From a bacterium (GTDB lineage Bacteria; Patescibacteriota; Saccharimonadia; Saccharimonadales; UBA4665): DNA of 43,148 nt. Under the pieces are notes generated by a model. That model was not told the DNA's origin and made no database searches. It saw only the letters and a program-made list of their open reading frames with translations. A program made the translations under genes and the position numbers. Positions 1-43,148 of the stretch are shown piece after piece. Positions within the stretch are counted from its first letter, which is position 1. The number at the start of each line of letters is the position of its first letter. The stretch is taken from contig JAJZKM010000006.1 of NCBI GenBank assembly GCA_021804085.1, positions 1-43,148 on the forward strand. The letters run 5' to 3'.

Positions 1-336
1 GTGTATCGGTCCATAACATATTGGACTTTCCAATTGTAACCCATCTAAAACATTTGCTTTCATGGGGCTTTTTAATTTAGGGATCCAATGGGAACATTCT
101 GTGTTATACCAATCAACCAATCCGTCAGTTGGAAGTTAAAACTGTCTGTGTCATAACCTAGGTCATCTAATTGGTGCTCCACGAACTCATCTTGTGCTGT
201 CCAGTTGTATCGTTCTATCATGGGGTGCCTTAGGATAGATCCAGTAGTGAGTTAGTCCTGGAACAATGCAAGCTTCATGGAATAGCTTATAAACTGATGT
301 TTTGTGATATACATCAAAACCTTCCGGTAAAGATTT
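1..336 (-). pseudogene. DDE (rve-type) transposase remnant, C-terminal part
   Basis: Read on the minus strand, this stretch gives the C-terminal part of an IS481/IS3-like integrase-core transposase, but in at least three frames. One frame reads YKLFHEACIVPGLTHYWIYP (about 290 down to 235). The next reads IERYNWTAQDEFVEHQLDDL and on to LTDWLV (about 220 down to 110). A third reads NTECSHWIPKLKSPMKANV (about 105 down to 45). These match in order the family pattern of an aC..lG..hyw.yPktP block, an ERfNrTiQeEF block carrying the catalytic Glu, and a W..YNtErpH...l.ksP tail. The two upstream Asp motifs are absent, and stop codons lie just upstream near 337-350. No terminal inverted repeat was found. 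The frame runs off the left edge. It is a dead fragment, not an active element. Confidence 0.8.
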
Positions 337-395
337 TTACGGCATTTAGTATCTGCCTGACCTATGATTAATATCAGCAGAAACGGAGGGGCCTA

Positions 396-1280
396 ATGGT
401 TGACCGAGAATACATTGAAAGTCAGCTAAAGAAGATAGGGTTTGGTAGAGGAAGGATTAACCGTGCAGAGATAAAAGAGCTTGAAAATATTCTGATTCCG
501 GATGAAATTATATATGAGTGCGTAAATGGATATTATGATGGTGGAATGGCCCTATTGGTGGCTACGGATATAAGGGCACTGCTCATTGATAAAAAAATAA
601 TGGGTTTTCTAAATGTTGAAGACATTCGGTTTGATATGATCAGTGACCTTGACTACAGTCACCGGATCTTTGGGGCACAAATAAGCATTAACTCTGGAAT
701 GAGCAAATTAATATTCAAAAGCTATAACCAAGTCCGGCTCAGAAAAACCATCGGCCACATTCAACAACGAATGAGCGAAATTAAACGTGAGCAAAATCAG
801 CATGTTGAGGTTCAAAAGCAGCATCTAGAAGACATAAATAAACAGCTGCAGATGTATTTATTAGCTCAGCATAATGAGCTGCAACGTAACTCAGTTAACG
901 TCCGTCAGTCATTACAAGAAAAAGTTCGCCCTAGCCCTCAACTTTCCGATTATTTATTTGCTCAACGTCTGTTAGAGGATTTTAAAAGTAAGGGTGGGGT
1001 TTTACCTAAGACAGACGAAAAAGACAAACAACAGCAATCATCTGAGATTGCACATGTTTCTTTAGTAACCGATTCTGATAATAAGTTACGTGAAGAAATG
1101 ATTGAAGCTGGAAGACAAGAAGTGTTCGGGAAGAATGAAGAGTCTAATCCTAAAACCCAGTCATTATTCGATGAGATTCCACATATTAATAAACAAGGAA
1201 TAGAAATATCTTTTTTTAGAATTGCTTGCGCCAAGATTCCCTATTTATTAAATAGTCGGCGATATAATCAATCACTATAA
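396..1280 (+). CDS. Hypothetical protein with N-terminal YokE-like PH domain
   Basis: 294 residues. Residues about 35-130 have the pattern of bacterial PH domains of the YokE/bPH_3 type: short hydrophobic strands around ALLVATDIRALLIDKK, then a DISxLDYS-like strand and a closing helix. After residue 130 comes a long Gln/Glu/Lys-rich helical stretch, probably coiled coil, and then a low-complexity polar tail. There is no signal peptide or membrane segment, so it is probably cytoplasmic. A strong Shine-Dalgarno GGAGGGG at 385-391 supports the ATG at 396. The specific role is unknown. It lies between a dead transposase and ychF and converges on ychF with an 8-nt gap. Confidence 0.7.
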   Translation: MVDREYIESQLKKIGFGRGRINRAEIKELENILIPDEIIYECVNGYYDGGMALLVATDIRALLIDKKIMGFLNVEDIRFDMISDLDYSHRIFGAQISINSGMSKLIFKSYNQVRLRKTIGHIQQRMSEIKREQNQHVEVQKQHLEDINKQLQMYLLAQHNELQRNSVNVRQSLQEKVRPSPQLSDYLFAQRLLEDFKSKGGVLPKTDEKDKQQQSSEIAHVSLVTDSDNKLREEMIEAGRQEVFGKNEESNPKTQSLFDEIPHINKQGIEISFFRIACAKIPYLLNSRRYNQSL

Positions 1281-1288
1281 TTGGTCTA

Positions 1289-2365
1289 CTAGACATTAAA
1301 GCGGAATTCAACAATATCATCTGGCTGCATGACGTATTCCTTACCTTCCATCCTAATTTTACCTGCTGCTCTACAAGCGGCCACTGAACCTAGATCAATC
1401 AAATCGGCATAATTAACGATTTCTGCAGCTATAAAACCTCGCTCAAAGTCACCATGAATTGTTCCGGCTGCCTTTGGAGCGGTTGTGCCTCGTGGTATCG
1501 TCCAGGCTTTGACTTCTTTTTCGCCAGCAGTTAAAAAACTTTGTAGACCTAAAGTCTTGTACGCGGTAGTTATCAAGTTTTCCAGTCCCGACTGATGGAT
1601 AGAATAACTTTCTCTCAGTTCTTGAGCATCTATATCATCGAGTGAAGATAATTCGCTTTCCATTTTTGCTGATATAAAAATTGATTCAGCGGGAGATACA
1701 AGTCTAGCTAATTCTTGTTGTTTTGTTAGATTAGTTAAGTCCTTCTCATCTAAGTTAAATGCATAGATTACAGGTTTTGCACTAAGTAATTGCAGGTCAG
1801 AAATAGCCTCCAGGTTTTCAGTAGCCATATTAGCGTAAAGCGGTTTACCGTCATTAAGTAATGCATAAATTTCTTTAACCAGATTTACTTGGTTTAATAG
1901 TTTTGTATTTACTTTTAATTCTTTTTCCAATTGACCCAGTCGCCTATTTACGGTTTCAAGATCAGACAGAATCAATTCTGTTGTTATGACAGAAATATCA
2001 TCACCAGGAGATGAACTTTGGTTTACTCGTGTAACCTTCGGATCATCGAATCCCCTCACCACTTCAACTATTATCGAGGTACTTCTAATGTGTGATAGAA
2101 ATTTATTGCCAAGCCCTTCACCTTTACTGGCACCGGATACTAGACCTGCAATGTCCACAAACTTAACGGTCGCTGGAATAATCTTATTACTATTATATAT
2201 GCCTGCTAATTTAGTTAATCTGTCATCTGGAACAGGCACTATACCAACATTAGGCTCAATAGTAGCAAAAGGATAGTTTGCTGCAAGAACTGAGCTTTTT
2301 GACAAAGCATTAAATAGAGTTGATTTGCCAACATTAGGCAATCCTACAATGCCTATGCTCAACAT
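1289..2365 (-). CDS. ychF: Ribosome-binding ATPase YchF (Obg-family)
   Basis: 358 residues, the usual YchF length. The G1 loop GLPNVGKST is at residues 8-16 and the G3 motif DIAGL near residue 71. The atypical G4 motif NLDE (family NxxE, which gives ATP rather than GTP preference) is near residue 203. A TGS domain fills the last ~85 residues and ends PDDIVEFRFNV. YchF binds the ribosome and hydrolyses ATP, and in other bacteria is linked to stress and translational control. The ATG at 2365 fits the canonical MLSIGIVGLPN start. It is the one housekeeping gene inside the decayed left zone and converges on the PH-domain gene. The stop is TAG. Confidence 0.96.
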   Translation of the reverse strand: MLSIGIVGLPNVGKSTLFNALSKSSVLAANYPFATIEPNVGIVPVPDDRLTKLAGIYNSNKIIPATVKFVDIAGLVSGASKGEGLGNKFLSHIRSTSIIVEVVRGFDDPKVTRVNQSSSPGDDISVITTELILSDLETVNRRLGQLEKELKVNTKLLNQVNLVKEIYALLNDGKPLYANMATENLEAISDLQLLSAKPVIYAFNLDEKDLTNLTKQQELARLVSPAESIFISAKMESELSSLDDIDAQELRESYSIHQSGLENLITTAYKTLGLQSFLTAGEKEVKAWTIPRGTTAPKAAGTIHGDFERGFIAAEIVNYADLIDLGSVAACRAAGKIRMEGKEYVMQPDDIVEFRFNV

Positions 2366-2640
2366 ACAACCCGACCTGTATGTCCACTAAATGGCCTGAA
2401 ACTGGTATTCGACCGCATATTTTTCTTGCTCCTTGTTGCTATTACTTTATCAACTATCTTACGAACGGTAAAAAGTTTATTCTCGTAGGACATATCTGCT
2501 AGCGACCCTTGAAGTCATTGGCTACCAACGGCTTCTCGTAACTCTTTTGCGTACTGTGTTGTATAGCCACAAATGCGCTTATCGTTAGGATTCGCAAAGT
2601 AGGATTGCATCTTATACATGCCGCAACTAATATTACTCAT
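2353..2640 (-). pseudogene. Split small reading frame, possible recombinase C-terminal remnant
   Basis: One minus-strand frame opens at the ATG at 2640 and codes 41 residues ending AVGSQ before a TGA at 2517-2515. It then continues in the same frame through SLADMSYENKLFTVRKIVDK to a second TGA at 2361-2359, just inside the ychF start. The downstream half resembles the C-terminal helix of serine recombinases (pattern YExKlxivrkivDKVxAT). That match is pattern recall only. The upstream half (CGMYKMQSYFANPNDKRICG) is unrecognised. It could be one gene killed by a nonsense mutation, a gene read through UGA, or chance. No Shine-Dalgarno is obvious. Confidence 0.35.
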
Positions 2641-2719
2641 ACTTATCCTTCATCACCATTATAGTTAAGGAGCTATAGAGCTTTTAAGCGTAAATTTGAC
2701 AATATACATACTAATAATC

Positions 2720-3000
2720 ATGACAACAACAATAGTTACTGCTAGAGATATATTGCGTAACTATAAAAGTGTGTTTGATGACGTGAAAAAGACAAAACTC
2801 CCTGCTATAGTTACAACTCACAAAGAACCTCAAGTTGCTATAGTCAGTTTAGATGTCCTTGAAAGACTTCAAGGACTGCAAAAATAAAGACTCTGTAAAA
2901 ATCTAGTAGACTTTACCGAAAGAGCCCGCAAATTACTAAAAACGAGAAACTATCCGAAGACTTAGCAATAAAACATGATGAATACTTGTGGGGAAAGTAG
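2720..3000 (+). pseudogene. Phd/VapB-like antitoxin, frameshifted in A-tracts
   Basis: The intact part runs from ATG 2720 to TAA 2885-2887 (55 residues, MTTTIVTARDILRNYKSVFD...). It has the Phd/YefM-type fold pattern, with a predicted N-terminal DNA-binding strand-helix and the segment PAIVTTHKEPQVAIVSLDVLERL. A TTG at 2696 would add eight residues but is less likely. Beyond the stop, three frames continue the expected C-terminus: KDSVK, then NLVDFTERARKLLK, then NEKLSEDLAIKHDEYLWGK ending at TAG 2998-3000. A HDxYLxG ending is typical of VapB-type antitoxins. Each frame change falls in an A-run (about 2881, 2897 and 2938). The restored end sits 12 nt before the PIN gene, as expected for a toxin-antitoxin operon. 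The 55-residue form may still bind DNA but lacks the toxin-neutralising tail. Confidence 0.7.
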
Positions 3001-3012
3001 TAGTTAAAGCTT

Positions 3013-3435
3013 ATGAAAACGCTAGTAGTTGATGCTGATGCGATAATTGCTCTTATTAACAAAGTTGATGTTCTAGCTCTGGACGCCGTTAAAACGCTCA
3101 AGGACTTGTATGCTAGTGAGGTTAAGCTAGTTTATCCACCTACTACAATAGTAGAAGTTATTACGACCTTTCAGAGGAAGTTTAGTGATTCTGGTCTATC
3201 TAGCGTTATAGCCCAAATGCTTAAAGATGGTCAATTTAATATAGTACCAGTTGACCAAAATCTCTTAGAGCAAGCGGAAACCTTGTTTAAACCAAGGGAC
3301 AGCAAGCAAAACACAATGTTTAACGCTGTCATTGCAGCAATTGCAAAAACAACAAATGCCGATGTTATATTTAGCCTTGATAAGTGGTACGAAAAAGTTG
3401 GACTAAGGCTTGCAACTAGTTTATTTAATACTTAG
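3013..3435 (+). CDS. PIN-domain protein, VapC-like toxin
   Basis: 140 residues covering one PIN ribonuclease domain. Acidic residues are D7 (VVDADA), E48 (TIVEVITTF), and D117/D123 in ADVIFSLDKWYEKVG. The usual third conserved Asp, in an xxFDAxI helix, is Asn here (N104 in TMFNAVIAAIAK). This may weaken Mg2+ binding and RNA cleavage. PIN toxins of this kind cut tRNA or rRNA and are held by a cognate antitoxin, here the broken gene just upstream. No good Shine-Dalgarno precedes ATG 3013, which suggests translational coupling to the antitoxin frame. Loss of the antitoxin tail with a probably weakened toxin suggests a decaying module. Confidence 0.75.
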   Translation: MKTLVVDADAIIALINKVDVLALDAVKTLKDLYASEVKLVYPPTTIVEVITTFQRKFSDSGLSSVIAQMLKDGQFNIVPVDQNLLEQAETLFKPRDSKQNTMFNAVIAAIAKTTNADVIFSLDKWYEKVGLRLATSLFNT

Positions 3436-3980
3436 GATAAACTTCTTGAAATAACCTCTAGTCATCAAGTTCCGGCGAACTAAAACTTATTGCGGTGGGT
3501 TGGTTCAAGACATAACTCTACTAATTATCAGCATATAAACCTATCGGTTTTTTGATTAAAGCTAAGATGTGATCTCTTGCAACAGTCTCCTTTTGTTGAT
3601 GCAATTTTATCAAGAATCCTACTAACTATATATTTCTTCTCATACATTCAAGCCAAATTTAGTAATAACTTTTTGATGCCGTAATTATAGGCTGCGAACA
3701 CTAAAACTAAGTTCAAAGGTACAGTTTTAAGAATTCATATGCTTAACACACGAACCCTCTCGCGGACTATTAAATGATCTGGGGCTAACATCGGAAATGA
3801 TAGATTCATACTTTTACTCTAAGCCCCTACCCCTAACACAATTACCCCAAAAACATTTAGGCACACGTCAAAACCTAATATCCCCACGGTAATCTATAGC
3901 ATTAGATTAATCACAACTCGATATGTTGCCTACTAATATATATCCTTGCTAAAAACATTAAATTTAGATTAAATTAAGTT
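3436..3980. other. Gene-poor stretch with possible IS remnants
   Basis: No convincing gene lies here. On the minus strand, a frame from about 3720 down to a TGA at 3648-3650 reads VFAAYNYGIKKLLLNLA, which resembles the end of several IS transposases (aaYNlkkLL). The same frame then reads MYEKKYIVSRILDKIASTKG and ends at a TGA directly followed by TAA near 3528. This second part resembles the recombinase-like segment at 2400-2490. The right half, about 3740-3980, is AT-rich and should hold the promoter of the Crp/Fnr gene, but I could not fix its -10 and -35 boxes. Confidence 0.4.
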
Positions 3981-4634
3981 ATGTTAGCCAATTTAAAGCA
4001 AATGGCTGAATTGGTGGATGTATTTTCGCGCTACGGAAACAAAAAAACATTCAAAAAAGGTGATTTTATCGTACACCCCGGAGATCATCCATCCGGAGTT
4101 TTTTATATTATTAGAGGGCTCGTTAAAGCCTATGACATTACAAAGTATAATGAGGAAAACTTACTAATAATTCGTAAAAAAGATGAGATTTTTCCTCTAA
4201 TCTGGGCTCTGACGGGCCAAGAACGCAAAATAAGTTATCAGGCTTTGGCTCCTACGGTTACATTAGACATCAGTCGCGAACAATTTGAAAAAGAAATTAT
4301 AAGTCATTCTGGCGCGATAGCGCCTCTTCTGGACATGACAATTGAAATGTATAAATTACATAGCGAACGTATTCTTAATTTAGAGTATCGTACTGTAAGA
4401 GAGCGAATTATATCGTTTCTACTAACGATGGCTACACGATTTGGGGTTCATACCCCAAGAGGAATACTGATAGAAGCACCTCTAAGACATCAAGACATAG
4501 CCAGTTCTATCAACGCTACGAGAGAAACTACTTCTCGAGAAATTTCTTTACTTGTAAAGAAAGGGATTATTACAAAAGAAAAATCTTTCTTTGTTATTAG
4601 AGACATTAAGGTCATGCGAGCCCTTCTAGAATAA
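3981..4634 (+). CDS. Crp/Fnr-family transcriptional regulator
   Basis: 217 residues. Residues about 15-125 form the cyclic-nucleotide-binding-type beta-roll (GDFIVHPGDHPSGVFYIIRG). A dimerisation helix follows at about 115-150, then a C-terminal winged helix with recognition segment IASSINATRETTSREISLL at about 170-188. The RxS phosphate-binding signature of true cAMP sensors is not recognisable, and there are no Fnr-type iron-sulphur cysteines, so the effector is unknown. It is an isolated plus-strand gene. Its TAA at 4632-4634 directly abuts the stop of the convergent PRTase-like gene at 4635. Confidence 0.88.
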   Translation: MLANLKQMAELVDVFSRYGNKKTFKKGDFIVHPGDHPSGVFYIIRGLVKAYDITKYNEENLLIIRKKDEIFPLIWALTGQERKISYQALAPTVTLDISREQFEKEIISHSGAIAPLLDMTIEMYKLHSERILNLEYRTVRERIISFLLTMATRFGVHTPRGILIEAPLRHQDIASSINATRETTSREISLLVKKGIITKEKSFFVIRDIKVMRALLE

Positions 4635-5291
4635 CTATTTCCAATGCAAAACTATGTTTTCTAGTGTATCGACAATCTTTTCGTGACTCGGTAAGTCATT
4701 TTTATCATAGTAATGGCTAATTTCCATCGGATCATCAATCACGTTCAAACAGAAAACACCATCGGCCATAATGTGCACCCGATCGATAACATCAACACTG
4801 GCAATGGGTAAAGCTACATATAGTTTTTCAATTTCAATTGGCTTTAAATACTCTTCCGCAAGATCCAGTTTCATTGGATCTTTAAGACCCTCCGACACAA
4901 GTATTACGTTCATGTGTTTAAGTTTTCTTGCATCTACTAAACCCCTAGAGCCTAAAAGTCTATTCAGTTCATGGAAACGCTCGAGCCTTTCTTCTTCGAT
5001 GTAGCTTCGGTATTCTCCAACAAATTCATCAATCTCCCCTTGACTGTAATTATGGTTGTAGGCTAATTTACCATCGGATATTATCCCAGCAATAGCCCTA
5101 GCTTCCCTTGGTAGGGTTATATCTCCACTGAGCAATAAACTAATCAGGCAATGCAGAGTGGCAGCGATCTGAGCACCTACCACTACCCCGCCATCGTCAA
5201 GCGACAAGACAACACAATTTTCATATCGTAATTTATCTTTTATTAACGAAGCCAACATCCGACCAGCCTGCATACGAGAAGAAAAATACAT
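4635..5291 (-). CDS. Phosphoribosyltransferase-like protein with degenerate PRPP loop
   Basis: 218 residues. The order of segments matches stand-alone PRTase-fold proteins: FSSRMQAGRMLASLIKDKL at the start, VVLSLDDGGVVVGAQIAATL at about 27-46, and a strand NVILVSEGLKDP at about 128 where active enzymes carry the PRPP-binding VDDGxATG loop. Here both acidic residues and the TG of that loop are gone, so PRPP-dependent catalysis is doubtful. It is the last gene of the rpsF-ssb-rpsR-efp-tlyA run, starts 2 nt after the methyltransferase, and is probably co-transcribed. The physiological role is unknown; it may be a binding or regulatory protein. Confidence 0.65.
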   Translation of the reverse strand: MYFSSRMQAGRMLASLIKDKLRYENCVVLSLDDGGVVVGAQIAATLHCLISLLLSGDITLPREARAIAGIISDGKLAYNHNYSQGEIDEFVGEYRSYIEEERLERFHELNRLLGSRGLVDARKLKHMNVILVSEGLKDPMKLDLAEEYLKPIEIEKLYVALPIASVDVIDRVHIMADGVFCLNVIDDPMEISHYYDKNDLPSHEKIVDTLENIVLHWK

Positions 5292-5293
5292 TA

Positions 5294-5929
5294 TTATTGA
5301 AGTTTAGAGTTATTCTGATGAATGCTCAAGGGTTTTTTGTGTATAGGTTCGAGTTTATAGAAACGTTCTCGGTTGCCCTTGAGGCCATGTATTTTAGAAT
5401 CGACTTTAACGTCTATGAGAAAAGACTCCCTAAGCCAACTTTCTAGGTCGCCTAACAATTTTCTTCTGATTCGTTCGTTTTTGATGATTCCATTATTTAT
5501 TAGTGCACTATCTCGTGTTTCGAATTGCGGTTTCGCCATAGCAACTATGACAGCCGGTTTGAGTAAAACCGAAACGATATAGGGTAATATTTGCTTCAAG
5601 GAAACGAAAGATACATCAATAAGAACGATATCGACGAGATCCTTAGGTACAAATTTTCTAATATCAGTTTTCTCATGTAGCTCCAATTTACTATTCAACT
5701 TGAGAGATTGATGTATCTGATTGCTACCTTTATCTACGGCAATAACCTTTGCTGCTCCATGCCTAAGAGCATAGTCACTAAAACCTCCCGTACTCGACCC
5801 TACATCAAGAACAGTTTTGCCCCTAAAGTCTAATTTCAAATCATCTAATACCGAATCAAGCTTATATGCAGCACGACTAACATAATGCTCATCTGGATCT
5901 ATTTTTGCTCTACGCGAGCGATTAGACAT
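5294..5929 (-). CDS. TlyA-type rRNA 2'-O-methyltransferase, S4-less
   Basis: 211 residues, against about 270 for typical TlyA. The FtsJ/RrmJ-like methyltransferase fold is clear: YVSRAAYKLDSVL near 17, SAM-binding VLDVGSSTGGFSDYAL near 41-56, AVDKGSNQIHQSL, VLIDVSFVSLKQILP and the MAKPQFE motif. TlyA enzymes methylate ribose 2'-OH groups of cytidines in 16S and 23S rRNA. The usual N-terminal S4 RNA-binding domain is missing, since the gene starts directly at RSRRAKIDPDEHYVSR. Only 6 nt separate it from efp, so no extension is hidden upstream. Target choice must therefore differ or rely on a partner. Confidence 0.85.
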   Translation of the reverse strand: MSNRSRRAKIDPDEHYVSRAAYKLDSVLDDLKLDFRGKTVLDVGSSTGGFSDYALRHGAAKVIAVDKGSNQIHQSLKLNSKLELHEKTDIRKFVPKDLVDIVLIDVSFVSLKQILPYIVSVLLKPAVIVAMAKPQFETRDSALINNGIIKNERIRRKLLGDLESWLRESFLIDVKVDSKIHGLKGNRERFYKLEPIHKKPLSIHQNNSKLQ

Positions 5930-5935
5930 AGTGCG

Positions 5936-6496
5936 CTATTTAATCCGTTCTCGATAAGAACAACTGGCCGTATCTACAGATACAATATCGCCGGTTTTTA
6001 TAAATGCTGGGACTCGAATAGTTATGCCAGTTTCCAGTTTTGCGTCTTTAGTGATCGACGTGGAGGTGTCACCCTTAACGGCTGTTTCGGCATAATCAAC
6101 TAACAAATTAACGTTTTTCGGCAACTCTAAGTTAATCGGCTGATTACGAAAAAACTGCAGTTGCGCAATGTCACCTTCTTTAATATAGCCAATGCTATCT
6201 CCAATAATATTACGAGGTACAGTATATTGTTCATAGTTGTCTTGATCCATGAAGTAAAGATCATTTTCGTCAGCGTATAAATATTGAACCTTAATGTTAT
6301 TTATATCAGCCTTTACTAATCGCTCGTTACCCTTAAAGGTCTTGTCAATCACTCGTCCATTGATCAAAGATTTTATTCGTACATTAACTATTGAGCCACC
6401 TCGACCCATAACTTTTTGACTGTAGTCTACTACTTTAAAGGGTTCATCATTAAAAACAAAGACTGTACCCTTCTTAAGTTCAGTAATATCCAACAT
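5936..6496 (-). CDS. efp: Translation elongation factor P
   Basis: 186 residues with the three beta-barrel domains of EF-P: KOW-like N domain 1-62, EF-P/YeiP OB domain 65-125 and C-terminal OB domain 130-186. EF-P enters the ribosomal E site and relieves stalling at polyproline. The tip loop, usually KPGKG with a modified Lys34 in E. coli, reads KVMGRGGS, so Arg32 aligns with Lys34. Some bacteria rhamnosylate an Arg at this site through EarP, but no modifying enzyme is in the window. The ATG overlaps the rpsR stop by one base (TAATG at 6494-6498), pointing to translational coupling. The stop is TAG. Confidence 0.95.
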   Translation of the reverse strand: MLDITELKKGTVFVFNDEPFKVVDYSQKVMGRGGSIVNVRIKSLINGRVIDKTFKGNERLVKADINNIKVQYLYADENDLYFMDQDNYEQYTVPRNIIGDSIGYIKEGDIAQLQFFRNQPINLELPKNVNLLVDYAETAVKGDTSTSITKDAKLETGITIRVPAFIKTGDIVSVDTASCSYRERIK

Positions 6497-6699
6497 TAGC
6501 TATTTGCCACAAAAGACAACAGAGCTAAATGCCTAGCCCGCTTAATAGCTCGTGCCAGTCTTCGTTGTTGGGCCTCGTTTAATCCGGTTTTTTTGCGAGT
6601 TTCAATTTGCCCATAAACATTAAGATAACGTTGAAGGGTTTTATAATCCTTATAGTCAAAATATGCTACGTCACTTCTGTGTTTAAAAATCTTTGCCAT
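6496..6699 (-). CDS. rpsR: 30S ribosomal protein S18
   Basis: 67 residues, slightly shorter than the usual 75. It carries the S18 signature: [21 protein letters not shown], then [25 protein letters not shown], which binds 16S rRNA together with S6. It follows ssb in the classical rpsF-ssb-rpsR order with a 17-nt gap. The start at 6699 is preceded by a TAAGGAGA Shine-Dalgarno. No zinc-type N-terminal cysteines are present. Confidence 0.97.
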
Positions 6700-6716
6700 T
6701 TTATCTCCTTAAATTC

Positions 6717-7166
6717 TTAAAACGGTATGTCGTCGAGGTTGATCGGCTCATCGCCGACATCTTCGATGACTACATCTTTATCGGCCTTCTTCTTGGATGG
6801 TACTTTTGGCTCATCAGATTCCACGGCACCATCATTTCTGCCATCTAAGAATGTTACATCATTCGCCAAAACCTCAACTTTACTTCTCTTGTGTCCCTCT
6901 TGTTCCCAGTTGCGACTTTGTAGGCGACCTTGAACTAAACAGCGTCGGCCTTTATTTAAATATTGTGAGACACGTTCTCCTAATGCTCCCCAAGCAACAA
7001 TATCTATAAAATCGGTAGCTTCTTGCCATTCGTCGTTAGCATCACGGTAACTACGATTCAACGCCAAGCTAAAGCTACAAACACTTTGACCCGATGGTGT
7101 TTGTCTAAGTTCTGGATCTCGGGTTAAGTTTCCCATTAATATTACTTGATTAACGCTTCGTGCCAT
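6717..7166 (-). CDS. ssb: Single-stranded DNA-binding protein
   Basis: 149 residues. The OB fold covers 1-108, opening MARSVNQVILMGNLTRDPELR and containing WQEATDFIDIVAWG and GRRCLVQGRLQSRNW. An acidic linker leads to the C-terminal tip DEPINLDDIPF, the conserved peptide that recruits DNA repair and replication partners. SSB coats single-stranded DNA in replication, recombination and repair. It lies between rpsF and rpsR, as in most bacteria, and its start is preceded by AAGGAGAT. Confidence 0.97.
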   Translation of the reverse strand: MARSVNQVILMGNLTRDPELRQTPSGQSVCSFSLALNRSYRDANDEWQEATDFIDIVAWGALGERVSQYLNKGRRCLVQGRLQSRNWEQEGHKRSKVEVLANDVTFLDGRNDGAVESDEPKVPSKKKADKDVVIEDVGDEPINLDDIPF

Positions 7167-7268
7167 CTGAATAATCTCCTTGTTCCTTGCTTTAAATACC
7201 TTGCTGAGCCTTTTGGTATTACCCTACTCTCAGAGCGCAACCAGCGTCAAGCTTGGTTTAAGAAACCT

Positions 7269-7661
7269 TTAATTTTCCTCTTCGTCGGCCTCTGTTTCGG
7301 TGTCTTCAGGGGCTATTCCACGTTTAGCCGCTTGCTCAGCTTTGATGGCTTTCGCAGCTTCAGCTTTTGCTATCTCTTTGTGATTAACTTTGGTAATCAA
7401 AAACCGAATCACTTCGTTAGTGATGTTAAGAGATGACTCAACCTTGCTTACACTCTCACCTTCTAGGTCGACAATGTAAAAAACATAAATCGCATGTTCA
7501 TTTTTTTTAATTGGATAAGCAAGTTTTCGCTTGCCCCAATTGTCAGTCGAATCTACCTTTCCACCATTGTCGGTAAATATCTTAATTACTCTACTTTCGG
7601 CCTTACTAAGGTCGACCTCAAGACCAGGGTGATAAAGCACCGCAATCTCATATTGAGCCAT
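7269..7661 (-). CDS. rpsF: 30S ribosomal protein S6
   Basis: 130 residues. The ferredoxin-like S6 fold spans 1-98, with MAQYEIAVLYHPGLE at the start, then DNWGKRKLAYPIKKNEHAIYV and a closing VIRFLITKV. The last ~30 residues are an Ala/Lys-rich stretch ending in an acidic tail, PEDTETEADEEEN; E. coli S6 also has an acidic, polyglutamylated tail. It is the first gene of the operon, with a strong AAGGAAGG ribosome binding site before ATG 7661 and a promoter plus structured leader upstream. Confidence 0.96.
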   Translation of the reverse strand: MAQYEIAVLYHPGLEVDLSKAESRVIKIFTDNGGKVDSTDNWGKRKLAYPIKKNEHAIYVFYIVDLEGESVSKVESSLNITNEVIRFLITKVNHKEIAKAEAAKAIKAEQAAKRGIAPEDTETEADEEEN

Positions 7662-7745
7662 AACTATCCTTCCTTTGGATTACCGCTAAAGCGGACAGCC
7701 CACGTGCGCTTAAACAGTAAGCCGCAGGCTGAAGTGTTAATACAG
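7662..7745 (-). promoter_or_regulatory. Structured rpsF 5' leader, candidate S6:S18 autoregulatory RNA
   Basis: Between the predicted start point near 7745 and rpsF lie about 84 nt with two compact hairpins. One is a perfect CCGC-TAAA-GCGG stem (7683-7694 on the plus strand). The other is an AGCC/GGCT stem near 7720. In many bacteria the S6:S18 dimer binds a hairpin with an exposed CCG in the rpsF leader and represses the operon. Position and operon make that plausible here, but I cannot confirm the consensus shape. Confidence 0.4.
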
Positions 7746-7751
7746 CTTTCC

Positions 7752-7780
7752 ACTGTACACGCTCACCCCTGTAAAGTCAA
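7752..7780 (-). promoter_or_regulatory. Sigma-70-type promoter of the rpsF operon
   Basis: On the minus strand, TTGACT (plus 7775-7780) lies 17 nt upstream of TACAGT (plus 7752-7757). These are one and two mismatches from consensus at ideal spacing. It faces rpsF and gives an ~84-nt leader. Confidence 0.65.
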
Positions 7781-7844
7781 CTCAGTAAGATTAAAACAAC
7801 TAAGGGATTACTAAGCCTTATCTTTAGATAAATTTACTTATTTT

Positions 7845-10073
7845 TTAGTAAACCTCTTCGTTATCTTGGATTTCTTGAGTGTCATCCAAACCGCCCTGAC
7901 TTTCACTGCTAAAAACCTCGTCCATCGAAGACACTAAAACTTCTCTTGGTCTTGAGCCATCTGCTGGACCAACTATTCCCTGCTCTTCCATGTTTTCAAT
8001 TAGCCGTGCCGCTCGTCCATAACCAATACGTAATCTTCTTTGTAATAAACTTGTTGAGGCTTTATGGTTCTCAATAACTACGTGTACAGCATCATGCCAC
8101 ATGTCATCATCTATGTCATTACCGCCGTATTCAGATACCACCCCTCCTCTACCAGAAAGCTGAACAGGTTGCGACACCACTTCATCGTCATATTGAGGAG
8201 GTCTTTGCATGCGAAGAAAATCCATGACTTTCTTGGTTTCATTCTCATCAATTAAAGCAGCCTGAACACGTTTTGGTTTAGGCATCTCTGAAGTCAACAA
8301 CAACATATCCCCTCGGCCAAGAAGTTTCTCAGCTCCAGCTTGGTCAATTATTGTTCGGCTGTCAACCTGAGAATTAACAGTAAAGGCAATTCGAGTAGGT
8401 ACATTTGCCTTGATCAAACCGGTAATTACATCGACGGATGGCCTTTGAGTAGCAATGACAAGATGAATACCTGCGGCACGCGATTTTTGAGCCAAACGAA
8501 CGATTAAAGATTCAACATCACGCGCTGCCATCATCATCAAATCCGCTAATTCGTCTATAACTATCACTATATATGGCATTCCGGCCTCAGTTTCAAGCTT
8601 ATTGTACTGAGCAATGTCGCGCTTCCCCACTCCGGCCATAGTTCTTAGACGCCGTTCCATCTCTGCCACTGCCCACTTAAGTGCGCTAATGCACTTTTCT
8701 GGTTCATTAATTACCGGGGTCAAAAGGTGTGGAATGTCGTTATATAAGGCCAGTTCAACTTGCTTTGGGTCGACTAGTATCAGCTTTAAGTCTGCAGGTG
8801 AGTTTCGGTAAAGCAAACTAGTCAAGAAGATATTTATCATGACCGATTTACCAGCTCCGGTCTGACCGGCGATAAGCATGTGAGGCATTCGCGCAAGATC
8901 TGCAACTACCGCCTTACCGGCAATATCTTTACCAATAACAAAGCCTAGACTGCCGTCTAATGACGCCCATTCAGGAGATTCAAGAATCGAACTGATGCGT
9001 ACCAGAGCTGGTTTAACATTCGGAACTTCGATGCCTACAGCACGTTTTCCGGGAATCGGAGCTTCAATTCTGATTGAGTGTGCCGCCAAATCTAAAGCTA
9101 AATTACTTTCTAGGGCTGTTATTTTAGTCAGTTTAGTGGAAGATGGTGGCCGTAGAGAATACTGAGTCACACGAGGACCAATATTAGCACCTTCCATCTG
9201 AACCTCTATGTTAAAATTTGCTAACGTATCATGGATAATTCGAGCGTTAGCGTTAACATCCCCAGGATCAGCTTTATCTTGTTTTTGGTTGAGCAAGTTT
9301 ACCGTAGGGTATTTCCAATCAGGATCATTCGCGGTTGTTAAGGCCTCGTGATTTTCGTTTTTACTCATTTTCTGGGCAGAATTACGAAATGACGTCAACC
9401 TAGTTGACTCATTATGGATTACCTCGCTAGTGGCGTGATGCTCGACAGGAACACCTTCGTTTAACCTGAAACTACTTTCAGCCTTAATTTTTAGACTCTC
9501 TAGGTCATTATCTTCGTTTTTGGGAGGTCTTTTTTTGTACAGCTTAAGAAGATCTTTGGCAGTTAAGCCAATAACATAGCAGATCGCAAGCAACGCAACT
9601 AGAAAAAATACCAAAGCTGCCGGGATCTTGTCTAGAGCCGCAAGAATAGCACTTCCCAATAAACTTCCCACATGACCACCATGACCGCCGCTCCACACTC
9701 CGGCAATGTCTTTCGTAGCGAAGCTTACATAAAATAATCCACTTAAAAATACCAAAGCAATAACTAGACTAGCCAACTTGTCCTTTGGTATGGAATGCTC
9801 ATCCTGAACGAATATCAGAACACTGGCAGCAACCAAAGCCAGGGGAACAAATATTCCAACCCAGCCAAACATCCAGTAAACCCCATGATATAGATCCAAA
9901 GGCAATCTACCACCGGTGCCGAAAGCACCAATAAAAAGAAAAATTGCAATCAGCAACAATATTACCGCTGAAGCGTAGATACCAAATCCAGAACTTACCT
10001 TTGGAGCTTTGTCCGAAGTATGTTTTTTCTTGCTACTACTAGACAAAAGTCGATTCTTTTTCTTTTTTGCCAT
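7845..10073 (-). CDS. ftsK: DNA translocase FtsK/SpoIIIE
   Basis: 742 residues. A Lys-rich N-terminus is followed by four hydrophobic membrane spans within about residues 30-170, and a polar linker runs to about 255. The motor has Walker A GQTGAGKS near residue 400, Walker B IVIVIDELADLMM, and the RAAGIHLVIATQRPS segment. The C-terminal gamma winged helix (about 665-720, HKASTSLLQRRLRIGYGRAARLIENME) reads KOPS/SRS-type DNA polarity sequences. FtsK sits at the division septum, pumps chromosome ends and activates XerCD at dif. Length and domain order are normal for short-linker FtsK/SpoIIIE proteins. Confidence 0.96.
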   Translation of the reverse strand: MAKKKKNRLLSSSSKKKHTSDKAPKVSSGFGIYASAVILLLIAIFLFIGAFGTGGRLPLDLYHGVYWMFGWVGIFVPLALVAASVLIFVQDEHSIPKDKLASLVIALVFLSGLFYVSFATKDIAGVWSGGHGGHVGSLLGSAILAALDKIPAALVFFLVALLAICYVIGLTAKDLLKLYKKRPPKNEDNDLESLKIKAESSFRLNEGVPVEHHATSEVIHNESTRLTSFRNSAQKMSKNENHEALTTANDPDWKYPTVNLLNQKQDKADPGDVNANARIIHDTLANFNIEVQMEGANIGPRVTQYSLRPPSSTKLTKITALESNLALDLAAHSIRIEAPIPGKRAVGIEVPNVKPALVRISSILESPEWASLDGSLGFVIGKDIAGKAVVADLARMPHMLIAGQTGAGKSVMINIFLTSLLYRNSPADLKLILVDPKQVELALYNDIPHLLTPVINEPEKCISALKWAVAEMERRLRTMAGVGKRDIAQYNKLETEAGMPYIVIVIDELADLMMMAARDVESLIVRLAQKSRAAGIHLVIATQRPSVDVITGLIKANVPTRIAFTVNSQVDSRTIIDQAGAEKLLGRGDMLLLTSEMPKPKRVQAALIDENETKKVMDFLRMQRPPQYDDEVVSQPVQLSGRGGVVSEYGGNDIDDDMWHDAVHVVIENHKASTSLLQRRLRIGYGRAARLIENMEEQGIVGPADGSRPREVLVSSMDEVFSSESQGGLDDTQEIQDNEEVY

Positions 10074-10134
10074 TACTTAATTATACGCTTACTTAAGAGC
10101 ATTTGGACAAATGACCTACCTTATATGTCGTCAA

Positions 10135-12162
10135 TTAATCAGGTTGGTCATTCCCTAATAAACGAGCACGCATTTCCTGAAACCGTCGCTGTTGGTCGGC
10201 GGCCATTTCTTCTTCAGTCTTAGTCTTGGTGGCATGTACGGTCGTAGTTTCACCAGTTTTTCCGGAAATTACATTTACGACTGGGATCACTATCGGACTT
10301 AGTTGAGTTTGTTCGAACAAATAGTGCGTTACATGATCCTTAAGCTCAGCTTTAAAGCGATCAAGATCAACGCGTTTAAATCGTTGAGCAACTGCCCGTT
10401 TTAACTCTTGTCTTAATCCATTCATGACATCTTCTTTGTCACGCATATAGATAAAACCACGGCTTATAATATCTGGCGAAGTCAGCAATGCGCCGCTCTT
10501 GCGATCAATAGTCAAAACTACCGCCACAAGTCCTTCTTCACTTAGCAAAACTCGATCTTTTACCACCACATTACTAACTATTGATCCAGTTTGATCTACT
10601 AAGAGACTACCAGAAGGAACCGGAGAACCCATTTGCCATCCATCGGCATTTAATAGCACCGAATCACCATTGTTGGCCATAATAACATTATCTCGTTGCC
10701 AACCTTCTTCGATCGCCATGTCAGAATAGTATTTACGATTCAATGCACCGGCATAAATCGGCAAGAAAAATTTGGGCCTAACAATATGCAACATTTCACG
10801 GTATTCATCACGTCTAGCGTGCCCGGAAACGTGCAACGGACCAACATTATCTACTTCATGTGTTGGATGTCGGAATAAAATAACACCTCTCTTGATAAGG
10901 TCGTTACCAATTTCCTCATAACGAACTTCGTTTCCCGGTATAGGTGTCGAGCTGACGACCACGGTATCCCCTTCCTTGAGTTTTAGGTGCTTATGGGTTC
11001 CTTCGGCCATTCTCTGAAGTGCAGCACCAGGCTCACCTTGTCCACCGGTACAAACTACTAAAACTTGTTGGTCTGGAATATTCGGCATTTCACGCATCGG
11101 CAATACTGTGCCTTTAGGTATTTTCAAAATTCCTTGACGAACGGCTATTTCGGCATAGGCAATCATACTTCGGCCATCAAATGCCACTCGTCGGCCACTC
11201 GCTGCTGCTGAATTAACAATCATTTGAACACGATTCATGTTTGAAGAAAATATAGCTACCAGCACCCTACCATTAGCTCCACCTATAATGTCATGAAAAC
11301 TTTGTTGCAAAGTATGCTCAGTGGGAGTTCTTCCGGGTAATGGCGTATTGCAGCTATCGCTCATCAAAAGCAAAACACCCTTATCCCCTAACTCTCTTAG
11401 ACGGGCTGCGTCAGTAGGCTTATCGTCAAGAGGTTCAGGATCAAGCCGCCAGTCGCCAGTATTAATAATTGTTCCCACAGGAGTTTCGACTACTATACTG
11501 GCTGATTCAGGAACTGAATGAGTTATTCTTACAAGTTCAATAAAAAATACACCTAGTTTAAGTCGTTCATGGTTGTCCATGTTCATCACTTTCAGATCTG
11601 GAGTATATTCCAATCCTGACTCTGCAGTAGCATCCTCAAAAGTTTTTGCTACAACCCCAAGAGTAAAACGAGATCCAAAAATTGGTGCTGGGAATTTAGG
11701 GACTATATGTTTAAGTCCTCCTAAGTGATCTAGGTGCCCGTGGCTAATAACATAGCCACGAATTTTATTTTTAATAGTCTCTAAATAGGTAGTGTCGGCA
11801 ATTGTATAATTTACACCTGGAAGCTCAATTCCTAAGTTGTTCCCACAATCTAGAATTAAGGCGTCATTTTCCCATTCAACAATTTGCATGTTTTTCTCAC
11901 CGATACCTTCTTGGCCACCTAGAAAACTGATTTTTAATTTGCCTTTGTCTTCGCTGCTAATTACGTTAGCGCGTCGGTTGGAAGTTTCGGCTCGGTTGTA
12001 TTGATTTGCTATTTTCTGGGCATCCATTTGACTACGTTTTTGTGCTCGTACAGCTTGGGATCTAGGCACGCTTAAGCCGCTTCCTAAACGTACATTATTA
12101 TCGGCTCCTTTTTGGCTATTCCTTCTAGCCTGGCCTTTGTTACTTTTATTTTGCTGATCCAT
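10135..12162 (-). CDS. rnj: Ribonuclease J
   Basis: 675 residues. The first ~70 are a basic, Gln/Asn/Arg-rich extension absent from Bacillus RNase J. The metallo-beta-lactamase/beta-CASP core follows, with zinc motif HGHLDH at 141-146, NTGDWRLDP, then SDSCNT and the beta-CASP block. A C-terminal domain completes the protein. RNase J is a 5'-3' exo- and endoribonuclease of mRNA decay and rRNA maturation. The basic extension may bind RNA. A GAAAGGAT ribosome binding site precedes ATG 12162. It is near pnp, which puts two decay enzymes in one region. Confidence 0.95.
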   Translation of the reverse strand: MDQQNKSNKGQARRNSQKGADNNVRLGSGLSVPRSQAVRAQKRSQMDAQKIANQYNRAETSNRRANVISSEDKGKLKISFLGGQEGIGEKNMQIVEWENDALILDCGNNLGIELPGVNYTIADTTYLETIKNKIRGYVISHGHLDHLGGLKHIVPKFPAPIFGSRFTLGVVAKTFEDATAESGLEYTPDLKVMNMDNHERLKLGVFFIELVRITHSVPESASIVVETPVGTIINTGDWRLDPEPLDDKPTDAARLRELGDKGVLLLMSDSCNTPLPGRTPTEHTLQQSFHDIIGGANGRVLVAIFSSNMNRVQMIVNSAAASGRRVAFDGRSMIAYAEIAVRQGILKIPKGTVLPMREMPNIPDQQVLVVCTGGQGEPGAALQRMAEGTHKHLKLKEGDTVVVSSTPIPGNEVRYEEIGNDLIKRGVILFRHPTHEVDNVGPLHVSGHARRDEYREMLHIVRPKFFLPIYAGALNRKYYSDMAIEEGWQRDNVIMANNGDSVLLNADGWQMGSPVPSGSLLVDQTGSIVSNVVVKDRVLLSEEGLVAVVLTIDRKSGALLTSPDIISRGFIYMRDKEDVMNGLRQELKRAVAQRFKRVDLDRFKAELKDHVTHYLFEQTQLSPIVIPVVNVISGKTGETTTVHATKTKTEEEMAADQQRRFQEMRARLLGNDQPD

Positions 12163-12187
12163 AAATAATCCTTTCTCTTAAAATTAA

Positions 12188-12802
12188 TTATTTAATTTTC
12201 TTAGTTAATATATCTAGCTCCATAATCTTGGGAATCAACATAAAATCATCAATAAGGGTTTGCTTCATCGATCCGTTATATAAAGCTGCGGCCGGATGAA
12301 ATAAAGGCAAAAACACAATTTTAAGCTCACTATCGCTAAAATTTAATGCAATGCGTTTTGCCTTTCCGTGATCTTGTCCAATTATTAGGTGAGGCATAAA
12401 ACAACTTCCTGCATGTCTTCCTAGGGCCACTACTAAACGCGGACGAATAATCTCAAGCTGTCTTTGTAAATACGGCAAAAATTCTCTTTTCTCCTCTGGT
12501 AATGGATCACGATTGTTTGGTGGACGATACTTGACAATATTCGTAATATAAACCTTAGAGCGATCTAGTGCTATTAATTCTAGCATCTGATTTAAAAAAT
12601 TGCCTGCTCGACCAACAAACGGTAATCCGCTTTCATCTTCCTTTTTGCCTGGAGCTTCTCCAACGAACACTATTTCGCTATCTGGATCTCCACTACCAAA
12701 AACAAGCTGTTTTGATCCAGCCGCCAATTCAGAACAAATTCGATCTTTAATGATACTTTCTTTGACCAACGCTAATTGATCAGCTTTAGTGGAAAAGGAC
12801 AT
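12188..12802 (-). CDS. Uracil-DNA glycosylase, type 4-like, without iron-sulphur cysteines
   Basis: 204 residues. The family-4 motif GEAPGKKEDESGLPFVGRAG is at 48-67, YITNIVKYRPPNNRD at 85-99, and the C-terminal motif HPAAALYNG near 170. The enzyme removes uracil from DNA at the start of base excision repair. Type-4 enzymes normally hold a 4Fe-4S cluster with four cysteines. Here the matching positions are D20, C23, Y92 and F108, so only one remains and a cluster is not expected. The start overlaps the end of the small membrane protein gene (12786-12802). Confidence 0.88.
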   Translation of the reverse strand: MSFSTKADQLALVKESIIKDRICSELAAGSKQLVFGSGDPDSEIVFVGEAPGKKEDESGLPFVGRAGNFLNQMLELIALDRSKVYITNIVKYRPPNNRDPLPEEKREFLPYLQRQLEIIRPRLVVALGRHAGSCFMPHLIIGQDHGKAKRIALNFSDSELKIVFLPLFHPAAALYNGSMKQTLIDDFMLIPKIMELDILTKKIK

Positions 12803-13022
12803 GAATAATTTCTCCTATAAAACGAAAGAAAAACTTTAAGCAGTAAACCATAAAAATGACTAAAATTATGTAGTAAAACAAATTACCAGTATTAATACTT
12901 AAACTGAAAAACAAATAAGCAAGTAGTAGGCATGTGCCCGAAGATACAAGTTCTCCGGTCTTAGTGTGCTGCCAGGCCAGAATTTTGTTCAGTGCTGCCA
13001 TTAGTTTTTTTTCCTCGATCAT
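12786..13022 (-). CDS. Small two-TM membrane protein
   Basis: 78 residues from ATG 13022, or 71 from an internal ATG at 13001. Two hydrophobic spans are visible, GTCLLLAYLFFSLSI (about 29-43) and LFYYIILVIFMVYCLKFFF (about 48-66). The N-terminus is short and polar. It overlaps the 3' end of pnp in another frame (12961-13022) and the 5' end of the UDG gene by 17 nt, so it could be coupled to both. No family is recognised. The hydrophobic pattern argues for a real gene, but overlap at both ends lowers certainty. Confidence 0.6.
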   Translation of the reverse strand: MIEEKKLMAALNKILAWQHTKTGELVSSGTCLLLAYLFFSLSINTGNLFYYIILVIFMVYCLKFFFRFIGEIIHVLFH

Positions 13023-15147
13023 TTAGCTCTCTTTGTGCTGCTTTCATTGATAGCTGCAAACGGCCACGATCATCAATAGCGATCAGTTTTACAGTTACTC
13101 GATCTCCTTCTTTAAGTAAATCACTTGGTTTTTGTACTCTTTCTTCACTCATTTCAGAAACATGCACCAATCCATCCTTACCAGGTAAGATTTGTACAAA
13201 AACACCAAAATCCATCACGCTTACAACTGGTACATTCTCGTATATTTCACCGACTTCAGGCTCAGCAGTAATACTCATAATCCACTGTTTAGCCGCATTA
13301 ATGCTGGAAACATCGGGACTAGATATCCGTATTGTGCCGTCATCATCAATATCTATTTCAGTGCCGGTATCACCAGTTATTTTTTGAATTACTTCGCCGC
13401 CCTTACCAATTACTTCACGAATTTTATCAGGATTTATCTTAATCGACTCTACTCTCGGAGCATAGACACTCAGATCATCGCGAGGTGCCGAAAGCGTCTC
13501 TAGCATGTGTTTTAGGATAAAAGATCGTCCCTGCTTTGCTTGCATTAACGCCAACTTTAAAATCTCTACATTTAAGCCATGAACCTTCATGTCCATCTGT
13601 AAGGCAGTAATGCCCTTTTCAGTACCGGTAACTTTGAAGTCCATATCTCCTGCAAAATCTTCTGCATCAGCAATATCACTTAAGATAAAAGGTGTATCCT
13701 TCTCTAGCATTAGACCCATTGCGATACCGCTAACTGGCGCGCTTATAGGCACACCGGCGTCCATCAGCGCCAAACAACTAGAACATGTAGCCGCCATGCT
13801 AGTACTTCCGTTTTGACTCATGATTTCACTAACAGAACGGATAGCATATGGAAAGCTATTGGTATCAGGTAAAACCGGGAGCAGGGCTCTCTCTGCGAGA
13901 GCGCTATGACCAATCTCTCGTCTTCCGGGACTACCAAGCCGCCTAACCTCACCAACTGTCCAGCCTGGAGCATTGTAATGATGCATGTATCGTTTTTCAC
14001 TATTAGTTTCCATGGTATCGATCATTTGCGAGTAACTAAGTGGGGCCAATGTTACTATGTTCATAGACTGGGTTATACCCCGCGTAAAGATACTTGAGCC
14101 GTGAGCTCTCGGGAGAAAACCCACCTGACTACTGAGAGGACGTATTTCGTCTAATCTACGTCCATCAGGACGCACATTATTTTTAACTATTCCTTCTCGC
14201 ACGTCTTTATGTAACGCCATCGTAAAAGCTTCATCATAATCTTTTTTCTGCTCTTCATAATTTTCCATATTTGCAGCAAAATTATCATGCATCGCCTTGC
14301 GCAAGGTGCTTATTAGATCATTTCTCTCTGGATATGGTGCCCGCAGATTATCGCCAAGCTTACCCTTCAGCCAAGTTTCAACAGTATTCGAAATCTCAGC
14401 GTCAGGCAACACTAAACTAAATTGCTGCTTCTCGGGGTTAACCTTCATTAACAATTCCTTTTGCAGGGAAATGGCCGGCTGAATAGCTGAATACGCATAG
14501 CTGATTGCTTCCGCTATTTGTTCTTCGCTTACTTCTTTGGCGCCAGCTTCAACCATCATTACCCCTTCTTGAGTACCGGCTACCACCAAATCCAACCCAC
14601 CCGCCTCCTGTTCCTCAGGAGATAAGAATGCACTGAGTTCACCCTCTTTATTTAATCCAATCCTAAGACCAGCTACTGGACCCTCAAAAGGGGCTCCGGT
14701 TAGCATGAAAGCCATGCTAATTGCCATCATCGCCACCATGTCAGGACGAAAACTTGGGTCCATAGAGAGAACAGTTGCGATGCCCTGAACTTCATGGCGG
14801 TATCCTTTGGGCCATAACGGACGAATTGGACGATCTATTAGCCGACCTATAAGTATCGCCTCATCACTAGGCCTACCTTCACGTTTAACATAACGTGATC
14901 CGCTGATCTTGCCAGAGGCGTAAAATTTCTCCTCATAATCGATACTTAAGGGAAAATAATCCATTCCCTGCATCGGCTCTTGTCCCAACATTGCAGTTCC
15001 TAGAACTACAGTATCCCCATAACGAACTAGTACCGAAGCTGAGGTACGGAAACCTACACGATTTATTTCAAGACTTAGTTTGCGACCATAAAAGTCGGTC
15101 TCAACAATCAACACTTCTTTGCCATAAGGATTAATTATTTCTGGCAT
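12961..15147 (-). CDS. pnp: Polyribonucleotide nucleotidyltransferase (PNPase)
   Basis: 728 residues, full length. The first RNase PH domain is at about 10-145, an all-helical linker at 150-240, and the second RNase PH domain at about 310-545, with metal/phosphate-site residues in AEDFAGDMDFKVTGTEKG. A KH domain (SIKINPDKIREVIGKGGEVI) lies at about 552-612 and an S1 domain (GEIYENVPVVSVMDFGVFV) at about 620-690. PNPase degrades RNA 3'-5' using phosphate and can add tails. It follows rpsO, the classical pairing. The tail is polar and ends SGLAAH. Confidence 0.97.
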   Translation of the reverse strand: MPEIINPYGKEVLIVETDFYGRKLSLEINRVGFRTSASVLVRYGDTVVLGTAMLGQEPMQGMDYFPLSIDYEEKFYASGKISGSRYVKREGRPSDEAILIGRLIDRPIRPLWPKGYRHEVQGIATVLSMDPSFRPDMVAMMAISMAFMLTGAPFEGPVAGLRIGLNKEGELSAFLSPEEQEAGGLDLVVAGTQEGVMMVEAGAKEVSEEQIAEAISYAYSAIQPAISLQKELLMKVNPEKQQFSLVLPDAEISNTVETWLKGKLGDNLRAPYPERNDLISTLRKAMHDNFAANMENYEEQKKDYDEAFTMALHKDVREGIVKNNVRPDGRRLDEIRPLSSQVGFLPRAHGSSIFTRGITQSMNIVTLAPLSYSQMIDTMETNSEKRYMHHYNAPGWTVGEVRRLGSPGRREIGHSALAERALLPVLPDTNSFPYAIRSVSEIMSQNGSTSMAATCSSCLALMDAGVPISAPVSGIAMGLMLEKDTPFILSDIADAEDFAGDMDFKVTGTEKGITALQMDMKVHGLNVEILKLALMQAKQGRSFILKHMLETLSAPRDDLSVYAPRVESIKINPDKIREVIGKGGEVIQKITGDTGTEIDIDDDGTIRISSPDVSSINAAKQWIMSITAEPEVGEIYENVPVVSVMDFGVFVQILPGKDGLVHVSEMSEERVQKPSDLLKEGDRVTVKLIAIDDRGRLQLSMKAAQRELNDRGKKTNGSTEQNSGLAAH

Positions 15148-15304
15148 TTATTCCTTTCTTAACAGATGAGGCTTCTTATGTGATACCCCTAAGGAGCAAG
15201 GTGCAAATATATTAAAACGTCCTTGTGCTCGGTAATTGTTTACGTTGCAATATATCTGTAACTCTGCCCCTAATTACTGCTAATTGTTTAATATGCACAA
15301 GCTT

Positions 15305-15333
15305 TTCCTCTTGAATTATAGATTAAAGAGGAA
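15305..15333 (-). promoter_or_regulatory. Hairpin between rpsO and pnp
   Basis: A perfect 8-bp stem TTCCTCTT/AAGAGGAA with a 13-nt loop starts 20 nt after the rpsO stop. No U-tract follows on the transcribed strand, so it is not a typical terminator. An rpsO-pnp intergenic hairpin is the classical RNase III processing site in E. coli, so a processing or stability role is possible here. Confidence 0.4.
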
Positions 15334-15352
15334 GGAGTCCGCACACATAACT

Positions 15353-15619
15353 CTATCGTCTAATACCAAGTTTCTGGATTAGTTCCAAGTAACTTTTGCT
15401 ATCTCGTTCAGCAATGTAACGGAGTAGACGTCGTCGCTTGCCAACCATCTGTAAAAGACCTCGACGCGCCATAAAATCATGTTGATTGGATTTTAAGTGC
15501 TCAGTGAGTTGCTTGATTCTTTCAGTAAAAATGGCAACCTGTGCATTCGCGCTACCAGTATCCTTATCATGAATCCTGACAGCCTCAACAGCACTTGCCT
15601 TTTGTTCACTTGTTATCAT
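15353..15619 (-). CDS. rpsO: 30S ribosomal protein S15
   Basis: 88 residues, the standard length. It shows the S15 four-helix pattern, with HDKDTGSANAQVAIFTERIKQLTEHLK then HDFMARRGLLQMVGKRRRLLRYI. S15 binds the central domain of 16S rRNA early in 30S assembly. It lies between truB and pnp, as in many bacteria. The stop is TAG. Confidence 0.97.
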   Translation of the reverse strand: MITSEQKASAVEAVRIHDKDTGSANAQVAIFTERIKQLTEHLKSNQHDFMARRGLLQMVGKRRRLLRYIAERDSKSYLELIQKLGIRR

Positions 15620-15747
15620 CTTACGCTAACTCTAGCAAAAAATACCGTTTAATGCAACCCAAATAAGACATCAATAATAATTGTGAACATGTTTATGTAG
15701 ATAATGCAGTGGAACTGGTTCGTAAGATACTCGATCTTTACATATCC

Positions 15748-16452
15748 CTATATCAACAAGGTATGTTGATTCAATAAAGCAATAATTGTTTGTTCATTAA
15801 TTTCTTTAGGCATAACGGCAGAATCAATTGAATAACTTCCAATTCTTGTTCGTCGTAAGTTAGTTGTATAAGCACCACATCCGAGTTCTTTACCTATATC
15901 TTCGACCAAAGTACGAATATATGTTCCACTAGATACGTCGGCCTTAAATTCAACCATAGGATATTCGTAGTTTAAATAGTCAATATTATGAATAAAAACT
16001 TTCCGTTCTGGAAGATTTACGACCTTACCAGCACGAGCCAATTTATACGCCCTAACACCATTTACCTGAACGGCCGAATAGATTGGAGGTGTTTGGAAAA
16101 TCTCTCCGTGAAATTTATTTAATGCATGTGTCAAAGTGCTTTGCGAAGGCACGTCATCAGATATGGTTCTTAAATATCCTTCGCTATCGCCTGTAGTACT
16201 TTCTTTACCTAGCATCATAGTAACTTCGTAACTTTTATCTAGCTTCAAAAAATCTTGGGCTCTACTTGTATAGTTTTTACCTACGAGCATCAGCATCAAA
16301 CCAGTAGCTGCAGGATCTAAAGTCCCGCTATGTCCAACCTTAACTCTTTTAGGCGGCACACTTAAAGCCCTGGCAACGATACTACGAACATATTTAACTA
16401 CATCAAAACTCGACCAAGATGCAGGTTTGTCTACAAATAATAGCCCTTCCAT
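15748..16452 (-). CDS. truB: tRNA pseudouridine-55 synthase TruB
   Basis: 234 residues, a compact TruB. The catalytic motif HSGTLDPAATG places the nucleophile at D46. The substrate-binding blocks YEVTMMLGKESTTGDSEG, PPIYSAVQVNGVRAYKLAR and SSGTYIRTLVEDIG follow in order. TruB makes psi55 in the T-arm of tRNAs. The short C-terminus lacks the extended PUA domain of the E. coli enzyme. The gene follows the DHH-like gene with a 7-nt gap, matching the common nrnA-truB neighbourhood. The stop is TAG. Confidence 0.95.
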   Translation of the reverse strand: MEGLLFVDKPASWSSFDVVKYVRSIVARALSVPPKRVKVGHSGTLDPAATGLMLMLVGKNYTSRAQDFLKLDKSYEVTMMLGKESTTGDSEGYLRTISDDVPSQSTLTHALNKFHGEIFQTPPIYSAVQVNGVRAYKLARAGKVVNLPERKVFIHNIDYLNYEYPMVEFKADVSSGTYIRTLVEDIGKELGCGAYTTNLRRTRIGSYSIDSAVMPKEINEQTIIALLNQHTLLI

Positions 16453-16459
16453 TTAAAGT

Positions 16460-17956
16460 TTAGTGTATTGGTGGTTCAGGTGGTAAATAGTTAGGTGAAA
16501 TAATTGGCGGAGGTACTTCTGGAGCCGCATCGTTATCATTATTATCAATACTAAACTTCGACGGATCAAAAGAAGTCGAAGATTCCGGTTCGGTAGTACC
16601 ACTATCCAAAGCAGAATCAACTTGCTCATGAAGTTGATCTATGTGCGGACTATGAATCGCTTTTTCGAGATCCTCTAGGGTCTGACTTTCAACATTATTT
16701 ATAGCTGGGGTCACACCTAATGGCGCTGGGGGTTGGGGTGGATCTATCACATTGGTTATGCCCGCAGGAGGTTGTGTAGTGGGAATATAAGGAGGGTTTT
16801 CTTCATTAGTTTCCTCTTGAGCAATTGCATTATTACCATTCCCTTCTTGAGTATGATGTAACAATTTAGGTTCATCACCTGACGAAGTACTGTATGAATC
16901 CATGACCGGACCGGAAAACTGTTCACTGAACCGACTATCGGAGTTTAGTGGACCGACTGAATCCTCAGATTCAAAAACCCTACTAGAATTATTGCGTGAA
17001 TTGTTTAATAAATCGTCCTCATTTTCATTATCGTCACTGTGTTCTTGCGCTTCAACAGTAGGTATAGCTTCTTCGTTCGGCTTGAGTTCGTCGGTATCGT
17101 GGTCAATTTCAAGTATTCCATTTGAATTAGTGTTTTGATCAGACTGTAACTCGGCATCTGACACCTCTTCTGCCTGGTTTGACATATCAGATTTTGGTTT
17201 TACTGGTTCAGTAGTTGTTTCTGACAGCTTATTTGCAACCAGCTGTTGATTAGCACCAGCAGCCATTAATGCGGCGGCAATACTCATTGTGTTTGGTGTG
17301 GTTTTACCGTTGGCGAAACGACCGGTTGCCGCAACTACACCAGTAAGCAATGCAGTGGCAATTTGAGGATCTAGCTGATTAGCATCCAATGTTTTACAAA
17401 CTTCAAATACTAATTCACAAAGGCTACTTGCCCCTTTTTCAAGCCAGTTAACTGACCCTATGTCCGAAACATCATCTCCAACATTAATAGTGGTGACTAC
17501 AGCATCATGCAATATTCGACCATGAGACGTAATTGCTTGATCAATATCCTTTTGTTTAGTCACCCCAATAGCTACAACAGCATCAACATTAAAGTCGCCC
17601 TGACTATACTCTAAATCATCCGCCCCTAGACTGGTTCGATAAGGCGTAATAGAAATTTTTACGACTCTATCTTCTATTTTATATGTAAGTTTATCGGCCT
17701 TGCTTTTATCTAGTGCAATTATGAAATCTCGAAGACTGTCGGTATTTTTTTCAATCGTAGTCTCCGGCTGAAGAAATTCAAGTGTATCTGGTATATCGCC
17801 ACTAAAAACCGCAGTAGCGTGCTTGCCGGCCTTGTTCAACCAAAGCGTCATACCAATGCAAGACGATAACTGATCGACGCTAGGATTGCTACTTACGGTA
17901 ACAAGAATATTTGTTGCCGCTTTTAGTTTTTCTACTAACTGTTCTTTAGTTTCCAT
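16460..17956 (-). CDS. Degenerate DHH-family protein with long acidic tail
   Basis: 498 residues. Residues 1-250 have the layout of NrnA/DHH phosphoesterases: an opening ILVTVSSNP strand, VDAVVAIGV, RILHDAVVTTINVGDD, and a LLTGVVAATGRFANGKT block. The metal-binding motifs are altered. The DxDG loop is SNPSVDQLSS and the DHH triad strand reads HDAVVTTIN, so nuclease activity is doubtful. Residues 250-498 are low-complexity Asp/Glu/Asn/Ser-rich, then Pro-rich (PEVPPPIISPNYLPPEPPIH), and likely disordered. The position before truB is the usual place for nrnA. It may be a scaffold or binding protein derived from that enzyme. Confidence 0.75.
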   Translation of the reverse strand: METKEQLVEKLKAATNILVTVSSNPSVDQLSSCIGMTLWLNKAGKHATAVFSGDIPDTLEFLQPETTIEKNTDSLRDFIIALDKSKADKLTYKIEDRVVKISITPYRTSLGADDLEYSQGDFNVDAVVAIGVTKQKDIDQAITSHGRILHDAVVTTINVGDDVSDIGSVNWLEKGASSLCELVFEVCKTLDANQLDPQIATALLTGVVAATGRFANGKTTPNTMSIAAALMAAGANQQLVANKLSETTTEPVKPKSDMSNQAEEVSDAELQSDQNTNSNGILEIDHDTDELKPNEEAIPTVEAQEHSDDNENEDDLLNNSRNNSSRVFESEDSVGPLNSDSRFSEQFSGPVMDSYSTSSGDEPKLLHHTQEGNGNNAIAQEETNEENPPYIPTTQPPAGITNVIDPPQPPAPLGVTPAINNVESQTLEDLEKAIHSPHIDQLHEQVDSALDSGTTEPESSTSFDPSKFSIDNNDNDAAPEVPPPIISPNYLPPEPPIH

Positions 17957-18093
17957 GATATTTGTTTTTAGTGTAACTTAATGTGCATAATACCATAATC
18001 TTCATCGTCTTGTCGATATTTATTTGCAAATTCAGTACATCTTCTTGTATAGTTAACAACATAAACAAACTAACTTTAAGATAATTAAAAAAT

Positions 18094-18405
18094 ATGCCTA
18101 TTATTAAATCCGCAAAGAAACGTGTACGAGTAGCAAAAAAGGCTACCATAAGAAACGTCAAGACAAAACGCTCACTTAAAAGCGCTCTTAAAACATTTTC
18201 ACAAAAGCCAAGTAATAGCTCCCACTCCCTTGCTCAAAGCAAAATAGATACTGCTGTAAAAAAAGGGTCTATCCACAAGAATAAAGCCGCTCGATTAAAA
18301 AAACGAGCAGCGGCAAAGGCCAAGGCCGCCAATGTAAAACCTGCAGCAAAGAAAACAGCTGTAAAGAAACCGGCAGCAAAGAAAACAGCTGTAAAGAAGT
18401 CTTAA
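18094..18405 (+). CDS. rpsT: 30S ribosomal protein S20 with histone-like tail
   Basis: 103 residues. The S20 helical bundle spans 1-75: MPIIKSAKKRVRVAKKATIR, then a KTFSQ...SKIDTAVKKGSIHKNKAARLKKR block. About 28 extra residues of Ala/Lys/Pro follow, with PAAKKTAVKK present twice in tandem, like histone-H1-type basic tails. S20 binds 16S rRNA near the 5' domain and helix 44. Convergent overlap with holA is 4 nt (TTAA, 18402-18405). The holA-rpsT adjacency is common in bacteria. Confidence 0.95.
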   Translation: MPIIKSAKKRVRVAKKATIRNVKTKRSLKSALKTFSQKPSNSSHSLAQSKIDTAVKKGSIHKNKAARLKKRAAAKAKAANVKPAAKKTAVKKPAAKKTAVKKS

Positions 18406-19313
18406 ATACTAAGCAAGAAATAGATTAATGCATCGTCAGCATTTATGTCGACACTTTTGCATTTGGAATCTATTACAATCAGGCGATCAATCGCAGCTAC
18501 TAGTTGAGAATAATTAATCTTTCTAGCGAGAGCAAAAGCTTTATCAAGTGACCACGGGTTAATGCCACTATCATTATTTATATTTTCCCTACTGCCCGCA
18601 GATTTAACCAAAACGAGAAGATGTAGCTGCCAAGCCAATGAACCAATTATTAGTAAGGGATCAACTTTCAAGGCCCGTTGTTCAAAATATATCCTCACAG
18701 CCTCTTTAGTGTTACCACTAAACGCTGCAGCTGCTACATCGAAACTTTTGCTATTAATTCCCGGCTCCACTAAAAGATCAATGCTTTGGCGACTAATTTC
18801 AGGCTTATAGATGACTAGTTTCTGCACTTCTTGATCAAGTAATTGTTGTTTTGCCCCCGAACGTTCTACTAAATATAGCGCATCAGAAACACTAATACTG
18901 CCTCCATAGAAATCAACTCTAGTTCGTAGCCACGATGCTAGCTGATCAATTCTGAGCTCATTGAACTCTTTAAAATCTGAATACTTTTTTAGCCCTTTAT
19001 ATAACCTGCTTCTCGCATCCAATGATCGCTCAATAATTATGAGTTTAGTTTGCTCCTGAGGAGTCTCTACAAAGGAGAGTATAGCATCACTCAGGTCTTT
19101 GTTGCGTGAAACATCTCTTAGTAGAATTAGTCTATTTTGAACAAAAAGAGATGGTGAAGTAATTCGCTGAATCACTTCTTCTGCTGTAACGGTGTCGGCG
19201 TCGATTCGCTCCACGCCCATTGGACCATTTTCTTCAATGTATAGTGCCACATTTTGATCAATTTCCTGATTGATCAAAAAACTATTGCTACCAGTTAAAG
19301 TAATTACACCCAT
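18402..19313 (-). CDS. holA: DNA polymerase III subunit delta
   Basis: 303 residues, close to the family norm of about 330. The opening strand MGVITLTGSNSFLINQEI matches the delta N-terminus, where the Walker A is normally degenerate. LFVQNRLILLRDVS and LIIIERSLDARSRLYKGLKK follow, then the helical collar domain with PLLIIGSLAWQLHLLVLVKS near 222. Delta opens the beta clamp as part of the clamp loader. The stop is shared by overlap with rpsT. Confidence 0.9.
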   Translation of the reverse strand: MGVITLTGSNSFLINQEIDQNVALYIEENGPMGVERIDADTVTAEEVIQRITSPSLFVQNRLILLRDVSRNKDLSDAILSFVETPQEQTKLIIIERSLDARSRLYKGLKKYSDFKEFNELRIDQLASWLRTRVDFYGGSISVSDALYLVERSGAKQQLLDQEVQKLVIYKPEISRQSIDLLVEPGINSKSFDVAAAAFSGNTKEAVRIYFEQRALKVDPLLIIGSLAWQLHLLVLVKSAGSRENINNDSGINPWSLDKAFALARKINYSQLVAAIDRLIVIDSKCKSVDINADDALIYFLLSI

Positions 19314-19328
19314 GCTTAAGTAAGTATT

Positions 19329-20207
19329 TTACGCTGTTTTTACTTTTTGGCACCTTGGACATAAATGAGTGCCCCGACCAGCGAAGCGTATTTTAATGAT
19401 TTCAGTACCGCAACGAGGACAGGGCTGCCCTTCTTTTCTAAAGACCTTCGCAATTTCTAGATAATTACCTTTTTTACCTTCTGCGTTGACATAGTTACGA
19501 TCAGTAGAACCTCCTTTTTCGATACTTAAACGTAATACCGACACAAGAGAAGCATATAACGCCTTATAATCTCTGATTTTAAGTGCTTGGACTTTAGTAG
19601 CTGGATGTATTTGCGCGCCCCAAAGGCTTTCGTCGGCATAGATATTACCTACTCCTGATACTACTCCCTGATCCAATAGCACGGACTTAATCGAAGATTG
19701 GGTACGTTTTTGAAGTCGTTGTCTTAGATCTTGCCACGTAAATAAATTGTCTAGGGGATCTGGACCAAGCTTTGCGAAAAATGGTAATGAATTAATCTGT
19801 GATGTTGGATAAAGACGCATCCAGCCGAATTTACGTTGATCATTAAAATATAGCTTAGATCCATCAGTAAACGTCACGACGACTCGCGTTGATTTGTCCG
19901 GCAATGAATTTAAGAGCGAAGATGAAGGATGTCCTCCCCCAAAACGTATTTCCTTCCCTTCGTATACTAGCTGACCAGTCATTCTAAGATGAACGATCAG
20001 GCTATAGTTACTATTAAGCTCAATTAATAAAGCCTTCCCCCGACGCTGAATTCCAATTACGGTTGCATTAATCATAAACTGATCGACTTCATTGTAAGAA
20101 TTAGGAAAGCTTTTTTGGACGTCAAAAGTAACCGACTCAAAACGCTTACCTTTGATTAGTCGTTCTAATCCTAAATATATAGTTTCAACTTCAGGAAGTT
20201 CTGGCAT
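19329..20207 (-). CDS. mutM: Formamidopyrimidine-DNA glycosylase (Fpg/MutM)
   Basis: 292 residues, full length. The mature N-terminus PELPEVETI has the catalytic Pro2 and Glu3. LIVHLRMTGQLVY supplies the conserved middle motif, and the H2TH segment is LLDQGVVSGVGNIYADESL. The zinc finger is complete, with C263, C266, C283 and C286. The enzyme excises 8-oxoguanine and FaPy lesions and nicks the abasic site. The zinc finger is intact here, unlike the metal sites of DnaG and UDG in this window. It lies 15 nt upstream of holA. Confidence 0.97.
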   Translation of the reverse strand: MPELPEVETIYLGLERLIKGKRFESVTFDVQKSFPNSYNEVDQFMINATVIGIQRRGKALLIELNSNYSLIVHLRMTGQLVYEGKEIRFGGGHPSSSLLNSLPDKSTRVVVTFTDGSKLYFNDQRKFGWMRLYPTSQINSLPFFAKLGPDPLDNLFTWQDLRQRLQKRTQSSIKSVLLDQGVVSGVGNIYADESLWGAQIHPATKVQALKIRDYKALYASLVSVLRLSIEKGGSTDRNYVNAEGKKGNYLEIAKVFRKEGQPCPRCGTEIIKIRFAGRGTHLCPRCQKVKTA

Positions 20208-20239
20208 AACACTAATAGGTAGTATACTTCTTTAAGAAT

Positions 20240-20476
20240 ATGTACTCCATAAAAGATATACTGGCAGAAAAAGATTTTTCGATTCCTGATGAGGTTAAAA
20301 TTATTAAATTATTTATCAAAGAAAAATATAAACAAGATATTGAAATAAAGATAACAACCAGAGAAATATTTATTTCCTCACCAAGCGCAGCATTAATAAG
20401 TAGTCTCAGGCTAAATTCTCCAGAACTTATAAAGGTTACCGGAACGGATAAAAAAATCCGTTTTAGAATTATTTAG
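20240..20476 (+). CDS. Small DciA/DUF721-like protein
   Basis: 78 residues. The pattern is an N-terminal helix, then strands IEIKITTREIFISS, a helix SAALISSLRLNSPELIKV and a final KKIRFRII strand. This matches the KH-like C-terminal half of DUF721/DciA proteins (xLxVxxxSxxxxxxLxxxxxeLl...i). DciA loads the replicative helicase in many bacteria. The assignment rests on the fold pattern only. It is divergent from mutM with a 32-nt gap and overlaps the next convergent gene by 4 nt. Confidence 0.5.
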   Translation: MYSIKDILAEKDFSIPDEVKIIKLFIKEKYKQDIEIKITTREIFISSPSAALISSLRLNSPELIKVTGTDKKIRFRII

Positions 20477-21045
20477 ATGTTTAAATTAGTAGTTAGTTGG
20501 TTGTATTGCGGAACCTGAGCTTGGAAAAGAGTTAAAGTTAACTGAAGATTACCGTCATAAGTATGAGTACCCCCGCAATCAGTGGTCCAATAGCGTAGAA
20601 TCTGTTTTCCGTTAACACCAAAGCTAAAAATGTATCTGTCTCCTGTCGGACAGTATCCGCTGGCCTGTCTTAAATCGGGATTATTTGAGCCTTCAGTATA
20701 TCCAGCGTATTCAAGCGATCTTAGAAAAACATGAAATGCACTTTCGTCCATTGGATATGTGGCTGACCTTAGAATGTTGTCGCTATAGCCACTAAAAACT
20801 TCAACTTTGGTAACAGAATTAGAAACAACCACCAGAACCTGATTATGCTGCGACGGAGCATTAACTGGCCCATCAATAAGCATTGCAGCATATGCGCTAG
20901 GATTTTTAGCGTAACCAGCTATTAGTTTTTCCGAAGAAGTAGAGTTGCCATGAAGTAAGATAAAAATAAGCGCAACAATTAGTAGCAGAAACGCTAGTCC
21001 AAAACTAAAAAGAAACCTCAGGTGATTTCTCCTATACATATACAC
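20473..21045 (-). CDS. Membrane-anchored extracytoplasmic protein, unknown function
   Basis: 190 residues. A basic N-terminus (MYMYRRNHLRF) precedes one hydrophobic span at about 11-31, so it is predicted to be a signal-anchor protein with the rest outside the membrane. The outer part has two Cys (about 132 and 158: SGYCPTGDRYIF and TTDCGGTHTYDG) that could form a disulphide. No enzyme motif is recognised. The stop overlaps the DciA-like gene (TTAG, 20473-20476). A gene-poor stretch lies upstream. Confidence 0.7.
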   Translation of the reverse strand: MYMYRRNHLRFLFSFGLAFLLLIVALIFILLHGNSTSSEKLIAGYAKNPSAYAAMLIDGPVNAPSQHNQVLVVVSNSVTKVEVFSGYSDNILRSATYPMDESAFHVFLRSLEYAGYTEGSNNPDLRQASGYCPTGDRYIFSFGVNGKQILRYWTTDCGGTHTYDGNLQLTLTLFQAQVPQYNQLTTNLNI

Positions 21046-21584
21046 GCCTTAACATAATGTTTTACAATATGTGATCTATTCTATCAACTCTTATCCCCCT
21101 AAGTCCATAGTTTTAATTTTAGTTTCACATCTGTTGGCGGTAACCAAGAGCTGTTACTGATAATAAAATGCCTTAGGCGAAACGACCTAGAGTCACTGTT
21201 GACAGGTTCATTCACTGAAACTTGTGAAGATAAGTTAATACTCAGCGTTGATGGACGCAAACGAAAAAAGACAAGACACGAAAACCAAGGACAAACGGCA
21301 TTAAATAACTCAGGGTGGTTATGTGTGCCTTGGCGGATGAATTAGATAGCTTTTTGTTTTTAGAAGTTAGTTGATTGTACTTCGGTTTTTGAACTTTGTT
21401 TTTTTACACTTAATCTGGACACATCGAGAAAAAGGCTTAAGACTTAATTTGATACCCAACAACTTGCTAATAAAGCTCTTGTATTCTAGGAACAAGGCTA
21501 GACTGAAATAAGATTACATTTGATTCTACATTCTGGAAGATATGTTATCTAGGTAAACATAATATATAATAAGATATATCTAAT
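21046..21584. other. Gene-poor stretch, possible rRNA-like fragment
   Basis: No convincing gene. A minus-strand frame of about 78 codons is open near 21104-21341 but has no ATG or ribosome binding site. On the plus strand, 21301-21336 (ttaaataact cagggtgg... gtgtgccttggcgg) follows the order of conserved blocks at the 5' end of bacterial 23S rRNA (TTAA, AAGGG, TGCCTTGGC). This may be a short displaced rRNA fragment or coincidence. The last ~60 nt are very AT-rich and probably hold the promoter of the 21585 gene. Confidence 0.3.
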
Positions 21585-22046
21585 ATGGCTGTGAGACTAA
21601 CCTACCAGACCGGCATCGCAACAACTATTCAGTTTATTGCTGTATCGGTTTTAAACTTCATGAGTGGTATTTATAGCTCTGTCAACCAATGCATTAGCAG
21701 TAATAGTAGCAGTAGCTGTGTTGGTGACGTAGTACTACAAATCGGTTATTTTCTAGTCATTACAATCTGGTTTGGGGCCTTATGGTTGGCCGGTTTTGCA
21801 GCTCAAGATCGTCGAAGTCGTCGCATCTCTCAATTATTAATCATGGGCGAAGGAATAGTATTTCTTATAGGCTTATTTGGTCTCATGCATCACAAACAAT
21901 CTATATTGCCACTAATAATAAGCATCTTCGAGGTTGCAACATCGATTTGGATTGCATGGTTAGCTTTTCGATTAATTAGAGCAAAGGGTGGTCGCGTTAG
22001 GGTTCGCAGTCATGTGCGCCACCGAAAGAGTTCAACTAAGGCCTAG
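21585..22046 (+). CDS. Four-TM hypothetical membrane protein
   Basis: 153 residues with four predicted membrane spans at about 12-30, 48-70, 84-103 and 107-128. The C-terminus is strongly basic (RAKGGRVRVRSHVRHRKSS), consistent with a cytoplasmic tail. The loop between the first two spans carries two Cys in NQCISSNSSSSCVGD, which could form an external disulphide. No family is recognised. Convergent with polA, sharing CTAG at 22043-22046. No clear Shine-Dalgarno lies in the AT-rich leader, but ATG 21585 is the only good start. Confidence 0.72.
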   Translation: MAVRLTYQTGIATTIQFIAVSVLNFMSGIYSSVNQCISSNSSSSCVGDVVLQIGYFLVITIWFGALWLAGFAAQDRRSRRISQLLIMGEGIVFLIGLFGLMHHKQSILPLIISIFEVATSIWIAWLAFRLIRAKGGRVRVRSHVRHRKSSTKA

Positions 22047-24688
22047 AGCTCACCCCAGTTATTGCCGATCACTACATCAACATCTAATCTTACCGACAAT
22101 TTATATACTTCCTGCATTATGTTCTGGATATCTTTAGCTAAGTTGGTGGCAATAGCTTCCGGACACTCAATAAGTATAGAGTCATGAATCTGCAATAATT
22201 GCCTAGCTTCTTTTGTATTAGATTTTAAATATTGTTCAATCTTGATCATAGCTAGCTTCATTAGATCTGCCGCCGTACCTTGAATCGGCATATTAATTGC
22301 GGCTCTTTCAGCGGCAGATCTAAGTTTAAAGTTTCTTGAACTAATATCTGGTATTTGTCTACGTCTTCCGAACAGCGTTTCGACATATCCCTGATCCCTT
22401 GCCTGTTCCAGTAAGTGATCCATATAGTCAAAAAGTGGACGGCGTAGGTTTTTATATTTATCTATAAAGCTAATTGCTTGATCTCGATTCATCCCTGTTG
22501 CCACACTCAAACCATGAGGACTCATTCCGTAGAGAATCCCAAAATTAATAGTCTTAGCATGGCTGCGCATTTGTTTCGTAACATCTTCGGGACTACGGCC
22601 AAACACTTCCGCAGCAGTCATTAAGTGAATATCCGCTCCCCGATTAAACATATCTATTAAATTCTGATCATTCGCAAGCACTGCCGCTAATCTAAGTTCA
22701 AATTGAGAATAGTCGGCACTAATTAATTTTTTATTTTTCCCTGCGATAAATGCCGATCTAATTCTTCTTCCAAGATCCGTACGAGTTGGTATGTTTTGCA
22801 GGTTTGGATCGGTACTACTTAATCGGCCGGTTTGAGCAACGGTCAAATTAAATGTTGTATGTACACGACTAGCAGAATCCACTTGCTTAGGTAGCGTGTT
22901 TACGTAAGTACTTTTCAACTTAGCAATTTCCCTGTACCGGCTAACTAGATCAATAATTGGATGCACTCCTGAGAGTTTTTCTAGCTCATTTGCTGCTGTA
23001 CTATAGCCTGTCTTGCCTTTCTTAATTCTTGCACTATCAAGTTTCAGACGATTAAATAATATGTCTGCAAGTTGAGATGGACTAGCAATATTAAATTCGC
23101 ATTCACTATATCCAAATATTTGTTGTTCAACATCAGACAACATATCATCAATCTCTACTGAAAAACTATGCAAATATGCAGTATCGAGCTCAATCCCCAC
23201 CACCTCCATCCTGGCAAGAACTTCGGTAAGAGGCCATTCGATATTTTCCACTAACCACGTGAATGCTTTTATTTTTTTAAGGTTTTTCTGCTGTAACTTA
23301 TATATAGCAACCAATAACGCAGATATTACCGGCGAGTTAGAGATAAAACTATCACAATCTAATTCATCTATAGAAGATCCGTTATATCCCAATTCACTTC
23401 TAGCTATGTCGCTAAGCGATTGCTCACGACGATTACTACTTAAAATGAATGCTGCAATAAGTATGTCGTGACAAACTCGAGGTAAATTAATAACACCTAG
23501 ATCAATAAAACATTCTAAAACAGATTTTAGGTTATGACCAATAAGCGGTGGCAAATTTTCGAGGAATTCGGCAAGCTGTTTTTTGTCTAGTTTATCTGTC
23601 CTAAGGACGTAGGTAGTCTCACCGTCAAAACTAATAGTCACAACTTTGTTTCGCTCTCCATGGGCCCCTTCAGACCAGCTAGAAATATATACAGATTGGG
23701 CATTTTTAAAAATAATAGAAGACAGGTCACTTGATTCTACGATTTCCCTCCACGAGCCAAAATTTAAATTAGTCGAAGATTGGCTATTCTGATCTTGAGA
23801 AATTTTACTATTTAAGGGTTCTGGCAGTTGTCTAAGCAACGACCTAAATTGTAATTTATTAAGTAAATCAATAAGTTTCTTAACGTCCGCTTTGCTACCA
23901 TCCATGGTGGTTATGTCTAGTTTTAGTGGAGCATTGGTCCAGATTGCAGCCAACTGCTTACTTAAGTAGGCCAAGTCTTTACCGGATTTAAGTTTAGTCT
24001 TCAACCCGATAGGAGATATAAGTTCAATATTGTCATATATTCCATCTAACGTAAGGTAGTTTTGAAGCAGTGTTGTCGCAGTTTTCTGGCCCACACCAGG
24101 AACCCCCGGAATATTATCCGAAGAATCACCCATAAGCGCCTTAAGATCCAAAAACTGACTTACTTTTAACCCATACTTAGCCTCAAAGCTTTGAGGAGAA
24201 AAAAGTTCAATATTACTCAGGCCGGTCTTTAAAACATATACATTAACTCTCGGTCCAACTAACTGCAGCATATCGAGGTCTGAAGTTATGAGCAACGTTT
24301 CCATTCCAGCTTTATCTGCCTGAAGGGCTAAAGTACCCATAATGTCATCGGCTTCGTAATCATCCAATTCATACAACGGCCAACCGAAAGCCTTAAGTAG
24401 TTCATGAAGTATTGGTATCTGTTGTTTAAAATCTTCAGGTGCGGGTTTTCGACCGGCCTTATATTGCGGATATAACTCTAAGCGACGCCGAATATTAGTT
24501 TTTGGTTTATCCCATGCAACTGCAACATAGTCAGGTTTCAGTCGACGAATAACCTCAAGCGCCATTGTCGCAAAGCCATAAACTCCTCCCGTAGAAACTC
24601 CTTCATCGGTAGCCAAATTAGGCATAGCGTAATAACCACGATAAAACACACTTTTACCGTCAATGATAGCAAGTCTTTTATTTGCCAT
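22043..24688 (-). CDS. polA: DNA polymerase I, proofreading site degenerate
   Basis: 881 residues. The 5'-3' nuclease domain (1-290) has DGKSVFYRGYYAM, ELDDYEADDIMGTL and GDSSDNIPGVPGVGQKTA. The 3'-5' exonuclease region (about 320-470) lacks the DxE of Exo I (VYISSWSEGA instead), so proofreading is probably absent, as in Taq Pol I. The polymerase has motif A SADYSQFELRL, motif B RSHAKTINFGILYGMS, and motif C QIHDSILIE. In motif C the usual HDE is HDS, with catalytic D836 kept and the next Glu replaced by S837. The enzyme fills gaps in repair and Okazaki fragments. It is the last gene of the dnaG-rpoD-kinase-polA run. Confidence 0.96.
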   Translation of the reverse strand: MANKRLAIIDGKSVFYRGYYAMPNLATDEGVSTGGVYGFATMALEVIRRLKPDYVAVAWDKPKTNIRRRLELYPQYKAGRKPAPEDFKQQIPILHELLKAFGWPLYELDDYEADDIMGTLALQADKAGMETLLITSDLDMLQLVGPRVNVYVLKTGLSNIELFSPQSFEAKYGLKVSQFLDLKALMGDSSDNIPGVPGVGQKTATTLLQNYLTLDGIYDNIELISPIGLKTKLKSGKDLAYLSKQLAAIWTNAPLKLDITTMDGSKADVKKLIDLLNKLQFRSLLRQLPEPLNSKISQDQNSQSSTNLNFGSWREIVESSDLSSIIFKNAQSVYISSWSEGAHGERNKVVTISFDGETTYVLRTDKLDKKQLAEFLENLPPLIGHNLKSVLECFIDLGVINLPRVCHDILIAAFILSSNRREQSLSDIARSELGYNGSSIDELDCDSFISNSPVISALLVAIYKLQQKNLKKIKAFTWLVENIEWPLTEVLARMEVVGIELDTAYLHSFSVEIDDMLSDVEQQIFGYSECEFNIASPSQLADILFNRLKLDSARIKKGKTGYSTAANELEKLSGVHPIIDLVSRYREIAKLKSTYVNTLPKQVDSASRVHTTFNLTVAQTGRLSSTDPNLQNIPTRTDLGRRIRSAFIAGKNKKLISADYSQFELRLAAVLANDQNLIDMFNRGADIHLMTAAEVFGRSPEDVTKQMRSHAKTINFGILYGMSPHGLSVATGMNRDQAISFIDKYKNLRRPLFDYMDHLLEQARDQGYVETLFGRRRQIPDISSRNFKLRSAAERAAINMPIQGTAADLMKLAMIKIEQYLKSNTKEARQLLQIHDSILIECPEAIATNLAKDIQNIMQEVYKLSVRLDVDVVIGNNWGEL

Positions 24689-24703
24689 ACTTAGTAGTAT
24701 AGC

Positions 24704-25321
24704 CTAGACCTTGACTCCAAGAGCCAGTTGAAGTTTAGAGGTTAGATCAGCAAGATCGTTAGTATTGTTTTCGATAAATATATCGGCCTTCTTTTTAACA
24801 TCAATTAACGAAAGCGTAGCTGAATCGCCACCAGAAGGACGATACATCTCAGCTTCTTCTTCGGCCAAAAACTGCTGAAATGAAATTTGATCATTTACCG
24901 ATCTATTGGCGCCTCTTAAAGCTAAATTTGCCTGAAGGCGATCATAGCGTGTTCTAGGGTCTCCATCTAGCCAAATCACAACCCCACCAAGAGCGTGCAC
25001 CCTATCTGCTTCCGATGGATTACGTAAACTTGCCATTACTAAACCAACATAATCTTTGGTATTTTCACTAAATAGATCCACAGCCTTATCGATTAAAAAT
25101 GCATTGCCACTAACACGTCTCCATTCAGCACTCAATGAACGCATGTTCTCTCGACTAAAAGATAATTTCTGCTTTTTTAACTCTTGTCGTAATATATCGG
25201 TAACCGAAACAAATAAGTAATTAAACTCCTGAGACAATATATTTCCGGCACTATCTTTGCCCGAAGCATTAGTTCCAGATAAACCAATATATGGAGGCAA
25301 CATATTACCGGATATAATCAT
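24704..25321 (-). CDS. P-loop nucleotide kinase-like protein
   Basis: 205 residues. Walker A GTNASGKD is at 16-23. [18 protein letters not shown] block and [15 protein letters not shown] at about 117-131 resemble the lid region of dephospho-CoA/NMP-type kinases, and a C-terminal helix follows. This looks like a small-molecule kinase of the AAA_18/dephospho-CoA kinase-like group. The substrate is not readable. The start overlaps rpoD by 17 nt, and an internal ATG (Met7) would nearly remove the overlap. The tight position between rpoD and polA suggests a nucleotide-supply role, but that is inference. Confidence 0.7.
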
Positions 25322-26432
25322 GAAGTTTACGTGCGTCTCGATGCTTACGAAGCTTTGCTAATGCTTTAGCCTCAATTTGTCTAATTCGCTCTCTGGTCAC
25401 GCTAAATTCTTGACCGACCTCTTCCAAGGTATGACTCTTGCCGTCTTCCAATCCGAAACGAAGCTTGAGTATCTTCTGCTCTCGCTCGGTAAGCGCGCCT
25501 AGCATATCCTTAACTTGTTCTTTTAATAATTGATTGGTTGCCGATTCTTCAGGGCCAATAGTGTCTTCATCTTCTATGAAATCCGCCAAGACTGAATCCT
25601 CGTCATCATCTCTAATAGAGGCGTCAAGACTAGAAATGTCTTGCTTAATTTTCATGATGTGTTCAACTTTATCTACATCAATTTCCATTGCTTTAGCGAT
25701 TTCCTCATTTGAAGGCTCGCGATTTAGCTCTTGGGTTAAACGACGTTGTGTTCTCAATAACTTATTTATGGTTTCGACCATATGCACCGGAATGCGAATA
25801 GTACGTGCTTGATCAGCAATCGCTCTAGTAATAGCTTGCCTAATCCACCATGTAGCATAGGTAGAAAATTTAAATCCTTTATCCGGATCAAACTTTTCAA
25901 CAGCACGAAGCAGTCCAGTATTCCCTTCCTGGATCAGGTCTAAAAGATCTAGCCCACGCCCAACATAACGCTTGGCAATCGAAACAACCAACCGCATATT
26001 GGCTTCTGCCATCTTATCTTTGGCATCCTTGTCTCCAGCAACTACTCTTTGCGCTAAAGCTAATTCTTCCTCGGCTGTTAATAGCGGAATTTTACCAATT
26101 TCACGTAAATAAAGTCTTACCGAGTCATCAGCAACATCATCCTCTAGATAAACCGTTCCGTTGACGATTTCTTCCTCGCCTTCTTCCTCAATCCATTCGT
26201 CAATAAAACTATCATCATCAGGTTCAATGGTAGTTATTTCAATGTTTGAATCAGCAAGTTCAGTATAAAGCGAATCAAGAATTTCGGTATTAGCCGGATC
26301 TTCTGGTATAAGTTCAAATATTTCGCGCTGAGAAATTGATTTTTCTTTTTTTGCCTTTGAGATTAACGTATTTTTACGTACCTCTAGGCTATCAGGCGCT
26401 GCTCGCTCCTCTTTCTTCTTACTCTTAGGCAT
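25305..26432 (-). CDS. rpoD: RNA polymerase primary sigma factor RpoD/SigA
   Basis: 375 residues. A Lys-rich N-terminus precedes a short region 1.1-like helix bundle. Region 1.2 has [21 protein letters not shown]. Region 2 has [20 protein letters not shown], then the -10-recognition block [20 protein letters not shown]. Region 3 has [12 protein letters not shown]. Region 4.2 has [22 protein letters not shown] for the -35 box. It is the housekeeping sigma factor, consistent with the TTGACA-type promoters in the window. It overlaps dnaG by 8 nt and the kinase by 17 nt, a dnaG-rpoD macromolecular synthesis arrangement. Confidence 0.97.
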
Positions 26433-28185
26433 TGATACCCTCTCCCTGGTTAACTCTTAATAATCTATCCAAGCGACGCGCCTCCTCAAGAAGCTTGTCC
26501 GCTTTTTGTCCATCTGCGGTTTGCAATTCGGCTGTAATACTGATTTTTTGTTGTTTTACATAACCTGCTATCAATCTTGTCTGCAATCGAGCTGCTTCAT
26601 AATTTAGTTCGTCTAACTCGAGACCCTGATAGAGTTCTTCATATTGTAACATCAATATTTTAACATACTCAGCAACTTTGTCCAAGTTAGCCAGCTCATC
26701 TATGGTAATCAAGGGTTTCTCTTTAAGCAAACGCATTAATTCCTTTGCAGATTCTCGAGTTAACATTTCATTTTTTATAACTTTAAGCCTTGGTCGTAAA
26801 TCACTTTTAAATATCATTAGACTAAGCAGGTGATCTTCACATTTTGCAATTTCAATCTGCTCACCTTTATGTTCACTAACGCTAACTTTGTTTCGCCTAA
26901 GACTTTTTCTTTCTGATCCCGAACGATTCAATTTATCCGATAACGAGTCCTTACTAACGGATAATATGCTAGCAAGACGATTCAAATAGTGATCTTTTTC
27001 TACAGCATCATCAAGTTGTTGAATAACCGGCAGTATCGCATCACTAAAGCCACGTTTGCCCTGTGCAGACTTAAGATCAAACCGATCCTCTTGAATTTTT
27101 ATTAGCCAATCAATCGCATAGACACTATTAGCTATCGCCTGTTTCCAGAGTTGTGGATCTTTTCTAATCAATTCATCTGGGTCTTTTCCTGTTTGCAGAT
27201 CAACTACACCTAAAGATATCCTTAACCTACTTGCCATAGTAATTGCACGTTCAGTGGCAGAGATACCCGCCTTATCACTATCAAAGCAAAGACGAATATC
27301 GTTCGTTAAACGACTAAGCCCTTTTAAGTGTGATTCGGTTAGGGCTGTTCCTGCGGTTGCAACCACCTGAGAAACACTAGCTTGATGACTAGATATTACA
27401 TCTAAATTTCCCTCTGCGACTAGAACATAACCGACCTCCCTGATAGACTGCTTGGCAAAATGAAGGCCATATATATGTCGACTTTTATCATATAGTGCAG
27501 TTTGTGGTGTATTTATGTATTTTGGACTATATGTGTCCTGTTTATCCAGCACGCGTGCTGTAAAACCAATAATCAAACCTTGTGGGTCTTGTAGCGGAAT
27601 CATCAACCGGCCACGAAACATATCTCTAATTAATCCCGAATGGGATGTTGCAACTCCGGCAGCTTTGATTTCATTATCTTTGAATCCGAGACCTTTCAGA
27701 TAAGTAACTAGAGCATTGTTTTGTGTTGGGGAATAACCTAGTCTCCAGTCAAGGATGGTTTTTTTACTAAAACCACGTTCGCGAATAGCATAAGCCAATA
27801 CTTCATTATTGGCTGCCAACTGAGCCTGATAAAATTTGGCTGCTCTTTCGTTAATCTCAATCAGGCGTTCCTTATTGACCCCCCCGACTCTCTTTGATCC
27901 CCTTGTCTGCTCCAAGTCAATACCCGCTTTGCGGGCCAAAAGATCAAGCGCACCCTTAAAATCCAAACCTTCCATTTCCATCACAAAAGAGAATATATTA
28001 CCTCCCTTATTTGACGAAAAATCATGCCAAATCTGCTTTTCTGGACTTACCATAAAACTAGGAGTTTTTTCGTTACTAAAAGGGCTTAAACCACGAAAAT
28101 TTCTGCCTGCTCTTTTTAGCTGGATATATTCCCCTATTACATCTTCAACCGCAAGCCGATCTTTGATTTCCTCAATTACATCCAT
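26425..28185 (-). CDS. dnaG: DNA primase DnaG lacking the zinc ligands
   Basis: 586 residues. The N-terminal CHC2-type region is recognisable ([20 protein letters not shown] at 23-42), but all four zinc ligands are replaced: S34, S37, D55 and S58 stand where C, H, C and C belong. The RNA polymerase core is intact: [11 protein letters not shown] (about 254-264) is the TOPRIM Glu motif, and LCFDSDKAG and KDPDEL follow. The C-terminal third is the helicase-binding region. DnaG makes RNA primers at the fork. Without zinc, template recognition by the N-terminal domain must be stabilised another way. It is the first gene of the replication cluster. Confidence 0.95.
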
Positions 28186-28377
28186 AACTAGGCTTATTGT
28201 ACGCTATTTAATAAAATTCTTATCTGTCAATTGTGAAACTCTAATGATTATGATGTTGAATATAACCAAGTTTTTATAATTTTTATGAAAGTTACTTAAT
28301 CTAATTCCCACAAGACTTATTGACCAGGATCATTAAAGACTTTGCTGCAACCCAAAAATAAATGTTAAGCGATTTTG

Positions 28378-28716
28378 TTAAGTTTTTAATTCCTTAGCTA
28401 GTAAATAGCTATGGTCGATTAGGACAATTATCTCATCATAGCCTAACTGACCGCTTAAAATAATTGTGTTCCATTTACGCTGATCTAGCTTATGAGCCGG
28501 AGCAACTTCTTCGTATTTTTCTCTTAGAAGCTTTGATAACTCGATATCTGATCGTAAGCTAAGCCTAAGCGGTTGCTTGTCCCGTTCAAGATAAGCAAAA
28601 TCTACACCACTAATAGAAAATACATCTATTGCTTTGCCAAAAGGATGAGTTAGCATCGACTCCTCTCGCGTACGGAGATAGCGCCGAATGGCTATTTCCT
28701 CTTTTTTCTTAAACAT
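28378..28716 (-). CDS. MmcQ/YjbR-family protein
   Basis: 112 residues. The family pattern is clear: THPFGKAIDVFSISGVDFAYL, LRLSLRSDIELSKLLREKYE, then HKLDQRKWNTIILSGQLGYDEI and the closing LIDHSYLL helix. YjbR-type proteins have a CyaY-like fold. DNA binding is proposed for some, and no enzymatic role is settled. It overlaps the oligoribonuclease gene by 8 nt, so the two are probably co-transcribed. 192 nt with no gene separate it from dnaG. Confidence 0.88.
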   Translation of the reverse strand: MFKKKEEIAIRRYLRTREESMLTHPFGKAIDVFSISGVDFAYLERDKQPLRLSLRSDIELSKLLREKYEEVAPAHKLDQRKWNTIILSGQLGYDEIIVLIDHSYLLAKELKT

Positions 28717-29269
28717 TCCCCTTAAACCAATCTAAATAATATTGAAATTCTGCAATCGAAGCTTGAATGTCATCAAATGCTCGATGAACCTCTTTTTTTT
28801 CGAAAAATATTCCGTATTTTGCTTGCATAATAATTTTAAAAGATGAGACGTCTAGCATTCTATAGTGCAGCAAGGCGTCAACTTCAGGCCACCAATGCCT
28901 AATAAAATTACGATCGTTATGAATACTGTTACCTGAAAGAATGGCTGCTTCACTCCCAAATTGAGCAGAGATAAAACCCACTAGTTCATGTTGAACAGCA
29001 GATTCTTCTCTACCTGACGTTTTAATTCTCTCAATCAGCCCACTGCTTGAGTGATGTTCCATTGACCAATCACTCATTCGCCCTAGCTCTTCTGTACTGC
29101 GCTTAATACAGGCTTGGTATGAAGCAATAGTATTGAATTCAAAATCTGTGATTTCGGCAGCCACTTCTAAAATGACATCTTTATTGACATCTAGGCCAGT
29201 CATCTCAAGATCAACCCATAGTAATTTTGTTGGTATTTGCTCTTTTAGCTCGCGAGTCATGCGAGTCAT
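28709..29269 (-). CDS. orn: Oligoribonuclease
   Basis: 186 residues, standard length. A DEDDh exonuclease with D20 and E22 in LLWVDLEMTGLD, D119 in NSIHNDRNFI, and H162/D167 in VHRAFDDI. Orn degrades 2-5-nt RNAs to mononucleotides, finishing mRNA decay. This fits the DHH protein in this window being degenerate: Orn could supply the nanoRNase activity normally given by NrnA. An internal ATG (Met4) is an equally possible start. Confidence 0.95.
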   Translation of the reverse strand: MTRMTRELKEQIPTKLLWVDLEMTGLDVNKDVILEVAAEITDFEFNTIASYQACIKRSTEELGRMSDWSMEHHSSSGLIERIKTSGREESAVQHELVGFISAQFGSEAAILSGNSIHNDRNFIRHWWPEVDALLHYRMLDVSSFKIIMQAKYGIFFEKKEVHRAFDDIQASIAEFQYYLDWFKGNV

Positions 29270-29300
29270 TATATCAGGGTATCTTTATTGCTGGATACTG

Positions 29301-29876
29301 TTATCTTGCGTTAGCGAGCGCATCGCTATACCACTTAAGTTCTGTGAGCATAGAATCAAGAGCTGCCTGTGGGCCATAAGGGTTTGCTTTAAATGCTTCA
29401 CTCAAGTTTCCATCTTCGTCTACAGCGTCATTTAGGCCACTGAAAGCAACCGCTTGAGGAATAACCGCAGCACGACTTTCTGACAAAATTTCTTTTAGAT
29501 GCATAGCTGCCCTAGCACCCCCTACGGATCCGTGACTCGCTACAGCTGCCGGCTTACGATTCAATTCAGATGAAAGGTAATCTATAGCGTTCTTTAATAC
29601 ACCCGGAACGGAATGATTATATTCTGGTGTAATAAATATATAAGCATCAAATTCAGCGATTTTATCGAGCCACATTTTTACCGCTTGATCAATCTGTCGA
29701 TTTGGGTTGTAGCGTGGACTTACAGCCTCAGCAAAGAAAGGCAACTGATAGTCTATCAGGTCCACAATTTCAGCTTCAACATCAGTAATCTTGTTAGCTG
29801 TGTTAGCTATCCATTTAGCCTCTTTAGGAGTTACGCGATTTTCTCTAGTTGACCCAATTACTACTGCTAATTTCAT
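29301..29876 (-). CDS. NAD(P)H-dependent FMN reductase family protein
   Basis: 191 residues with a flavodoxin-like fold. The phosphate loop is GSTRENR near 8-14. ITPEYNHSVPGVLKNAIDYL (about 82-101) is the signature of the NADPH-dependent FMN reductase/azoreductase group, and SHGSVGGARA follows. The protein probably reduces flavins, quinones or azo compounds with FMN as cofactor. It is divergent from an HxlR regulator with a palindromic site between them, a typical redox or electrophile-response pair. A CAAAAGGAGT ribosome binding site precedes ATG 29876. Confidence 0.9.
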   Translation of the reverse strand: MKLAVVIGSTRENRVTPKEAKWIANTANKITDVEAEIVDLIDYQLPFFAEAVSPRYNPNRQIDQAVKMWLDKIAEFDAYIFITPEYNHSVPGVLKNAIDYLSSELNRKPAAVASHGSVGGARAAMHLKEILSESRAAVIPQAVAFSGLNDAVDEDGNLSEAFKANPYGPQAALDSMLTELKWYSDALANAR

Positions 29877-29905
29877 TTTTACTCCTTTTGTGATATATAT
29901 AATTA

Positions 29906-29919
29906 AGTAGATATCTACT
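29906..29919. promoter_or_regulatory. Perfect 14-bp palindrome, candidate HxlR operator
   Basis: AGTAGATATCTACT is exactly self-complementary. It lies in the 58-nt gap between the divergent FMN reductase and hxlR genes, 15 nt before the hxlR start. HxlR-type winged-helix dimers commonly bind such palindromes in divergent promoters, so autoregulation and control of the reductase are likely. Confidence 0.7.
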
Positions 29920-29934
29920 ATACAAAGTATATGA

Positions 29935-30246
29935 ATGAATAATCAAAGTCAAGTTATTGAAAATCAGCCCGGATGCATCGCTTCAGCTATGGAAATCATA
30001 GGTAAAAAATGGACAGCATTAATTTTGCGCGATCTAATGTCCGGGCCTAAACGTTTTAGCGAACTTGAACGTACAATAGAAAAAATAACACCTAGAATTC
30101 TCTCACACCGTCTCGAGGAGCTAAAACTGCAAGGCGTTCTGATTTTAGACACCAATAACTGTTATTCACTTACTTCCAAAGGACGCGATTTACTGCCAAT
30201 ACTAAAACAAATGGCTAATTGGGGTATAAAATACCCCAATCTATAA
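29935..30246 (+). CDS. HxlR-family transcriptional regulator
   Basis: 103 residues forming one winged helix-turn-helix: AMEIIGKKWTALILRDLMSG (about 17-36), PKRFSELERTIEKITPRILS, HRLEELKLQGVL and a wing ending YSLTSKGRDLLPIL. Cys13, just before the helix (QPGCIASAM), matches the redox-sensing cysteine of HypR/QorR-type members and suggests control by oxidants or electrophiles. ATG 29935 is chosen because the ATG at 29931 stops after three codons. The divergent partner is the FMN reductase. Confidence 0.92.
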   Translation: MNNQSQVIENQPGCIASAMEIIGKKWTALILRDLMSGPKRFSELERTIEKITPRILSHRLEELKLQGVLILDTNNCYSLTSKGRDLLPILKQMANWGIKYPNL

Positions 30247-30387
30247 CTAAGTTTTGTATTTACTTATAGTATTCAATGGAAACGGGGGTTAACGATCACC
30301 TTGTTAACTAATAAAATTAGGTGTTACTCTATTGAAATGTTTAAGCCTTCCCGGATCTCGTTACAAATATAGCTTTACTATGTATCT

Positions 30388-31116
30388 TTAAGACAACTTG
30401 GGATTATGTTGTTCTTGTTTAATATGTCTGGCCATATCTTTAACACCACTGCGCCAAAGAATATAGGCAAATCTCCAGATAATAAAATAAATCGATCCTA
30501 GCAACGCAAAGAAACTTGTTATTGTCCTCATCATGTCCGGATAGGTATGTGGCTGGAGAAGTAAATTTGATATATCAAACAGTACCCCTCCTGGGTTGAG
30601 AACTATGTCCCAGCTATCCCAGCGCATATCGCGCCCAAGATAAATAGCAAAACTGCACCCAAGCAGAAGAATAACAACAACCATAGCTGCAGACCGTTTA
30701 GATATTCTCTTTTTCAACTCCTGATGAACTATATATAGACTAACTACCCCTAAAAGTAGTGCCAGAAAGATGAAAGCCGTATACATTACTGCACTATAAA
30801 GAATCACATTGGGGTTTATAGACTCTAAATGAATATAGTCACTAACCATATAGAAACTATTTGGTAGAAAAATTATCCATAAGAATGTATATAATAGTGG
30901 CTCCCAGGCCGACCAAAGTTTTTTCTTTAAAACAACGACCAATCTCCATGATAATAAGATAGGAATTCCTGCAAGCAATAAATTAACAACTAGAAAAGGA
31001 TCAGTGATCCCATGATTGAGAACAATTGAATACAGATATAGACCTAGGCAAACTACACCTCCGGAAGCCAAAATAACAACAAGATCAAACCAGGGCTTCT
31101 TTGCTATCTGCCGCAC
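30388..31116 (-). CDS. DUF1361 membrane protein
   Basis: 242 residues, seven or eight membrane spans. The DUF1361 signature is present: LLYTFLWIIFLPNSFYMVSD at about 75-94, then LGRDMRWDSWDIVLNP at about 160-175. The function of the family is unknown. The start is GTG, overlapping the isomerase stop by one base (TAGTG), so translation is probably coupled. About 140 nt without a gene separate its 3' end from hxlR. Confidence 0.88.
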   Translation of the reverse strand: MRQIAKKPWFDLVVILASGGVVCLGLYLYSIVLNHGITDPFLVVNLLLAGIPILLSWRLVVVLKKKLWSAWEPLLYTFLWIIFLPNSFYMVSDYIHLESINPNVILYSAVMYTAFIFLALLLGVVSLYIVHQELKKRISKRSAAMVVVILLLGCSFAIYLGRDMRWDSWDIVLNPGGVLFDISNLLLQPHTYPDMMRTITSFFALLGSIYFIIWRFAYILWRSGVKDMARHIKQEQHNPKLS

Positions 31117-32147
31117 TATTGATCTCTCAACATTTGCTTAAATTTTTCAACCAATTCTACCGGTTCAGGATTTGTTCCGGCCGCTATAGCACAATAAAGA
31201 CTCACGAAATCCCCAAGTAACACACAATAAAGTAACTGTGACAGAACGTCTACTCCCACTGCATTTACAACAATCGGCGCTGGTCTCAATCCACTAAGTA
31301 ATCTTTCACTTAAAAAAAATCTCTTCATTATCATAGGATTCTCAAAACTTGAACGTAAATCAACAACCGCATACGGCTTTTCGGTAGGTTGTTTGCTCCA
31401 ACCTATAAATTCGTTATGATTAAATTCAGAATAGGTACCATTCCAGGCTACTTGTTTCGCATTTTCGTTAAAATCTATCTTCCATTTATATGCCGCGGGC
31501 GCCATTAAAGGTCCACCATAAACGACAACCGATTTGCCCAAACAGTCTAGAGCTATCTGTTTTGCCAAATTTTCCTGAACGGGAATTTGTTGATGCCATT
31601 GCTTGACAATTTCATTTAAAAAAGCAGCTGTGCCTTCTAATTTAGATATATCCCCATCTAATGCAACCCCGTAAAAAAGAGCGATTTCAATCAAAGCCCG
31701 GTAATTATAAAAAACTCCATAGCGTGGCTGCTTGGCTGACGGCAATAACAGCAAAGGATATTTTTTTTCGTTGGCTATTTCTTCTAGCTTGCCGCCACCG
31801 GCTATAATTATAATTTTGGCAGCCTTAGATTCTGCTTCGTTTAGTGCACTCAATGTCTCTTCGGTATTTCCAGAGTAGCTGGAAACAATGCAAAGCGTAT
31901 GTTCATTAACATATGGTGGCAGGTTATATCCTCGAACAATCTCAAAGGGATCCTTAAAACGAGGCCAGCTAAGACTCAGGGTTGCCGCTAAAGCCGAACC
32001 ACCCATGCCTGCATATACTATATTTTTAATTTCTGATTGTTCAAAATTAACACCAAAATGATGCAACAATTGGTTAGGTTCCTGTAGGGCAATTCCAACA
32101 GCATCGGACTTATCTATTTCTCGGAAATATGATTGATCGTCAAGCAT
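31116..32147 (-). CDS. Bifunctional phosphoglucose/phosphomannose isomerase-type SIS protein
   Basis: 343 residues, typical for the archaeal-type bifunctional PGI/PMI family. The first SIS domain has VYAGMGGSALAAT near 45 and CIVSSYSGNTEETLSAL near 87-103. The second carries WKIDFNENAKQVAWNG and SEFNHNEFIGW, with the catalytic Glu and His region. The enzyme interconverts fructose-6-phosphate with glucose-6- or mannose-6-phosphate. It is coupled to the downstream DUF1361 gene. The stop is TAG. Confidence 0.88.
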   Translation of the reverse strand: MLDDQSYFREIDKSDAVGIALQEPNQLLHHFGVNFEQSEIKNIVYAGMGGSALAATLSLSWPRFKDPFEIVRGYNLPPYVNEHTLCIVSSYSGNTEETLSALNEAESKAAKIIIIAGGGKLEEIANEKKYPLLLLPSAKQPRYGVFYNYRALIEIALFYGVALDGDISKLEGTAAFLNEIVKQWHQQIPVQENLAKQIALDCLGKSVVVYGGPLMAPAAYKWKIDFNENAKQVAWNGTYSEFNHNEFIGWSKQPTEKPYAVVDLRSSFENPMIMKRFFLSERLLSGLRPAPIVVNAVGVDVLSQLLYCVLLGDFVSLYCAIAAGTNPEPVELVEKFKQMLRDQ

Positions 32148-32226
32148 AAGACCATCCTCTCTGGTTAGTTATATTACACTGTAGTATAGTATACCTAAAC
32201 TAGTTAAGCTTATGCAGGGGGTAATT

Positions 32227-32691
32227 ATGTTTGGGCACCAAGATGAAAACGACGATCTAAAAAATCTTAGAGACACAATAACTCATGTGGACGATTCAAA
32301 AGATCCTATCGACAGCAGCGTTATTAACGAGATAAGCTCTAGTAACGGCGTAAGCGCTGGTGGGCCGATTACTGACTCTTCCCAATCATCAATCGATATA
32401 GAAAACAAGGATGATCTCCTAAAGATTAAACAGCAAGCTTTAACTAAGTTATCTCCTCTAGTTACCCAACTAAACCAGACACCTCTAGAAAAGTTCCAAA
32501 CCCTAATGATGATGATCCAGGCTAGTGACGACCAGTCGTTGATTAAGTCGGCTTATCAAGCAGCACTAGAAATAGGTGATGAAAAACAAAAAGCTCAAGC
32601 CTTGCTTGATGTGGTAAATGAAATCAACTACTTTACACACCCAAATTCTGAATATAAATTAAAGAGCCCGGATTCAAACCAGGCTCTTTAA
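32227..32691 (+). CDS. Acidic hypothetical protein
   Basis: 154 residues from ATG 32227, chosen because an AGGGGG Shine-Dalgarno (32216-32221) sits 5 nt upstream. An ATG at 32212 would add five residues and lack a ribosome binding site. Residues 1-70 are polar and acidic, probably disordered. Residues 75-145 form helices (LKIKQQALTKLSPLVTQL, KFQTLMMMIQASDDQSL, SAYQAALEIGDEKQKAQALL), perhaps a small helical bundle. No family is recognised. The stop codon lies within the terminator stem shared with groEL. Confidence 0.7.
   Translation: MFGHQDENDDLKNLRDTITHVDDSKDPIDSSVINEISSSNGVSAGGPITDSSQSSIDIENKDDLLKIKQQALTKLSPLVTQLNQTPLEKFQTLMMMIQASDDQSLIKSAYQAALEIGDEKQKAQALLDVVNEINYFTHPNSEYKLKSPDSNQAL
32659..32691. 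terminator. Bidirectional terminator hairpin
   Basis: A 10-bp perfect stem TTAAAGAGCC/GGCTCTTTAA with a 13-nt loop lies between the convergent 32227 gene and groEL. A/T runs flank it on both sides. It ends exactly at the stop codon of the plus-strand gene. Confidence 0.65.
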
Positions 32692-32710
32692 GGTACCCGT
32701 TCCTAAGACC

Positions 32711-34363
32711 CTACATCATGCCCATTCCACTCATGTCTGGGGCACCACCTGCAGGAGCAGACTTTCGTTCTGGCTGATCAACAACCAATGCACCCATAGT
32801 CATTGCAGTCCCAGCTATACTCGATGCGTTAAGCAATACTTCACGAGTCACTCTTGCTGGATCAATTATTCCCTCAGCCTTCAGGTCCACTAGTTTTGAT
32901 GGATTATTAACATCTACACCTGTTCCTGGTTTAGCATCTCTGACTTTTGGTAGCCATTCGTCGGGATTAAGGCCAGCATTAGCAAGAAGAATTCTAAACG
33001 GCTGCTCTAAGCTCCTCAAAAGAATCTGCTTTCCGGCATTGAACGAATCGTCGTCTTTAGGGTCAATTTTGATAGCCGATGCGAGATTAATCAAAGTAAC
33101 CCCTCCGCCAGGAACTACACCTTCTCCCAAAGCTGCCTTAACGGCCGCTACGGCATCGTCAACTCGAAACTTCTTTTCTTCAATTTCGGTTTCGGTCGCA
33201 CCACCAACTTTTATGACCGCAACCTTACCGCTCAGCGCTGCACGTCGTTTTTCAAGATTCTCTTTATCGTAATCGCTGGTGGATTGTGCGATTTGGGCAT
33301 CAATTTGTTTTATGCGAGCACTGATTTCGGAAGCGTTACCATCACCTTCGATAATTGTAGTATTGTCCTTGTCTACAATTACCTTTCTGGCACTACCAAC
33401 AACATCGAGGTCAACATTTTCGAAGGTCATACCTCGATCTTCGGTGATAACCTCTCCCCCAGTCAAGATAGCAATATCGGTTAAAATATCTTTCCTTCTG
33501 TCACCAAAAGCTGGTGCTTTAACTGCTACAGTGTTAAAGACTCCCTTAAGCCGGTTTAGAACCAAAGTTGCTAAAGCCTCACCTTCAACGTCATCTGCAA
33601 TTAAAACCAAATCTTTCTTTCCAGTTTGAGCCAATTTTTCAAGTAGTGGTAAAAACTCTTGGATTGAACTAATTTTACGGTCAGTAATGATTATCGCCGG
33701 CTTATCGTAGGCTGCTTCCATGCGAGCAGTATCGGTGACCATATAAGCACTGACAAATCCTCGATCAAAAGTAAATCCTTCAACAACTTCCTTTTCTAGT
33801 AATAGGCCCTGTCCTTCTTCAACGGTAACTACACCCTCTTTACCAACCGCTTCCATGACATCGGCAATTAAAGCACCGATTTCTTTATCGCCAGCTGATA
33901 TAGTCGCCACCTCGGCCACTCGGCTCTTCTTGCCCTCAATACCTTCAGCTAGAGTTCCTAGCTTATTGATGACCTCGGTAGCTGCAGCCTCAAGACCCTT
34001 ACGCAACAGCATCGGATTATGCCCTGCGGCTATCAATTTATTAGCTTCGCTAAGTATATGATACGTAATGACAGTAACGGTAGTAGTACCGTCTCCAGCT
34101 ACATCGTTCATTTTACTTGCAGCCTGTTTGATCAGTTCTGCTCCAACCTTTTGGCCAAGAATTTCGTCTTCGCTGTCACTAAGCTCGACAGCCTTTGCGA
34201 CAGTAACACCATCGTGAGTTACGGTAGGGTTACCGTAGGATTTTTCTATAACTACATTGCGACCACGAGGACCCATAGTAGTTTTTACTGCGTTATATAA
34301 TATCTCCGCGCCAGCCAATACACGGCGCCTGGCATCGTCATCATAAAAAACTTTTTTTGCCAT
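32711..34363 (-). CDS. groL: Chaperonin GroEL
   Basis: 550 residues, full length. The equatorial ATP site has GPRGRNVVIEKSYGNPTVTHD and VAGDGTTTVTV. The apical domain has the FDRGFVSAYMVTD and EGEALATLVLNRL blocks. The hinge and equatorial C-part have EEKKFRVDDAVAAVKAALGE and GGGVTLI. The C-terminus ends in a short GGAPDMSGMGMM tail like the GGM repeats. It folds proteins inside the GroES-capped ring. It is 2 nt downstream of groES and under the same CIRCE-controlled promoter. The stop is TAG. Confidence 0.98.
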   Translation of the reverse strand: MAKKVFYDDDARRRVLAGAEILYNAVKTTMGPRGRNVVIEKSYGNPTVTHDGVTVAKAVELSDSEDEILGQKVGAELIKQAASKMNDVAGDGTTTVTVITYHILSEANKLIAAGHNPMLLRKGLEAAATEVINKLGTLAEGIEGKKSRVAEVATISAGDKEIGALIADVMEAVGKEGVVTVEEGQGLLLEKEVVEGFTFDRGFVSAYMVTDTARMEAAYDKPAIIITDRKISSIQEFLPLLEKLAQTGKKDLVLIADDVEGEALATLVLNRLKGVFNTVAVKAPAFGDRRKDILTDIAILTGGEVITEDRGMTFENVDLDVVGSARKVIVDKDNTTIIEGDGNASEISARIKQIDAQIAQSTSDYDKENLEKRRAALSGKVAVIKVGGATETEIEEKKFRVDDAVAAVKAALGEGVVPGGGVTLINLASAIKIDPKDDDSFNAGKQILLRSLEQPFRILLANAGLNPDEWLPKVRDAKPGTGVDVNNPSKLVDLKAEGIIDPARVTREVLLNASSIAGTAMTMGALVVDQPERKSAPAGGAPDMSGMGMM

Positions 34364-34365
34364 TA

Positions 34366-34644
34366 TTATTTACTCCCCTGTTTTACTGTAGCTAAAATAT
34401 CTTCTTCTTTAACGATGATGTACTCATCCTTATCGACTTTAATTTCTGTGGTTGAATAGCTTTTATATACTATTCTATCTCCAGATTTAATTTGCTTAAC
34501 GTCTGAACCCACAGCCACAACTTTGGCAATTTTTGGTTTTTCAGCGGCATTATCTGGTAGATATAATCCACTAGCAGTTTTATTACTTGCCTCTTCTGCT
34601 TGCGCAACAACATAATCGGCAAGTGGTTGCAATGGTGAACTCAT
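34366..34644 (-). CDS. groS: Co-chaperonin GroES
   Basis: 92 residues. The GroES beta-barrel is seen from PLADYVVAQAEEASNKTASG, with the mobile loop (about 16-34), to SGDRIVYKSYSTTEIKVDKD and DEYIIVKEEDILA. It caps GroEL as a heptamer. A TGGAGGT ribosome binding site precedes ATG 34644. Two CIRCE operators lie in the 5' region. Confidence 0.97.
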   Translation of the reverse strand: MSSPLQPLADYVVAQAEEASNKTASGLYLPDNAAEKPKIAKVVAVGSDVKQIKSGDRIVYKSYSTTEIKVDKDEYIIVKEEDILATVKQGSK

Positions 34645-34675
34645 TTATTTATTACCTCCATAGTTAACTAATACG

Positions 34676-34702
34676 TTAGCACTTATAGCAGTCGAGTGCT
34701 AA
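34676..34702 (-). promoter_or_regulatory. CIRCE operator 1
   Basis: TTAGCACTT-N9-GAGTGCTAA, one mismatch from the CIRCE consensus TTAGCACTC-N9-GAGTGCTAA. HrcA repressor binds this site in the groESL leader. It is the promoter-distal copy, about 30 nt upstream of the groES start. Confidence 0.93.
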
Positions 34703-34704
34703 CA

Positions 34705-34731
34705 TCAGCACTCACTATAATAGAGCGCTAA
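34705..34731 (-). promoter_or_regulatory. CIRCE operator 2
   Basis: TCAGCACTC-N9-GAGCGCTAA, two symmetric mismatches from CIRCE, with the canonical 9-nt spacer. It lies 2 nt from copy 1 and covers the predicted -10 box and part of the spacer. Confidence 0.85.
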
Positions 34732-34743
34732 AAACTATGTCAA
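34714..34743 (-). promoter_or_regulatory. groESL promoter
   Basis: On the minus strand a perfect TTGACA (plus 34738-34743) is followed after 18 nt by TATAGT (plus 34714-34719). The -10 lies within CIRCE copy 2, so HrcA binding would block polymerase. Confidence 0.75.
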
Positions 34744-34931
34744 GTATATAAAGCTAACCGTGTAAGATTTTGTGTAATTAATTAGATATTGAACCGCTTT
34801 TTTACAGATCAAATAGTCAGTTTACTAATTTAAGATTAACCTGCTTATAAATTTAAGCCCTGTATCCAGATTGTCGAAAAGCAACTAGCATAAATGTTAC
34901 ACGGTTCGTCCTGTTTGCTAAACTAATAAGA

Positions 34932-35780
34932 ATGACAAAAATTAATAGTCGAATACTGATATCCGGAGCCGATCATTTCGTTGTCGAAGAGTTAAATCCG
35001 TATGAAAATGTAGATTTTCAACCAGATAGAGAGAAAGCTATTAAAGAGCACTCCCATCTTAGACAAGTTTTCGAGAGCGCTGGTATTGAAGTAGAGCAAG
35101 TAAAACCCCCTGACAACTGTCAAGATGGAATTTATACAGCAAATTGGGGTTTGGTTTGGCGCAACAAAGCCGTCTTGTCTCGACTTCCAAATAGACGTCA
35201 ACCGGAAGAACCTTATGCACGTGAAACCCTAGTAAACCTTGGTTATGAACCTATAACGCCTTCGTTTAGGTTTAGCGGGCAAGGAGATGCGCTACCTTGT
35301 GGAAATTATCTATTTTGCGGTAGTCATTATCGCAGTGATCCTGAGATCCATGAGTTTTTGGCGAACGTCTTCGAATGTGAAGTTATAGGCCTTAAAACAA
35401 TTCCAGCCAAAGATATTGCCGGAGAAGACCTAATTAATAAAATAACAGGTTGGCCGGATAGCTATTTTTATGATCTGGACCTTGCTCTTTCGGTAATAAA
35501 TTCAGAGCTAATTGCTTGGTGTCCAGACGCATTTTTACCCGAAAGTCGTAGAAAAATTGAAGCGCTTCCTATTCAAAAATTGACCGTATCGTATGACGAG
35601 GCCACTAAGGGCTTTGCTTGTAATCTTCTTTCCACGGGAGATAAAGTGATAATGAGCAATAGAGCCCCCGAGTTAAAATCTAAAATAGAAAATCTTGGAA
35701 TTGAAACACTAACACCAGAAATTAATGAGCTAAGTAAAGGTGGAGGCTATATTCGCTGCTGCAGTCTGACTTTAGGCTAA
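34932..35780 (+). CDS. Guanidino-modifying (amidinotransferase/DDAH-like) hydrolase
   Basis: 282 residues of the pentein fold. Motifs seen are QDGIYTANWG (64-73), FSGQGDAL (114-121), FYDLDLAL (179-186), CNLL after the YDEATKGFA helix, and the C-terminal GGGYIRC with candidate nucleophile Cys276 (Cys277 follows). Relatives hydrolyse arginine, dimethylarginine or related guanidino compounds. The catalytic His of the usual FYHLD motif is Asp181 here, so activity or substrate may differ. It is an isolated plus-strand gene. Its end overlaps the convergent MurE-like gene by 9 nt. Confidence 0.8.
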   Translation: MTKINSRILISGADHFVVEELNPYENVDFQPDREKAIKEHSHLRQVFESAGIEVEQVKPPDNCQDGIYTANWGLVWRNKAVLSRLPNRRQPEEPYARETLVNLGYEPITPSFRFSGQGDALPCGNYLFCGSHYRSDPEIHEFLANVFECEVIGLKTIPAKDIAGEDLINKITGWPDSYFYDLDLALSVINSELIAWCPDAFLPESRRKIEALPIQKLTVSYDEATKGFACNLLSTGDKVIMSNRAPELKSKIENLGIETLTPEINELSKGGGYIRCCSLTLG

Positions 35781-37070
35781 GTCTTGCAGGAATTTTTTAG
35801 CCGTACCTATTTCGTCCCACGGATGTTCTCCATCAGACCTTTCGATAGTCTTTTCATGACCCTTGCCAAGCAACAGGACTGTATCATCTTTATCCGCCAT
35901 TGTAAGAGCAAATTTTATTGCGTCACTGCGATCAGATATTAAAAATAGATCTCTTCCCTGTTTTTTGCCTGCCGATTCAGCTCCTTTTGCTATTTGATCG
36001 AGGATCTTCTTGCCGTCAACATCCCGATCATCCTCTTCGGTAATAACTAACTTGTCTGCGTATTCGCCCGCTAGTCTTCCTTGGACTTCTCGCTTCTCCT
36101 CATCCCTTCTGCCGGCACTACCAAACAAAACAATTAACTTCCCTTTCACTACTGGCCGAATGTCTTTAAAGAGTTTTTCAAAACTGTCTGGAGTGTGCGC
36201 AAAATCCACAATTACAGTAAATTTCTGGCCCTCATTTATCGATGTCATACGTCCCTCTACACCCTTAAGCGCAGCAATACCCTGCTCAATTTGAGAACTA
36301 CTTAACCCAAGAACTTCACCTACACACACAGCGGCCAACGAATTGGCAACGTTAAAACTTCCAGGAAGCTGACACGTAATCGAGTAGTTTTTATTTCCAT
36401 GGGTGGCTTGATAGCAAATACCGTCAGGTTTTAGTCTGATGTTCGTTGCACGCATTTCGCCCCCGAGGATACCATAAGTTATTGGTTGATTAATGTCCTT
36501 AGCGAATAGATCAGCGCTTGGGTCGTCGGCATTAATGACTCCTACCCTTAAACCTTTTTTGTATCGATTAGTTTGCTTAAACAGCATTCTCTTAGCATCT
36601 CGGTAACGCTCAAAGCTCCCATGATAGTCCAAATGCTCATGTGTTATGTTAGTCATTACGGCGATTTCGTATGGTATCCCCCACACTCGGTGTTGTGCTA
36701 AAGCATGGCTAGTGGTCTCTAGAACAAGCCACTCAACACCCTGTTTTTTCATTTGGGTTATCCTGTTCAGTAGCTCCCCCGACCCCACGGTGGTCATATG
36801 CTTAATTTGTGGTTTTATTTGATCCCCCACCCCATAGCCAACCGTACTAATAATTCCCACTTTATAGCCTGCCTCATGAAGCATTTTCTCAATCAAGTAA
36901 CAAGTTGAAGTTTTACCATTAGTGCCTGTCACACCGATCACTTTTATTCCCCGTGCAGGAAATCCGTGCCGTAAATTAGTTAAGATGGCTTCTATTAAGT
37001 GTCCATAGGGTTCTATGTGTTTAAATATCTTATTGGGTATTAAGCTTTTAACTACTTTTCGTTTGTTCAT
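35772..37070 (-). CDS. MurE-like Mur ligase without N-terminal UDP-binding domain
   Basis: 432 residues, against about 490 for MurE. The ATP loop GVTGTNGKTST is near 46-56. LETTSHAL, NITHEHLDYHGSFERYRDAK and VIVDFAHTPDSFEKL are MurE-type central motifs, and the C-domain has VLFGSAGRRDEEKR. The first Rossmann-like domain that binds UDP-MurNAc is essentially missing: the gene opens with only ~40 residues before the ATP loop. The amino-acid-selecting DNPR motif of meso-DAP MurE reads EDDR (TEEDDRDVDG), so the added residue is uncertain. It probably adds an amino acid to a peptidoglycan precursor. The promoter should be in the 166-nt gap to tsaD. Confidence 0.85.
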   Translation of the reverse strand: MNKRKVVKSLIPNKIFKHIEPYGHLIEAILTNLRHGFPARGIKVIGVTGTNGKTSTCYLIEKMLHEAGYKVGIISTVGYGVGDQIKPQIKHMTTVGSGELLNRITQMKKQGVEWLVLETTSHALAQHRVWGIPYEIAVMTNITHEHLDYHGSFERYRDAKRMLFKQTNRYKKGLRVGVINADDPSADLFAKDINQPITYGILGGEMRATNIRLKPDGICYQATHGNKNYSITCQLPGSFNVANSLAAVCVGEVLGLSSSQIEQGIAALKGVEGRMTSINEGQKFTVIVDFAHTPDSFEKLFKDIRPVVKGKLIVLFGSAGRRDEEKREVQGRLAGEYADKLVITEEDDRDVDGKKILDQIAKGAESAGKKQGRDLFLISDRSDAIKFALTMADKDDTVLLLGKGHEKTIERSDGEHPWDEIGTAKKFLQDLA

Positions 37071-37236
37071 GAAAACCGATTATGATACAAAATCTTCTAC
37101 GATACCAGAAAGTAATTGGTTAATGATTACATTCTTCGCAGTAAAAATGGTAAATCAGCTAATTTCTAGTTTACGCTTTCAATTGTCTTTTTAGTTAAGT
37201 ATGGTCAGGTAGATTCGCCTCTGTTACTCTATAGAC

Positions 37237-38295
37237 ATGAAAGTTTTAGGCATAGAAACCAGCTGTGACGAGACGGCGGCGGGTATAGTTGATGACGGAG
37301 TATTTTTATTAGCTAATTCCGTCTCAACTAGTATTGATCTGCACGCCCCTTATGGAGGAGTAGTTCCTGAAATCGCAGCACGAGCTCAATTGGAAACTAT
37401 AACCTCAGTAATAGAAAATGCTTTAGATCAGGCTGGATGCGGTTGGAAAGATATAGACGCCATAGCGGTAACCTATGGACCGGGTCTGGGCGGAAGCCTG
37501 CTCGTTGGGGTTATTAGCGCTAGAGAATTAGCTATTGTGAAATCACTACCCCTGATTGCCTGTAATCATGTTTTAGGTCATGTTTTCGCAAACTTTATCT
37601 CCGGAAGCCAACTAATGGATTATGTCATGCCAACTGAAAAAGTCGAATTTCCTTTACTGGCAATAATAGTTTCAGGCGGCCACACCCAATTGGTCTTATT
37701 TAGTTCTCATCTCAAGTATCAAGTTCTTGGCCGCACTGGTGACGATGCCATTGGTGAAGCCTTTGACAAAGTAGCTAAAATGCTTGGCCTTCCTTATCCT
37801 GGAGGTCCTAGTATCGCAAAATCTGCTCTTATGGGTGATCCTGAAACCTATACTTTACCGATAGCAAAAGTAGGGAAGTACGATTTTAGTTTTTCTGGGC
37901 TTAAAACAGCCGTTTTAAGACTTGCTCAAAAAGAAGTTGGAGAAGATTACGACTTTCCCTCATACAACCTGCCAGAACGCCTGAATGAAGCTCAGAGAAA
38001 CAATATTGCTGCCTGCTTCCAGCAAACAGCAGTCAACACTATAGTTGATAAAGCATTATTGGCCGTAAATGAGTTTCATCCGAAACGAATAGCTCTAGCC
38101 GGTGGAGTAGCTGCAAATGAACTTCTTAGAAAAACTTTGACCGAACGGCTCGGTCAATCTATTATGGTTCCAGATATTAAACTTTGTACCGATAACGGAG
38201 CTATGATTGCCGCTCTCGGCGGTTGGCAGTATTTACTTGGTATACAACCCATAAACCCTTTTGACTTGAATATAAACCCTAACTTATCGATGTAA
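37237..38295 (+). CDS. tsaD: tRNA N6-threonylcarbamoyladenosine transferase TsaD
   Basis: 352 residues. An ASKHA-fold start, VLGIETSCDETAAGIVDDG, is followed by GGVVPEIAARAQLE, then the metal motif HVLGH (IACNHVLGHVF) near 108-114. ISGGHTQLVLF-type segment VSGGHTQLVLF and the LAGGVAANELLRK ATP site complete the enzyme. It transfers threonylcarbamoyl to A37 of ANN-decoding tRNAs with TsaB/TsaE partners, which are not in this window. It runs into valS with a 17-nt gap, so it is probably one transcript of translation genes. Confidence 0.97.
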   Translation: MKVLGIETSCDETAAGIVDDGVFLLANSVSTSIDLHAPYGGVVPEIAARAQLETITSVIENALDQAGCGWKDIDAIAVTYGPGLGGSLLVGVISARELAIVKSLPLIACNHVLGHVFANFISGSQLMDYVMPTEKVEFPLLAIIVSGGHTQLVLFSSHLKYQVLGRTGDDAIGEAFDKVAKMLGLPYPGGPSIAKSALMGDPETYTLPIAKVGKYDFSFSGLKTAVLRLAQKEVGEDYDFPSYNLPERLNEAQRNNIAACFQQTAVNTIVDKALLAVNEFHPKRIALAGGVAANELLRKTLTERLGQSIMVPDIKLCTDNGAMIAALGGWQYLLGIQPINPFDLNINPNLSM

Positions 38296-38312
38296 CAAGG
38301 TATATTAGTCTT

Positions 38313-40871
38313 ATGCGGTTAGAAAAAAGCTATCAGCCAAACAAATACGAAACCTCAATATACTCACTATGGGAAAAATCCGGTGCTTTTTTGCCAAAAT
38401 CGACAGGAAATGATTATTCGATTGTAATGCCACCACCTAATGCGAACGCAAATTTGCATATGGGTCACGCTCTAACGATTGCCATAGAAGATATCGCCGT
38501 AAGATATCACCGTTCTAAAGGAGATAGGGTTGTCTTTGTGCCAGGTGCAGATCATGCCGGTTTCGAAACCCAAGTTGTTTACGAACGCAAGTTGGCCAAT
38601 GAAGGAAAAAGCCGTTTTGATTACTCACGCGAAGATCTCTATAAAAACATATATGAATTTGTTGCCTCAAACAGAGATATTTTTACCTCTCAGATTCGAG
38701 CTTTAGGAGCTAGCGTAGATTGGAGTCGTTTTGTTTTTAGTCTTGATGAACCGGTAGTCAAAAATGCATATGCAACATTCTCCAAAATGTGGCATGACGG
38801 ACTTATTTACCGCGGCGAAAGACTAGTTAATTACTGCACTTATCACGGAACCGCTTTTGCGGACATTGAAGTTCTTCACAAAGAAGAAAAGGGACATCTC
38901 TGGAGTATATCCTACCCTCTAGTTAACGAAAATGGGGCTCTTGTTGTTGCCACTACTAGGCCAGAGACGCTATTTGGCGACACCGCGGTTGCAGTAAACC
39001 CCCATGACCCTCGTTACCAATCCTTTATCGGAAAAACATTAAAACTACCACTTACGGATAGAGAAATACCAGTCATCGCCGATGACTACGTAGACACTAA
39101 TTATGGAACTGGTGTGGTCAAGATAACCCCAGCACATGATTCCAATGATTTTGAAGTGGGCTTACGCCATAACCTACAACGATTTAGCGTAATTGATTTT
39201 GACGGTAAAATGACTAGCGACAGGGTGCCGAAAAAGTTTAGAGGCTTGACGGTTTCACAGGCAAGGGAAGCCATACTCAACGAACTTAGTGATCAGGGTT
39301 TTATTGTTGCTGATGAAAAAATTACTCATAATGTTGGACGATGCTATAAGTGCGACAATCCTATTGAGCACCTGCTGATGGATCAGTGGTTTGTTAATGT
39401 AAGACCTCTTGCCGACAATGCTATAAAGGCAATCGAGGAAGGTAAGATAAAGTTTTACCCGACAATTAAATCTAAACAACTAAAAAGATACTACGAACAA
39501 ATAAAAGACTGGAATATAAGTAGACAAATAGTCTGGGGTATACCCATTCCGGCATTCCAAAACGAAAACGCACCATACGACTGGATATATGACGAAAGAG
39601 TTAGTCAAGAAACTATAGTCGTAGGCAACATGACTTACCGAAGAGACCCTGATGTATTTGACACATGGTTCTCTTCGTCATCTTGGCCGTACATGGCTCT
39701 TGGCTATCCAGAAGGAAAAGATTTTACTGATTTCTATCCTTTGTCCTTAATGGAAACTGGGGTTGATTTACTGCAACAATGGGTCAGTCGCATGATTATG
39801 CTGGGGCTCTACGTTACAAATGAAGTGCCATTTAAAACGGTTTACTTTCACGGAATGGTTACCGATGGCGAGGGAAGAAAAATGAGTAAAAGTATCGGTA
39901 ACGTATTAAACCCAATGGACATCTTAAATGAATATGGATCAGACGCCGTAAGAATTGGGATGATTAGCGGTAATACTGCTGGTAAAAATCAGCCCTTTGT
40001 TATTAGTAAAGTAGTTGGGGGGCGTAATTTCTGTAATAAACTATGGAATATAGCCCGTTTTACGGCAGAACAACATAAAACAGATCAAGAAAATGCAAAG
40101 TTACTCCTTAATAACATTGCTGATCACTGGATTGTTTGGCGATATGAAAATATCTTAAATAAATACTGTCAGTTAATGGATGCTTATCGCTTTTCGGAAG
40201 CGTATGAGATAGCCTACCATTTTATTTGGGATGATCTGGCGGATTGGTACATCGAAGCAAGCAAATTGCAACCAAACGTACCGTTACTAGAAGCACTTCT
40301 CAGAGCATCTTTAGTTATCGCTCACCCTTTTGCCCCATTTGTTACCGAAACCATCTGGCAGAACACCTCGACCGACTCAAGCCCTTTACTTAGTGGACAC
40401 GAGTTTATAAGGCTAGGACCGGCCGATGTAAAAAGGGGACTTGATTTCGAAAAAATCAAAGAAATAGTCGTTTCGGTACGCTCTCTAAAAAAGGCAACTG
40501 GAGCTAAAAAAGTTAAGCTATATTATCATGACGAGCCTTTAATAGCAGAATATGGTCATATTATAAAAACGCTTGCAAAATTAGAGGACGTTGAATATCT
40601 TGATCCGGGGCAGGGGATTACCGTAGCAAACAACCTAAACTGTTGGTTAGATGTAGACCAAAAATTAATAGCTGATTATCTTCTTCATCTAGAAAGTAAG
40701 ATTTCCGAAGCAAAGGGCCGAATAGATCAGTTAAAGGATCGTTTGGGCAACAAAAACTACATCGAACGAGCCCCGAAAGATTTAGTTGAACAAAGCCGAA
40801 CGCAAGCTATTGAGGCAGAAAGTGAACTTGAAGCCTTGTTACAGGAAAAAGTTCGTTTTGATAATCCTTAA
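38313..40871 (+). CDS. valS: Valyl-tRNA synthetase
   Basis: 852 residues. Class I signatures are HMGH at 49-52 (PPPNANANLHMGHAL) and KMSKS near 523-527. The editing domain has the TTRPETLFGDTAVAVNP block. The anticodon-binding helices are followed by a C-terminal coiled coil (about 785-850, SEAKGRIDQLKDRLGNKNYI), as in bacterial ValRS. The usual VTG of PPPNVTG is ANA here. The enzyme charges tRNA-Val and edits Thr. The stop is shared as TTAA with the convergent XRE-HAD gene. Confidence 0.97.
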   Translation: MRLEKSYQPNKYETSIYSLWEKSGAFLPKSTGNDYSIVMPPPNANANLHMGHALTIAIEDIAVRYHRSKGDRVVFVPGADHAGFETQVVYERKLANEGKSRFDYSREDLYKNIYEFVASNRDIFTSQIRALGASVDWSRFVFSLDEPVVKNAYATFSKMWHDGLIYRGERLVNYCTYHGTAFADIEVLHKEEKGHLWSISYPLVNENGALVVATTRPETLFGDTAVAVNPHDPRYQSFIGKTLKLPLTDREIPVIADDYVDTNYGTGVVKITPAHDSNDFEVGLRHNLQRFSVIDFDGKMTSDRVPKKFRGLTVSQAREAILNELSDQGFIVADEKITHNVGRCYKCDNPIEHLLMDQWFVNVRPLADNAIKAIEEGKIKFYPTIKSKQLKRYYEQIKDWNISRQIVWGIPIPAFQNENAPYDWIYDERVSQETIVVGNMTYRRDPDVFDTWFSSSSWPYMALGYPEGKDFTDFYPLSLMETGVDLLQQWVSRMIMLGLYVTNEVPFKTVYFHGMVTDGEGRKMSKSIGNVLNPMDILNEYGSDAVRIGMISGNTAGKNQPFVISKVVGGRNFCNKLWNIARFTAEQHKTDQENAKLLLNNIADHWIVWRYENILNKYCQLMDAYRFSEAYEIAYHFIWDDLADWYIEASKLQPNVPLLEALLRASLVIAHPFAPFVTETIWQNTSTDSSPLLSGHEFIRLGPADVKRGLDFEKIKEIVVSVRSLKKATGAKKVKLYYHDEPLIAEYGHIIKTLAKLEDVEYLDPGQGITVANNLNCWLDVDQKLIADYLLHLESKISEAKGRIDQLKDRLGNKNYIERAPKDLVEQSRTQAIEAESELEALLQEKVRFDNP

Positions 40872-41713
40872 CCTTGCTTCATCTCGATAGCCATTCGCAC
40901 CTGATCCACTGACTCCTCCGGTTGAGCGTAATCAAACCATAGTACGTGCCAGCCTAAAGATTCAGTAGCGGCAACATTTTCTCTCGTATCATCAATCAGT
41001 AGCAGTTTATCCGGGGTTAAACCCGTGCGCTCTAACGCTAACTTAAAAATTGCGTTATCCGGTTTAATTAGGCCTACCTCGGACGAATCGATAATGGTGT
41101 CATAGTGTAGATCGGGAACCACCTTGCGCCTTATAAGTTCTCGAAGTAAGCCTTGCATTATATTAGTCAATAAGCCAATACGATAATTTTTGGCAGCCCA
41201 CTGCACCACTTCGTCCATTCCAGGCATTGGCTCTACGGAAGACAGATAATACCTCGACCAATCTATTGAAGGAATTCCTAAACGTTTTGCAATCGCATGA
41301 TTAAAATCTGTCATTGTGAGTTGACCTTTGCATGCTTCTTCGTTGAAATGCAGGAACGCCATCTCTACTAAATCCGGCGACACCGAATAGTCTCTCGCTA
41401 TCTGTATGAATGCTCGGTGATAAAAACGAACCAGGCATCCATTAACGTCAAAATATATAAACTCTACGCCCGAACTTGTAGATCGCTTATTTTGATTGCT
41501 GCTATGCTTTGTTCCGAGTAGCTCGTCGAGGCTCATATCAAGAGCAGCGGCAATACTTTGAACCGTAAAAATTGAGGGTGATTTAATTGCACCTCTCTCA
41601 ATTTTAGTTAAGGTTGAAAAACTAAGATTAGCCAGCTGACATAGTTGTTGCTGTGTTAGCCCTGATTTACGCCGCATATCTTGCAGGCGTTTACCCAACC
41701 CCTTCTCATCCAT
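40868..41713 (-). CDS. XRE-type HTH fused to HAD-like domain
   Basis: 281 residues. Residues 5-65 are a Cro/CI-type helix-turn-helix (GLTQQQLCQLANLSFSTLTK, IERGAIKSPS). A short polar linker (about 68-82) leads to a HAD-superfamily domain with motif I FDVNGCL (nucleophile D89), motif II LLTN, motif III Lys in GLIKPDN and motif IV LLIDDTREN. The second Asp of the phosphatase DxD motif is Asn91, so phosphatase activity may be altered or lost. A DNA-binding protein that senses or modifies a phosphorylated metabolite is a plausible reading. The target is unknown. Confidence 0.88.
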   Translation of the reverse strand: MDEKGLGKRLQDMRRKSGLTQQQLCQLANLSFSTLTKIERGAIKSPSIFTVQSIAAALDMSLDELLGTKHSSNQNKRSTSSGVEFIYFDVNGCLVRFYHRAFIQIARDYSVSPDLVEMAFLHFNEEACKGQLTMTDFNHAIAKRLGIPSIDWSRYYLSSVEPMPGMDEVVQWAAKNYRIGLLTNIMQGLLRELIRRKVVPDLHYDTIIDSSEVGLIKPDNAIFKLALERTGLTPDKLLLIDDTRENVAATESLGWHVLWFDYAQPEESVDQVRMAIEMKQG

Positions 41714-41769
41714 AGCCTTATAATACCAGCGGTACCCACTTAAGCCAACATTTTAGTGTAAGTTTTGTG

Positions 41770-41952
41770 CTATGTATGTATTAACCAGGTAAAAGTAATG
41801 ATCGAAATAAGATAACCAACAACAAAAACACTCCCTAGTACTGTCCATAGCTTAGCCGTATTGCCAGAATAACCGATACGACTACCGATGTATTTATACG
41901 CTAAAACAGTTAAACCGGCAGCAAGAATTATAGATTTTATATTGTTTGACAT
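41770..41952 (-). CDS. Small two-TM membrane protein
   Basis: 60 residues with two hydrophobic spans, about 7-22 (SIILAAGLTVLAYKYI) and 35-57 (LWTVLGSVFVVGYLISIITFTWL). The connecting loop is Gly/Ser/Asn-rich. No family is recognised. It lies 22 nt after the HIT gene on the same strand and is probably co-transcribed. The clean hydrophobic pattern and spacing support a real gene. The stop is TAG. Confidence 0.6.
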   Translation of the reverse strand: MSNNIKSIILAAGLTVLAYKYIGSRIGYSGNTAKLWTVLGSVFVVGYLISIITFTWLIHT

Positions 41953-41974
41953 AGTTATTGGCTCTTAATTTTTA

Positions 41975-42376
41975 TCAAAATAATAGTTTTGCTGCAATAT
42001 GCTCTAGTTCGGTCTTAGGTGGGTGATTATTTGGGTTTGGAGCTGAATGGAACTCGTCCAAGGTTGAAAAGGGAAACAGTTTAACGTGAGCATGGTCACG
42101 AACCTCAAGTCCTTCAACCATAACTCCGATTCTATCTTTTTCCGGAAAAGCTAAACGTAATTTTTGTCCGCATGTTTGGACAACGTTCATCATTGACAAA
42201 TAACAATCGCTGGACATATCCCAAATGGTAGAAATTTGCTGTTTGGGAAAAACAACCACCTGACCAGGCTGTATAGGATTAATATCCATTATTGCCATTA
42301 TTAGTTCGTCTTCGTGAACAATCACGGATGAAACCTCATGGTTAGCGATTTTAGAAAAAATACTAGTCATGTTCAC
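41975..42376 (-). CDS. HIT-family nucleotide hydrolase/transferase-like protein
   Basis: 133 residues. HIT opening SIFSKIANHEV and MAIMDINPIQPGQVVVFPK are typical. The histidine triad reads HAHVKLF (H95, H97, K99): the middle nucleophile H97 is kept, but the third His is Lys. Family members hydrolyse AMP-linked or dinucleotide substrates. It ends in TGA immediately followed by TAA, the only TGA stop among the intact genes here. No strong Shine-Dalgarno is seen. Confidence 0.85.
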   Translation of the reverse strand: MNMTSIFSKIANHEVSSVIVHEDELIMAIMDINPIQPGQVVVFPKQQISTIWDMSSDCYLSMMNVVQTCGQKLRLAFPEKDRIGVMVEGLEVRDHAHVKLFPFSTLDEFHSAPNPNNHPPKTELEHIAAKLLF

Positions 42377-42603
42377 ATTTTACTCTTTTCTATAAACTAT
42401 CGCTTCTATCGATCCCGCTTTGAGTGGAGATATAGAAACAAAACAGATAGATTATAACTTTTAAAAACCTAAGAAAATGTCTGGTTATGGTTCCGGCGAC
42501 AACTAGACTCCATAGTTGCTAATCTTTAACTAGATGACACGGGCTAGTTTATCAGTATTAAGAACCATTTAATGCTTTTAAAGACATGATGGAATCTAAG
42601 AAT

Positions 42604-42695
<92 letters not shown>

Positions 42696-42776
42696 TTAAC
42701 CCTAAGCATTGTAAACTACTTCATGACTTTTATGGAAGATATACACAAAAGGTGCTAAACTAGCCTCTTGAAATAT

Positions 42777-42853
42777 GCGCGTGTAGCTCAGCTGGATAGA
42801 GCATTGGCTTGCGGAGCCAAAGGTCGTAGGTTCGAACCCTATCACGCGTACCA
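42777..42853 (+). tRNA. tRNA-Arg(GCG)
   Basis: The cloverleaf is complete. The acceptor GCGCGTG/CACGCGT has a G-U first pair, the D-arm is GCTC/GAGC, and the T-arm has TTCGAAC. The anticodon stem TTGGC/GCCAA encloses TTGCGGA, so the anticodon is GCG, reading CGC and CGU. The discriminator is A and CCA is encoded. Most bacteria use ACG (inosine-modified) for these codons. Confidence 0.97.
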
Positions 42854-42961
42854 CACAGGAGTTTAGTCTCTAATACATCTTTCAGCTTGGTTCTTATGTT
42901 TTAAACTCTTTGACATAAAGTTTTGATTACAGATTAAAATAGTTTCTAATCCTGTTTGCTC

Positions 42962-42989
42962 TTGACTGTTTATACTTTGAAAATTTAAT
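42962..42989 (+). promoter_or_regulatory. Candidate promoter of the last gene
   Basis: TTGACT (42962-42967), 16 nt, TTTAAT (42984-42989). It would give a leader of about 80 nt ending in the hairpin at 43047-43073. Confidence 0.5.
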
Positions 42990-43046
42990 GACACAATTAA
43001 AATTTTATTGCATAGATTTAAAGTGCATAAGTTCAGAAACATATTG

Positions 43047-43078
43047 GACTCCGACTAATTAAAGTCAGGAGTCTTTTT
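43047..43078 (+). promoter_or_regulatory. Hairpin covering the ribosome binding site, or terminator
   Basis: GACTCC (43047-43052) pairs with GGAGTC (43068-43073), and GACT (43053-43056) with AGTC (43063-43066), leaving one bulged A and an AATTAA loop. TTTTT follows (43074-43078). It looks like an intrinsic terminator, but its right arm contains the AGGAG Shine-Dalgarno of the next gene. Confidence 0.7.
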
Positions 43079-43148
43079 ATGGCTAGTCAAACACCAGGAC
43101 AACTCTTTATTGGAGGAGCCTTGAAGGGTTATGCTTCGAAGATGATGA
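43079..43148 (+). CDS. Start of an unidentified gene, cut by the window end
   Basis: An ATG at 43079 opens 23 codons (MASQTPGQLFIGGALKGYAS then KMM) without a stop to the window edge. AGGAG at 43067-43071 lies 7 nt upstream, an ideal Shine-Dalgarno, and a promoter-like pair lies ~90 nt upstream. The product cannot be named from 23 residues. Confidence 0.5.
   Translation, partial: MASQTPGQLFIGGALKGYASKMM

Follow-up and report, generated by a model that had tools for sequence, protein, structure and literature searches.

The stretch of DNA analysed here, referred to as the window, is a contig (C20) of 43,148 nucleotides from a genome assembly of 651,883 bases (652 kb) in 26 contigs, estimated to be 81% complete. 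Roughly 300 bp separate the contig end from a well-formed tRNA-Arg gene on the + strand (42777-42853), with an encoded CCA and a GCG anticodon (G34 C35 G36) at 42811-42813, starting at position 35 of the gene within the loop TTGCGGA. The original prediction had placed a tRNA-Arg with this loop and anticodon here; ARAGORN returns identical coordinates and strand, and the Rfam model RF00005 agrees, scoring 68.7 bits where the gathering score is 29 (E 4.7e-13). Each of the four arms is paired, and the conserved tRNA positions are kept. A free-energy fold is unconvincing by itself (z -1.6, cloverleaf not drawn), and the identification does not need it, because two tRNA models concur and a genome of the same family (G149, locus L208) carries a near-identical gene, with the same GCGCGTG/CACGCGT acceptor and the same loop, as its sole match to the R34 pattern for tRNA-Arg.

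The best named matches of a nearby valyl-tRNA synthetase are proteins of Candidatus Saccharibacteria (49-53% identity), and the other window proteins are ordinary housekeeping functions such as TsaD, DnaG, a Mur ligase and a chaperonin. A scan for promoters around the tRNA-Arg(GCG) gene found none. By eye, the segment 43047-43078, right ahead of an ATG at 43079, contains an inverted repeat (GACTCC...GGAGTC) with TTTTT after it; this is not among the results of the terminator scan. The adjoining gene is a tRNA-Ser(CGA) (42604-42695). It was considered as an echo of the tRNA-Ser(CGA) found beside tadA in the TadA-bearing families described below; this genome has no deaminase match, and nothing is drawn from the resemblance.

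The genome has 41 matches to the Rfam tRNA model; ARAGORN, run on all of their loci, resolves these into 40 distinct sequences. In this 81% complete assembly the arginine set comprises two GCG tRNAs and one each of TCG, CCG, TCT and CCT. The second tRNA-Arg(GCG), at C7:69423-69496, is identical to the window gene at 65 of 77 positions; tRNA-Arg(UCG) lies at C25:4-77 (L012) and tRNA-Arg(CCG) at C7:41827-41900 (L011). Both GCG copies (window 42777-42853; L006:1498-1574) begin with a G1-U72 pair; counting these two, the same start occurs in 11 of 40 distinct GCG tRNAs that encode CCA in the loci retrieved. None of the 40 distinct tRNAs has A34, none is a tRNA-Arg(ACG), and an ACG pattern has no match in the assembly. 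Of the remaining four-codon boxes, those for Thr, Val and Ser have G34, U34 and C34 forms, and that for Leu has GAG, TAG and CAG. Several tRNAs that any bacterium needs, among them those for Ala, Cys, Phe and Ile, were not found, which fits the incompleteness of the assembly.

The two Pfam deaminase families that cover TadA, PF00383 and PF14437, likewise have no match in the 81% complete assembly at E<=1, although in 14 control genomes they matched 13 and 12, respectively. The present genome thus combines GCG, UCG and CCG tRNAs with neither ACG nor TadA found, the pattern of an inosine-free CGN box. From an incomplete, fragmented assembly alone, a missing ACG gene or TadA would be possible, and the case for absence therefore rests also on relatives. 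The NCBIfam TadA model, NF008113, is above its cut-off in none of 215 genomes of the class, a result that is weak by itself since the cut-off is strict (reached by 5 of 12 matching control genomes). Matches below the cut-off occur in 47 of the 215. At the loci of the best four of these matches there is no tRNA nearby; the three whose sequences were inspected lack the TadA segment DWRL/DPxFG, and at the fourth (L262) no open reading frame passed the motif filter. Moreover, three genomes of the same genus (95-97% complete) and the same-family genome G149 have no NF008113 match at E<=1e-5. We infer that TadA is truly absent from the missing part of this assembly as well.

The same relatives each have an R34 match, and the anticodons listed, together with that of L208, are GCG. 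Across the class, the R34 pattern matches 161 of 215 genomes, and among the matches listed all are GCG and none is ACG; the 54 genomes with no match show that the pattern misses some. An even sample of the phylum, 379 genomes, was searched with a strict tRNA-Arg pattern, which finds GCG in 130 and ACG in 1. A looser R34 pattern matches 193 of the 379, so that 186 are missed; anticodons are known among the matches listed, with few loose-only matches outside them. Among those listed, a tRNA-like ACG occurs in ten phylum genomes; a further ACG match (G084, C15) was counted as chance because its anticodon stem does not pair. In the phylum sample, a tRNA-like ACG and a GCG match were never seen in the same genome. 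One same-family genome (G219) has TCG, TCT and CCT as its only arginine anticodons among all 37 Rfam tRNA matches; because other necessary tRNAs such as that for Asp are missing too, we read the lack of GCG there as an assembly gap. A search pattern for UCG in which the D-loop was fixed was discarded after matching none of eight genomes, including G219, although ARAGORN shows UCG there. GCG without ACG is, then, the general rule in this lineage rather than peculiar to the present genome.

In canonical bacterial decoding of arginine, a tRNA-Arg(ICG) made by TadA is accompanied by tRNA-Arg(CCG). TadA is reportedly essential in E. coli, to go by the title of a 2002 paper by Wolf et al. The present genome resembles the canonical scheme in that CCG reads CGG, and differs from it in having G34 and U34 tRNAs where an ACG gene and a deaminase match would be expected. 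We hold it very probable that the window gene is the normal CGU- and CGC-reading tRNA-Arg of a Candidate Phyla Radiation bacterium of the Saccharibacteria type, in a lineage that has dropped inosine decoding of the CGN box. Presumably charged with arginine, the unedited G34 tRNA would, by wobble rules, pair with CGC and wobble to CGU, replacing the ICG form that TadA makes from tRNA-Arg(ACG). CGA would be left to tRNA-Arg(UCG), and CGG would be read by tRNA-Arg(CCG) or by UCG. The original prediction of altered arginine decoding, possibly without TadA, proved largely correct, and the additional tRNA that it called for to read CGA turned up in the genome-wide tRNA scan as the UCG gene, with ACG not found among the 40 distinct sequences. 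Open reading frames in the window use CGT 148, CGC 74, CGA 118 and CGG 42 times (AGA 162, AGG 69), so that all four CGN codons are in use, as they should be where every one of them can be read.

Could the GCG tRNA instead be a redundant extra copy in a genome that still uses tRNA-Arg(ACG) and TadA, with both genes hidden in assembly gaps? The assembly is 81% complete, several necessary tRNAs did not turn up in it, and the original prediction had named tRNA-Arg(ACG) plus tadA as the finding that would make this tRNA redundant. That pair was not found here, and the redundancy would have to be squared with the three more complete genomes of the same genus, each of which matches the R34 pattern and not NF008113, with the lack of ACG from every match listed for the 215 class genomes, and with the phylum sample, where ACG and GCG were not seen together. 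We regard a redundant copy as very improbable. A decayed or mobile-element tRNA with no role in translation deserves hardly any credence: the gene does lie near a contig end, and 12 of 77 positions distinguish it from the other GCG copy, but a high covariance-model score, intact conserved positions and an encoded CCA are poor signs of decay, and the acceptor and loop are kept in the same-family genome whose sole R34 match this is. The preferred reading remains that of a working CGU/CGC-reading tRNA. As to its origin, the window gene aligns with the genome's own CCG tRNA at a score of 60 and with the tRNA-Arg(ACG) of TadA-bearing families at 44-53 (gap costs included), scores that neither show nor exclude an ancestral change from A34 to G34.

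The feature in the window is already known in print and is ordinary for the lineage. A passage of Shulgina & Eddy 2021 (PMC8629427), which cites Rafels-Ybern et al., describes the Candidate Phyla Radiation as lacking tRNA-Arg(ACG) and using GCG, UCG and CCG. The present genome, with the same three tRNAs and no ACG, shows no difference from that description, and the class sample, with GCG and no ACG among the matches listed, accords with it; a published remark is thus confirmed on another genome set. A comparable arrangement appears in the portion of Yokobori et al. 2013 (PMC3711424) that treats the Pneumoniae-group Mollicutes and M. pulmonis, where tRNA-Arg(GCG) is found after loss of tadA. 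The likeness is that G34 replaces A34, TadA is missing and UCG reads CGA. The difference is that those Mollicutes lost tRNA-Arg(CCG) too, whereas this genome keeps it (C7:41827-41900). With a G34 tRNA, a large branch can do without an editing step that bacteria were long held to need.

If poor I:A pairing depresses CGA, that codon would be expected to be commoner where TadA is lacking. The measure used was a ratio: the fraction of CGN codons that are CGA, over the average fraction of A-ending codons in the remaining seven four-codon boxes. Its median is 0.92 in 41 GCG genomes, the window being one of them, and 1.01 in nine TadA/ACG genomes, no difference (Mann-Whitney p=0.40) in a comparison whose power is limited by the mostly single 9-20 kb stretch per GCG genome. 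Raised CGA use in TadA-less genomes is not supported. As a yardstick, the median is 0.84 in 66 loci of other bacteria, a set without L069 and L097, which are both from Saccharibacteria, and limited to loci with at least 60 CGN codons.

Against the blanket wording of PMC8629427, two families (nine genomes) in the phylum sample have tRNA-Arg(ACG) together with a TadA-like protein. PF14437 matches 207 of the 379 phylum genomes; most of the matches listed are partial (about positions 2-106) or lie in long frames, like other deaminases and RibD. Near-full-model matches of at least 113 bits occur in 11 genomes: two of family f30, five of f35 and four of f45. Ten of these 11 have tRNA-Arg(ACG) and none has a GCG match; the remaining one, G019, has no R34 match. 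A looser UCG pattern, which matched 6 of 15 genomes, is too insensitive to call f35 and f45 UCG-less. Both f30 proteins are above the NF008113 cut-off, and six f35 and f45 proteins tested against that model reach 86-99 of the 150 bits required, so that by the curated model they are not TadA. These six proteins do carry D-W-R-[LMF], and most also D-P-x-F-G. The solved proteins closest to one f35 protein (G024) are deaminases including several TadA chains; the closest to a weaker-scoring protein from another family is a guanine deaminase.

In four of the five f35 genomes, tRNA-Arg(ACG), tRNA-Ser(GCT), the TadA-like gene and a further tRNA-Ser stand in a row within about 1.1 kb (L154:1149-2064; L153:1311-2054; L157:1160-2050; L159:1165-2221). 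In the fifth (G117), tRNA-Arg(ACG) is on another contig than the TadA-like gene, and in f45 the two genes are apart. A34 tRNA-Pro(AGG) is rare in bacteria. Two f45 genomes with the TadA-like protein have one, at L176:12037-12113 and L181:6252-6329 (Rfam 63.2 and 59.2 bits), possibly a second inosine tRNA. We lean slightly towards the view that almost the whole Candidate Phyla Radiation has inosine decoding switched off and that one clade (f35 and f45) has it on, with a divergent TadA and tRNA-Arg(ACG) that in f35 are neighbours among tRNA-Ser genes; in f45 it may even extend to tRNA-Pro(AGG). If so, a usually essential editing system exists in both states within this phylum, among small and closely comparable genomes; those with and without TadA would allow study of how inosine decoding is gained or lost. 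The parts of the literature searched (PMC8629427, PMC9563170 and PMC6851277, with subscription journals mostly outside) gave no account of these exceptions, and this clade may be the one new point here.

Two ACG genes stand apart. The one in an f30 genome has a different loop (A37) in a fragmented assembly, and possibly comes from contamination. In G060, a second tRNA-Arg(ACG), with no encoded CCA as printed, is one of four closely packed arginine tRNAs (ACG, TCT, CCG and CCT; L165:11698-12034), a cluster that is possibly a mobile element.
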